Source of the DNA: Craspedostauros australis
Taxonomy: Eukaryota; Bacillariophyta; Bacillariophyceae; Mastogloiales; Achnanthaceae
NCBI GenBank assembly: GCA_026770025.1
Contig: JAMXDE010000010.1
Location: forward strand, 2,232,001 to 2,296,000
Direction of reading: 5' to 3'
DNA length: 64,000 nt
Shown here: positions 1 to 64,000 of the stretch, piece by piece
Layout: each line of letters starts with the position of its first letter
How positions within the stretch are numbered: the stretch's first letter is position 1
Program-made: the position numbers and the translations under genes
Notes under the pieces: model-generated
Databases searched by the model: none
Told to the model about the DNA's origin: nothing
What the model saw: the letters and a program-made list of their open reading frames with translations, nothing else

Positions 1-2
1 CG

Positions 3-524
3 CTTGCCCAAGCGCGGCTGCTCCCGCAATGGACGGCCTCATCCTCATGCGCCATGCGGTCGCTGTCATCTTCCACCGAAGAGTACACGGGCATCGTCAA
101 GTTCTACATGCGCAACAAGGCCTACGGTTTCATCCTGCCGGATGATCAGGAGCTGGGCGACGTCTTCGTGCATTGCTCATCCGTCGTGTGCGACGTGCCA
201 ACGGAGGAATCCAACGTGCGACCCTTCCTCGTGCGCAACGAGCGCGTGCGCTTTGGGATCACCGATAAGGAAGGTCATGCCCAAAAGTACGCGACGAATG
301 TGCGGTTCGAGGATGGATCCATCGTGCCGATTTATCGTCAGAATTATGCCAAGAGCATGCGCAAGGACGTGGCGTGTGCATTGGGCGAGACGGTCTTGGA
401 AATGGCCGATCTGTCCGACGAAGAGTTGGCTGCGCAAGTGCGAACTGGAATCGAAGTGGCCCAGGCAAAGATCGAGGAAGGAATCGAGATGGAGAAGACA
501 GGCCAACCCCTCCAACAGTGGTGA
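3..524 (+). CDS. Cold-shock-domain protein, probably mitochondrial, 5' partial
   Basis: The reading frame is open to the left edge and stops at 522-524; the first in-frame ATG is at 54, so the true start may be there or upstream. After about 10 residues past that ATG comes a cold-shock (OB-fold) domain: the block GIVKFYMRNKAYGFI has the RNP1-like KAYGFI and is followed by the RNP2-like DVFVH. Such domains bind single-stranded nucleic acid, usually RNA. The residues before and just after ATG54 are rich in Arg, Ser and Ala and lack acids (ARLLPQ...MRSLSSS), which suggests a mitochondrial presequence; this is inference. The C-terminal third is acidic and probably helical (LSDEELAAQVRTGIEVAQAK). 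The family call is firm; the localisation and the start are not. Confidence 0.8.
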   Translation, partial: LAQARLLPQWTASSSCAMRSLSSSTEEYTGIVKFYMRNKAYGFILPDDQELGDVFVHCSSVVCDVPTEESNVRPFLVRNERVRFGITDKEGHAQKYATNVRFEDGSIVPIYRQNYAKSMRKDVACALGETVLEMADLSDEELAAQVRTGIEVAQAKIEEGIEMEKTGQPLQQW

Positions 525-1141
525 TGATATCGGTGGCATCGATGGCATCGATGGCACGCTGGCACCATTAAGTATCGCTGGCGACGAACATCACCATGGA
601 TACTGAGGAATGGCATGCAGGTGTGTAGGTGTACAGGCGTGAGCATGAAAACGAACAGGTGCAGATGCCCATGCAGGCCGATATGTCGGATACGAAACAT
701 AGACAGCATTCGTGTATGTATACATACGCAATATCATGGGTGGACGGCCGTTGCCTTAATAAACAATACACCTCGACCATGGAGTCTGCTGCCCTGCTCT
801 ACATGCTCTTCTTGATTTCATTTCATTTCTTCTTGGTTGTTGCAGTGTGACAGCTGCATAGTTGAATGCAGGCGAGCGTGGTTTAGATTCCCTTGTCCAA
901 TATTTCTGTCTATAGTGGTTGTTCCCTGATTTACATTTCGTTGGAGTATATGAAGCATGTGATTGTTGCCTTGCGCTGCGGTTGTGTATGGAAGCGGCAT
1001 TGATCGAAGACCCATTCTTCTTCCCTTGAGAAGACACATATCGGTACATGGTACATGCATGTGTATGAACACCGTGCGGTAAGCGCCGCCGCCGCCGCCA
1101 CCATCGCTTCCGCTGCTGCTGCGCACGTCTCCAACCCTGAT
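525..1141. other. Intergenic, 3' UTR with AATAAA
   Basis: No gene seen. An AATAAA hexamer at 758-763, about 235 bases after the stop of the cold-shock gene, could be its polyadenylation signal. The two flanking genes converge here. Confidence 0.4.
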
Positions 1142-2716
1142 CTAGATCTCACAAAGGCCAGTGCCCAGCAGAGGAAGGATGATTCCCAAGCCGACACAGT
1201 TCGGAGTGCCGGCGCTGAATGGTCCGCATGACTTGCTTGGAATGGCGCTGGATGGTCGGTAGCGAGCTGCTGCATGCTGATCGTAGTCCTGCGAAGACAA
1301 GGACGACGGTGATGACGACGAAGACGAGGACGATGTGGATGCGCGTGTCGTTGCTGCGCTCCCCACAGCGGCGCCCGATGTTGCCTTCCCTGCTGGGAAG
1401 CATGCCGGGTACGGTCCCTCATCGTAGTCGCAAGAGATGGAGCGTCCCTCCATCGACTCCATGGCGTTACGCGTTACATGCTTGTTGCCACTACCATATT
1501 TGCTGCGATGATCGACCGGGCTCAGAGAACGGCATCGCGGACAGATCAGATACGAAGAGACGATGTGACCGTGCATGATAATGCCGCAATCCGAGCATGC
1601 GACGGATGCCAGCTCCTCACGATCCTCGATGGCTCGCCAGGTCTCTTCGACGCCGATGAGCGGGACTTTCGTTCCATCCGACAGCAACACGCTGGTAGAT
1701 CTTCGATGGCTTGACGAGTCCGTCAGTCCGTTGCGAGACGACGTCTGTTCGTTGGAATACCGGTCCGAGGAGGTCTTGTAGTAACCTTCAGAGCTTGACG
1801 AGGATGTGAGCGAGGATACACTTGTGGTGACGCTGCCTCTCTGCATGGGTCGTGCGTCGCAGGCGAGGACCTGGGGGATGTCAGCGTTCTTCTCATCTCT
1901 CGCGTAGTAGATCATGCAGTCATCCACTGCGCTATGCTTGCCCGTTGTCTTCATAGAGACGTAGCGGCGCCGGCGTCTCGTCGCTGAGCCACAGGATCTG
2001 CGCGACGATTCGATCTTGTCACGGCTCTTGCAACCTGTTCCACGTCGGGCTTGGAAGGGTGGAGCAGGCATGGACGATGGTCCCGACGCAGCCGGCAGCG
2101 AAGACGAAGACGGCGCCGATGAAAACGACGATCTGTTCGGAGATCCGCAGATCGGATGGAAAGCACCTTCGGTGTTGCTTTGCGAAGAACTGACAGAAAC
2201 TCTCGGCGAGTCATGCTGCACGATGAGGGATGCGCGGTTGATCGCATCGACATATGACGAAAAAGCTGTTCTTCGCGTTGGGGGCCGCACTGGACCAGGT
2301 GGTAGCATCGACGTAGCCCCTTTCTCATCGCTACTTGTTGCTTCTTCCTCCTTCACTTCTGCCTTTGGCATCCGCTTGGTTTGCTGCGTGCGCTTCGTTT
2401 CGGCGCAAAATTGGATGTACGGCATCATCATCATCCGGTTTGTCTCCTCATCCGATCCAATGCCAGGGAGAGTCAAGCTGCAGGTTTGCTTGCCTTGTGC
2501 TGCGGACGTTGATGTGATTACAGGCGAGGATGGCGGCGAGACGTAGACCATCTCCTCGTGTCTGCCGAAACATACATCATTGAAGTGCGCAGCGGAGACG
2601 CCTCTGTTGTTGTTTCTGTTGTTGCTATTCTTGTTGTTGCGGGCGCTGGCATCGTTCCCAATGTAGACTTTGCCACCCTCTTGATGAAGCCGGCGTTGTT
2701 GATGACGACGATCCAT
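1142..2716 (-). CDS. Low-complexity protein with C-terminal zinc ribbon
   Basis: I place the start at the ATG at 2716-2714 (524 residues) because it has a near-ideal context (CACCATGG); the frame stays open further upstream to 3103, but that extension looks like untranslated leader. Most of the protein is Ser/Thr/Arg-rich and probably disordered, including runs of Ser near the C-terminus. The one ordered part is around residues 355-400: a stretch reading VPLIGVEETWRAIED followed by C374-x2-C377-x14-C392-x2-C395, a zinc-ribbon-like knuckle pair. I associate this arrangement (PLxGVEETW then CxxC...CPxC) with uncharacterised proteins in diatom genomes, from memory. No catalytic residues are visible. 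Function unknown. Confidence 0.6.
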   Translation of the reverse strand: MDRRHQQRRLHQEGGKVYIGNDASARNNKNSNNRNNNRGVSAAHFNDVCFGRHEEMVYVSPPSSPVITSTSAAQGKQTCSLTLPGIGSDEETNRMMMMPYIQFCAETKRTQQTKRMPKAEVKEEEATSSDEKGATSMLPPGPVRPPTRRTAFSSYVDAINRASLIVQHDSPRVSVSSSQSNTEGAFHPICGSPNRSSFSSAPSSSSLPAASGPSSMPAPPFQARRGTGCKSRDKIESSRRSCGSATRRRRRYVSMKTTGKHSAVDDCMIYYARDEKNADIPQVLACDARPMQRGSVTTSVSSLTSSSSSEGYYKTSSDRYSNEQTSSRNGLTDSSSHRRSTSVLLSDGTKVPLIGVEETWRAIEDREELASVACSDCGIIMHGHIVSSYLICPRCRSLSPVDHRSKYGSGNKHVTRNAMESMEGRSISCDYDEGPYPACFPAGKATSGAAVGSAATTRASTSSSSSSSSPSSLSSQDYDQHAAARYRPSSAIPSKSCGPFSAGTPNCVGLGIILPLLGTGLCEI

Positions 2717-5700
2717 GGTGTGTTCCTTGGCACGGTTGCATGGAGCAGAGCGCTGCAGTATGGTAGAGTAGAACGATTTGGAGCGGTGGTGGTGATATTG
2801 TGTTACTGGATTTGTTGTTCGGGTTGTGGAGAGTCTGCCTTTCTTAGCTTCAGAGAATTTCGTGATGCAAGTTGAGAGAATATGTGAGTGCGTGGGTCTG
2901 TGAGCGCGTGAGAGATGAGTGTGTAGGTGTCTTTGCGGCATGGGAGTGTCGAATAAGCCAAGTTGGACTGATGAGATCCTTTGCTCACCAATGGATCCAT
3001 CTGCGTGGTTTTGTGAAGGTCTGCGATTGCGATGTCGCGATTGTGTGGCGACCATCGCATCGATCGAAAGCACAACGAGACCGGACTGATGACAAATCGC
3101 CAAAATGGGATGGAAATCGAAGTTCCCACGAGCGTGGGACTTGTGGACTGATGACAGAGAACGGTGGTGACGATCGTGGATGATGGGACGTATGCGGTTC
3201 CGTCATCTCGCCTCACCTGTCCAGATCAGATCAGATCAGGTCAGGTCAATCAAATCAACCTTGGACGTGATGCCCTCATCCAGAGTGGCAACAAGGGACG
3301 AGAACCATCGACCACACCTCATCATCCTGGGGATGGATAGATGGATGGTATGAGAACCATGATTTCAAGTCTCAAGCGCGACCAGCGAGACCGCGAATGA
3401 TGGGCTGTCGCGATGGCACCATCCCGAATAGCTGATCTTTTTTACGTTCGCGATGATAACTGGTGTGCGTATTGTACTTTGCGAGCAGAGGAGCTCCATT
3501 TTGTTGCGTGTTCGGTGTTGTCCTTGTCTTCGTCCTCTTGTCGTCTTGTTTTCCGAGATGTTGCGTTTTTGGCGGGAGTTTCAGTTGTTCGAAGTTTAAC
3601 GCCCGTAACGTCCTCAGCTGTAGCATTCACGAGTACGAACAGTCACACGAGTCGATCGACTTCGAATCGTTCGAGTACAATCTGTCCTCTTCCGCGAATA
3701 CCGATGTGACACGAGGGGAGAAGGGACAAAGGCGAAGGCAGTTGCGCAACAAAGAAGCTCCGGCTACGCTATTCAGATGCGAGAGACACAAGACCAAGGA
3801 TTTATCGACGAGCGCGGAAAGTGTCGATCTGTTCTCCGTTGGATGTTGGGCAGCGGTTGTCTCAGATCCATGGATACGTTGCTCGACAATTGTGGGAGAC
3901 TGGGGTGTTGGCGACCCTTGTTGTGTTGCTGGCTCATGGAGTAGTAGGTACAGTTGCTTGTCCAAAGACGTCTCCAGCGAAAGAGAGGGAGAGCGGCATC
4001 CCCCCCCCCCTGAAGCTGTTTCGTCTTGACGAGTTCGACGAATAGAGAGTATCACAAATAAGTCGGCAGTCTTGCTATGTTCATTTGAACCACCGGAACC
4101 TTCAGCACACAAGGAGAGGAAAGGCGAGGAACGGGGGTCTGTGTGCGCGGAGTGTCTGAGTGTGAGCACTCTTGAAGAGCGCAAGCGCTTGTCCTGTGCT
4201 CTCGGTGGGCAACTCTTCCATTGGCAACAAGGAGGTGACCCAAAGTGAAGGAAAGCCAAGCAGAGGAAGGCGTCACGATCCATCAGAATGAGGTGGAGTG
4301 GTGGGGAAGATGGGATACGTACGACCTGCTCCCCGAAGCCCAGACAAGACGAAAAGCTCGAAGGTTCGGAGGTCGAGAAAAAGGAAGGTAGGGAAGGGTA
4401 GGGAAGGAAGAGAGGAAGTTGTGGCTATCTGTCTCTTCCCTGTGTAGGATTGTATGTAGTATTGTGTGGAAGCGCCTCATCCGAAGGTCGAACTTCGATA
4501 GGTTCCGTCAAGGGGGTTGACGCACAGCAACGAGCATCATCCTGTAGCTCACACTCTGGAGTATAGCATACTACTCTGTGTGCCGTCACTTCCAAACTTC
4601 TTGCCGCAAGAAATGAATACAACGGGGCAGTGCACCATACCATGCACAGCTCGTGGCTGCAGTTCTTGGCTCCCATGTGTAATACGTATGTCATCGTGAC
4701 TACTAAAATACTTCGTGGCTGTTGACAAGAGGGTTGGGAAGATCCCATCATGGTCATCTTGGCAGACTCTGTGCGGCGCTTGGGTGCGATTTTCCCATTG
4801 CAATCCCCAACTTTGTGAACGGAGTTTCGGTGAAGCCGTATCATCGCATCCATCAAGAAGCATGATAAATCTTAAGAGATGGGGGCGGAAGGCCGCTACG
4901 TTGGCGGTACTAGAATTCGGAAGGCTTCCGAGTTCGTTCACTCGCACATCTGCTCGTTGGCTCCAATTGTGACGATGCATGCCATCACCATCAGACACGT
5001 TTCGTCCGAGAGAGACAACGGAGAAAGCAAAAACCGTGAAATGTCCACCACTTCTGCCGCGCACTTAGGCGCATGGGTTGTCGCGCCAAAAGCCAGCGAA
5101 TTGCGAGAAGGAACATGGCAAGCACCAAGGTCCGTGATAACCATAATTTCGCAACCCTCTCCTTCCACATTCGCCACCAGTGGCAGTTGGGATGGATCTG
5201 TCGGGCAAAGTGGAGCAAAACGAGTGGAGCAGCTAACAACGGTGCAGGAGCCGAAGGAACAGTCGAATCGACGGCATCAGACGCAGCGCCAACACCGTGA
5301 GAGGTCAGCGACTCGGGTGACGGGAGGCGTGAGACGAAGAACGGAAGAGAGCGAGTGGCCGAGAGCAAGAAACACCTCAGCGCACGCTGCGCCAGAGAAG
5401 GCTCTCCAGTGCTCTGCCCTGTCTCTCACCGCGCTCCATCGTGCCCCATCACTCGGTGTGTCGCTGGTGAGGAACGATAGGAGTACCCGTACGTACGTGT
5501 ACTGTGACAACGACAGAGGTCTCGCAATCCGCACCTCCTCACACGAAGAACGAAGGACGAATACCACGCAACAGCAAACATAGCACATTCAGCGAGGACA
5601 ACAGATCAACGGATCAACGTATCATCGCCACCATCCCCTCATTTCACAGACATCCGAAACAAGACAACCGGCCGAGCGAAAGGACTCCTTTGCGCAACCA

Positions 5701-6732
5701 CAACGACGACCACAACAACGACCACAACCTCACAACCTCCTCAACGCAATTTGCCACTACGACCACCATCCAGAAGCCCACCAGACCGACCCGGATCCAG
5801 AGACCGACTCGGATCCAATCCCAGTCAAGTTTAATCCAGCCGAGCATCCCCCAGAGACACTATCCTCATTGAAGACGGCCAACGAAGAGATCGTGAAACG
5901 AACATTCGTTGCATATCATTGAATACGCATACCATCACGAGCACGAATACATTTGCAGACCACTGAACAGCCGCCTATTCGACTGACACACAAAGAAACA
6001 TCAAACAAGACAAGAAACAAGACGGAACGACAACCAACGCAAGAAGAGTTGCACACTGCCAGAACAGGTGAGAACCTCCAATGCTCGCTGCGGTTCGGAG
6101 ATTGAGTCGCTAGTTGACTCGCTGATCAAGAGAGGAATGGATGCGCGCACGGATGATTGGCTAGTTGTTCTTGGGTGGCCAAACACTTTGGATGGGCGAG
6201 TGCATGCATGGAGGGATGCATTGGGGTATCGCGCCCATTGCTAAACTCCGTCGTGGCCTGATTTGGTGGCACCAACTTTGGACGTGGGCCTTGGACTTGG
6301 CGGGCTGGCGATGATTGCATTGTATCGTACAGGTCTGCTTTGCTTTGATGTTCCCATGTGCAGGGTTGCACCTTTCGCCAAACGGTGTGGGATTGGTACA
6401 AGTTCCTCAATCGCAATACCACCCCCATTCCTTACCCTCTCCGATGCTCGTTGCCTACTGCCCACAATTCTGTGCCCACATTCGTGCTCACTTCTATACA
6501 CGATTCTGTGCACATTTCTGGGCTCGTCCCTGTGCGATCGCGGCGGACGCACTCGGTTGAACTTTTTGCGAACAATCGCACGCACGAACGCATTCACTCC
6601 CCTGTACCTGAATCAAACCCAAATTACACCAACATCAAATCACGGTGCTGATGTCTGTGAAGTCTGCATCACCCCCACCACCACCCTTGAACCGTTTTCG
6701 CCAAACCAGACTACACCCCCTCAAACAAACGA
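2717..6732. other. 4.0-kb intergenic region between divergent genes
   Basis: Several open frames of 60-230 codons occur on both strands, but none has a recognisable domain or convincing composition, and they overlap one another. A short run of GATCA/GGTCA-type repeats lies at 3221-3260. The right end presumably holds the promoter and 5' UTR of the CRAL-TRIO gene. A small spliced gene here cannot be excluded. Confidence 0.4.
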
Positions 6733-8282
6733 ATGACGCTGACGACCCCAAGCAGCTGTGGTGACGGTATAGTGCTACCGCTCAAAGGCACCATGCAAGG
6801 CATCCAATGGAAGACGGACCGGCAGTCGCTGTGTCGTGTCGGATGCGAGATCCTCACGCGTCCAAGCGAGGAGCGCACGGTGCGTGAACTGCGAGAGCTG
6901 CCAGTCAAGGAGCGCCAAGTGGTGTGGGCGGACATGTCCGGCAACACCAAGATGGCGCCACACGTCAACGAGCTCCGAGAGGAGCAGCCGGCATTCATCG
7001 AGGAGTGCCTTGTGGGTCTGGAGAATGCCATCAAGAAGATCCCCAAGAAGCAGGCCTACACCGACGCGCGCCAGATGGATCCGCAGTTCGTGGATGACAG
7101 AGATTTCCAGATGATGTTCCTGCGCGCTGAACTCTACAACCCCGAACTTGCCGCGCTCCGTATCGTATCGTACTTCGAAGAGAAGCTCATCTACTTCGGA
7201 CGTGAGAAGCTTGTGAAGAAAATCACGCTGGATGATATGGACCAGGACGACACGGCGGCATTGTTCTCCGGCAACCTGCAGCTCCTTCCACAGCGAGACC
7301 ATGCCGGACGCCGAGTCCTCTTCTTCTACAAGGCCTTCATAGAGGGGTACAAAGTCCGTGAGAACATGGTACGTACGAGGATAGTGTATCGTATCCAGCC
7401 ATGTGACATCCAGTTCGGGTGATTGCGATTGCGCAACGTCTACGGCATGTTCTGTTGCAACATCGAGCTCTGCACGCACGAGCAACGCATTTGCGTCGTT
7501 TTCTCCGTGTGATTTTGCTTCTATCATCGTTTTCATGCGCCAATATGCTCTCGCCCTAACTCGACTCATGGCATCGCCCTCCAATGCCCTCTTGTGATCT
7601 GCTCTATCTGCGATACTTTCCCACCGGCCGCACCAAACTAAACCATCCAATCCATGAATCATCCATCGATTCGTAGCTTCGCACTACTTGGTACCTCTGC
7701 CACCTCGCCGTGGAGGACCCAGAGGCCCAGAAGCACGGCGTCATCATCGTGGTGTACAACCTCGGTGGATTCCCGGAACACGGAAATGACTGGGAGAAAT
7801 CGCGCCGATTGGCCACGCTCCTGCGCGCGCTGCCAATCCGCATTGACTCCTTGCTCCCATGCTTCGATGATGTCTTGTGGAACACTGTCATCCAAGGATT
7901 CTCCATCATGATCAGCCGCTTCCTGCGTGTTCGATTCCGTCCCCTGTCGGGATCGCGCCAGGAGTGCTACTACAAGCTCATGGCGTTGGGCGTGCCGTAT
8001 TTCGCGCTCCCCGTGACCCAGGACAACAAGATGCTCACCCAGGATCACGTGCAACTCATGAACGAAGAACGCAGAAAGCTCATGGACTCGCCCGAGTGGC
8101 AGGCTGCAAGCTCCGCCTTCTTCCTCGAAAGCAACCAAACAGGCGGCGCATCGACCAGCGCGAACACCAGCACCATGGCGGACACCCAAGCTCCACCACA
8201 GGGAGGCGCCCCGCAGTACCAGCCATCCAGCGTGACCGTCGTTCAGACGACAATCACTTTCAACGAGGCCGGCGGACGCTAA
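6733..8282 (+). CDS. CRAL-TRIO/SEC14-like protein (two exons)
   Basis: Exons 6733-7368 and 7677-8282 join in phase 0 across a 308-base intron (donor GTACGT after codon ATG, acceptor TTCGTAG), giving 413 residues. The joined stretch reads ...YKVRENM/LRTTWYLCHLAVEDPEAQ, which continues smoothly into a beta-strand-rich core (GVIIVVYNLGG). An N-terminal helical half with LRAELYNPELAALRIVSYFEEK resembles the CRAL-TRIO N-terminal helices, and the second half resembles the lipid-binding SEC14 fold. SEC14-type proteins carry or sense lipids such as phosphoinositides at membranes. The C-terminal 50 residues are low-complexity (Gln, Ser, Thr, Pro). The call rests on pattern recall of divergent algal SEC14-like proteins, so the ligand is unknown. 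Confidence 0.65.
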
Positions 8283-9049
8283 ATTCCGTGGATTTCGCTG
8301 CATACAGTTAGCGGAGACATCGCAAATAGGGTTGTTTGAGCGCCGCAAAGTGATTACGTGCCAAGGTGGAAGCGAGGAAAGCCACGAGATAGGGAGGGAA
8401 GATCAAGCATATGCACAAATACAAGTAGTAACACAGAAGAATGAAATTCATGAGACGCCCAGTACGTGACTAGTGATGATGAATCGGTACAGCAGTGTGG
8501 AGAATGACAGGCATGTGGCCAAACGACCAATGTACTACTATATGATCAATGGAATCACTCTCAGATAGTTGCAGCACACTTAGCTGTCTCTGTTTACTCC
8601 CTCAGTAACTCGCACTCAAGAGGGAGTCGCATGATGTGTTTTACGACCTACCCTCCTCTCTCTCTCTCTCTCTCTCTGGGTTGTGAATAGACGTATTAGT
8701 CGAACGTATCGAAAGTCTGTCATGCTTCCGTTCGATTATTCTCGCAACACCAACAAAATCTCGACCATGGGCAAAACCAAAAGTACGGAACGAAGAGATC
8801 ACCACCAACAGACACATCAACACAACCACAACCGCAACAACAACCGCAATCCAACAGAGTCCATCTTTCCCATGGGCACCACCATAAGCACCGATCTATC
8901 GCAGCCATCCATTATACCAAATCGACATCATCCTTGAGCATCGGCAACCAAGATCCGTGGGGCAGAAAAGTAAAAGTACCGATCGAAGAGAAAGCGCAAA
9001 CGTAAACGCAACCACAAGGCAAAGCACAAGCTGATAATCCTCTGACACA
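8283..9049. other. Intergenic with (CT)n tract
   Basis: No gene seen. A CT-dinucleotide tract lies near 8654-8678. The right part would be the promoter and 5' leader of the SmG gene. Confidence 0.4.
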
Positions 9050-9428
9050 ATGGCGACAAGCAAATTCATCAAGGGACCGGATCTCAAGCGATTCATGGTG
9101 AGTGTACTCTTTGTGATCTCTGATGCGTCTGATGTGCGTGATGCCACCAGTCATGATGTGTCCTGTCACCTTCCATTGTTTGCAACAATCTTGTACTCAC
9201 ACATTCAAACACACATCAATGCATTCACTCTGTTTTCATTATTCGCAGGACAAGCGGCTGAAACTCCATCTCAATGGAAATCGCAAACTGATAGGGACGC
9301 TGAGAGGATACGATGCCTACCTGAATGTTGTGCTGGAAGAGGCAGAGCAGGTGGATGGCAAGTTCGTCGGCAAGGTCGTCATTCGTGGCAACAGCATCGT
9401 CCAGTTCGAAACATTGGAGCGCAAGTAG
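9050..9428 (+). CDS. SNRPG: Small nuclear ribonucleoprotein G (SmG)
   Basis: Two exons, 9050-9097 and 9249-9428, join in phase 0 (donor GTGAGT, acceptor TTCGCAG) to a 75-residue protein. The first exon has only 16 codons (MATSKFIKGPDLKRFM). The second carries the complete Sm fold: Sm1 (KLHLNGNRKLIGTLRGYDAYLNVVL) and Sm2 with VIRGNSIVQFE, the RG in the Sm2 motif being the RNA-binding position. Length and order match SmG of animals and plants, which is one of seven proteins forming the ring on U1, U2, U4 and U5 snRNAs. No other LSm member fits as well because of the short N-terminus and the ELxKFM/DLKRFM start. Confidence 0.93.
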
Positions 9429-9940
9429 ACGCAATGATGACGACGACGACAACGACGACATGAATGATCTCAGCTCATTTGATGCATGCGCAGGCACAGT
9501 CGTGTCGCAATCAATGCTGTAGGGAGATAACATCCGTATGGAGGGGCGAGGAGTCGCAGGGCGGGTGCTTCTGATGGAGGGAGCACGGCAAGGCATTGTC
9601 ATCATTCAACGAGCGAGAAAGCGGATGCAATGGCAGACACTGGAACAACTATCTCATTCGTTGAGATGCACGACATGAGAAAATGAGCTGCATCCGGATG
9701 TATAATACTATATTCTGAGCGCCCTGCCGTATTCTTCTCCAAACCAGCACGCGATCATGCATTCCCACGAGGATCTATCCAGATAAAGCAAGCGAGAGAC
9801 AGTGAGCATCGCATCCCCTGAAACGACAAGGCAAGTCGCAATCTGCCAAACGTACTCTACTCATCATGTACTCATGCGCACTCCGTGTGAGCCCATATTT
9901 CTATTTTAATCTTGATCAGTTCCCTGGGCCTTCCCCGACC
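9429..9940. other. Intergenic region between convergent genes
   Basis: Probably the 3' UTRs of the SmG gene and of the long minus-strand gene. Nothing else recognised. Confidence 0.4.
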
Positions 9941-12900
9941 TCACACCTCTACTTGCGATTCCAAATCATAGTCGATCGAAATGTCGCTGCTGTTCACACT
10001 CGGCAGCCCATCCAGCTCATGTTGGAGCAAACTCGGATGAGGTGCTTGCCCGTACCTGATCTGATCTTCCCTCCGCTTTGGTTCTGGCGGCAACTCATTC
10101 ACGAAACGCGACAGCTCGCGCAGGATCGGGCCCGGTTGCTGTTCCAACATCCTCTCCCCCTCCTTGATCTGCTTGCGGACAGATCGAACGTAGGCCTTGC
10201 ACGTCTTGGCCCAGATGTCGATCGCCAGGCTGCATGAGTTCAGATCAAAGTACACCAATCCCTCTCGTCTGCGCCAGTCGCACAGCGCGCGGGTCATGAT
10301 GCGACCACTTCGGTGACGAGCCTTCACGAGCTGGTCACCACGGTCGACGCCGAATGCCTTGACGAATGTTACCTGCCACGGGCGCAGGATATTCTCGATA
10401 GCCGTCGGATCGTTGACATTCACGATGCCATGATCCGACCTTCCGCACGTGCAGGCCATTCCCAGCTTGGGGAGGAAGAAATCCACGAGGTTGTCGTTGC
10501 CGCTGAACACGGACTTCGAGCATTCGCACGGCGCGACGCTCTTCCGCTTCTTTTTCGCTTCGTCAAAGGGCGAAAGGTTGCGGATCGACACTCCCTCCTT
10601 GCCCGGGCTCTGTTGAGCACCACCGACCGTCACTTCGAATGTGCGTTCGTTCTCTAACATGACAAGTGCTCGGTTGGGTTTAGGGTCGTCGTCTGCCACA
10701 GTGCAATCATCTTCGAAGATGTCGGAATCGACCAAGGATCTGATCTTACGGAAGTGATCCGCCGCCGGCTTGCGGGCGTTGCTGCCAGTCACCACGCTGC
10801 CCGTATCAATATCGGAGTCGACATCGACGTCGATGGAGAAGTCTTGCGGCGGAAAGGACTCATCATGATCATCCGTCTGGCTGCTTGGGCTCTCCATGTT
10901 CAGGGTTTCGTCCAGGAAATCCTTGCTGCTACCCTTCAGTGGCGATGACAACGATTTCCATTGAAACTGCTGCTGCTGCTGCTCTTGCTGTTGCCTTTGT
11001 TGCTGGCTCTTCTTCTTGTCTTCGCTACGTGGCGGTCTTCGGAAGCTCGACCTTCTGCGTTGATCCTGGCGTTCCTTCTCCCACTTCTTCTGCTCGGGGG
11101 AGAGGAAGTGTGTATTGGGCTTATCTGCGCTCACAGTCTTCCAATGGTTGAGAATGTCGTGGAAACCGGAACTGTCGGAATCAGTTCTGCGATGCTGCTT
11201 GCTGTCGTTCTCCTTGGCATCGTCCTGGATGGTCGAACGGGATTCCAGCGTCTCCTGCATCGATGGCAGGGTGGATTCGTCGTCGTTGTAGGTTGGCACT
11301 GGTGGGATGATCTCCATTCGCATACTCGTACACTGGCTCGTGCTCCTCGTATCTCCAGATCCCATATGAGGCAGATCTCGGACATCCTCCGATGACACGG
11401 GCTGGATGGAGTAATCACGAGAGGGTGCCGTTTGCAACGATGCGATATGTTGCTCCGTCTTGCTGTGCACCTTTGGCAATGACGTCGGCGTCCACTTCTG
11501 CGCATCACTCTTGCTGGGGGTTGGAATGGTCGGAGGTCTTGTCGCTGTGCGTACGATGGACGACGCGGAGGAGACGGTCGCGGTCGATGGTACTGGCGTC
11601 GTTGATGCGCCTGGTGTTGATGACACGGTTGCCTTCATCAATCCCACCCGTGCCCATGCGTCGTAGGCCTTCTGGAATCGTGGGTTTTGCTCAGCACGTC
11701 GCGGCTTCCGGCTGGTCATCTTTGGTGTGGATAGGTGGCTTGCGCGTATCGCGGGACTTGGTGGTGCATCAGCGCCCTGGCTTGTTTTGTACTGGATGGA
11801 CGTTGGCACGAGCCCAGGTGATGCCACTGGCTTGGATCGCAACGGTTCCGACGGGATGGACAGATCCGGGGAGAGCATGGACTTCGCCATGTCACCATCA
11901 TTCTTCGCATCTGTCGCTGCTCTCAGAGGCGGCGAGCATTTGCCAAGAGGAGTCGATCGCCGATTTTGACCCGGTGATGGGTGGATTTCACCGATCCAGT
12001 CGGGAAGCGGCGACCCCGTGGACAGGGATTTGCGGTATGCCTTCAATCGCGCAGTCGCGAGTGGCGTGTATCGGTCGTCTGGATTCTGAGACCCAGGTGA
12101 TGGTTCGATCTTCACCGAAAGCTGGTTTGCAGGCTGCTCTTGCTCCGCCTCGTTGGGGTGTCTCTGTGGGTTGGTGCTGGTGCCCGTGTTGGGATGCTTC
12201 TGATTTTGACCATGGTCGTGATCGTGGTTGTGTTGCGGTGTTGACAACACTGTTGGGGTGTTGACGCTGTTGGTTCTATCATCTCCGAACATTCGCGGTG
12301 TCCCAGCATGATTGCCGTTGCTGTCATTGTTGTTGTCGTTGTTGTTGCATGGAGCGTGGGAGAGCGCGTGCGCCGATTGCGGGGTCGGCGGGAGATTCGA
12401 AAAGCTGAAAGCGTTTTCGTTGGTCTTCTCATTGCGTTTGGACCCCTGCGATGCGGTGGGGCTGACGAAGTTGTGGTTCGTTGGTGATTTCCACTGAGAT
12501 CCCTCCGTGGCGACTCTCGGTTGCGACCCTGCGCTAATCGTCGATCGTGGCGTCTTCAAGCTCCTGCCGTGATTGTCATCATCCCTCGGCGTCGTGATGG
12601 AGGAAGCGTTGGAGGGCGAGCGGAAGATCTTGCGTCCCATCGGCGTGGGAATGCCTTGGCTGGCACTGGAGAACGAGAATCGGCCGGACATCATGGACGA
12701 TGCGTCGCTGGTGTATTGGCTCGTCGTGCTTTGGCTATCGACCCGATTCATGAGCCCGATCCAGAACCGCCGATTTTCCGAGTACTTGCTGGATCCCGAG
12801 CTCGCGGATTCCGTGGGACTGTCCTCGCCTTCGTCTGTTTCGCTCATGGTTTCTTCCGACGTCGATGGCTGTCGCATCATCTCGAGGAAGCGCTTGTTCA

Positions 12901-13195
12901 TGCGCGCCTTGGACAGACTCGTGGACGGTGGTTCCTTCATGACCGACGACTGTGAGGGGTCGCCCATGTGATTCGCTGGTGTGGTCGGAAAGACATGGCT
13001 CACGCCATCCGCGTCCATGTGCTGCGAGTACTTGCGATTCGGAGTGTGCACCGGCTTCTTGATTCCCAGCCGATCGCGTTGTGAATCTGGAGTCTCCACA
13101 TCGGCCTCATCCGTTGGATTCGTAGTGATCCACGAACTGGGAGACCGCAGGACCGATCCTGTCGGCGACGTCGTCGTCGTCATGATTGACTGCAT
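9941..13195 (-). CDS. 1084-residue protein with conserved Cys-containing C-terminal domain
   Basis: A single intronless frame. The first 880 residues are Ser/Thr/Pro/Asn/Gln-rich and probably disordered, with a polyglutamine tract coded near 10960-11010 and many SP/TP sites, as in regulated scaffold or nuclear proteins. The last 200 residues are different: ordered, with paired cysteines at about C890/C892 and C915/C917 (CECSKSVFSG ... ACTCG), then NILRPWQVTFVKAFG, then ARHRSGRIMTRALCDWRRREG and a helix KTCKAYVRSVRKQIKEGE. I recall this block in uncharacterised diatom proteins, but no named domain. The Cys pairs could bind metal. The ATG at 13183 (MTTTTSPTG) is an alternative start. It shares a 0.9-kb divergent promoter region with the SPRY-like gene. 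Confidence 0.7.
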   Translation of the reverse strand: MQSIMTTTTSPTGSVLRSPSSWITTNPTDEADVETPDSQRDRLGIKKPVHTPNRKYSQHMDADGVSHVFPTTPANHMGDPSQSSVMKEPPSTSLSKARMNKRFLEMMRQPSTSEETMSETDEGEDSPTESASSGSSKYSENRRFWIGLMNRVDSQSTTSQYTSDASSMMSGRFSFSSASQGIPTPMGRKIFRSPSNASSITTPRDDDNHGRSLKTPRSTISAGSQPRVATEGSQWKSPTNHNFVSPTASQGSKRNEKTNENAFSFSNLPPTPQSAHALSHAPCNNNDNNNDSNGNHAGTPRMFGDDRTNSVNTPTVLSTPQHNHDHDHGQNQKHPNTGTSTNPQRHPNEAEQEQPANQLSVKIEPSPGSQNPDDRYTPLATARLKAYRKSLSTGSPLPDWIGEIHPSPGQNRRSTPLGKCSPPLRAATDAKNDGDMAKSMLSPDLSIPSEPLRSKPVASPGLVPTSIQYKTSQGADAPPSPAIRASHLSTPKMTSRKPRRAEQNPRFQKAYDAWARVGLMKATVSSTPGASTTPVPSTATVSSASSIVRTATRPPTIPTPSKSDAQKWTPTSLPKVHSKTEQHIASLQTAPSRDYSIQPVSSEDVRDLPHMGSGDTRSTSQCTSMRMEIIPPVPTYNDDESTLPSMQETLESRSTIQDDAKENDSKQHRRTDSDSSGFHDILNHWKTVSADKPNTHFLSPEQKKWEKERQDQRRRSSFRRPPRSEDKKKSQQQRQQQEQQQQQFQWKSLSSPLKGSSKDFLDETLNMESPSSQTDDHDESFPPQDFSIDVDVDSDIDTGSVVTGSNARKPAADHFRKIRSLVDSDIFEDDCTVADDDPKPNRALVMLENERTFEVTVGGAQQSPGKEGVSIRNLSPFDEAKKKRKSVAPCECSKSVFSGNDNLVDFFLPKLGMACTCGRSDHGIVNVNDPTAIENILRPWQVTFVKAFGVDRGDQLVKARHRSGRIMTRALCDWRRREGLVYFDLNSCSLAIDIWAKTCKAYVRSVRKQIKEGERMLEQQPGPILRELSRFVNELPPEPKRREDQIRYGQAPHPSLLQHELDGLPSVNSSDISIDYDLESQVEV

Positions 13196-14108
13196 GGAAG
13201 CTGTGTGGAGTATGGTACTAGTATAGTACGGATGCCAGTCAACGAATGGTACCCGGCGACCGGAGGGTTATGGCACACACCGCAAGGCGTTGGCTGAACC
13301 CGTTGCAACGTGTGAGGCTAGCAGCACTCGTGCACGATCGATGCTTCGTTGGATGAATGGAAAAATATGACAACGGTGATACTGCTCCTCGATCTTTGAT
13401 GACTTGTCATGAACAGCACTGAAGATGACGCTTGCGTGAGTGGCACCACGCTTACTCTACGAGCACGCAATCAAGCACTTGTTTTGGTGCCAGTACAGTG
13501 CAGATCATAGTCAATGCACACATCCGCAAAGGTGTTGGGTTACCGTGCCCCACATCGTTTTTTCGCATCGTTGTGGTGGTTGGAGATGTTTCGGAGTCGA
13601 AATTGTGAGCGTTATTGTGACATATGAAGTTATTCGGTCTTGAATACTTTTCAATGCATGACGATAATTTTGAGTTGGTTTTGGTGTTCTTGATTTGCCA
13701 TTGTGACACGAGCACGGGACTGACGGTTGAATCACTGGTTCTGATTGGTCCGTGCTATGACGGGATTGGAAAGCGATTGTGGCGCTCGCGAATCCTTTCA
13801 GATGCGGTGTCACAAGAGCGGCGAACACACCCAGCGAAGAGACAACGACAATGGGGATTGCTGCGCTTCTCTTCCGTCGTTGAGATCCACACGGTGTGGC
13901 GCGGGGTGATGCGATGCGAAGAGAAGGGAAAGGAAAGATCCGCAGCTCCGCCCTCTCATCACTCCCTCCGCCGCCCAAGAGCACACCTGCACTCAACCCA
14001 ACATATAATAGTACAATTGCTCTACAAGTGCAAGTGCACTTGCTCTGTACTCGTAGTCGTAGTCGTAGTCTCCTGTGGTAACGACAAGGCGCGACAGTCC
14101 GGGGCATC
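13196..14108. other. Divergent promoter region
   Basis: 0.9 kb separates two divergent genes. Overlapping short frames on both strands show no domain. Nothing else is recognised. Confidence 0.4.
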
Positions 14109-15167
14109 ATGAATCACTACTTCAACCGCATCGGATCGTGGACGGGCGACGGCCCTGAGGGTGGGACGATGACGACCACCAAGAGCGAGGACGACGCGAC
14201 GTCCACCAAGGTCCAGTTCTCCTCCGCCTCGAGGGGGACGCCGTACAGCGTCTACTACCGCCTGGACGACGAGGACGCGGAACCAGCCACGCATCCCACG
14301 TGCTACTTCGAGGCCCAGGTCACCTCGCTCGAGGGCCACTTGGCCGTCGGTCTGGTGCAGCCGCAGGAGGTGCTGCCGGGCTGGAGAACGAAGGGTATGT
14401 TCTACAACGGCAACCTCACGAACGGCAGCGCCGCGCTGCAGACCTACTTCGGCGAGGCCGTCAAGCAGGGCCACACCGTCGGCATCTACTGCGTGGCGCA
14501 GCCGGAGGGAACGCAGGTCTACGTCTACATGAACGGCCAGTGCTTGGGCATGGCCTTCTCGTTGCCGCCGCCCAACAACGGGGTGCAGCGATGCCTGCGC
14601 GTTCCGTGCTTGCATGTCAGCGGCAAGGCGACGGTGCAGGTCGCGATGCCCGATCGGCTGCCCACCATCCTCACGCGGTCCTTCCGCAGCGAGGGGGATC
14701 TGTCCGGCGAATGGGCGCTGCTCAATCTCAAGATCGGTCCGGAGGTGGGGGAGTACCAGTTCAACCCGGAGAAGGCCTTCATCACCACCATGGCGACGTT
14801 GGATAAGCGTTCCTTCCGATGGAACATCAAGATCCAAAACTCGCTGTCCACCAAGCTCAGTGTCAGCAGCAGTGGTAGCAGCAGCAGGAATGGCAATGGC
14901 AACAGCGCAAATGGCAACAGCGCAAACGGCAACGCAGGCAGAGTCTCATCTTCGACGCCCGAAACGACAACGAACATACACGTCGGAACGGTCCGATCTG
15001 GAAAAATGAAGGTCAAGTCACCATTGGAACTCGTCCTGTCGGAGCACCTGCCCAAGCTGCACGAGCTTCATCGGAAACCAGGCAACATCATGCTCATGAA
15101 AGGCTCCACCATCGAACTCAGTCTGAAACGGCACATCAAGGTCTTTGATCCGCTCAAGAAATACTGA
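14109..15167 (+). CDS. SPRY-like domain protein
   Basis: 352 residues from an ATG with A at -3. Residues 65-155 form a beta-rich block (YFEAQVTSLEGHLAVGLVQPQ ... GHTVGIYCV ... VYVYMNGQCLGMAF) that matches the layout of a SPRY/B30.2 domain: the leading YFEA strand, a GLV turn, then the GxTVG and MNG...G strands. SPRY domains bind proteins. A Ser/Asn/Gly linker at about residues 250-285 repeats the unit NGNSA. The C-terminal 50 residues (LELVLSEHLPKLHELHRKPG) look ordered and may be a second small domain. No enzyme motif is present. It converges on the next gene with 258 bases between the stops. Confidence 0.65.
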   Translation: MNHYFNRIGSWTGDGPEGGTMTTTKSEDDATSTKVQFSSASRGTPYSVYYRLDDEDAEPATHPTCYFEAQVTSLEGHLAVGLVQPQEVLPGWRTKGMFYNGNLTNGSAALQTYFGEAVKQGHTVGIYCVAQPEGTQVYVYMNGQCLGMAFSLPPPNNGVQRCLRVPCLHVSGKATVQVAMPDRLPTILTRSFRSEGDLSGEWALLNLKIGPEVGEYQFNPEKAFITTMATLDKRSFRWNIKIQNSLSTKLSVSSSGSSSRNGNGNSANGNSANGNAGRVSSSTPETTTNIHVGTVRSGKMKVKSPLELVLSEHLPKLHELHRKPGNIMLMKGSTIELSLKRHIKVFDPLKKY

Positions 15168-15425
15168 GTGGGTGACAATCAGATAATATACTGTAAGAGT
15201 ACTCAGCCATTCTCTTATATTATGTATTCTGTCACGAGCATACTGGTCTCCTGTTGCATCAGGCTGACGAAGCATTCCGTACGAGCCATGAACACTGCAC
15301 AGGCTGACGAAGATGAATGAAGTTGGGCTGTGTCGAGCTGCACCGTGATTCCTTCATCTCCCCGGTCCAACCATGTGTCATCTTAATTCCTGTTGTTGTG
15401 GCGCTGCTGCTGCTGCTGCTTTCTA

Positions 15426-16175
15426 TTATTGTTTCGAGCTCTGCTTCTGCTTCCGCCTTGACTGTTGTCGCTGTCCAAGTCCCAATCCTTTGAATAGGTT
15501 TATTCTCCTCCTTTGGCCGTCGCTATCTGCGCAATCGTGATTGGGTTCTGATACGTGACACTGACAAAAACACTTCAGTTTCTCACATCCACGAACCACG
15601 CTCTTCTCAAGTGGCGGGATCGACATCTCCGTCGACTCCTCGCACACATGAGCTCGCACGTAGGCCTCATCAGTCAGGCCAATCCAATGTGCTGCCTTCT
15701 GATGGATCTGCGTGTAGTCCGAATACGCTTGCGCCAGCGCTTCATCGTCGCGGATTCCGTCCTCGCGTTGATAATCCTGCTCATCCATCACCGCGATGCC
15801 CGAGATCACCCAGACGCTGCGGCGCAGCTTGATCCCCTTCTTCGTCTGATGCTCCAACCCGCGGATGCAGTCGTCGGCGGAACAGCATCGTGCGATTTGC
15901 TTCAGTTCCTTGAGATCCGGTACCATGTCCCGCAGCTCGCGCCTTGAGAACCACGTGGCCCGGATTTCCTCTGGCGTGTAATCGCAACGCCGCAGCGTGC
16001 TGCGCGACATGGGGATGTTGCGGAATCGCACGCTGCTGCGCGGCTGGAGGGTCGATGTGGAGTTGGAGTTGGAGATCGATTCGGTCGCCGTGTCGAAGGA
16101 TTCGAACCGCAGGCTGCCATCGGTCTTGGCCGAGGCCGGGCGGGGGTAGCCCTTCGTGCGTTGTCGTGGAGCCAT
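15426..16175 (-). CDS. Uncharacterised YTPEE-block protein, diatom type
   Basis: 249 residues; the start has an ideal context (ATCATGG). The N-terminal 50 residues are Ser/Thr-rich. Then comes VRFRNIPMSRSTLRRCDYTPEEIRATWFSRRELRDM, followed by helices and a segment CIRGLEHQTKKG...RSVWVISGIAVMDEQDYQREDG ending in AYSDYTQIHQKAAHWIG. I associate this order (YTxEE...TW, GLE, then a QxxxG block) with a large uncharacterised family expanded in diatoms; that is recall, not a search. The tail has a Cys cluster (CEKLKCFCQC) and ends in Arg/Gln/Lys-rich low complexity. Function unknown. Confidence 0.65.
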   Translation of the reverse strand: MAPRQRTKGYPRPASAKTDGSLRFESFDTATESISNSNSTSTLQPRSSVRFRNIPMSRSTLRRCDYTPEEIRATWFSRRELRDMVPDLKELKQIARCCSADDCIRGLEHQTKKGIKLRRSVWVISGIAVMDEQDYQREDGIRDDEALAQAYSDYTQIHQKAAHWIGLTDEAYVRAHVCEESTEMSIPPLEKSVVRGCEKLKCFCQCHVSEPNHDCADSDGQRRRINLFKGLGLGQRQQSRRKQKQSSKQ

Positions 16176-19100
16176 GATTCTTGCGTTGTCGACTTGTGCT
16201 CAAGTATACTTCTCTCTCCAGAGTGAAATGCAGCTTCTGATTGTCTGGGGGCGCTCCTCGAGTGATGGCACGGCTATGGCTGATGATGGTATTGTTATTT
16301 GTGGTGCTTCTGCTGTTTGTGATGCTTGTCTTGCTTCTGTTTTTGCTGGTCTGTTTCGAATCGCTTCTCGGCTAGCACACGGTGCTGCTGTGTCAATGGT
16401 TGGAGGCTCTCGGTCTCCAGCCCCATGGTCGTGTGAGGACAAGCTTCACACAACAGACACAACCAAGAGTAAATTCTGGAAGCGCTTCATGGAAGCGGCC
16501 GAGTACTCCTCGCGGCCGAAGAATGAAGCGTTTCTCCGTTTGGTTGGTATGGCGTTCTGCTTGAGTGCATATTTGTTTGCCGACATCTCGGGACCCTCAC
16601 ACACTGGGACACTGTCACAAGAACTCGGAAATAGTGAAGCAGGTGTCGAGACTACAGTTGACACCATTTTGCAGGACAAAGAACAAGGCGGGATAGCTCT
16701 ACTCCTTGTTTTGCGACCATTCAATCCGGTAACATCGGGGGAACTTCGTGTCCTATTCTCCGCGAACTCCTGTTTCGCCGCATATTATAAACACCATGTA
16801 TTTCGTCTGTATGTATGTACGTGTATTCAATCGTGGCTGTAAGAAATGAAATCGCAACCTCGCGCGCAACGAAACAGAGCACCATCCCATCCTCTCGAGA
16901 GAGCGTGATCAACACAGTAGTGGCGTCCTTGCTGACCAACGAACAAAGACTTGCCGCGACGATGACGCTCGTACTGTTATAAGATACCACATGACGCTAG
17001 CCATGATCGGTTTCCGCGAATCGTTCGCAACCATTTCACTTTCTGATCCCTTGCCTGCGTGTGGAGGGAAACCGTTCGACACGACTGGATCGGAGGCACA
17101 AACGTCTGCTGTCACGTCTGCCTGTTCACTCTGACAACAAATGACGCCGTGCCACGGGATCCGGCGAACACAACAACCACGGACGCGGACTTGTGATCTG
17201 GTCACCGTGTATAGAACAAAGACGCACCATCATCAACCCCTCCCAACACGGCAAGCCAATTGATCGTGATACGCAAGGAGACCTTCGGGAATGAAGATCC
17301 GCGACTATGAGAAATAAACACTCCAGAACACATTCGCACCTGTCCGCCGTAGGTACCGCAACAACAATAGAGTGGAGATGAGTGGGGGCAGGATAGAGGA
17401 GAGGAGAAGTGCTCCATGTTGGACGTGAGATTCTCCACGTGTGCGCGCTACGATTAGTATTCGCACGTTGTAGCGCCGCTTTGAGGAGGACAACCTTGAG
17501 CAGGCGCCTCCGAGAAAGTTTCGGGATTGTGTGACATCAAGCATGGTGTGTAGTTGTTTGGAACCGCTCCTGTCTTCACGCACTCATCGCTCATGCAATG
17601 AGAGTATGGATCCCGCCAGGGGCATTCGCATGTTGCCATTCAAGTCCATCACGCTACACTTCTCGTGAGAATGGGTTCGTCATGTCCCACGATCCAAACT
17701 GTTGGTGCAGCCGACCAGATACGGGTGATTGTATGTCCGTGTGGCGCGACCGGGTTGGCGCAGTACTTTTCTCATACGCCAATAGATCAATACCCTCAAG
17801 GACTACACTTTCGGATGATGCCACACACGCGAACAGGACAAAAGAAGTTTACTCTTACGTTCATCCCTTCCTGGCGCGGAGGTATCTGGCCTCCACCGCC
17901 CAGGCCGAGGACAGAGGAGTTTTATCACACCGTTCGTCGTTTTTCAATGGAAGGTACTGTGGAAAGGACACCTGGGTGGTTTGAGGAACACATCTGGCTG
18001 TTCTCCACGATCACTCTCTTGGCTTTCATGCGCGGGACAACTTCCGAAGGGGCACGACACGGCAACGCAACAGTCGCATGGAGCTGCGAGAGAGAGAGAG
18101 GAAGAGGAGAGAGATACTGTAATCTGCTAGCTGGCAGGCAAGATACTGACCAGTAGCTCGTAGATACATCCAAACACAGCAACAACAGGAACAGCATCGA
18201 CGCGCTCGGTCCAATCTTCACATCACGGTATATAGGTCTCTTCACTTCACACGTTCATCGGAGGCTCCCGTTCGGCTGCATATTCTCTTTGGTTTCAATT
18301 CCAGCGGATTCGAGGAATCAGTTGCCCTCTCTCTCTCTCTCTCTGCCTCTGTTCATGTTCATCTTCTGGTTCTCCTGGCATCCGAGGAGCTTCACGAGTT
18401 TGATTTGTGGTGGTGTCGCCGGGACAAATGTGATGGCAAATGCGGTGGCACCGATTTTACATCTCTTCGCACGTGGCTGCAACGTGGTCGTTTCGGGTCA
18501 CAGACTGATCCAACGACGGCGTACTGAATGATGAGAAGGTTCGACAGAATTGGACATGACTGGGGGAAATAGGCCTCCTTCCGCCGTGAAGACGACGACC
18601 AATTTTTCATGATCATGTCGCCGACACTCTTCGGCAGAGTAACTGAAGATCAAAGACCAGAGACGACGACATCGACACAGAGGTCACAGGGAGCGTCAGG
18701 CGAACATGGGCGGTGTGGGTCGCCGCATGGCACCATGCGAGTGCACACTCGAAGCACAGGATGCAAGTGAAGCACTCTCAGCTATTGTTATTGCTTTCAT
18801 CGCTGTGTGCCGCCAACAGGTGTGATGTGGCGCGTCGTCCCACAACATCCAAGACCAGACATGACAAAGAGGACATAGCTTCTGCGAGTTTGTTGACGCG
18901 TTCGACTTTGATCAGCGTTTCGTAGCCGGCCACGAATGTATTATACCATATACCGCCACCAGAAGATGAAAACAGCGCTGTCAATTCGCAGATCTGCAAC
19001 CCGAATTTTGTAGGTATTAGCGTATCGCAGGTTAGAGCATTTGTCTTCCCCTCTCCGCAGCAGCTTGGTCGTTCTGTGAGCCTTTCGTCCCGTACTTGGT

Positions 19101-19236
19101 GACATACTCGAGCCTAATCTTGTCTACTCGTACTTGTACCATACATGTGGGAATGCTGGTAGGCAGTCGTATAATAGTTGGCGTCAGGCGACCACGTTTG
19201 TCGTTTCGACAAAGGCACATACGCACACGGACGAAT

Positions 19237-19274
19237 ATCTCTCTCTCTCTTGAAAGAGAGAGAGAGAGAGAGAG
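19237..19274. repeat. (CT)n-(GA)n inverted repeat
   Basis: A run of CT dinucleotides is followed after a few bases (TTGAA) by a run of GA, so the arms can fold into a perfect hairpin. Confidence 0.7.
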
Positions 19275-19594
19275 GCAAAGGCGAAGAAGACGTGAGCCGA
19301 AAAGAGCAGCAAGGAAGATACGGTCCCTGCCACCCAGCACGTACATGACCAGGGAGCTCACAAACGGACGTCACTATGTCCCAGGCCACCGTAAACATGA
19401 CAGGCGAAGCACTCTCCATTAGAATAGTCCACCACTGGCGTGACATGGTGTTGGCGGATTTGTGCCTCAAGCGCGACAGGATGGACCAGGGGGAGCCGCG
19501 ACGTGAATTACCACGCGTGACGATCAGCTTTTCCATCACTCTGTGGCTATTCATGCGCGAACAAGTGGTAAACGGCCTCTGCAAATGCACACAT

Positions 19595-19867
19595 GGTACG
19601 TACATGTGGTACGTACATGTGGTACGTACATGTGGTACTTACGGCTGGTACTTACGTATGGTACTTACGGCTGGTACTTACGGCTGGTACTTACGTATGG
19701 TACTTTCGTGTGGTACTTACGGCTGGTACTTACGTATGGTACTTACGGCTGGTACTTACGTATGGTACTTACGGCTGGTACTTACGTATGGTACTTACGG
19801 CTGGTACTTACGTATGGTACTTACGTATGGTACTTACGTATGGTAGGTACGTGTGGTACGTACGTAT
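19595..19867. repeat. 13-bp minisatellite, 21 units
   Basis: Exactly 21 units of 13 bp with no length change. There are two main variants, GGTACTTACGGCT and GGTACTTACGTAT, which alternate through the middle. Edge variants are GGTACGTACATGT (first three units) and GGTAGGTACGTGT. The unit is rich in GTAC and TACGTA palindromes. Because 13 is not a multiple of three, all three forward frames stay open and read as Tyr/Leu/Gly repeats. Confidence 0.95.
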
Positions 19868-20980
19868 GATATGCGTACATACACAACGGCAGCACTCCTA
19901 TTGTTGCCTTCGGGTTTCAGACACTTTGAAATCCAAGGGCAGGGTCATGTCAGAGATCGCACGATGTGATTCCTTCTGCCTCGCAGCTACCAATGCAACT
20001 GTCGTGATCAGTTCGTTCTTCTTCGTGTCGCTGCTGATGTCAGTACCGATGCCCGTACTGAGACTGTGCGGCCACGGGTGTCGAGAGGCGGTTGTTCCAC
20101 TCTGTAGCTCGTGAGAGGAGCGCTTTTATGATCCTCACAGGGGTCATTGTGTGTACCATAGCTAATACCAATAGGAGCCAAGACATGAGTGAAGAGACAT
20201 CGTCCGCTGATGGACTTGACCAGACCTACGGATACGAGTATCGTGCCAGCCGCTCTGAGCCTACTATGGCGAGTCACGTGCTCGGCCACGAGGTTTGATG
20301 CAGCCGGACGAGTATTATTCCTCCAGCGTCTTCCTAGGCGCTTTCGTGACGCTTGCGGTCATCTGCGTTGCTCTGCAGCAAATGGCACGACCGAGACCGA
20401 TGCTAATAGTCTCACCAGCCTGTTGGTACACTTCAAAATCAATGTAAAAACGAGAGGCGATGTTGCTGTGTGCACGATCCGACGCAGGTTGGATGAAATC
20501 GATTTGTCGCAAACAAGTACTGGACGTACATACGATTACAGTTATGACACGGGTGGAGCCGCACTCTTGTGTACTTCTGCTGACAGCATCGTGCAGAATC
20601 GGACTCGTCTCGCTAACCATATGCATGTTCAATACATATGGTATCGTGAAGTGCTCCCATTCAAGATGCACGAGCATTGTACGAGTAGAGCAATCCATTA
20701 TGTCCTGCGCGCGACGTGGTGAGAGAGATGGATTTGTCTCCTATGGAGTCGAGCGCCCTCTAAGCTCGAGAGAGTGCGTGTGCATGTGAAGTACACTGCT
20801 CTCCTGTCAAACTGCTCTGCGGGCATGCTGATCTCTCACGACGGTAATGTCAGTACTACTCCCAATCGTGCTATTCTGTGCTATGCTGAACGCTGCGTTC
20901 TGCTGTTCTCAGGAGTATACATTCCAATGTATCCGTGCTACTATTTCTCTTATCTTATGTTGGCGCCCCATGGGGAGTGT

Positions 20981-22579
20981 TTACCTCTTGGATCGGTGGC
21001 AGTATGTGTTCAGCTTGCGGGGATTCCACGCAAAGTCAAGCCTGTTGAGCTTCTCCAGCCTTTCTTTCGTCAGCGTAGACCGCTTGCCGCACTTGAAGAG
21101 CTTGTACTGGCGCCGTTGACACTTGACCCAGATAGCAAGCGCCTGGTCGTGCTCGTAGTTGCATGGCACGTTGCAGTCGCCTTGGTTCTGCTTGTAGATG
21201 GTGAGAGCGTTGAGACGCTCCTCCCAGATGGCCGCATGAGAGTCCCAGACGAAGTTCAGCCTCTCGAGAGCGCACTCGCGTTCGTCTGTCATGGTGGTAC
21301 GCTTGCCCTCGCGCTTCAGCTTGCGCTGGTAACGCTGGCGCTTGACCCACTGTGCGAGAGCTGGATTTGGCCCCCATGCGTGAGGGACAAGGCAGTGACC
21401 TTGTTCCATGCGAAAGTTGAGCAGTTCCTGGAAGCGATCGCACCAGAGATCGGCCTGGTATTGTCGGAAGGTGACATCCTTGGACGGGTCCTCTTTGGTG
21501 GCCCCCTTGCCGCCTGTCTTGATGGTTGGTCTTCTGTTAACGTCGCCTTCGCCTTGGACTTCGTCGCAGCTTACGCTTACGCTTGCGCTCGTGCTGCCGA
21601 TGCTCGGCACGTTGGGTGCCGAAGACGACAGTGGGGGCGGGACTTGCGAGCAAATCAAATGATGGGCGCCGATTGCGGGCGACATTGTCGAGAACAGGCT
21701 GGACGAATCCGAGATGTCTTGGCTGCTGCAGCTGACATTCGAGCTGATGGCGCGGGACTCGGCTTTCACCATGGGCGAGATGCTGTTCATCTTGGGCGAC
21801 TCGAAGACTTTATCGTTGCATCGACGTGTCCGTTTGCTGACCGCGATTTGCGAGTGTGGCGATAGGGCGCTATCGGTTCCGTAGATGAGGCTGTTGCCTT
21901 GCCCGGTACTGCTGTTGCAGTTGTCTTCGTAGCATCGGGTGTTGTGACTAGCGGGAGCATCGTGCTCTCTCTTACGTTTTCCGTTGATGTCGCTGACGAC
22001 GTTGTTCCTGGCAAAGGCAATGGTGTCGAACATCGACATGCTCACGAGGGCGCTGTCGTCGAAGCCATTGGATGGGATGAGCAATGGACTCAAGCACTCT
22101 GCCAGCGCCATGTCCGTGTCGAGGAAGCTCTGCGAGAGGTCGATCTGTTCCACGACTTCCTTGATCCCGCCGGGTCCGATGGGCGTGGGATCGAAAGAGA
22201 CTTCGTTGCAATCAACGATCTGCTCTACCATCGAGAGCAGCATCGGCATCGTCTCCGCAGGCGACGCATCTGGTGAGGGTGCCAGCTCTGGAAGGCCGAA
22301 GAGATTGGGCGCGGTTGCGGATAGATCCTCGTTGGCACCCAAACCGTCCATGAACGGATCGAAGATGGTGGTCAGTGGCACGGTGGGCATCGACCCTGGC
22401 GTCAGTGCGGCTTCTGCCTGTTTCTCTGTTGTCGCTCCAGTGAAGTTCGCCAGAAGCCCGATGCTGTCCACGATAGATGTTGTTGTCATCGTCGTCTTTG
22501 CTATTTTCGTAGCTGGTCTGATTTGGTTCCGGCGCTGGCGCTGCACCATCGTGTTCTGCTTGATTGTGTTCATGTTCAT
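20981..22579 (-). CDS. Protein with two helicase-associated (HA) domains
   Basis: 532 residues from an ATG with A at -3. Residues 1-370 are Ser/Pro/Asp-rich and probably disordered. Two consecutive helicase-associated domains follow at about 379-446 (WCDRFQELLNFRMEQGHCLVP...LAQWVKRQR...LERLNFVWD) and 451-519 (WEERLNALTIYKQNQGDCNVP...LAIWVKCQRRQY...LNRLDFAW). Each has the W...G-H/D-C-x-VP...L-x-x-W-V-x-x-Q-R pattern of the family. HA domains were first seen at the ends of bacterial helicases and are thought to bind nucleic acid; diatoms carry many stand-alone copies. There is no helicase motor here. A nuclear DNA-binding role is plausible but unproven. Confidence 0.85.
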   Translation of the reverse strand: MNMNTIKQNTMVQRQRRNQIRPATKIAKTTMTTTSIVDSIGLLANFTGATTEKQAEAALTPGSMPTVPLTTIFDPFMDGLGANEDLSATAPNLFGLPELAPSPDASPAETMPMLLSMVEQIVDCNEVSFDPTPIGPGGIKEVVEQIDLSQSFLDTDMALAECLSPLLIPSNGFDDSALVSMSMFDTIAFARNNVVSDINGKRKREHDAPASHNTRCYEDNCNSSTGQGNSLIYGTDSALSPHSQIAVSKRTRRCNDKVFESPKMNSISPMVKAESRAISSNVSCSSQDISDSSSLFSTMSPAIGAHHLICSQVPPPLSSSAPNVPSIGSTSASVSVSCDEVQGEGDVNRRPTIKTGGKGATKEDPSKDVTFRQYQADLWCDRFQELLNFRMEQGHCLVPHAWGPNPALAQWVKRQRYQRKLKREGKRTTMTDERECALERLNFVWDSHAAIWEERLNALTIYKQNQGDCNVPCNYEHDQALAIWVKCQRRQYKLFKCGKRSTLTKERLEKLNRLDFAWNPRKLNTYCHRSKR

Positions 22580-24960
22580 GTTGACGTTGTTGCTGTGGTT
22601 GCTGTGGTTGCTGTTGCCTTGTCTTTGGTTGATTGGTTGGTTGGCTCGTGGTTTGATTGTTGACTTGTGTGTTTGTGTGTTTGTGTGATGATGGGAGGGA
22701 TGAGTTTCGTTGTTGTAGCTCTGTTTTTATGACGGAGCGGAGTGTTGTCCTTCTTTTTGGTTTTATGTGATCTTTCCTGCGATTGACGTGACCCCTCCTT
22801 GTTTTGCTTTGTGTTGCTTTCCTTTCCTTCGTCCTTGCCTTCGTCCTTGCTTTGTTTCGTTCCCTCTTGGTGGTTGTGTGGTTGCCTCATGATTGGTTGT
22901 TGGTGTTGTGTCTTTGTCCTCCTGTTTCTACAGGGCAGAGACCGCGTTGGTTTTTGCAAACTATTTGTTTGGTTTGTTCCTTTTGGACCAGGAAATGACG
23001 AGCGAGAACGAGATAAACCGTTGGGTGTGTTTGGTCGAGTGACATCAGCCCGCACTTAAACGCTTAGCAGCGCGATAAAACCAAGAGGGTCACAAGGTCA
23101 TTTGATGTTGTTCGCCTGCAACCAACAAAAGTGATCCAATCGAACGCGAAGCTGCTCCGACTCTTTGTGGTTTGTCCGATATCACCTGAGGACATCGCGA
23201 GTTCGTGAAATGCATCCATTCCCGACTTCTCAAGACAATTGGTAGCTGATATCTATTCTATGTACCGAGTAGTAGTATGTACACTTGCACTATGGGCACC
23301 AATAGACAACCATCGCGCTAGTAGAGCGAGTCGTCTCGAACCTTCAATGTTCAATTGTCGGCAGCTTGCTTGCGTCGACCTACGTACTCCACTCGCAGGT
23401 ACTAGTGCATGCCACAAGCACCAATGCAAAGGTTGGGCCCAGTAGGCTATGAATGTGAATTCCCATTTTTCCCAACTCCCTCGGAGCGATGGGACCGATG
23501 TGATCTTCCTTGCGGCTATGAAGTCCGGACCTTGACTTTGTCGTGAACAGCTAAATGGTTAACTATGAACACTGTTGATGGTCGAACTGTCGTCGCCATG
23601 GCGACATGGTGCATGATGGGCTTCAACTTGCAAGTCTTTTGCGCCAGGTACCGATTCAGCAAAGCAAATCGGGAGATTGCCGACGTGTACAGCACGAGTA
23701 CGGTACGTTGGTAGAGATTGGCCGAGGCGCAGAAGGTCGGTTGCAACGCAGCAACAGAGCCGAACGAAGCAGAGAGTATTGGCCGACTGGTTCCCACCGA
23801 GTATTCGTGCGGAGATAAGAAGAGACTGAGGCTTGGTGACATCACATGCGAACTATTCTACATCCCATACCAATGCAATGCACAACAAGGCATCCACAAT
23901 GCCCAGAGCTACTCGAGAGACGGAGCGCATTGTAGTGTTCAAATGCTCCTCCTGTCCGATGCCCATTGGTCGTGGATCTTGTGTTAGATTTCAGGAAGCT
24001 GTGAGGTTGTTGCTTCGCCGCTCCGAACCGCATTCGCGGGAAGAAGAAGTCGGCTTGTGCAAAAAAGGAATGGAAGGGACCCCCAAAAGCCATGACGTGG
24101 TTCCGCTCGTGGGATGAAGTTCTTCATCTTATCGTCGCTGTGTTCTTCGCGTCGCATTGGATGCACAGAAACTGTACACTCGTGTCTCGTCAGTCTTCAA
24201 TGGCGTTCGTTGGTCCAAGCTACGAATAGACCAGCGACATCCATCACAATTGACATTTCTAATGGCGTGGCAGTGATCACGTGGCCACGAAGAGGTGAGT
24301 GGAGGAACACAGCAATTACCCAACAGATTTCTCACACCTTTCCTTCAAGGAAGATGTTGACACCAGAAGGTTGCTGAAACCAGCAGCTCGCACCAGGACC
24401 GGCAGGCAGGTGCCAATCTCAGACAAGTATAGAGTAGTAAGTATGGTCCACGTCATGTCAGGAGAGGAAAGTTCAGGGTATGTTCCTTGATCGTCATGCA
24501 AACACTACAGGCCTAATTGTGCCAACGAGACGCTGGACGTTTGCCTCGAAAAGAACAAGGAGGCTGGGCGCTATCAACCGAAATGCTGGATCGACAGCTT
24601 CTTTGAGCAGGATGGCAACCGCCTAGACACGTGGTCTCTGTGGGATGTTTGGGGGAATGGCAAATCGCCAAACGCCACAAATGACCTTCTTTATCTTGGT
24701 CAGTCGCCACGAACAGAATAGGACCGGCATTGGGAAGTGGTGCCTGATACCTCGCCGATGGCGCCGATACCTGGCACATGCGCGCGAGCCATAATAGGTG
24801 TTATAGAATATTGCACTAACATATGAGCACTCCATGGTTTCGCATAGAGATCTATGCGCGCAGTGGAGGCTCACTTCGACCGCCCAGATGAAATGAAACA
24901 GGCAAGCGAGAGAAGGAGGCGAAGCATGGCAGCGATAAAAAAGCGGCGTCTCGCCACAGT
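22580..24960. other. Gene-poor stretch left of the TIR element
   Basis: The first 450 bases are T/G/C-rich on the plus strand and probably the leader and promoter of the HA-domain gene. The remainder shows only short frames without domains. Confidence 0.4.
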
Positions 24961-25096
24961 ATATGACCCGGGTTCAACAGGATCGATGGATATTCCCCGA
25001 TGATTCCAAATTGCTGCCTCTTAAACTTCACACATCGATAGCCCTATATGTGAGGACCCTACACAACCCTCAAGACCCCCCCTATCTCCTTTAGTT
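24961..25096 (+). repeat. Left terminal inverted repeat (136 bp)
   Basis: Exact inverse of 28826-28961. It contains a run of seven C matched by seven G on the other side. Confidence 0.95.
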
Positions 25097-28000
25097 TATA
25101 AGTTATAAGAGGTTAAAGTTGGGTCATCGCGCCGGCCGGCCAAAAGATTTTCTCGCGATGCTCCGTGGTAAGATATTTAGCGTCTTCTGCGACACCGTTG
25201 AGATCGGCGGCAAACATGGTGTTTAGATCCCAAACACGTTCAAACCATGGCAGGATCGGTGTTTGGACGTCCCGTCCATGGTGTGCTCGACGTCCCCCCT
25301 ATGCTGTGTTCGACGTCGCACCTATGGTGTGTTGGATGTCTGGTGATGTTCTCCGGACATTCTCCACAAGACTCCTTCCCGCGGCTCGTACGAAAGCAAG
25401 ACGACCGATCCTGTTCTTCGTAGCATGTCATGACATTTCTTTTCTGTTCTTCGTACAAAATTGTCTTGCTTTTCTTTCGAAGAAGCTCCTTCCGGTTCTT
25501 TTCGTTTCTTTCGGCATCCAAAATGGTTTGGTTCGATTCAGTCGTCGGCGTCAGCCGACCATTGCCATCCGTTGTTCGGACGTTACCCTGTGCTACAGGT
25601 TTCGCTGGCGTCATCTTCTGTTGTATCGTTCGTTAAGTAGAATTGTGTCATTCTGCGTCACATGATGTCGTCGCACCGGCTTCTTCTCCAGAGTGGGAGA
25701 ATTGTGTGGGGACGGGCAGACGTATTCGATGGTGGTTTTGTTTGTTTCATCATGGTGGCTTGCTCCTGTTGGCAGTCATCAAGTACCCTACTCCTGTGTG
25801 TGTGTGTGCTCTCCCCTGCGCACCGCACACAATCACCCCCTTCCTTTCGTCTCCTTCGCGCAAAAGCAGAATGCCAAAGGCACATGCCCTCTTGCGTTTC
25901 CATACAGCTCCGTGAGAGACGGGGGAGACAACACCGAGGTGCGGGTCGCTGTGGAGGGGGTGGCGAGAGACGTCAGTTTGTCGTGGGCGATTCATCCTGT
26001 CGTTTACCGCTGCAGTTCATCGGGCAGCCTCTTGCAGTTGGTCTTTTGCAGACGTCTGCACGTCCCCCTTCAGACGAGAAATGATTCGCTAGTTGACCGG
26101 CCTTCGGCATCACAATACCATCTCTATATCAACATATCGTATGTGCGGGACAGGCCAAATCGGGAGGCCATGGACATGCCAGCACCTCGAGTCCGTGCAC
26201 AGTCCATGTCTGGAGATGGTCGATGTCGCTCGGAGACTCGGCTGTGGTGGCAAATCCCAAGAGCAGCGTGCCGCACCCCTTGCCTCGGCAGCACGCTGCA
26301 TTCATGCAAAACGTCCGCATCGAACTTGACGTTGCCGTATCTGATGTTGCATCACATCATACGTCATCAGCATCGGAGTCTTTCACCGCTATCACAACCC
26401 CTCATCTCATGATGAAGCATCGCAATGGCAGCAGCTTCCGTATCCGTCATGGCAGGCAGCATCAGCAGCAGGAGCACTGCACATTGCATACAGATACATC
26501 CCGTCCACGTCAGTCTCCGTGCTTGTCTTCATCTCCATGCCCGCGAGCAGCTGCACCAGCAACATGGCTCGTCACATGAGACCGCATGTCTATGGCGCGG
26601 AAGTCAGTGTCCTGGTGCACAATATGGATCAACCGCCCATCCCATGCAGCCGCCTCCGGTCGATGTCGGCATCCGGAGTTCATATCGAGCTGCATGCCTT
26701 TCCGCGATGGTGACTGCGGCCCTGGCTCAAATTACAAGACCAAAACGGCCAACGGTGGCTAACCACTGGCCCTCTTCGTCAGCATCGGTGTCCGCATCCA
26801 ACAACCGCACACCAAAATCAGGACCAGCACGAATGCAACTCCTCTGACGCGTTATCTCGTCGCGTCAATCTTCATGTCTCTGCCCAAGACGCACCGAAGA
26901 AGATGCCATCGAACCCTGCCGCATTTCACCACCTACCATACAACGTTATTATGAGGGCATTGCCCACAGCAACCGCAGCAGCATCGCAGCCCACCGCGTT
27001 GGATCGGATGCAGTCGCCACTATCAACACATCATTTCATGATAGCAGAGCAGACTACGTCGCATCCGATCCATTTGGTCATTCATTCTCAGATACGATCA
27101 CGCTTGTGTGCGCTACAATGGAATCACCTTGCGGTTAATCCCTTTGCGGTAGAATCACATCGCAGTCGAATCGCCTTGCCGTCCAACCACCCGCCCATCT
27201 GCAGATCGCCACACTAACACGCCACTACCCCATTCATTCTTTGAGCCTATTGCATCCGCATCCAGTCAATGGTCACCAGCAGTACCAACACCATCGCGGC
27301 CTGTATGATCTAATCAAACTGACAACCGCACCTGTGTCCATGCCTACCAGCGGCCTCCCACGCATCGTGGATAGCGCACACCGCCTCCATGCCTGTGCGC
27401 ATACCCCTATTCATCTTCTTCTTTTCGAATACGAACCGCAACGGCAGCAAGCAAATGAAAAGAAACACGGCCGGTTGCGATGCACAACACCAAAGCGATC
27501 GCATATCCAACTGCCACCGCAACATGCCTACTAATGCACTGTGATTTCTGTTTCTCCCTCGGCATCGCATCCCTTCTGTCGCTACGTGCGGAGGCGTGTA
27601 CGTTTGCAACAGCATCGGCAGTGGCAGTGAGACACCCACATCGACGACAACCGATCCACTCCGCGCCAAAGTTTGGGACCGTATCCGTTCGCGGTATCGA
27701 CGCGGCCCATTGCATCATGAGACGTCGACGGTTGAGTTGATGGTGACAGCACTACCTGCATCAACAGGATCATTCACAGGTAAGTATAGAAATAAAACCC
27801 ATCTTTGATGCACGGACTTGTTCTCTGAACAACGCTGGTAAATGATGGAAACACTTCATTGCAACAGCTAATTCAACCACACGTACGTACGTATAATACT
27901 GTAGTATACCCTAGTATATTCAATTATCTTCTATTATACTCTATTCTATCGTATCAGTAGTTCCGTCTGATTCCTGTTGAACTGCAACAACAGCCACGAG

Positions 28001-28479
28001 AGTTTTTCATCCAACTGCGCGATCCTGTTGTGCTTTGCGGACGGCAATCACGAGAACAACTCCAAACCAGCAACAGCAAACCCCTGGTGATGCCATACAA
28101 AACGCACTAATACATACCGATACGATACACCATCTCATTTGAACCATAAACTGAGCGTATCATGTGAATGCTGGACTTTTGACGAGAGTGAACGTCGCAC
28201 TTTAATCAACATTATTTGTATTGCCATTTCGGTCCGTACGACTACGTGTTGTGATGTCCAAAAACTCTAGGGGACACCCCCGCTTCATGGTCCATGATCA
28301 TGCCCATCCCCGTCACATCCATCGTATCCGAGCATCCTATCGCTCTGAACGCTTTCGTATCCATCGGCTGGGCATGTATTGTGCCAGGTTTGCTCATTGT
28401 TCTCTCTCCAGCTTGCGATATGTGGAAATCTGGAGTTTCGACACCAGGCGAAAAACTCCAGTCCTCTGTCATGCAATCT

Positions 28480-28546
28480 GTTAGGGTTAGGGTTAGTACT
28501 AGGGTTAGGTTGGGGTTAGTACTGGGGTTAAGTTAGGGTTAGGGGG
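28480..28546 (+). repeat. Degenerate interstitial telomeric (TTAGGG) array
   Basis: Contains TTAGGG units in tandem with variants (TTAGG, TTGGGG, TTAAG) broken twice by the same insert TTAGTACT. It lies inside the TIR element, 280 bases from its right inverted repeat. TTAGGG is the telomere repeat of diatoms and many eukaryotes. Confidence 0.85.
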
Positions 28547-28825
28547 CTTGGGGTTCGGGATGCCACCACCAGGCAACATCAAATGAGCAGCGCACCGCTG
28601 TTCCGGAAGCCGAGCAAGTCGTGGAAACCATGGGCGCCAATTCTGCAACGGACAATGACATGTCGTGTTGGACTAGCTTCCCACTTTTTCAAACACTGAT
28701 TGTCGAACGGGAACCCCAATCTTTCCCGAAATCCACGCTCAAAAGTATCAAAACAGTGACGTCTGTACGTCGCCTCCAAATTAGTTGTAGCCTTACCTCA
28801 AAACTAAAATTAAAATAACTTCTGA

Positions 28826-28961
28826 ACTAAAGGAGATAGGGGGGGGTCTTGAGGGTTGTGTAGGGTCCTCACATATAGGGCTATCGATGTGTGAAGTTTA
28901 AGAGGCAGCAATTTGGAATCATCGGGGAATATCCATCGATCCTGTTGAACCCGGGTCATAT
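28826..28961 (-). repeat. Right terminal inverted repeat (136 bp)
   Basis: Exact inverse of 24961-25096. Confidence 0.95.
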
Positions 28962-28995
28962 GGTACGAGTCGACTGCCACCCGTTTCGTACCATA

Positions 28996-29614
28996 TCCCT
29001 AATGAGATTTTGGGCCCCCGATGTGACAAATTTGGCACTTCACATTGATGTGACAAATTTGGATCGATGTGCCACATTTGTCACATCCTGTGTGTTCGCA
29101 TCGGCCAGCTGAGGTGGTACTGATAAAGTTTTTTGACTTCCACACAGCGTTATCGCGGAGAGGCGCTTTTGTGTCCTCAAAACTCTTGATTGTTGTTTCT
29201 CCAGGATTGGCGTTTGTGCTTCTGTTGGTTTCCGACGACGGTGAGACTATTCGATGCTTCACGGAACTTGTTTCAGTGCTATTTCCAAGCGAAGTCTGCG
29301 ATTTTCATCCAATCATTGTCTTTCAACAGTGTCTATGCACGAAGCGTTCCGGCTTGTTGATAAATAATTCATTTATGGGGTATGTCCTTAGGGTTCTGAA
29401 TTCCTTATGTGGCCTTGTTTGCAGCGGAAATTGCCTGCGCCAGAAGGTTCCAGTTATACAATGAGAGAAGCCACCACACTGGAGGACCATGTTGGTCTGG
29501 CATGCGATCTCGCCACCTACACGTGGAGGCCATATAGTGCTGTTGATGCGAACCCAAAAGAAGTGACAAATTTGGCACATGTGCCAAATTTGTCAGCAAA
29601 AAACTCATTAGGGA
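28996..29614. mobile_element. MITE-like element, 0.62 kb, TA target sites
   Basis: Its ends are TCCCTAATGAG and the inverse CTCATTAGGGA, flanked on each side by TA, so the inverted match reads ATATCCCTAATGAG over 14 bases. Just inside both ends are copies of the 14-mer TGACAAATTTGGCA and its inverse: two or three at the left (29024-29095) and a perfect palindrome of two copies at the right. The short minus-strand frames inside might be a relic of a transposase but I cannot identify one. TA target sites and short TIRs suit a Tc1/mariner-related MITE. Confidence 0.7.
29564..29595. repeat. 32-bp perfect palindrome
   Basis: Made of TGACAAATTTGGCACA joined to its exact reverse complement. The same half-site recurs near the left end of the same element, so it may be a subterminal transposase-binding repeat. 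Confidence 0.9.
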
Positions 29615-32098
29615 TATTCAAGAAAATTGGTCGCGGTTGTGATCTTGAATGTCGTTGCGCTCGCTCCGAAACGAAACTGCACTGTTCTGGCATCGATCTG
29701 TCAACCATCCTACGGAACGCCCCATCATGCATCATGACGGAGGACAAGTTCGCGGGGAAGCAGCCAACCAGCACCATGGAAGTGAAGTCTATCACGGTCC
29801 TCGTAATCGTGCTTGTACACCGTGGCTCGTACGAGCACAAGCGCGCAAGATGATGACATCAGCATGCTGCTGTGACTGGTATTGTTCAGAACATGGAGAC
29901 AAAACCAGTTTGACCGAAAGGTCGAAAGCGTGGCAGAGTAGAGCAGAGCACATCGGAGAGACGAAGCTGTCCTTTGTTGTTGGTTCTGACCATTTGGTCC
30001 AGTTTGGCGTTGTTGGTTGGTCGTAGCTCGCGCGAGTCCGAGCACGAGCACGAGCACGAGTATGTCTCTGTCTCCAATTGAGGGGTCGGCAATTCGCACA
30101 GCTGAACCACGGCCTCACGACTCACGTCTTTGCTTTCGGCAGGCGGCCGCCAGAAGTTTGGCCTCTCGTGTCTGATTTGCAATTCAGACGGTCATGGGTT
30201 TGCACAACCGCCGCGCAAGTCGGTCACTCTACCAAGTATTTGTATCGAATGTGTAGAGCAGAGTAGAGTGAGTACCTCTCTCACTCTCTCTCTCTCTGCT
30301 GCTGCTACTCCACTATCCCGGCCTCGAAGGCGACGTGGTCACAGAGATGTCCAGTTTATAAGTTCGCTGCGACGTTCGGTCCGGTGCTTGATGCTATTGA
30401 ATGCGGAAGGTGCAGCGTCGATTGATAGACGACCACGGCGAATCTTTTGTGTTGGGAGTGATCGTGGTTGGGTGAGCTACGAGAGGTGCTGGCACAACTC
30501 ATTCATGTTCGGGTCAATCCAATTGTAAAATAAGAGACGCAGACACACGAATAGAGAGAGACCGGCATCTGGGATCTGCGAGTACTGGTGGAATGATGAA
30601 TTCGTGCCCGATGTCGGTCTCCTTGGCGCCTGCGACTTTTCCAACAGCCATGGGGGATTGATGGACAAACCAGACATGCGAGAACCAGCTGATGGATGCG
30701 GAGACGGACGGAGATGGTCAAGGCACGGAGGCACCGAACCTAGACACGTGCGGTAATGTTGGATGACGTTCACGATCACACACTCTACTGACACTACACT
30801 ATTGGACTGTCATACTGCAAAAATACACCCTCGGCGAGGACTCGTACGCTGACTTCCACAACCTCGATCAATTTTTGTCGTCCTGTCACTGTTCGTCCGT
30901 GTATGGTGTAATTCGCAGAACACCCATGGCATCCTACGCACAAGCATTGGTACCACCGCCGCAACCTCGCAATTCACAATAGAAAGAACATTGCAAACAG
31001 ACATTCCACAGTTATTCCTGTCTCGCTACGTTTCTTGTCTGCGCTATCAATACGAGTTGACAGTAGATGGAAAACAGCGCAATGGCGGTGTTATCCACGC
31101 CAGCTTATTGGATTGCACAGAGTAAGTGTGTGTGCCATAGATCGTATTTTATGTCGTGCCATACATACTCACAAGTTTGGATTGGTGATCACATCCAAGC
31201 ACCCGAGCACCCGAGCACAGGATTCTCTCCGCAGACCCGCGGACGGAGGAAGCGAGCAAGAGAGGATGTTGGCATGCCCTTCATTTCTCCACCTTTTCGC
31301 GACGACGGTGAAGAGGAGCGTTTGTCGCCGAGCACACGATTCTGCCACAGGCGGCGCAATTGGATGGATTCCGCCACCAAGATCGGGCGATGGACTGTCC
31401 ACGACGGTGCGACGCATCTGTGACCTGAAAAGCGCATCGTCGTTTACCTCTGAGCGATGGATGGTGTGCCGCTGCACGCAAGAAGTGTGTCGTTGCTGTT
31501 TGGCCACAAACTCGGCTCGTCGCTGTACACTTCGAGTACTATGTGCGCAGATCCGTCTCTTTCCCGCGGAACCATTTCTTCAGCACGAGTACGACCGTGG
31601 GTGGTACGCAGGACCGCGCTACCTGCATTTCTATGCTCCTTGAAGTGCAGCGGATCACTTGGTCCATGAAGAACGCTTGCAAATGCTTCGGATTGTGGTG
31701 CGTCAGGGGTTCGCCTTCATTGGACGCATTCGTATTCGTATTCGCTGGTCACGTCAGATGATCCCGGATTTCATTGGTCTTGCTTCACGATCGTGACACT
31801 TCTGCGAGGTGACGACAAGTTCGACCACATGTGAAAGTCATGGTAGTCGAAAGATGCTTTCCAAACCCACATGAAAACAACCCAGTCGTGAACAGTGACA
31901 GCAGCAACAACTTCCGCGCATGATCTCGATCCAAATCGCGTGATCGGACCCAACCTGTATCCGACGATGGTCGGTCTCCAAAGCTCATTGTGTTTGAGAG
32001 ATGCTCACGAGTTATATTCCATTGGAGCACGAGCTACAGGACAGTAGTGGAAAGAACGATCGCAACATCAAGGCAAAGGGAACAAAAGCAGCAGCAGG
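29615..32098. other. 2.5-kb intergenic region before XPB
   Basis: Only overlapping frames of 60-200 codons without domains. A CT tract followed by CTG repeats lies at 30281-30309. The last few hundred bases would be the XPB promoter and leader. Confidence 0.4.
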
Positions 32099-34414
32099 AT
32101 GGACTCGAGCGAAGGCAACGATGAGTACTCCACAGCTCGCAAGCTCGTGATGCGCGCGGCAAAGCGAGAGCAGGCACTGACTTCGTTGAAGGGGAAAGGG
32201 ATGGCCGACGGCTCGGGCGGTCTGGCCTCGGGCATCGGTGCGGACTTCTCCAACATGAGGCTGAAGCCCGATCACATCCAGCGACCGTGCTGGGTGTGCC
32301 CCGATGGCAACATCTACTTGGAGGCCTTCCACGATCTGTACACCCAGGCCTACGACTTCCTCGTCGCCATCGCGGAGCCAGTGGCGAGACCCGAATTCCT
32401 GCACCAGTACAAGCTCACGCCGTACAGCCTGTACGCTGCCGTGGCAACCAACATCGCAACCGAGAGCATCATCTCCGTTCTGGAGCGCTTGTCCAAGAAC
32501 GCGCTGCCGAAGGATGTGAAGAAGTTCATCCGGGATTGCACCACCAAGTACGGAAAGGCCAAGCTCGTTCTGAAGCACAACAAGTTCTACGTCGAGTCCG
32601 AGTACCCCATGGTGCTGCGAGAATTGCTAAGAGATCCCACCATCGCACAGGCCAGGGTGCAGGAGGATATCGACAACGTCGATGAGCATGGCTTCATCAC
32701 GCAGACGAAGGCGGAAGAAATGAAGGAGAACTTGCACATCCTGCGCGAACCTGACGAGGATTCGGACGAGGAGGAGGGAGGTGACTCGCAGCAGGCCGCG
32801 AAGCCCGCCACCGTGGTCTCGTTCCAGGTGGACGGCAGCAAGGTGGAGAGCGTCAAGCGCCAGGCCATCGAACTAGACTACCCGCTCATGGAGGAGTACG
32901 ACTTTCGCAACGATCACACAAACCCAAACATCCCCATGATGGACCTCAAGCCGATCACCAGAATCCGCCGGTACCAGGAGCGTTCCCTCGCGAAGATGTT
33001 TGGTAACGGCCGCGCGCGATCCGGAATCATCGTGCTGCCGTGCGGTGCAGGCAAGACGCTGACGGGCGTGACCGCCGCCCAGACCATCAAAAAGTCCGTG
33101 GTGTGCTTGGCGACCAACGCCGTCTCGGTCCTTCAATGGAAGTATCAGTTCCAGAAGTGGACCAACATCCCGGATGACCGCATCGCAGTCTTCACCAGCG
33201 ACCAGAAGGAGAATCTGCACCCAGAGGCGTGCGTGCTGGTCACGACCTACACCATGATCTCGTATTCCGGAAACCGGTCCGATCAATCGCAAAAGGTCAT
33301 GGACCAGATCACGGGCCGCGAGTGGGGCCTGCTCCTCATGGACGAGGTGCACGTCGTCCCAGCCAAGATGTTCCGCCGCGTCATCGGCAGCGTCAAGGCG
33401 CACTGCCGGCTGGGCCTCACGGCGACTCTCGTGCGTGAGGATGACCTCATCTCCGATCTCAACTTCCTCATCGGTCCGAAGCTCTACGAGGCCAACTGGA
33501 TGGATCTCACCGCTCAGGGGTACCTGGCGAACGTGCAGTGTATCGAGGTGTGGTGCCCCATGACGGGACCCTTCATGAAGGAATACCTCATGGCGACCAA
33601 CGCCCGGCTGAAGCAGTTGCTCTACGTCATGAACCCTTCCAAGCTCCGCGCCGTTGAGTACCTGGTGCGATTCCACGAAAGCCGCGGCGACAAGATCATC
33701 GTCTTTTCCGACCTCGTGTACTCGCTCAAGCTGTACGCCGAGATGCTCGTGAAGCCATTGATCTACGGTGAGACACCCGAGAAGGAGCGTCAGGCCATCC
33801 TGGGTACGTTCCGTTCGACGGACGCCGTGCGCACCATCTGTATTTCGAAGGTCGGAGACACGTCCATCGATCTGCCCGAGGCCAACGTCATCATCCAGGT
33901 CTCCAGCCACTTCGGTAGTCGTCGACAGGAGGCGCAACGCCTGGGACGTATCCTGCGTCCCAAGTCGTATACGCAGACGGACGGCAGCAACCGCAGCAAC
34001 TTCAACGCCTTCTTCTACACCCTCGTCAGTTCCGACACGCAGGAGATGTTCTACTCCGCCAAACGCCAGCAGTATCTCATCGATCAAGGTTACACCTTCA
34101 AGATCGTCACGAACCTCTGCGACAAGGCCGCGGAAGAGGCCGTCAAGAACAACTATGCCTACAGCACCCCGGAAAAAGATCGCGAGCTTTTGCGCACCGT
34201 TCTGACCTCCGAGAGCGACCTCGAGAAGGAGCAGAAGGCGGAGGACACCGCCATCCGCAAGAGCAACCAAGACGGTGCGGCCATGGCCGATGCCGGTGTG
34301 AAACGCTCCGTCGGATCCTCCATGGCACAGATGAGCGGAGGATCCGGCATGCGGTACCGCGAGGTTTCCAAGTCGAAGAAGCATCCGCTGTTCCGCAAAC
34401 GTCAACGGCGGTAG
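32099..34414 (+). CDS. ERCC3: TFIIH helicase subunit XPB/ERCC3 (Rad25/Ssl2)
   Basis: 771 residues, intronless, from ATGG with A at -3. XPB is the ATP-dependent 3'-5' DNA translocase of TFIIH that opens promoters for RNA polymerase II and DNA at lesions in nucleotide excision repair. In order: an N-terminal XPB domain (residues 60-180, WVCPDGNIYLEAF), an acidic linker (about 220), helicase domain 1 with the Walker A CGAGKT (315-320), the DEVH box (415-418) and the XPB-specific RED motif (446-448), then a thumb-like segment, helicase domain 2 with the arginine-finger motif QEAQRLGRILRPK (610-622), and a basic C-terminus (KKHPLFRKRQRR). Length and motifs match human and yeast XPB. All catalytic motifs are intact, so it should be functional. 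Confidence 0.97.
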   Translation: MDSSEGNDEYSTARKLVMRAAKREQALTSLKGKGMADGSGGLASGIGADFSNMRLKPDHIQRPCWVCPDGNIYLEAFHDLYTQAYDFLVAIAEPVARPEFLHQYKLTPYSLYAAVATNIATESIISVLERLSKNALPKDVKKFIRDCTTKYGKAKLVLKHNKFYVESEYPMVLRELLRDPTIAQARVQEDIDNVDEHGFITQTKAEEMKENLHILREPDEDSDEEEGGDSQQAAKPATVVSFQVDGSKVESVKRQAIELDYPLMEEYDFRNDHTNPNIPMMDLKPITRIRRYQERSLAKMFGNGRARSGIIVLPCGAGKTLTGVTAAQTIKKSVVCLATNAVSVLQWKYQFQKWTNIPDDRIAVFTSDQKENLHPEACVLVTTYTMISYSGNRSDQSQKVMDQITGREWGLLLMDEVHVVPAKMFRRVIGSVKAHCRLGLTATLVREDDLISDLNFLIGPKLYEANWMDLTAQGYLANVQCIEVWCPMTGPFMKEYLMATNARLKQLLYVMNPSKLRAVEYLVRFHESRGDKIIVFSDLVYSLKLYAEMLVKPLIYGETPEKERQAILGTFRSTDAVRTICISKVGDTSIDLPEANVIIQVSSHFGSRRQEAQRLGRILRPKSYTQTDGSNRSNFNAFFYTLVSSDTQEMFYSAKRQQYLIDQGYTFKIVTNLCDKAAEEAVKNNYAYSTPEKDRELLRTVLTSESDLEKEQKAEDTAIRKSNQDGAAMADAGVKRSVGSSMAQMSGGSGMRYREVSKSKKHPLFRKRQRR

Positions 34415-35810
34415 GTTGGGCGCGCCATGCTTGCTGCGAAGCTCACATGCCATCCCACGCACGATACATACGAGTATGGCAACAAGCACAACGCATTGCA
34501 TATGGCATAGTAGCACGATCAACGGAATTCTAAAAAAGAAAAAGAAACAATGAATATACTTGGATCAAACAATGGAGAGACATGCGTCTACTTCCCATGC
34601 TCTCGTGATATCCTTGTGTGCACTTCTATACTCTCTATGCTCGCAGCGTATTCAATCCATCCTGTTTGCAGCATCAGCAACGTCTGGACCATCGCGACCT
34701 GCCAAGAGCGACACAAGTGGTCCGCCAGGTTGCACGCTAAAATTATGGACGTGTACAGATGGGTTATGGGTCGCAGTTGCAACCGCAACCAACCACAATT
34801 TGGTTTCGGATCTTTGGCCATCCCGAACATGTTGAACATCAACACAATCGGGAACACAAAGCAGAACAAGAACACACTCGACGATGGGGCCAACTACCAC
34901 AAATCGATGATCGTCCACGAAAGTGTAGAGTATGGTATTATACTAGACGACACCATGACCAGGAGCAGGCACAACACCTCACCAGATGGGACAGGCATCA
35001 TTCTCTTCAAACCGTAGTCTTCATGGGCAGTCTGAGGGTCGAGCATGAAGTATCGCATGAAGTCAAGCTTCGTTGTGCAGCAGTTCCAGCATGGCACCAG
35101 GACATGGCAGGTACGTAATCGGACAACGCCCTATTGTTGCAGAGAAAGACACTGATTGAACAATGCAATGCAATGCAACACAACGCACATTCGTATTCGG
35201 GATGACGAAGAACCATACTCTATGCACTTAGCGACAATGCGCAATTCGTTGTGTATTTCGGACGTCGTTTTGATGTCGGCATGTGAGAGGAAGATACAAG
35301 TCTTAAGTTTTAATTTCTAACCGAAGAGATGTGTGCATGTGGAAAGGGAAGAACTGAGTTGCAACGTCTCACTCATCGAAGATCCTGGAGTCTCACCTTG
35401 TGCTGTTGCCGTCGTTTTTGTTCACGCTCCCAAATTTCCAGTGCGCCCACCGTATGGGAACGCATTCTACAGGGATCTCATAGATCGTAGACATGGTGAT
35501 GGCACCTGCGATTCCTACAGAAGAAGCAAGCTCCAGCACAAAACGTTGGTATGATGCAGAATACTGTTTGCATACCGTGTTCAGAAATTGCATCCCGCGT
35601 CCTCCGCAGTGCTATGTTGAGATTTGAATGCACTGGCTCGGTCGCCTACCAACGAGTAATCCAGCACTCTGTAGCAATTGCCTGCCCTTTCGGGACAGTT
35701 TATTTTGTGAAATCAACGTTAAATTTGCTGAACCCGCTGAATGGTGAATGAATTGAGTTGAATTACGGGTGTATGTTACCATGCTCCGTCGCAAAGTTGC
35801 ATATCGCGGC
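34415..35810. other. Intergenic region between XPB and MsrA
   Basis: No gene recognised. The right side is the far part of, or beyond, the MsrA 3' UTR. Confidence 0.4.
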
Positions 35811-35890
35811 GAAAGATTCCACTTCTTTTTCAGTCAAAGATCCCATGTTGAGCATCTTGCCTTTGACGTCATTCCGATTCTTGAATCCTT
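35811..35890 (-). promoter_or_regulatory. SECIS element candidate (type II)
   Basis: On the minus strand, about 250 bases after the MsrA stop. Helix I pairs AAGGATTC (35890-35883) with GAATCTTT (35818-35811), one G-U pair. The quartet is ATGA (35872-35869) against TGAA (35832-35829), giving the tandem G.A/A.G pairs. Helix II pairs GTCAAAG (35867-35861) with CTTTGAC (35839-35833), seven Watson-Crick pairs. Exactly ten bases separate ATGA from an unpaired AA in the apical internal loop. A 3-bp mini-stem ATG/CAT tops the loop, as in type II SECIS. This is what is needed to recode UGA as selenocysteine. Seen by eye; not folded by program. Confidence 0.85.
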
Positions 35891-36137
35891 CCGATCGCAA
35901 CCGCACCAATGATCGAGAACGACCGTGATCATCAGTTAACAACCAAACAAATGATTGCTTGGCTAATTGGGTATGGGGGGACTCTTGTTTCCCTTGCCCC
36001 GCCCATCTCCCGTCTCTCCAATCTTTTTATCCATTGCAGAATGCATTATTTTGACATGCGAATGCTCACGACGCCGCAATCGTATGGTAGAGTATGTATG
36101 GTGCAATACCTGCCTGCCTGTCTGCCTCCCTGCCTGT

Positions 36138-36782
36138 CTACATGAGCATCTTGTCCAAATACTTTTGATGGTACTCCTCGGCACGGTAGAAGTCCGATCC
36201 ATCCTCCACAGCAACCATCTCGGCCATGGCTTTGCCGCGCATGCGCAAGGCCCGCTCGGCAAGACGCCGCTGCTCCTCCGTATGCACGAAGATGGCGGAA
36301 CGGTACTGCGTGCCGCACCAACGCGGATCGGCCGGCGTGTGGAACTGGAAGAACATGTGCAGGAGCTCGCTGTAGTCCACGACGTCGGGATCGAACTCAA
36401 CGCGGATGGATTCTGCATAATCCAGGATGTTCTGGTAGGTGGGATTGGGAGTATCCTGCGGATTCTTGGAACCGCTGTATCCGACCACCGTCGATTGCAC
36501 GCCCTTGACGCGATCGTAATCACGCTGAGGGCCCCAAAATCATCCCATGGCGACCTCGAAGATCGTGGAGGGGTCCGTGACGGGCGGCAGGAGCGGGCAG
36601 ATGCTGTTCGCGGCGGTCGCGGCGTTGCTGTTGCCACCGTTGTTGAAGAACGATGACATGCCCAATTGGGACGCTGCGCCATTTCTGGCAACAGTGGTCT
36701 TGCCGTTTGGAAGGGAGGGGCTGAAGGCGGCTGCGGAGCACAGCGCCAGAAGCAACGTCAGCGTTCTCATTGTCACCATCAT
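36138..36782 (-). CDS. MSRA: Peptide methionine sulfoxide reductase A, selenoprotein, plastid-targeted
   Basis: MsrA reduces methionine-S-sulfoxide in proteins. The catalytic motif GCFWG reads G-TGA-FWG here: the in-frame TGA (36542-36540) sits exactly at the nucleophilic cysteine codon, and the frame continues with 133 residues of clear MsrA sequence (VVGYSG, NPTYQNILDYAE, VEFDP, GTQYRSAIF, EEYHQKYL) to TAG at 36138. With selenocysteine the protein has 214 residues, Sec at 81. The SECIS candidate in the 3' UTR supports recoding. The N-terminus (MMVTMRTLTLLLALCSAAAFSPS) is a signal peptide with the diatom plastid cleavage pattern A-F. An upstream in-frame ATG at 36881 would add a poly-Gln leader and mask the signal. 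The only other cysteine late in the protein (about 156, WCGTQY) is a possible resolving residue. Selenoprotein MsrA is known from green and other algae. Confidence 0.92.
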
Positions 36783-37513
36783 CTTGCACACGATCGTGGG
36801 TATGTGCGAGTACTCGTGTTCAAGCACTCCACAAACACGTCGCCGATGACCTTGCTGCTGTTGCTGCTGCTGCTGTATCAACTTGTATTGGTGGTTGTGT
36901 TTGTGGTTCCAACAACGAGCGCGATGGTGATCACGGTGGTGGTCGTTCCTTGGATGTCCTTGCTTGCCGATGACGATTGTGTCTCTGGACGTGTTCGCGT
37001 GTCAATCGTTGCCAACGAAGAAAACAGAGTTTGTCGGAACTAGTGATTCACCATTCCCGCTCCAATCGGAAGGAGCCAATTCAATCCTGTTTCCGAGTGA
37101 ATGAAATGGTTGTTCTCATTTGCTAGGGACTGAGAGTCATTGGGGACTGCGGTATCCAGAGACACCAAAATGACCAAAACGCTGGCTTTGTGCGCGGTTT
37201 TCATGCAAAACAGTTCTTCGGCATTTCTGTCGCTCTGTTCCCTCCTTGGTTGTTGTGTGGTGCGGGCGCCATTCCGCACATCAATGTCCAGACTGGTGCA
37301 AGGTATAACACCTCTCTGGAGAAGCCGCTGCTTGTACATACACCACAAGTCAGAACGGCGCGCAAGCAACCACCAGACCACCAGATCACAAAGGCCTAAA
37401 GGAACAGACAAGTACGCGTGCATAAAGGCCAAGTATTCTATTCTATTGTGTTGTGTTGTGTTGTGTTGTGTTGTGTTGTGTTGTGCACTACAGCAGAAAT
37501 AACGAAGACAATC
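36783..37513. other. Divergent promoter region with (TTGTG)8
   Basis: Holds the promoters of MsrA and the RING protein. CAG/CTG repeats lie near 36850-36875, and eight perfect TTGTG units lie at 37446-37485 in the leader of the RING gene, ending 28 bases before its ATG. Confidence 0.5.
37446..37485 (+). repeat. (TTGTG)8 pentanucleotide repeat
   Basis: Eight exact units just upstream of the start codon at 37514, so probably transcribed in the 5' UTR. Confidence 0.95.
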
Positions 37514-38992
37514 ATGGGCTCGGACGAGAAGACGTCGAGCAAGAAGAAAAAGAAGGACGAGGAGGCCAAGAAGAAGAGCAAGAAGAAGAAGAGCAGCAGC
37601 GACGGCGACGCCAAGAAGAAGTCGGAGAAGAAGCCGTCGTCCAAATCGAAGAAGTCGAGCACCAAGAATGGCGCGAAGGACAGCAGCAAGGATGCCAAGA
37701 AGAGCAAGAAGAAGAGCAGCAGCGGCAAGTCCAAGAAGTCCAGCAGCAAGAGCAGCAGCAAGGATGCCAAGAAGGAGGTGAAGGAGGGCGTCTGCGTCAT
37801 TTGCAAGGATGAGACCGTCCCGGCAACCCTCATCGTCGTCGGCAGCCACTGTCGCCACAACTTCTGCCTGGATTGCCTGGAGCACCGGCTGGCGAGGCCC
37901 ATCCCAGGTGAGCCCAAGCCGGAGGACAACCATCTGGGAGCTCCCACGCTGGGACGCTGTCCCGAATGCAACGAGGAGCTGCGCAAGTTCGGCGTCAAGG
38001 AGTTGAAGAAATCCAAGCTCTACTACACCAAGGATTTCGACATCGCCGAGTCGCCTTTGGCCGGCAAGGTCTACCATCGCAAGAAGACCGACAGCGAGCG
38101 TCCGCCGATCGGCTCCTTCCACTTCGATTCCGACGAGAAGGACGACAAGGGACGCATGCGACCTTTCATGGACTTCTCGGAGGCCATCGACCATGATGAG
38201 AAGGAGGAGGTCTGGGTCCTCAACAACGGCGAGCCGGTCCCCGATCGAAAATTCTTCGACCCCGGCTGCCATTACGACGCCTACACGCGCACCTTCCACG
38301 GATCCATATCGTGGAAGCCCTGCCGATTCCACGGCAGCCACCGATGGGACATCATCCTGGGCTTCGCCAAGGACTTCTCCTTCTTGCGCGTCGGCCTCAT
38401 CCACAAACGCAAGGAACGGTGCGGCGTCGTCACCATGTCCTCCGACAAGAACCGCCTGCTCTACCCCCTCGACGGCAGGTGGAAGCTCACGTGGAACAAC
38501 GCCGACGGCGAGGAGCAGACCGGCACGGTCAACGTCCGCAACAACGAGTTCCGCCAGGGTCCCTACACCTTCAATCTCATGCTCGACGATCCTTCAACGC
38601 CAGGATTCCGCTGGCCGTTGGATCCCATCTACGCTTCGTCCAAATCAGGATTGGATCTTGGTGAGAAGCCGAAGGGTCCCGGCATCGGCAAGAAGGTCGT
38701 GTGGGAGACCACGCATCCCAGCTTCCCCATCATGAAGTGGCATCGCGAGACGATCGGCGAGATGCCCATCCAGGCCACGGAGCATCTCGGTCCGCCGCCG
38801 TACGAGTACATCGAGCAGAGCAACATGGAAGGCGGTGCTGCGGGCAAGGGCGGTGGCGAGGATTCGGACTCGGATGAGGATTCCACCGGCTGGGATGACA
38901 CGGTTTCGGATTCCGAATCGGAGTCGGAAGAGAGCAGCTTTGAAGGATCTTCGGATGACGACTCGGACGACGACGATGATGATTCGGATTAG
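37514..38992 (+). CDS. C3HC4 RING-finger protein with Lys-rich head and acidic tail
   Basis: 492 residues. The ATG at 37514 (ATCATGGG) is preferred over earlier non-ATG starts. Residues 1-90 are an almost pure Lys/Ser/Asp tract. A RING finger follows: C94-x2-C97, C113-x-H115-x2-C118-x2-C121, then a long loop to C149-x2-C152, the zinc ligand set of a C3HC4 RING with an enlarged second loop. RING proteins are mostly E3 ubiquitin ligases. The middle (residues 190-440) is ordered, Trp/Phe-rich (SISWKPCRFHGSHRWDIILGFAKDF, GRWKLTWNNADGEEQTGT) and may be a beta-rich substrate-binding domain I do not recognise. The last 50 residues are acidic Asp/Ser. The opposite-strand open frame here is a composition shadow. 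Confidence 0.8.
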   Translation: MGSDEKTSSKKKKKDEEAKKKSKKKKSSSDGDAKKKSEKKPSSKSKKSSTKNGAKDSSKDAKKSKKKSSSGKSKKSSSKSSSKDAKKEVKEGVCVICKDETVPATLIVVGSHCRHNFCLDCLEHRLARPIPGEPKPEDNHLGAPTLGRCPECNEELRKFGVKELKKSKLYYTKDFDIAESPLAGKVYHRKKTDSERPPIGSFHFDSDEKDDKGRMRPFMDFSEAIDHDEKEEVWVLNNGEPVPDRKFFDPGCHYDAYTRTFHGSISWKPCRFHGSHRWDIILGFAKDFSFLRVGLIHKRKERCGVVTMSSDKNRLLYPLDGRWKLTWNNADGEEQTGTVNVRNNEFRQGPYTFNLMLDDPSTPGFRWPLDPIYASSKSGLDLGEKPKGPGIGKKVVWETTHPSFPIMKWHRETIGEMPIQATEHLGPPPYEYIEQSNMEGGAAGKGGGEDSDSDEDSTGWDDTVSDSESESEESSFEGSSDDDSDDDDDDSD

Positions 38993-39414
38993 AACAAAGT
39001 GAGCAAAGCGAGATTTGAGGAGTGGTCAGGCTGTTCCATGGTAAAATACTCTACGTATACTATTAGTGCTATTCTTCAGTACAAATGGATTATTCTACTC
39101 ATGCAAGTTCTAATGAGATCATGGATTGTTGATAATCATACTCTCTACTATATTCACAAGAATCATCCCTTTACATGCATACGCACTCGTTGCGTGCCGG
39201 CCAGCATTGAAAGTCCTCATTTCAATACGAGGAGTAATGCTAAATTAATGGGGACTGAACCTTAAGATTTGGTTGCCATGACAATCCATGAAGCAAAACT
39301 CGTAGCGGTGTGCTTAGGGCGATTACCACGGGCTCCCATGGATGATGTCCTACTGGAGGATCCATCCAGCGATCACATCCCATTCAAGCCATTCCAAAGC
39401 CATCCATCTCAACT
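38993..39414. other. Intergenic, convergent 3' UTRs
   Basis: AT-richer than its surroundings; nothing recognised. Confidence 0.4.
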
Positions 39415-39954
39415 TCACGACGATGCCGATTCGATGACCTCCGCCAACTGCGACATGGCCTTCTTTGCGAATTCCTTGGGCTCCTTAATCTTGACCTTGC
39501 CATTGCCGGGCTGGAAGTAAACGAAGACGTTGTCGTACGTGATCTGATCGCACAGCTGCAGATTGTAGGCCAATTCATCCTTTAGTTCGAACAGCTCGAT
39601 GTTGCCCGTGGATTTGGCCAGCTGCAAGACGGGGTTCTGCGAATCGCCCAAGTTCCACAGCTTGTTGACGGGCGGCGTCTTGAGGATGCTGCGCACCTTG
39701 TCCCATTGCTGGTCTTCGAGAAGATCCGGGATGGGCTGCAGCTTGTCCTGGCTGTCGCGCAGATCCTGCAACAAGGCGTCGGTGCTGGCCGCCACGGCCG
39801 GTGCGGGTGTGATGGACAATGCCGTCGTGAGGAAGGCGGCCGAGGTCGCGTCCTGCAGCAGAGATCGTCGCGACGTCGGCTGTTGGTTGTTCGTCCATGC
39901 CATGCATGCGGCGCATGTGGCGACCAGTAGGAGGAAGGTGCGTTGCGGATTCAT
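39415..39954 (-). CDS. Thylakoid-lumen protein with tripartite presequence, Psb31/PsbQ-like candidate
   Basis: 179 residues. The presequence has three parts typical of lumen proteins in secondary plastids: a signal peptide (FLLLVATCAACMA, cleavage before WT), a short transit stretch, and a twin-arginine lumen signal (SRRSLLQDATSAAFLTTALSITPAPAVA, cleavage after AVA). The mature part of about 120 residues is helical (TDALLQDLRDSQDKLQPIPDLLEDQQW, VRSILKTPPVNKLWNLGDSQ, LELKDELAYNLQLCDQ) and ends in a helix after PGNGKVKIKEP. Helical, Pro-broken lumen proteins of this size include the PSII extrinsic subunits PsbQ' and Psb31 of diatoms. I favour a Psb31-like role, but only from memory of the family, so the name is tentative while the location is well supported. 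Confidence 0.7.
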   Translation of the reverse strand: MNPQRTFLLLVATCAACMAWTNNQQPTSRRSLLQDATSAAFLTTALSITPAPAVAASTDALLQDLRDSQDKLQPIPDLLEDQQWDKVRSILKTPPVNKLWNLGDSQNPVLQLAKSTGNIELFELKDELAYNLQLCDQITYDNVFVYFQPGNGKVKIKEPKEFAKKAMSQLAEVIESASS

Positions 39955-40546
39955 GGCGTGTTTGTCGAGTATGGAGTAATTCGATCGTGGAGCTTGGGGC
40001 TCGGAGTGTGGAGCACGGAGCGTGGAGCGCGGAGCAGTTCGACAGTGAAGCTTGGAGCGTGGAACACGGAATGTGGAGCAGTTCGATTGTGGAGTAGTCC
40101 GATCGTATTTTGTGAGGGTTACGATGTTGCTTCGCCTTTGTCTGTTGTGGGCAACAAAATAGCGCTGAGACGAAATGAGATGAGATGAGGTGTGGTGGGA
40201 TGTGATGCCGTGCTATTTTGTTCTGCGTTGGTGGAACCGTCAACAAAGAGAGTCATCTCTCGTTCGTCATCGGCATGATCGGTGTCACCACCAACGCAGC
40301 CAGGCCAAAATGTGGCGCTTGCAATTTCGAACCTTCTCGAAATTCAAAAGTACTTCGGAAGTCTCGAAGGTGTTCGTTTGTTTTGACGAAAAATGACCAC
40401 CAAGCAATCAATCGTCCATCTCGTTGACAACAACAAGGGTGGAACAGGAAGGAGATCATTCCGATGGTTGTCATGCGGAAGATCATAATCTGTGCGATGA
40501 GATCAAGCGCAGACAACAAGAGAGAAGTATCAGCAGGTGGAGCAGT
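39955..40546. other. Divergent promoter region with GGAG-rich repeats
   Basis: From about 39975 to 40110 the plus strand repeats variants of GTGGAGC, CGGAGC and GAGCAGTTCGA. The unit GAGCAGTTCGA occurs twice, with related GAGTAATTCGA and GAGTAGTCCGA. This lies directly upstream of the lumen-protein gene and could be promoter repeats. Confidence 0.5.
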
Positions 40547-41554
40547 ATGCCATCCTTCACATCGATCGCATCACGATGGGGCAGATCGCTGTACAGCACC
40601 AGCAAGGATAGCATGGTGCTGCTGCAGGCTCTTGGCAAGGGCATGATGGCCAAAACGCCACCCAAATCCGTGCTCTTGGATCAGGCTCGGTCGGGCGACA
40701 ACCGCGCTGCGATTGGGTTGCTCAAGATGGAGCAGCAGCTTGGATTGATGCGGTACCATGGCATTGCCAATTACACGAAAACCTATCTTCTGCCGCAGTC
40801 CTTTCAGCAAGGGGCCACGTTGGCTGCGTCCACGACAACGACAGATTCGACAACAGAAACCAGCACGACATCCACAAACACACTAGCAGCAGAAACAACA
40901 ACACCAGCACCATCGCCGCAAAAGGCCAAGATCGCCTTCATGATCACGAGTGCGATGCGATCGGAGCTGCAGCAATCGTTGGGTTACACGGCGGACGACA
41001 TCAAATCCATGACACCATTGCAGGCATCCCTCGTTCTGAATCATGCCATCACGCCCGACCAGCGTGCCGAAGCGCTGCCGAAAGCGATGCAACAACACGA
41101 AGAAGAAGCGGAGCGTCAACGAGCTGCCGCGCAAATGGAAGCCGAGAAGGAGGCACAGAACAACGCGCCGCAGTCGTCGATAGAAACCAGCGACCAACAA
41201 TCGCCGACGTTACTGATTGGTAGCAGTCTGCCTTCGAAGGAAAGCGGTGACGCTGTCGCTGCTGCTGAGATGGCTGCTGTTCCCGACAATGATGCTCCTG
41301 CTGTTAAGAATGATGATGAGGATATTGCGACAAAGGAAAGGACATTCAACGACAGCGCAATGATGGCCGGTTTGGACAAAGAATGGTTGGAATTGGTGGA
41401 GATTGCGGAAGACACGAAAGAGGCGACGAGGATTGGTTTGTATTCGGAGCAAGCCGAGGCCGAATTGGGCCTTGAAACACGGCAGTTTATTGCAGATCGG
41501 GATGATCGCAAGTCAACCTACGAAATCCGCAAGGTGCCCAAAGTAGATTTTTAG
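40547..41554 (+). CDS. Uncharacterised protein with MTPLQA block, possibly mitochondrial
   Basis: The first ATG in the frame is 40547 (A at -3), giving 335 residues. The N-terminus MPSFTSIASRWGRSLYSTSKDSM is basic, Ser-rich and acid-poor, with an R-x-L-Y-S site like mitochondrial presequences. A helical part with LLKMEQQLGLMRYHGIANYTKTY follows, then a Thr/Ser linker. Around residues 130-168 is FMITSAMRSELQQSLGYTADDIKSMTPLQASLVLNHAI, a UBA-like helical block that I recall as recurring in diatom proteins of unknown role. The rest is acidic and Ala/Glu-rich. No catalytic motif. Function unknown. Confidence 0.65.
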   Translation: MPSFTSIASRWGRSLYSTSKDSMVLLQALGKGMMAKTPPKSVLLDQARSGDNRAAIGLLKMEQQLGLMRYHGIANYTKTYLLPQSFQQGATLAASTTTTDSTTETSTTSTNTLAAETTTPAPSPQKAKIAFMITSAMRSELQQSLGYTADDIKSMTPLQASLVLNHAITPDQRAEALPKAMQQHEEEAERQRAAAQMEAEKEAQNNAPQSSIETSDQQSPTLLIGSSLPSKESGDAVAAAEMAAVPDNDAPAVKNDDEDIATKERTFNDSAMMAGLDKEWLELVEIAEDTKEATRIGLYSEQAEAELGLETRQFIADRDDRKSTYEIRKVPKVDF

Positions 41555-42034
41555 AGTAAGTTACGTTATGGTATGGATGATAAGATTCTACGACATACTA
41601 TGAGAGAGTGTGTGTGAGAGAGAGAGTAATAATACAAGTGCGCCCTCAGAATGCTCTCTGTCTCTCTAGTTTCGGCCGATCGTAGCTCGCAGATCAAGAT
41701 TCCAAAATTTCATTCTGTGTTCCTTGGTCGCAAGGCGAGAACCGTGATGATGGTTTTCGGTGTGGGTTAGTCGAGCGGAGCCTCCAAAGATGTTGACCCA
41801 TCATCACCACACAAAACGTCACTCTCGTCACGCGCTCTTCTCTGTTCCGACAAGCCGCAAACCCACACAAATACCAGAGCTGAGATTGCTCTTGGGACGG
41901 TTATCAATCATCTTCTCTATCACATATTCCCGCACGCACCATACAAGTACAACAAGAGATCGACAAGAACTCAACCGGATTTTACATATTCTGCCATAGT
42001 CGTCCTGTGAACAAACGGCAACACAAAAGGAGCC
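41555..42034. other. Intergenic
   Basis: Contains a short GTGTGAGAGA tract at about 41607-41630; nothing else recognised. Confidence 0.4.
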
Positions 42035-43353
42035 ATGGCTTTCTCACCCAAGGTGCTCTCCTCCACCACGATCCTCGCCGCCTTGCTGGGAACCGCAACT
42101 CTGGCTGCAGGCGGATTCATCGCCTCATCTCCAACATGGCATCGTGGCGCTACCGATCGCGCAGCATCGAAGGTCAGCGGAAATGAGGACTCCATCTCGG
42201 TGGGTTTCATCGGCTTTGGCACCATCGGATCGGCCATCGCCAGAGGCATCGCCACGCAGACAGCCGTCAAGGTGGGATCGATCGCCGTCTCGCGACGTTC
42301 CAAGGCCAAGTCTTCCGCCGTGGCAGCTGAATTTCCGGACTTGGTGACCGTCCACGATGATAACCAGGAGATTCTGGACAAATCCGATGTGGTCTTCGTG
42401 TGCGTGCTTCCGAGCCAAGGAGAGGAAGTGCTGGGGAAGCTCAACTTTGACAAACAACGCCATCAGGTTGTTTCCCTTCTGGTGAGTTGATATTGTGCTT
42501 TGGCGATGTCTGATGCAGTCGCCGGCAAGCCAACGATCACAGCATCTGCGTTATTTCGCAGGTGCCAAAATACGCAGCAGCATTTGCAAAGGCACTATGT
42601 GAATGCTGGTTTATGCTTCTTGGCAGAGACGGGCGCATGCTGGCAAAAAAGGAAGGTCATACCGCACCCGCCAAGTGCAACGTTGGCTCATTCATAGTTG
42701 ATTGCCTCTCTCTCTCTCTCTCTCTTTCAATTGTGCCATTCCCTTCGTCTTCCACACGTAACGCAATGCACAACACACGTGTATGCGAATACTGCCATAT
42801 CATCCACACTCCATGCCCACATGCACAGTCCACGGCAAAGGTCCCCGAGATTGTGAAGTACTGCAAACTGGCTACGCCCAGCGTGTCGAAGATGATCTGT
42901 TTACCCTCCGTCGCCAACCACCAGGGCGTGTGCTTGCATTGCGCACCCGCCGGCACGCATCCCAAGATCACGGCGCTGTTCGGTGCCATGGGCGGCGTCG
43001 TGACATTGAAGGACGAGAAGCAGCTGGCCGTGTCCATGATGACGACGTGCGTCATGGGTCCCATGTACGGTCTCATGCGCAGCGGTCGCGAGTGGCTCGT
43101 CAAGAAGGGCGGTCTGTCTCGCGAGGATGCCTCCTACCTCATGACGAAGCAGTGTTTGGGCATGTTGCAGGATGCCGACAACGGATGCGACAATGCGAGT
43201 CGTTTGGATGATCTGATCGCGGAACAAACGCCGGGTGGTATCAACGAGCAAGCCCTCGCCAATTTGGAGAAGCTGGGTGGTTTGGAAGGCTTCGACAAGA
43301 TGATGGATGCCATCCTTGGTCGAATCGAGGGAAGCACGGACGGGTCCGTTTAG
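42035..43353 (+). CDS. Pyrroline-5-carboxylate-reductase-like NAD(P)-binding protein (two exons)
   Basis: Exons 42035-42481 and 42829-43353 join in phase 0 (donor GTGAGT, acceptor ATGCACAG) to 323 residues; the junction reads VVSLL/STAKVPEIVKYC, as in relatives. Residues 10-30 are hydrophobic (a signal or anchor). A Rossmann dinucleotide motif follows, GFIGFGTIGSAIARG at 57-71 (GxGxxG), then SRRSKAKS, whose Arg/Ser suit NADP. The second exon is the all-helical dimerisation domain (VMGPMYGLMRSGREWLVKKGG, then GMLQD). The overall layout is that of P5C reductase, the last step of proline synthesis, but the dimer domain departs from the typical signature, so it may be a paralogue with another substrate. 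The 347-base intron has a CT tract. An alternative acceptor at 42561 would insert a poor-quality stretch. Confidence 0.75.
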
Positions 43354-44093
43354 AGCGAGTGCGACGGCGAGTGAGAGAGTATGCGCATGCAATACTATTT
43401 ATTTTCGGTTAGAGAGGCTGACAGCTATGCATTCCTCGCAACTAGACTCCGTCATTTCAGCGGGAGATCAACAGAGTGAGTTCTCTTCCTGTCGTGATAC
43501 TTCAATGCAAGCAATTGGGGATACGCAGAGCACATGAAAAGCGGGTTACCAACCACACCTCCGTACCTATCTAGATTCGTGATGATAGACATGCTGAAAC
43601 GTTCCTTGGAGTCGTACCGATCGAAAAACGATCAAAACTCCTTCGCTGCGAAGCAAGAGGTCGGCAGGCGGTGTCACCTTGGTCGATAAATTTCGCACAC
43701 ACGGAGTTTTTGCGTCTGCAATGCGTGGCTGCCGACCACGCAAAGTGCGCGAGGACAAGACACGACCAAGAGCACACAAACACGCACACACACCTCGTCC
43801 AAGTTTTGGCGTCCGAAGGCGCACTCTTGGCACACAACTGCAACCACCAAGAGGAACAACCTCCGTGAGTGGATAGAGACAGCGAGCAAGGGCAAGGGCA
43901 AGGGCAAGGGCAAGAGCAGCGTGAGGAGTATTGGTAGAGTAGTGAGATCATTGACAAGTCAGAAAGAAGCAAGCAAGCAAGGAGCCAAGTTGATAGATCG
44001 ATCTGCGAACAATCAATCGAAGGCAGCAAGAAAAGGAGAGACGCAGAGAATCCGGAGAAGCGCAACCCCGCTCAGTTCTGCCCAAGCAGGAGA
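43354..44093. other. Intergenic with (GGGCAA)n
   Basis: A hexanucleotide run of about five GGGCAA units lies at 43883-43913. The open frames on the minus strand here have no domain. The right part is the leader of the SET gene. Confidence 0.45.
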
Positions 44094-46419
44094 ATGCAGA
44101 GCCAACAAGCAAGCACCGCAGCAGCTCCATCCAGAATGTCGCAGGACAAGTACGAGCGCTTCGAGGCGTGGCTGCTGGAAAATGGAGCGCAGTTCGAGAC
44201 GGTGAGTTCCTTCGCAGCATGGTGGATGCGGAGCGGAGTCTGATTGGCAAGACTGAGTCTCTTTTGATCAGCCGCACTTATGGCATTTGCTGCCGTCTTT
44301 CAAGCCGTTCGTTCATTCCCATTGCGATGGGCCTTTGCCATGCGCATCCATGCATTACATGTGTGTGGGTGTGTGTGTGTGGGTGTGTTCAGATGGATCA
44401 CATTCAACTTCCAGTCCACATTACATCACATCACATTGCTTTACCATGCTATTCTATTCTAGTCTATTCGTACATGCTTGACGATGCAACAGACCCCTCT
44501 CACCATGTCCTCTTTTGCGTCTCGGATTTATCCATCGCGGTACTTCGCTGTTTGTCATTCATGCGGTGGGTGGCTGCATGGGTGCACTTCGCCTGTCTCA
44601 ATGCAACGACGACCGCATCTACGACTGCAACAACAGCTGGAGCTGAAAGAGTATGACACACCGCAGACGGACAACGAGGAGGAGGAAAAGAAGGAGCAGA
44701 CGCAGGTAGCCGCCAGCACGGAAGAGTCGGAGATGAGAGGCGTGCATGCGAGGGCCAACATTCCACCCAACACCGTCTGCATGAGCATCCCACGCCAGTG
44801 CCTCATCACTGTGGAGATGGGACAGGACACTCCCATCGGACAGGCGATATTACGCAGCGACTTGGACCTGGATGCGCCAAAGCACATCTTCCTCATGATC
44901 TTCGTTCTGTGGGATCGCAAAATGAATGGCGATCAATCCTTCTTCCATCCCTACTACGAAATCCTGCCGCAGACGCTGCGCAACATGCCCATCTTCTGGT
45001 CCAACGAGGAGCTCAAGCATTTGCGGGGCAGCTACCTCCTGCAGCAGATTCAGGACCGCAACGACGCCATCGCCGAGGACTATCACTCCATCTGCCGCAT
45101 CGCGCCCTTGCATCAGGTCTGCACGCTGGAACAATTCAAATGGGCGCGCATGTGCGTGTGCTCCAGAAACTTCGGCTTGCAAATCGACGGCCACCGCACA
45201 TCGGCGCTGGTGCCGCATGCCGACATGCTCAATCATTACAGGCCGAGGGAGACCAAATGGACCTTCGATGAGGAACGTCAGGCCTTCACCATCACAAGGT
45301 ACGTGGCTGCACGAGTACGCAATCACGTTTTATTTCATGCTCCATGCACAGATGTCTGCAAATACCAATATGTCTATGTCACAACATGCAGCCAATCAAC
45401 CAACCAACTCACCTCTCAATCTCAATCTCATCCATTCCGATACCATCTCCATACCTTTCATTAACCACATGTTCACCATGCACAGCCTCCAATCCATTCC
45501 GGCGGGGTCGCAGGTTTACGATTCCTACGGACAGAAATGCAACCACCGCTTCCTGCTGAATTACGGATTCGCCGTTGAGAACAACCGCGAGCTGGACGGC
45601 TTCTGTCCCAACGAGGTCCCGATCGAGCTCAGCCTCAGTTCCGGCGATCCCTTGTACGTGCAGAAGCTTGATTTTTGGATGAGAGGCGAGACCAACCTCA
45701 GCAGGGCCACGGCGGCAAAGCGAGTCCGCATCTGCGTCTCCAACAATGAAAATACGCGCCTCCTCTTCAGCCTCCTGCGTGTCATGAACAGCAATTCGGA
45801 CGAGCTGGAGACGCTGGCCACCCCCATGACCGGCTCCATGCGATCCCTGTTTGTTCCAGATCACAGGGGTGGGCTCTCCACCCTCTACCGAAGCTGCCGC
45901 GATGTGCGCCACCCCATCAGCATCCGCAACGAACGTGCGGCACTGAAGCATTTGCACCAGATAATAACCGTGACGCTGTCGCGATATCCGACCAAACTGC
46001 AGCAGGATATCGCGGACCTGAGGGTCAGAGCGATGTACCCGCCCTTCTCCAACAAACGGCACGCGAAGATCCAGATCCGCGGCGAGAAGGAGGTGCTGCA
46101 TCATTACCAGCAGTGGGCAACGACGGGCTTGGAGATCCTGGACCTGATGGAGAAGGAACTTCAGGAGGAGCAGGAGCGCGGCGGCGTCGAAGTGCAGCTG
46201 GGCACCGGTATCCTCCACGAGGACCTGGCGCGGCGCAGCAGATACGAGCACGTCATGAGCTGCATGGAGGAGGACGACTCCAACTTTCATTCCACCATCG
46301 TGCGGTACTGCGCCGACGTGCTTGGCAGCCTCAGACGGGAGGAGTTCAAGAACATCCGTCAGAGCAGGACAGTCGTCGCGCCGGGGGGTTCGATCCTCAG
46401 CAGCAGAAATTTCTACTGA
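44094..46419 (+). CDS. SET-domain methyltransferase, Rubisco-LSMT/SETD3 type (three exons)
   Basis: Exons 44094-44201, 44637-45298 and 45486-46419 join cleanly (phase 0, then phase 2 across AG/C) to 567 residues. All introns have GTGAGT or GTACGT donors. The start is ATG 44094; an in-frame ATG at 44136 is also possible. Exon 1 gives the family opening (YERFEAWLLENGAQFET). Exon 2 gives the first SET part (GVHARANIPPNTVCMSIP) and the insert ending with SALVPHADMLNH, the cofactor-binding NH motif. Exon 3 completes it with IPAGSQVYDSYGQKCNHRFLLNYGF, which holds the catalytic tyrosine. The rest is the helical Rubisco-substrate-binding-like C-terminus. Members methylate lysine or histidine on non-histone proteins using S-adenosylmethionine. 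The substrate cannot be told. Confidence 0.88.
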
Positions 46420-46558
46420 GTGGTGTGGAGCACCGCATTGTGGGTTGATTTAAATTCCCACACACACACACGGGTTCGCACCGGTCATGCAACGCACGAT
46501 CCTAACACTATGGTAGAGAAAGACGCTTTACTGCAAATGCTTGTGGAGTGGAGTATTG

Positions 46559-47197
46559 TTATGGTTGCGCACTGGGCTTCGTGTCTGGCTCCGCTGGAAC
46601 GATCTGCGTCTCCTCCTCCCCAGCAGTGTTGTTGTCCGTCGCACGAGCCTTCCGCCGCTGCCTTCGTTTGGCCAATTCGCTGTCCCCACCATCCGCCGCC
46701 CAAATCAATTCGGCATCGTTGTCGACATCCTCATCCTCCATGTCCAAAAACAGAAGCCGCCCAAACTCGTTCCACGCCTCGTCCTCTTCCTCGCCTGCTT
46801 CCAGCAGCTTCCACGCATGCCGCAACGACCGCCGCCCCAAAAACTTGGACGGCTTCTGCTGCGACTCCACCAACGCGTTCCACAGCTGCGACACGATCTG
46901 CCGTTCCTTCAATCTGTGCTGCTGCGCGTCGGAATGCTTCGCGGGACGGATCACGTCGACGGTGTAATGGATGGGGAAGGTGTGCGCGTTGACGGCCTTC
47001 AGAATGCGGCGCCCCGTCGCCAGGATCTGCTGTTGCGGCGTTGCGGGTGTCGCCGTCGTCAAGGATTTGGCGCAGGAGAGGCTGATGAAGGACTTCACGG
47101 CGGCCTCGATGGTTGGTCGGTCTTGCGCCAGCATCTTGGTCAGTTCCACTTCTTCTGGTGTGGGCTGGTCTTGCGACGATTTGATGTTGATGGACAT
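46559..47197 (-). CDS. Uncharacterised 212-residue protein
   Basis: Starts in a good context (ACCATG) and converges on the SET gene with 139 bases between the stops. The N-terminal half is helical (PTIEAAVKSFISLSCAKSL) with a block FPIHYTVDVIRPAKHSDAQQHRLKERQIVSQLWNALVESQQKPSKFLGRRSLRHAWKLLE. The C-terminal half is acidic (EDEDVDNDAELIW) then basic (AKRRQRRKARA), a possible nuclear signal. I do not recognise a family. Composition and codon evenness make it a likely real gene. Confidence 0.6.
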   Translation of the reverse strand: MSINIKSSQDQPTPEEVELTKMLAQDRPTIEAAVKSFISLSCAKSLTTATPATPQQQILATGRRILKAVNAHTFPIHYTVDVIRPAKHSDAQQHRLKERQIVSQLWNALVESQQKPSKFLGRRSLRHAWKLLEAGEEEDEAWNEFGRLLFLDMEDEDVDNDAELIWAADGGDSELAKRRQRRKARATDNNTAGEEETQIVPAEPDTKPSAQP

Positions 47198-47672
47198 GGT
47201 TGCGGGTGCGAGTAGAGTGCGTGTTTTGTCAGAGATTGATTGTGATGAGATCGGATCGTCTTGTTATTGTGATGAATGGAGAGGGACAACAGCAAAGGGT
47301 GGTGGTGCCATGATCGTGTTTCCATGCGCATCTTTCTTGGTCCATCACGTTCGCTTGCTTTCGCGCCATTTTCACGGTCTGTCTGCCGTCCGTATCACCC
47401 GAACGCAGATAGACTTCAATTGTCTACTCGCAACCCGACACGCCATGATTTCTGCCAACCTCTTCAACTTCTCAAAGTCAAGCATCAAGTAATATAGAAT
47501 GCGAGAGTAGGAAAAAGAAATACACAAACACTACTATATCGATTTATCCTTGGCTCTGACTCTGCCAAGAAGCCACTCCCAATGTAATGGTGGAGCTCGA
47601 GTTGATCATTCCTTCGGCTCGCCGGTCCACATGCAGTTTGATTGTCTCTCTCGATACAACTTCCGCTGATGA
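47198..47672. other. Intergenic between tandem minus-strand genes
   Basis: Promoter of the 212-residue protein and 3' UTR of the upstream gene. Nothing else seen. Confidence 0.4.
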
Positions 47673-50388
47673 TTACGCAGATGACATCTCCTTCTTTTCC
47701 TCGAAGGGCGCAGCAGTTGACCCTGCTTTGGTGTTGGCACCGCCGGCAGCGGAGTCGAGGAATGCAAAGCGTTCTTTGCGGATGTTTCGCCATGCCTTCT
47801 TCGATGCCTTGACCTCCTTGCGGACCTTCTCTTCCTCTTCTCGTTCCTTCTTGTTTGGATCCCTATGTTGGCGTGGCGAAGGGGACCATATAGGGTGATA
47901 TAATGGAAACAGTGAACAGAGACGATGTGATGGAAGAAAACGCGTGTGAGATGGGATGACGACACAACACGACGCAATACGACACAACACGACAGAGTCG
48001 AATTCGAAAGCAATCACCATCTCAACCACTCCTGACCACCCTTTCAATGCATGCAACTTACATGATCATATCGTATGCTTCGCCTGGAGCGTTGATCAGA
48101 TAATCCCACAACGACTCCTCCGCATCCTCCTTCTCATTCTTCAGCCTCGACTCGAATTCGCGAATGACCACGGCAGCCTCATCGGCCTCCTCGTTCTTCT
48201 TGAGCTGTCGCAGGACCTGCTCCAGGTACCGGTGCAGCTGAATGGTCTCGTGATGGTCGAAGCCAATGTCGGGCGACTGCTGCCTCAGCCGGACGAGCTG
48301 CTTCAGCGTGATCTCTGCCCATACGTGCAGGCCGTGCTTCATGAACAGACCGACCTCGGCGAAGTAATCCAGGATGAACTTCTCCTGGTACCACTCGAGG
48401 CTGTCCAGCGGGCTGTCGGCGACGGCTTCTTCCGCCATCACGATCAGCTCGGCCATCGTCTTGCGGTCCAGTCCCTCGAGGGCGTCGTACGGGTTCTCGA
48501 AGGTGTCGGTGTTGTACTCCAGCGAGTGCCTGTAGTGACGGAATCCGTCGACGCCGCACACCACCCACATGGGCCACAGGTGCACCTGGATCTCGCAGAT
48601 GTGCTCCTTCAGTTCCAGGTTGATGACGCAGTCCCTGTAACCACCCGGCTTGCTGGGGTGGTCGGATTTGAGGGTGGAGAGCTTGACACGACGGATCAAT
48701 GGTCCGAAGGAATCACGCGCCAGCTCCAACAACGCCAGCAACGATGGGAAGTCCTTGACGACGAGCAGCGCTCGGCAGAAGTCAGTGACCTTGAGCAGAT
48801 CTCCCTGGTACTTCCTCTCGGCCTTGCGCAGGGCCGACGATACTTCCTTGACGGGACCGACGCCGACCTCCTCCATTCCGAGGCTTCCGGCCAAGGCCTT
48901 GCAAATCTCCACAAGCGCCGGCGTGGCCTCCTCGGCCTGCTTGACGAGAGTCTCGGCAACTTGGGTGCGCGTCATGTGGTTGTACTCGGGCAGGTCACGC
49001 TGGATGACGATCTTGTCGACATTCTCTTCGGTCTTGTCACCTGGATCGTTGAGGCCCGTCATGGAGCGCAGGTAGGGGTAGACGGGGTTGAGCTGCAGCT
49101 TGCGGAAGACCTCGTCGTACTTGCGCTTGTCACGCAGCAAGGAGCAGATCATGCGGTAGAAGTCCCACGAGTCCTTGATGACGGCGCGGCGCTTGGCGAT
49201 GCTCTCCAAGGCCTCCTCCTCGAACTGATCGGCAGGGTCCTTGGAGACCTCGATGGAGTAGTAGATGCCATCGGAGGTGTTCCTGGCCTTCTTGCCAGTC
49301 TTGCCGGATCGAATGAGCTTGTGCGAGTAGTTGGCGAGGTTGAGGTACTGCCCTTCGATCTGATCCAGCTCGCGCGTGCTGAGGTTGTTCTTGCGCCATT
49401 CTCTGGATTGCGATTGTAGTTTCTATTGGTGCGAAAGTGGAGAGAAGCGAGGTTAAGGGTGTGTGTGTGTGTGTGTGTGTTTGGGTGGAAAAGTTGAGCA
49501 TTGAAATGAAAAAGTGCATGGCAATTGTGAGTTGTTTGTTTGTTTATTCCACACATATCAGTGGCATCGATAGTATCCTATGAACGAATGAATGAACGAA
49601 TGAGCGCAGGAACACATCCATCCTCCAAACTATTATACAACAACAACAATAATAACAACAATAATAACATGAAATGACATTGAAAACAAACAGACAATGC
49701 ACAAACTCACGTTGGATCCGAGACGGTTGCTGTTGGCAAGCATAAGGTCGATGCCCTCAAGCCAGGCAATCGCCGTGCGCTGCTCGCAAGCCACGAGGGT
49801 GTGCTGCTGGCCATCGGCATCGACGACAACCATACCACGGCGCGTTTTGTCGGAACTGGGGTGGGCCGAGACGACCACGATCTCCGTCATGAGGTTGTCC
49901 ATGTCGGTGTTGGAATGCGGCGGACTCATGAGGGTGATCGTCTGGTTGCCCGTGTCCAATCGGTAGACCAGAACGCCCTCCGGCACGCGGCTGTACTTGT
50001 TCTTCTTGCGCATCTCCTTCTGACGCTGCTTCTTGGCCTCGAAGTGGGCCTTGCGCGCCTCGATGGCGTTCTTCTTGGCGATCTCGTAGTCGCGCAGATC
50101 GATGATGGCCTCGTCGGACTTGCAGCAGCCGAAGCATCCCCGCTTCTTCACCGTCGTGATGGTGGGCTTCTGCGGCATGCGCATGCGGTCCTTCTGCGAC
50201 TGCGTCGTCCGGATGGAGTCCTCGTCGCTGCTCATCAGCATGGCCGATGCCTGCAGCTCGATGGCATTGCGGCCCTCGCCGTCGGCCGGTGGCCAATGGT
50301 AGGCGGGGTCGACGAAGGCCGCCTCCAGCACGGTTCCGTACGGGGCGTACTGCTCCTCGGGAGCCGACTCCCGCGCTGGTGAGTTCAT
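47673..50388 (-). CDS. RelA/SpoT-like fold protein with PH-like N-terminal region (three exons)
   Basis: Exons 50388-49711, 49422-48062 and 47862-47673 join in phases 0 and 2 (donors GTGAGT and GTAAGT) to 742 residues; without the second splice the frame would stop one codon later, but the last exon reads as good charged coding sequence. Residues 85-100 hold KKRGCFGCCK, a possible palmitoylation site. Residues 128-225 resemble a PH-like beta fold (GVLVYRLDTGNQTITLMS ... TAIAWLEGIDLML, the closing helix). Residues 430-520 match the RelA/SpoT nucleotidyltransferase fold: DFCRALLVVKDFPSLLALLE, RVK, PGGYRD and HICEIQVHL. The tail is Lys/Glu-rich. Whether it makes (p)ppGpp is doubtful; such divergent domains occur in large algal proteins of unknown role. 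A GT tract lies in intron 1. Confidence 0.75.
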
Positions 50389-51511
50389 GGTGTTATCGTC
50401 TTCTATTGCCGTCTTCTATTGCCGTCCCTTTGCTTCCGTTAACTCAATCGGTGGGAAGCAGTTTGTGTTAGAGAGGAGTGGAGTGGAGTGCTCCGCTTGA
50501 TGACTCTTTCGGAGGATGGAGGAGGAGGTGATTGATGCGTGAGTCTGTCTGTCTTGCTGCCACCGAACTGCGCTCCTGGCCTTTGTGTCTGTCTCTTCCT
50601 TTGCCTGGCGATCAGTGGGGATCTCCGTTTCTCTCGTTGTCCGTCATTCTCTCTCTCTCTCTCTGTCTGCGTGCGTCTCCCACATTGATGCCATCGGTCT
50701 TATTTCTCGCTTTGCCTCGCGCGGCGATTCGTCCACAGCAGCTTTGTTTCCCGATCCCCAAAAAACAAGATTGGACAAGAACGACACCATGAAGCCAAAA
50801 ATATCTCTAGCCGTTGAATTCGCCAAGAACGGTTTGATGTGACACGGCCAATCGCTTCGTGGAGTTTCATGTGCATCAAGATCCAATGCTCTTCCAACGC
50901 ACGCTGGCAACTCCGACCAATTCATGTGTTTCGCATCACCGAATTCAAATTACAGTTTTCTCCTCACATTTTCTGTTCCTTTTCTGAACATGCTGTTTGT
51001 GTACAACCAATGACATGATGGTGGAGGTAGCTCGTAGGTACTGTGGGCAACAATCAAGACAGACATCTTGTCCACCCCATTGCAGAGACATGTAGCAGAC
51101 GCGAATGCAAAGTAGATAAGAGCAGAGAAGAGTGAAGCAGAACACACACACGCACTCCCTCTCTCTCTCGTGAGGGTGCTCCATGGACGAGCCACCATGC
51201 GAGAGAGAGAGGCTCGTACATCTCATAATGGTGTGAAACGACAGACGCGAGGCCCTCTAACTTTCAAAAGAGAATAGTAGTACCCAATAATCCGACTGGA
51301 AAGCCACAACTTAATAAAGCACAGGTCGTGATCGCAGTGTCAAGTTGCAGAATGAGAGACAATTGAGCTCGGTGGAACCATGAGGTGCTGTTGAATAGCG
51401 AGGACAGCAAATTCCAGAGAGGAGAGGGCGCAGAGTAGCACTCATTGTATTGTATTACTACGGTATGAATTGTGATATGCACGAATAACATGTATGAATC
51501 TAACGTCTCCC
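50389..51511. other. Intergenic
   Basis: CT tracts near 50650-50663 and GA/CT tracts near 51155-51215. No gene recognised. Confidence 0.4.
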
Positions 51512-54232
51512 TCAAGATCGATCGACTTTCGCCCGCTTTCTTTGCCGCACGGCGGCGACCACGGCAGGTCTAGGTTGGCGTGAAACTTCTGACGGCGTGT
51601 TGCCATCATGGTTGCGGATGTTGCGATCGACCTTCGCGCTGCATTGGATCATCTCCATCACGATGTCACAGCTTCCCCGGGCGCTCGCGCAGTGCAACGC
51701 CGTATTTCCAAAACTGTTTTGCACGTTCGGATCGATGCCCTCCACCGTCAGCAAGTAGTCGACCAATTCGTGGGCATTCTGCTTGGCCGCGCAATGCAGC
51801 GGCGTGTCCCCGTTCCTGTTCCGAAGGTTCACATCGGTCTTGACGTTGGCGGAATTTAGCAGCAGCTTCACCATATCCACGTCTTCACGGACCAAATGCA
51901 ACGGAGTGTCGCCGTCTTTGTTGCGCCACGTGGCATCGATGGACTCCCTTGCGTACGCCGTCCCAATCAAAACCTGCAACCTGGGCATGTCACCGTGACG
52001 GCATGCCAGATGAACGGGCGTGTCACCATCATGGTTTGGGATGCTGGCGAGTGCTTGGGCTCGGTCCATCAATTGGGTGATCATGTCGTTGGCTTCTCCG
52101 TAGCAGACATCGTTCAGTTTTCGGCTCGGCACCACGTCTCTCTGGAGGAAGTTATACAGATGAGACAGCTTGGCCGTGTCGTTCACGTCGAGCACGAACC
52201 CGCTGCCATAGGCAAGGTGCAGCGACGTGTTGCCTTCGTTGTTTTGCACGTTCGTGTTGATGTCGGCATTGATGGAGTCGCATGCCATCAAGAAGTCGGC
52301 CATGTCGCTGCTTTTCTTCTTGCAGGCAACTTGGAGCGGGGTGTTGCCTTCGTTGTTTTTGATGTTGAGATCGATGGCGGGTTGCGGACATCGGAACAGC
52401 CACTGTGCCAAAGCGACGTGGTTGCCCTCGCAAATGAGATGCAGAGGTGTGTCTCCCATGCTGTTTTGCAGGTTGATGTTGGCGCCGGCTGGGTCGTGAT
52501 GTAGCAAGCATTCGACCACATCTCTGCGCCCATTCACGCAGGCGAGATGGATGGGTGCATCTCCGTCGTTGTTTCGAATGCTGGCGCTTGCGATGGTTGT
52601 CGCGGCGGCGGGACCAGCCTTCGCTCGCAACAGGCATCCGACCACCTCGTCGTGCCCAGCGGCGCAAGCAAGATGAAGAGGCGTGTCGCCCATCGTGTTC
52701 TGAGCGTTGACATGAACTTTGGTGCCGTCGAGCTGCACCAGGTATCTCACCACGCCCTTGTGCTTGTTCACAGCTGCATGATGGAGCGGCGTGTGGCCGT
52801 GGAAATCTCCAATGTTCGCATCGGTGTTGATGCGATCGCATTCCAGCAGCATCTTCACGGTATGCATGTGCCCATTGCGACATGCGTAATGCAAAGGCGT
52901 GAGACCTTGCTTGCACTGGATGCTTGCGTCAATATCACCATCGATAAGCCGCAGCCAACATTCGATCAAATCGACGTGACCTTCCGAACAAATGTAGCGG
53001 AACGGAGATAATCCATCGCGATTGCAAGCGTGAAAGTCGACGTTGCGGATGCGGTTGGGATGCAAGAGAAGTTCGACCACGGCATGCTTACCACGCTGGC
53101 AGGCAAGGATCAAGGGCGTATTGCCTTTAATATCTTGAACGTTGACATCCACGGCGGCGCGATCCGAGTTGATCATGAGCCGAACTAATTCTGCGGAGCC
53201 ATTCCGGCAGGCGAAGTGGAATGGCGTCATCCACTTGCAGTTTCTGATGTTGGCGTTGATGTTGATGTGAACGGTGCTGAGCAGCCATTGCACCACCCTC
53301 AGTTGGTTGTTCAAGCAAGCGAGATGGAGCGGCGTGTCACCCCAATTGTTCTTTGCTTGCATGTCTATGCCAGCTGGATCGCATCGTAGCAAACGTTCGG
53401 CGATGCTCACACGCCCAGTCCGACAGGCATGATGAAGCGGCGTATTGCCCACGTGGTTTTGGACGTTCAGATTCTGGTTGAAGGTATCGGAGCCCAGCAA
53501 CAGTTCAAGAATATCCAAGTAGCCCTGCTCACAGGCGATGTGTATCGGCAGGTTGCCGTCGCAGTTTGGAATGTTGGGATCGATGCCATCAGTCTGCAAC
53601 AGGAGTTCGACGATGCTGCGTGACCTGAGGTGACAGGCAACGTGAAGCGGCGTCTCGAGCATATCATCCTGCTCATTGACATCGATGGTCGTTCGCTGCG
53701 ATTGCAGCAAGAGCTTCGCAACATCGGCATGCCCGTACCAGCAGGCTGAGAGAAATGGGGAGCATCCATTGCCATCCCTCGCGTTGACATCGACGTTAGC
53801 GTAATTGGACCGAATCATGAATTCCACAAGACTGGTGTGCCCCTTTGTACAAGCGGCCTGGAGTGGCATGTCACCCTGGCTGTTCTGCAGGTTGGCATCG
53901 ACGGCGGCCGTGAGATTGCTGGTGGCAGGATCGCAGCCCAGCATGTATTTCACCATATCCGTGTGCCCGCGGAAGCAAGCGCGAATCAGCGGTGTGTTGC
54001 CCACATGATTTTGCACGTTGGGATCGATGCCGATTTCGATGGAATCGGACTGGAAGATCCATGCAACCACATGCGTGTGGCCGTTGCCGCTTGCGAGATG
54101 GAGTGGTGTGTTGCCCGAGGAGTTGCCGGCGTTCATGTTGACGGCAACCTCGCTGGACTCCACCAACGAAATCAGCTTCGCCAAGTCACCCGACCCGCAG
54201 GCATGGTAGATCTGCGCATCGAGAGCAGCCAT
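51512..54232 (-). CDS. Ankyrin-repeat protein, about 22 repeats
   Basis: 906 residues, intronless, from ATGG in an ideal context (ACCATGG at 54232); the frame continues upstream but that part reads like leader. From residue 30 to about 890 it is a continuous array of ankyrin units of 34-40 residues with the core G-N/D-TPLHLAC-x-x-G-H, each followed by a helix ending LL and a loop of the form ID-P/V-N-VQN. I count 22 clear units plus one decayed unit before a short basic C-terminus (RQRKRAKVDRS). Repeat 18-19 is separated by a longer insert (residues near 690-720). Such arrays bind proteins; there is no kinase, channel or membrane segment. The partner is unknown. Confidence 0.92.
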   Translation of the reverse strand: MAALDAQIYHACGSGDLAKLISLVESSEVAVNMNAGNSSGNTPLHLASGNGHTHVVAWIFQSDSIEIGIDPNVQNHVGNTPLIRACFRGHTDMVKYMLGCDPATSNLTAAVDANLQNSQGDMPLQAACTKGHTSLVEFMIRSNYANVDVNARDGNGCSPFLSACWYGHADVAKLLLQSQRTTIDVNEQDDMLETPLHVACHLRSRSIVELLLQTDGIDPNIPNCDGNLPIHIACEQGYLDILELLLGSDTFNQNLNVQNHVGNTPLHHACRTGRVSIAERLLRCDPAGIDMQAKNNWGDTPLHLACLNNQLRVVQWLLSTVHININANIRNCKWMTPFHFACRNGSAELVRLMINSDRAAVDVNVQDIKGNTPLILACQRGKHAVVELLLHPNRIRNVDFHACNRDGLSPFRYICSEGHVDLIECWLRLIDGDIDASIQCKQGLTPLHYACRNGHMHTVKMLLECDRINTDANIGDFHGHTPLHHAAVNKHKGVVRYLVQLDGTKVHVNAQNTMGDTPLHLACAAGHDEVVGCLLRAKAGPAAATTIASASIRNNDGDAPIHLACVNGRRDVVECLLHHDPAGANINLQNSMGDTPLHLICEGNHVALAQWLFRCPQPAIDLNIKNNEGNTPLQVACKKKSSDMADFLMACDSINADINTNVQNNEGNTSLHLAYGSGFVLDVNDTAKLSHLYNFLQRDVVPSRKLNDVCYGEANDMITQLMDRAQALASIPNHDGDTPVHLACRHGDMPRLQVLIGTAYARESIDATWRNKDGDTPLHLVREDVDMVKLLLNSANVKTDVNLRNRNGDTPLHCAAKQNAHELVDYLLTVEGIDPNVQNSFGNTALHCASARGSCDIVMEMIQCSAKVDRNIRNHDGNTPSEVSRQPRPAVVAAVRQRKRAKVDRS

Positions 54233-55713
54233 GGTTGTTGACTCAAGAGTGTCGGCAGTTCCCTGCTTGGAAAGAAGCGCGGTTGGATCCCGTCCAAAGC
54301 ATGCGTGGCAGGCGTCAAATGTGTAGTGTGTGATGTAGTGTGTGATGTATTTTATTTCGCAACACATGCACAATAGTGTGGGGACAAGACAACGGAGTGG
54401 TGTGAGTGTCAAGACGATGCACAACATCCCATCGAGCAGAGAGACAGACTCCTATTAGATAGCGATGACATCCTCGCATGGTACGAGTGTTGCCATCGAT
54501 GCAACAAGAGCGTCACAGAGCAACACGAGACGAACAACGCCAACGGACTCACTTGTGCGGTGGCGAATGTGAGATGTTGATGTCTTGACAGCTTGATGGC
54601 ACTTGGATCTGCTGATGTACTCGTATAAGTGGTATGAATCGATGAATGGGATGCGTTGCGTTGCGTTCGGGGTGATGTGCGATGACGGGATGGACACGAA
54701 AGTGGAGCGTTTGCAAGTGAGCACACTTGGTGATCTTCGGGGGCAGGACGTCGATGTTGTGCGGTTGGCAGTTGGTGTGTTGTTGGGGTTTTGCCTTTTC
54801 GGTGGGGTGTGGGCAGAACTGTGGCAGTTGTGTGCCGTAGGGTTTGTACTGGTGACACCACGCACGAAAAAGAACCAGAATTACGAATGTGCAACAACGC
54901 TGATGGGCAGGTCATCTGTTGTTGATGTTCTTTTCTGTCCTTGCCTCCAGAACAAGACGAAAATGTCCCCACTCGTGACACCACGGAGGCGAACATTGGA
55001 AAGCCAAGCACGACTCGTGCGACTAAATCGCGAAATGAAAGTGCAACAAATAAAACATTATTGTCTATTTTGCCGCATCCAACAACAAGAAACCATGTAA
55101 TTCGCTTGTCCGTCACCTGTTGAATCATCATGGACTCCAGCGCTTTAATACTTATTCTACCGTTACTCTTGTGTTTGCCTGTATGGACAATATTTGTTGG
55201 GTCAACAGTAATCAACAAAGGGTTGAAAGTTATTTGAACAGTCTCGTTTCTGCTTTGGTGAACGAGACCTTGACAGAGGACTGGGGAGGGGATCGACATC
55301 GTTGGGCAACACAGGAGCGCCCTGTAATTTGACCACACGCGAGTCAGATATCCACGGAGAATTTTGCGTCAGGGTGAAAACAAAATAAGCCTCAACATGT
55401 AGATTTAAGTTGGTGCGATTCCTGCATCGACTAGTTCGATTTCTTCTGTCTTTTCCTTTTGCGTTCTGATCTGCTGCTGTTGTGATTTTGCGCTGTCTCT
55501 CGCGTTGTCTCTCGCGTTGTCTCCCTTTCTTCTCCTCCCGACAACAACTACAGTATTGTTGCTGCACAATACACCTGTTCACATTGATGCTCCTTCCATG
55601 ACCTCTCTCCAATCACCATTGGTCCTCCTTCCACTCAGGACTTCCCCCCAACTTCATGTTGACATCAGACTATCTGCTCCTGCTCCTGCTTTCTCCGCAA
55701 CTAACTTTCAACC
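54233..55713. other. Intergenic
   Basis: A direct repeat GTAGTGTGTGAT lies at about 54317-54345 upstream of the ankyrin gene. The open frames at 54409-55338 (minus) and 54603-55100 (plus) overlap and lack domains. Confidence 0.4.
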
Positions 55714-56665
55714 ATGGCATCTGTGAACAAGGGCAACCACCTCAACACAATCCAGGCCATCAAGAACGACTTTGCTGATGCTTGTGCCACCAACACCATT
55801 GATGCCCCACACCTTCTCCATGATGGTATCGGCGAACATGATCACCATCTCAACGACCACGTTCATGTTGCCTCCATCTGCAGCGATGACGAAAGTGTTG
55901 TCATGGATCCATCACCCCCTCCGCTTGTCGGTACGTTTGGTGTTCGACCTTCCACGAGTCATGGTTGCACCCATTGCGTCATCCTTTCTCCGCCAAAGGA
56001 CAGCAGAAGGGGTTTCATGGAGTGGCATGTAACTTGTCCTGCCGCTCATGGAACCACTGTCACTGCTAGCGGCACCCATATTTTGTCCTTGGCTCAGCTT
56101 TGAATGGAGGTCCAGACCACTTGTCAATGTGGGCTCCAACTGTTTCCAAAGCCTCTCCCAGGAAGGGGCCCTTTTGTGCCCACCTCGCACAACCTTGTGC
56201 GCCGCATGCTGGGAGCTTCGTCTTCCATCTTTGTTGATGCGTTTGGACCAGGGGGTCTGAGCATCCCCCTGTGGCAGCTATGCAAGATTTTTTGTATGAA
56301 TTCTTGGCTCAGATGATGTTGGGGTGCATCACCAAATGCCTCTACGACTCTGATGTCATTGTCAAGCTTGATGCATTTCCATCCAAGGAGTTGTACGTTG
56401 TCACCTGGAGCAACATCAGGGACAACGGGGACACTCCATCATCAGGAGGCCATCGGTTCCTTTGGACAGAGTTGGAGAAGGCATTCAACCAAAGCCTTCC
56501 ATAGATCTGTCTGAATCATGGTAATGGTTGTCGAATCGTCACTCTTGATGACAACTTGGTCCATTGCCAGAGTCACACTGACAGAAGTTGCTTGCTTGTG
56601 ATGCAACATGCTTATGCAAACCGTGATGGATAAGTTCTATCTTGCATGCTTGTGTTTGGCAATGA

Positions 56666-57277
56666 TTGTCTCACTTTTCTTACACCATCTCATTCCATTC
56701 TCCTTCCTTCCTCTCTCCTTGTTCACTTCTTCCATGTGTTAGCATACAATTGAATAACCTTGTGCAGCGTGTGTCAGGTCTTGTTGCTGGCCTTGCTGCA
56801 TCTCATGACAGTCCTCATGACAACTACTTGGCCCTCCTTTCCCAACTGGGACAGGCTGATGGAAGTCTCCGCAATATCATGCTTATGGCGAACCGCGGCT
56901 TCAACACCGAATTGAGTTCGCGCGACCTCATCAGCAAGGACGCAGACTTTGAAGGAATGCACATGCGTCATGCCCACCTGCCCTTTATCTTCGACAGCTG
57001 GACCACACCAGGAAACCCACAGATGGACGTCGGAAAGCACGTCCCGCGCAAACTTCAGATAGCAGTGACAAATAGCATGGGGAATAAACAATTCACTCTC
57101 TATTCTTACCACCACATTCTGAAAACCGTGTTGGCTGTTGGCACCAACGCTGCTTCATTTGAGTGGGACCTCAATCTAGAGAATCCTCGCGACCAACAAA
57201 TGTACACCAACATGGTCAACAGGAAAGACAAACACAATCGTCAGTCCGAGCTGTGCCCACACTTCTTCCAACACTGA
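56666..57277 (+). pseudogene. PiggyBac-like DDE transposase fragment
   Basis: The stretch LMANRGFNTELSSRDLISKDADFEG...HLPFIFDSW...NKQFTLYSYHH...SFEWDL follows the order of a late DDE segment in piggyBac-like transposases: the D-R-G/N-R-G motif, a loop ending in PF, and a closing W-D strand. It is a partial relic with no intact partner domains. Confidence 0.45.
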
Positions 57278-57587
57278 GTATCCAATACTAACCTATCGCC
57301 TGCAATGAGGGCAGCAAGGATGCTTGGCAACGATGAAACAGACCAACCCGACCAAACAGCCATCGACAATAAAACTGCAGCCTGGGCGGCACAGATTTGG
57401 GATCTCCAGGTGGAGGGTCTCACATGCGAGCAGAGCGGCCATCTATGGTTCATGCAGAGGAGGTTTGTTTTCACAAGCACCTCCACGTCTACCATGATCA
57501 AGGCCATGCTTGACAATGGCGAGTGGTTGAACTCCAAAAAATCCTGGCGTATTCAACAAAGCCACTTGGGAACATGTCAGCACATAC

Positions 57588-58706
57588 ATGGGGTTTGATA
57601 TTTCTGGAAAGGCTGAGACATATGCCAAGGATTTGAGTGCCGAAAGGACAATGCTGAAGGCACTCACCACATACCAACAACTGACAAATCCAGTCCATGA
57701 TTCAACTGAGTTGGAAGCTTGGCTCGAAACCAGTGACAACAACATCAACATCAATTCAGACTCCAATCTAGCTGCCCTTATGCAGCTCTTCTACATGAGC
57801 AAAGTCCATCATAGTGGAACAACAAACTACACCATGCTGCATCGGATTATGGCGCAGCACGAAAAGACCTGGCAGCACTTCGTTGCTCTTGCCAACATGT
57901 CCCTCAAGAAGGATGTCAAGGAACAGCTACCAAAGGCCAACTTGTCCCAAGACACAAGGATGACTCTGCTCAATAGAATGGTGGCATTGACCCTCACCAA
58001 TATGACAAGGCAGCTGGAGACACCATCTGTTGTCAAGGAAGACAATGACATGCCATGGATGGAATCATTGAAGCATAGGCTTACAATGACAATGCTACAA
58101 TCATGGTTCATGAAAGGAGTGAAGGGGAAAGCCGCGAAGAACGCAAAGTTGGGCCATACATGTGAGATCCCACTGATGAAGAAGGCCATGGAGTGCGTTG
58201 GAGTGGGAAGCTCTGGCAATTGTATCAACGCAGGGTACTGTGTTGGCCTTGTTGCAAAGAAAGCTGTTCCCTACACTTGGGCATCCATTGATTTCCTGGC
58301 TATTGTGGGAGACCCTGACAATGACGACAACAACGAAGTCTTCGTCGTCAAGATGAAGACTCAGGCGACAACCAAAACAGAGGAATTGGAGAAGACACAT
58401 CTTTGTGAAGCAAGTAGGACTACCAGGACTGATGAGGATGCTCATGTGTTCCGAAAAGTGCAGGACAATGTGTGGCACGTGCAATATTGGAAGCAGTGGG
58501 AAATGGTACAACTGCTGCATTATTCATTTGTTTTCGGAGTGCCAGGCACGATGATTGTAATTGGCATTTTGTTTCCTGAGGCTGGCACGTATGTGTCGCT
58601 GAAAGCGTGTATTGCAAAGCGGCAGGCCCAACATGATGTGATCACGAACATCTCTGTTCCTTCATTGCTCTTGTCACCACCATTTGTGCACTTGGTGTGT
58701 TGGTAG
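57588..58706 (+). pseudogene. YqaJ-like PD-(D/E)XK nuclease half, copy 1
   Basis: The longest open part of the region (372 residues). The first 200 residues are helical, with GKAAKNAKLGH near the end. Then come GYCVGLVAKKAVPYTWASIDFLAIVGD, a Lys-containing strand (VFVVKMKTQ) and a closing block QLLHYSFVFGVPGTMIVIG. The order (Asp before a hydrophobic strand, a Lys strand, then a helix) is that of a PD-(D/E)XK fold of the YqaJ type. The downstream strip to about 59050 continues it. Its flanks and partner are decayed, so it is treated as a relic. Confidence 0.5.
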
Positions 58707-59039
58707 GCGATTCAACCGGTAACGTTCTAAGATACATGTCCACGAGGTTCTCAGCTTCGTTGATGTTGTGTTTAGGAATGGTGCTTGGCAACTTGTATCG
58801 CTTGACATTGGACTTCGCGTACACCAACATTGATACCAATCCAACTTTGACATCCTCTGGAGCAATGCTCGAGAAGTATCTACTTTCGAAGAGATCTGGC
58901 AGCAAACAGTCTTCGGGTGGTCACCACATCACAGCACTGAAGAAGGATGATGTGTTCCATCAGTTGTTGATCTGGAAGGCATGCCAAGAACTGCCTACCC
59001 CAGTTCCAAGAGTGCATGTGTTCGTCCCTGCTGTAATAT

Positions 59040-60660
59040 TGCGATAGAACGCCTTCAAAGGGGGGTCAGATGTTATCCAGGCAGTCCTCAAGAGTGGCGA
59101 GTGGAGCAACCCGGACAGCAGCGCCATGTCTTCAAACGAGAAGCATGGGAAGACGTCGAACAGTACATGGGATTCGACGTCGCTGGGACGCCAGAAGCAT
59201 ACATGGTGAATGTAGCTCAGCAGAAACACGGATTTGTAGCGTCCTAGTTTCACACAACGCTGACCAATCCTATGTATGACTCCCAAGATTTGGAACGATA
59301 CATGCGTACCGTCGTCGACGAAACAGAAGATGACGATGAAGCGATGCCCATTGAAGTGCTCACTGCCATGATGCGCTGATTCTATGCAAGTCGGATCAGG
59401 TGCAAACCCTCCACCCTGCAAGCGATGCTTGGAAACATCCTGGACGAACCAGACAAGCTGAGATGGAGGTTCATGGCCATGAACGCGGCGACATTGAAGA
59501 AGCATATTAGTCTGCGCTTCCCAACACAAACGGAAACCGACACATTCAACAAATGAATGATTGACCGGCTGATCGCAGCGACTATGAACAAGCCGAGCTC
59601 GAAGGAGGAGGGAACAACACCAGTTTCTGACGACAAGGCTGACACACCCTGGATGTCATCATTGACAACTTCATTGGCGTCAACTATGCTACAAACCTGG
59701 TTCATGATGCCACTTCACGGGAAAGCAGCGAAAGATGCGAAAGCGGGCCACAAAACAAGGTTCTGTTGATACGGAATGCAATGGAGACCAAGAGAGTGGA
59801 TGGCAAGCATTTTCGAATCAAGGCAGCATATCGGTCAGGGCTGGTACGCAGGAAGGATGACAGGTATGCCTGTGCTTCAGTGAACTTCCTTGCTGTGGTG
59901 GGAGACCTAGGCAGCACCACCACAGATGGATTTTTTTGGTTGAGGTGAAAACTAGAACCAACACCACAACGCAAGACATGGAGACAGCACACCAGCAGGG
60001 CGCGCAGGTGCGTGGTGATCTTGGAGAAGGGAATTATGTGTTCGTGGAAAGGCAAGACCAATGCTGGCTGGAGGTGTTCCAAAGGCAGTCGGAAATGATT
60101 TAACTGTTGCATCATTCATATGTTTTCGGAGTTCCAGGGGCGCTGATGGTTATCAGTAAGCATTGGTGTTCGGTTCGTGCACCGGATGGTTGTTTGCAAC
60201 CGCAGTCTGGACTCGATTCTCACCCCACTACTTCTGTTTTCTTCCCATCCTTGCATTCGTGGCACACCTGGGGCCTCTTTTGGAGCAGGTGATGCCATGG
60301 GGAACGTAATCCAGACTATGGCAACTAGGTTGAATCGCCTCTCATCCAATCCTATTGCACTGTGCTAAATGCCTCCACAAGCTCATGTTGATGTTTGCAT
60401 GCACAGAGGCCGGAACAAAACCAACCACACCTCCATCCAGGAAGTTTCTGGAAGACTACCTCCAAACCAAACGGAATCCGCACAAGAGGGGTTTGGGAGG
60501 GTCTAGCGTGGCTCATCTCACAAGAGAAGACGTCCTGCATGACTTGTTGATATATGCAGGGCCAGTCAAGACTTGCCTTCTCCGGTTCCAAGAGTGCATA
60601 CGTTCATCCCCGCAATCATTTCACGCTGGAACGAGTTCAAGGGTGGATAAAACGTGGTCA
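59040..60660 (+). pseudogene. YqaJ-like nuclease half, copy 2 (diverged)
   Basis: Repeats the order of copy 1: the block GEW...EHV/DVEQYMGFD, the GKAAKDAKAGH block near 59715-59755, FLAVVGD near 59885, LLHHSYVFGVPGALMVI near 60100 and the tail with REDVLHDLLI. Similarity to copy 1 is clear by eye but far from identical, so the duplication is old. It is more broken than copy 1. Confidence 0.5.
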
Positions 60661-61319
60661 CCCGCATGATAAGACAGAACCAGGCCCGCCCACTGCGCCC
60701 CATGTTCCAATGCAAGATTGTGTCGCGATTGATGAAAGTCATGATCATCACACTGCACAAACTCCTGCAGTACTACTGTATGAAGGATATCCATACAAAT
60801 GCAGATCTGGAGAAGACTCCAACTATTCATCACTTCCACTGCATGTTGAATGATTGCCAAGGGCTTGTTTCATCAATTTGGCAAATCCAAGACACTCTTG
60901 GCAGCTGGGCCAGTTCTCTGAAGGACAGAGAACAAGACAATCGAAGCAGACTACAACGCAAAGCAGCTATTGCGGTACCAGCCATGGAGGCGCCAGTGGA
61001 AAGCGCAGATCGCGCCACTGAAGGGAGAAGGACAGATGTAAACAAAGTGACAGACTGTCGATCGGTATGGAGACTGCTGTCGGAAGGTTTGGAGGTGACG
61101 ACGGAGAAAGGTTCGGGCATGAACAGGCATGTTTGCGAAGGCAACCATGGTCCAGTGTATCTGGTGTCAAGAAGGTGCACATGTGTTGTCTGCAGTGTCT
61201 TGACTCCATGGATATGCATGGAGTGCCACCTCCATGCATGTGTTGCACCCACAGCACACCATGGAAGGTGGATGCAGTACTGCGGTGTCGAAACAACAGT
61301 CACAATGTGCCAGCTTTGA
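60654..61319 (+). pseudogene. Cys/His-rich fragment
   Basis: 221 residues ending in a cluster CTCVVC...TPWICMECHLHAC...HHGRW. This spacing resembles the C-terminal cross-brace zinc finger of piggyBac-type transposases, which would explain its position behind the transposase and nuclease fragments. It could also be part of an unrelated zinc protein. Further short frames continue to 61829. Confidence 0.4.
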
Positions 61320-61829
61320 CACAACAACAAAGGGCTAGAGGCAAGCAACACTTGCTTCCGCCTTCTTCACGGAAAGGAGCGAACTTGGATTTGCAAGACG
61401 GCACAAACCTTTGTGAAGTAGAACAAGAAGAACAAGCCATCGAGAAGAAACAAAGCTGTAGAGGGCATGCCAGATGGAGGAGAGCCAGACTCCAACCGAA
61501 ATACAAACGAACAGGGCGCAATGGAGGAAAGTCACAACATTAACAGAGTTTCAGCGAGGAACACAGTTTCGAGAAGGAAGCGAGCTGTGGCAAGCATATC
61601 GGACGAAGCAGAACTGGACAGCAGCCGAAAGGCAGGCAACTGTTGCACAATGAAGATACCACACCACATAACAACAAGATTGAGAGCAACAGCCAAAGAG
61701 ATGGCATCTCGGAAGCATGAAAGGACTCTGGAGGCTGCGAAGGCATCACCCCAGCGCTCCCTGCGCAATCAACAAGGCATTTTTGAAGCGGCAATGAAAC
61801 GGGAGGTGGAGCGGAAGGAAGATCTCTGA

Positions 61830-63684
61830 AGGGAAACGCCAGAGATGTAAAATCTGAACAGAATAGCAAATGTTGATGGAATGAAGTTTAGACCTTCGAA
61901 ACTGCACGAGGATCGACAATGGACAGCGCATTGCAAACAAAAGACTGAGCAGAAAATCTTTAAATAAACCTATTTAGATGACGACCATTCCATGTGGTCA
62001 ATCAGAAACAAGTCTCAGGACGCAAGGTTTTGGGAGCTGTTTGTGGCTGTTGCTTCCTGCACCGTCCGGCTCTTTTGTTACTCATGGATAAATACGACGG
62101 ACATACCGCCAATAGAACGTCATTACGTTTCGAATCGAGTCCCGCGTAGTCTTGCTTTGTCTTCAAGCAATAATTTGAATTTGAGTGGACGTTATATTAG
62201 CGTTACACATGTCGGTCTGATTCCATGTCAGACAGCACAGTTGGTGTGTCACGGGTCGATTCAGAACGGATTCAGACTTTCAGAACGCATTCAGACTTTC
62301 AGAACCGATTCAGAAGGAAGTCAGTACTTCGAACTTCTGACTTTCTTCGTTCTGATTCTGAACCCATAGCGGGCCTTGGCGTGATTGCCAAGGAACTTCG
62401 CCCGGTAACACACACAAGCCTCCTTCTGATTGGTGGCTTCTCCAGGCGCATCACTTCAAATCGTGTTGTTCGTCCATGCAGAAACAGGAATTCTCTTCTG
62501 TACACAAACGCGAACACAAAGAGTGACAGCCAAACACTGGCAGCAACATCAACAGCATGATCGGAGTCAAAGTAGCTTGGCGCCAGAAAAGATAGCGTGG
62601 GCGGTGTGGCGGTGGGTGCTAACATGTTGCTCTCCTCAGAATCCTTTTCTTGGTTGAATGTCATCACATCAGCCATCGAAAATCGAAGAGCATTTACTTG
62701 CGATATGATGTGTGAAATTAGCAAGCGTGCAGCAACAGCAACAGTAACAGTACCAGCGACGATGGAGTAGCTATCAATGATGTGCATGTGGACGCTTGGC
62801 AGCAAACAACAAAGAAGTGGTTGTTGTGTTGCCAACTTGTTGTGTGTGGAAGGCGTTAATCGGCGTTAATCACTATGTTTCAAATGATGACGATCTTGTG
62901 GAACACTGGACTTGTGTCCACAATAGCATTCAGGCTTTCAGAACCGAGTCAGAACTTCAGAAGTTCTGATTCTGAATTCAGAATGAGCGGTCGATTCAGA
63001 ACGGGCAGTTTGGTTCAGGACTGCGGGAGGAAGACGCCCAAGTGTTCCGTGTTGGTTGGCCTGTCTTGCTCTCAGACCGTTATAATATTGATCACAACGT
63101 TATTTTCAGTATCCAAGTTTGTCTCCACAGAATTGAAACGCGAACCCAGCAAACTGATGATAAAGTAGCTTAATGGGTCGATCACTCGACAGTCTCATTT
63201 ATCCACAACTAACAAAAGTACAGGATGGTGCTGACACAATTGTTCGGCGTTATCGTGACAAAAAACCTTGTGGATATTGCAGTGGTGTTACCGTCGTTCC
63301 GGCCTATTCAAACACGCCAGCCAGCCATCAAAGAGCAGTGACGTTAGCCAGAACGATTGAAGCGCGATCAGATTGTTCACGATCTGACCTGCGTGTGGTC
63401 AAATCACCACGCACAAGCAATCGAAAGCAGACGCGAGAACAACGTTCCTGGACAGTGAGGACGCAGCAGGACTGTTACTGTTGCATCGTCACCATTGAGA
63501 CGATACTGCTGTTATCCATCCATAAAACCCATTTTATGTTGATCCATCCGTTCCAAGCGACAAGTCAAGAAGTCTCAAATCAAAAGGTCTTCGCTGTTGC
63601 CATTGACGCCGATCAGAAATACGGACACACCAGTTCGCGCCATCGTCATCGTTTTCGATACCGTCATTGCCTCCTCAGCGAACC
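61830..63684. other. Intergenic with TTCAGAAC repeat clusters
   Basis: No gene supported. Two clusters of TTCAGAAC, TTCAGAC and their inverses lie at 62260-62365 and 62925-63015, about 0.6 kb apart. The second holds a hairpin at 62950-62968 (CAGAACT, 5-base loop, AGTTCTG). They may be subterminal repeats of a small element. The right end would be the promoter of the last gene. Confidence 0.5.
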
Positions 63685-64000
63685 ATGCCCGTCATCGGTT
63701 TGAAGGGAAAACGCCTGGGAGCCTCAGGCTCCATTTCACCCACCTCGATGGTGATGATCTCCATCCTCATCAGCATCGTCTTGCTGCAATTCTTTTCCCC
63801 CCTGCGGAATGATGACATCCAGTCCGTGGATAAGGCAGTCGCCAGTCAGGCGATGGTCGTCGGCCAGTCAGCTGTCGAGGTACCGTACGATCCTTTGGCG
63901 ATCCCAGCAGGCCACGCGCAACCTTTGCCGTCCATTCGAACCACCAAGGAGGAAGAGCAACAAATAGTTCGCAAGCAATACGGAGGCAAAGGTACGACGA
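63685..64000 (+). CDS. Membrane-anchored protein, possible methyltransferase, 3' partial
   Basis: Open from the ATG at 63685 (ACCATGC) to the window edge, 105 residues. A short basic N-terminus (GLKGKRLG) is followed by a membrane segment at about residues 20-42 (TSMVMISILISIVLLQFF), the arrangement of a type II Golgi or ER anchor. A Gln/Val-rich stalk follows, then IRTTKEEEQQIVRKQYGGKG. I recall the pattern R-K-x-YGGKGD...HLGGF at the entry to a SAM-dependent methyltransferase domain in diatom and other algal proteins, so that is my guess for the missing part. It was overlooked by simple frame calling because no stop falls inside the window. Confidence 0.6.
   Translation, partial: MPVIGLKGKRLGASGSISPTSMVMISILISIVLLQFFSPLRNDDIQSVDKAVASQAMVVGQSAVEVPYDPLAIPAGHAQPLPSIRTTKEEEQQIVRKQYGGKGTT

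Follow-up and report, generated by a model that had tools for sequence, protein, structure and literature searches.

A frame for MsrA in a 64,000-nucleotide stretch of DNA from Craspedostauros australis (the whole stretch analysed, hereafter the window) contains an in-frame TGA, and the question raised by this locus is whether that codon ends translation or is read as selenocysteine (Sec). The frame lies on the minus strand at 36138..36782 and comprises 214 codons and a TAG stop, with no intron being required. It begins with the ATG at 36782 and terminates with the TAG at codon 215 (36140-36138, minus strand), the closest in-frame stop on the 5' side being located 74 codons upstream of the ATG, and the only other stop that it contains is the TGA at codon 81 (36540..36542, minus strand). 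Codons 77 to 86 read V-A-M-G-[TGA]-F-W-G-P-Q, and the TGA was thus confirmed to correspond to the catalytic Cys codon of MsrA in the GxFWG motif, as the initial annotation had claimed for 36542-36540. Taken as a whole, the observations described below are best explained by a Sec-MsrA gene in which UGA codon 81 is very probably read as Sec, an assignment that draws on the reading of the frame together with the presence of Sec machinery in the genome.

The assignment to the MsrA family was clear. With the TGA read as Cys, the read-through protein matched the Pfam family PMSR (PF01625) over residues 77-211 with an E value of 9.7e-36 and a score of 123.7 bits, compared with a curated cut-off of 23.7 bits, and codons 80-84 (G-[TGA]-FWG) form an active site of the GCFWG type. 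Matches to the read-through protein in PDB at E ≤ 0.001 comprised 30 distinct sequences, all 30 of which are named methionine sulfoxide reductases. An alignment with 38 of the 80 prokaryotic contig loci, in which column 81 was scored as kept since the TGA was read as Cys, showed that the protein retains 20 of the 22 columns invariant in these relatives (the departures being G105S and T190V) and 15 of the 19 columns with conservation of at least 90%. The PMSR match and the conserved columns bear out the further claim that MsrA conservation continues in the same frame on both sides of the TGA. The frame therefore presents an in-frame TGA at a Sec/Cys position flanked on either side by homologous sequence, the pattern by which a eukaryotic selenoprotein is recognized.

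On the 3' side of the TGA, 133 codons remain open and contain conserved MsrA sequence, and the GC content at third positions is 0.81 upstream and 0.75 downstream of the TGA. Given that frame +1 is likewise free of stops 3' of the TGA, openness of the frame alone is weak evidence, and it is homology that decides. A second open frame of 242 amino acids (window positions 35963-36691, minus strand) lies on the MsrA strand in a different frame, overlapping the gene, and is probably an effect of the high third-position GC content.

These features allowed us to weigh the possibility that the gene is a pseudogene or nonsense allele, with the TGA terminating translation and the downstream half decaying. 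Twelve PMSR matches were found in the searched genome (74.8 Mb in 90 contigs). A TGA interrupts only the window gene, a TAA occurs in one other match, and the remaining 10 are free of stops; all seven paralogs for which the motif was read (L001-L005, L007, and L008) have Cys at the catalytic site. Loss of the gene could thus be covered by at least seven Cys-type MsrA paralogs, and the departures from two of 22 otherwise invariant columns also fit decay. The 133 codons downstream of the TGA nonetheless contain no stop and retain almost every conserved residue, a SECIS-shaped hairpin lies downstream, and the TGA coincides with the only codon at which Sec is known, a position that a random nonsense change would be expected, by reasoning, to strike with a chance of about 1 in 135 domain residues. 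We therefore consider a pseudogene very unlikely. Excision of the TGA with an intron is more improbable still, to the point of being negligible: although 88 frame-keeping GT..AG pairs surround the TGA, existing by chance, all 88 excisions would remove codon 81 and hence the catalytic residue, to which the conserved G80 on one side and F82-W83-G84 on the other are directly adjacent. Both of these readings, intron and pseudogene, were rejected on these grounds.

Other open frames in the window were also inspected. A frame of 771 amino acids at 32099-34414 (plus strand) matched the XPB/ERCC3 (TFIIH) helicase (PF16203, 9.7e-110), and one of 524 amino acids at 37418-38992 (plus strand) begins with a stretch rich in lysine and serine and contains a RING-like zinc finger that scores below the Pfam cut-off. 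A frame of 179 amino acids at 39415-39954 (minus strand), for which no Pfam match was obtained, starts with a signal peptide–like and twin-arginine–like region (SRRSLLQ...APAVA), and, as judged by eye, its product could be a plastid lumen protein.

Decoding of UGA as Sec depends on dedicated machinery, whose absence from the genome was named in the initial annotation as grounds for abandoning the selenoprotein reading. The genome was found to contain tRNA-Sec, SecS, SelD, and a piece of eEFSec. The search for tRNA-Sec returned five matches, one of which was above the cut-off (76.6 bits) and has the anticodon TCA, with the remaining four being assigned to Leu or Ser by ARAGORN. SecS was detected as two pieces on contig C4 (best E value, 9.7e-70). 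SelD gave a single match in the genome (2.8e-61) with an in-frame TGA at LKG*ACKIPQ, which we take to be the Sec site of SPS2. None of the 27 matches to the bacterial selB profile in the genome was above the profile cut-off; one of them, C2:164390-164875, is a piece of eEFSec, matching human eEFSec (5izk) at 5.8e-41 as compared with 3.6e-14 for the best EF-Tu. TGA codons at Sec-like sites were also observed in two of three GPx matches, one of two Rdx (SelT-like) matches, and both SelM matches, at positions that presumably are Sec sites. In this genome, recoding of UGA appears to be a general feature. The Sec machinery and the additional TGA genes, together with a published diatom Sec-MsrA discussed below, support the view that the window MsrA is a selenoprotein.

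A SECIS-like hairpin is located at 35806..35894 on the minus strand, with its ATGAC lying 265 nt 3' of the MsrA stop codon. It consists of a lower stem of 9 bp (-11.7 kcal), a core formed by ATGAC (35872-35868) and TGAA (35832-35829) separated by 35 nt, and an upper stem of 8 bp (-8.0 kcal), with an unpaired AA situated 9 nt into the upper part of the element. Listed sites at which both stems passed -8 numbered nine in 269,106 bases of the genome with both strands counted, including the MsrA element itself and sites listed more than once, which corresponds arithmetically to an expected 0.015 to 0.017 sites per 500 nt of one strand, a figure that flatters the element given that the thresholds were its own values. 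Fold z-scores for the whole hairpin were ordinary (0.51, -0.40, and -0.64; not significant). Rfam gave no SECIS match at the MsrA locus; it also gave no match of any kind at the seven TGA-gene loci (MsrA and six others), so the blank result at MsrA says little.

Hairpin scans of the six other TGA genes, which reached 1.5 kb on each side, revealed a clear SECIS-like element for SelD only (-28.8 kcal) and a weak one (-4.6 kcal) for the GPx gene L110; the SECIS elements of these genes may lie beyond the scanned flanks. The strict scan applied to MsrA, SelD, and L110 listed MsrA alone and thus missed the strong SelD element, indicating that its sensitivity is poor and that real-looking elements escape it. 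Among eight Cys-type loci scanned, one SECIS-like match was found (L001), at 1205 nt past the end of the match. Support for a SECIS at 35894-35806 is accordingly moderate, with the right shape and place being set against ordinary z-scores and a blank Rfam search. Another strong hairpin resembling a SECIS was noted at locus L009, near 2384, beside tRNA-Sec (upper stem, -12.7 or -13.7 kcal; lower stem, -22.3 or -16.4 kcal); it either arose by chance or belongs to the 3' UTR of a further selenoprotein gene.

The statement that Sec-MsrA is known in algae agrees with the literature. A Sec-MsrA is reported in the diatom Thalassiosira pseudonana among 16 selenoprotein genes that also include GPx, SelT, SPS2, and SelM (PMC2375036), and in being a diatom MsrA selenoprotein it is similar, as judged by description, to the window protein. 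A "bacterium-like MsrA selenoprotein," MsrA_b, has been described for picoplanktonic Mamiellophyceae and M. viride (PMC6627142). Like the window protein, it is an algal Sec-MsrA of bacterial type, although, as compared by description only, it is reported for green algae whereas the window gene belongs to a diatom; that the two are of the same type is a guess. The genome is likely that of a diatom or a near relative on the evidence of Rubisco as well: the best matches of the RbcL core on contig C90 were 5n9z, 5mz2, 5oya, and 6ftl, entries that a review assigns to the diatoms Thalassiosira hyalina, T. antarctica, Chaetoceros socialis, and Skeletonema marinoi (PMC9833100). Given that algal Sec-MsrA was already known, the window gene is a sound but expected find.

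The catalytic site of relatives was also compared. Among 81 relatives, consisting of 80 prokaryotic contig loci and the one relative (35% identity) found by a search of IMG/VR, the catalytic residue was Cys in 73 and TGA in one (L076, from a Spirochaetales MAG), with seven falling outside the motif search. An MsrA match was found in 174 of 296 Spirochaetota genomes. The best three matches (L076, L123, and L124), with the query's own genome included, have one TGA each, and the other matches listed have none. The motif was read in two of these three genes, L076 and L124, and in both the TGA is at the catalytic codon, showing that Sec-MsrA occurs in Spirochaetota.

PDB entry 4w8c, which we take to be Clostridium oremlandii SelenoMsrA, provided a further point of comparison. 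The window MsrA, C. oremlandii SelenoMsrA, L076, L124, and the Cys proteins L017, L021, and L080 have in common GxFWGP, a deletion of four residues after NPxYxxI/L, and shortening of the NRQGND loop. The loop deletion is one to two residues smaller in the window protein, leaving its loop one to two residues longer than those of the bacterial group, and the paralog L007 of the same genome likewise has a short loop at this position; the four-residue deletion is therefore the better mark of kinship. C. oremlandii SelenoMsrA resembles the window protein also in having Sec at the catalytic place. It differs, however, in its lack of Cys, in an additional helical domain at the C-terminus, and in its bacterial SECIS, whereas the window protein has Cys62, Cys156, and an N-terminal extension and lacks the C-terminal helical domain. 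The C. oremlandii enzyme, for which PDB entry 4lwm is named in the published work, is described there as lacking Cys, as accepting glutaredoxin but not thioredoxin as its reductant, and as having an activity 20-fold higher in the Sec form than in the Cys form (PMC4479559).

In a first tree, for which 56 of 83 rows were kept after removal of near-copies, the window MsrA was placed beside its own paralog L007 (93/85). A clade joining it to the bacterial short-loop rows was not rejected by the AU test (p = 0.698), and the log-likelihood of this joint clade was 13.04 higher, having been missed by the free search. In a second tree of 59 rows, from which the long rows L008_own and L094_x were dropped and to which five of nine Spirochaetota loci (L124-L128) were added (L123 and L129-L131 are absent, not having been picked up by the motif script), the window MsrA joined the bacterial short-loop group with support of 92/85, as it did in 94% of 200 bootstrap trees; this group had been picked after the deletions were seen. 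A bacterial-type origin of the window MsrA is thus likely, not proven. The trees also bear on whether the TGA is a sequencing or assembly error for TGC or TGT in an ordinary Cys MsrA, for which a single base change would suffice. The nearest subfamily in one tree includes bacterial TGA members, Sec-MsrA is expected in diatoms, and the SECIS-like hairpin is present, all of which speak against such an error, and we regard it as highly improbable.

Under the preferred reading as a Sec-MsrA, tRNA-Sec and eEFSec would insert Sec at UGA codon 81 under the direction of a 3' UTR SECIS. Sec81 would then attack, through its selenolate, the sulfoxide of methionine-S-sulfoxide, with the release of methionine and formation of a selenenic acid, which in turn would be reduced by a thiol, either that of Cys156 in the same chain or that of an external glutaredoxin or thioredoxin. 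Three cysteines are present in the protein: Cys15, in what is presumed to be the signal peptide, Cys62, and Cys156 (36315..36317, minus strand), the last of which lies in the shortened loop before GTQYRS. On the basis of position only, Cys156 is the likelier candidate for a resolving residue.

The N-terminus, MMVTMRTLTLLLALCSAAA followed by FSPS, resembles a signal peptide carrying a site of the ASAFAP type, with residues 1-19 (36726..36782, minus strand) being likely to form a signal peptide that, as judged by eye, ends in SAAA before Phe20, the Phe at position +1. Such a site is reported to mark plastid import in diatoms (PMC4329603), and the window MsrA is probably imported into the plastid. 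A literature survey made largely by title revealed no published account of plastid import for such an enzyme. The full combination, a plastid-imported, short-loop, bacterial-type diatom Sec-MsrA in which Cys156 acts as the resolving residue, so that a type that in bacteria lacks a resolving Cys and relies on glutaredoxin would have been refitted for plastid thioredoxin, is put forward tentatively and seems to us rather unlikely.

Standard pipelines would split this gene at its active site, and reading codon 81 as Sec puts the annotation right. It also adds an algal Sec-MsrA with deletions resembling those of bacterial Sec-MsrAs. If plastid import is true, the repair of methionine in a photosynthetic organelle would be directly affected by the supply of selenium.
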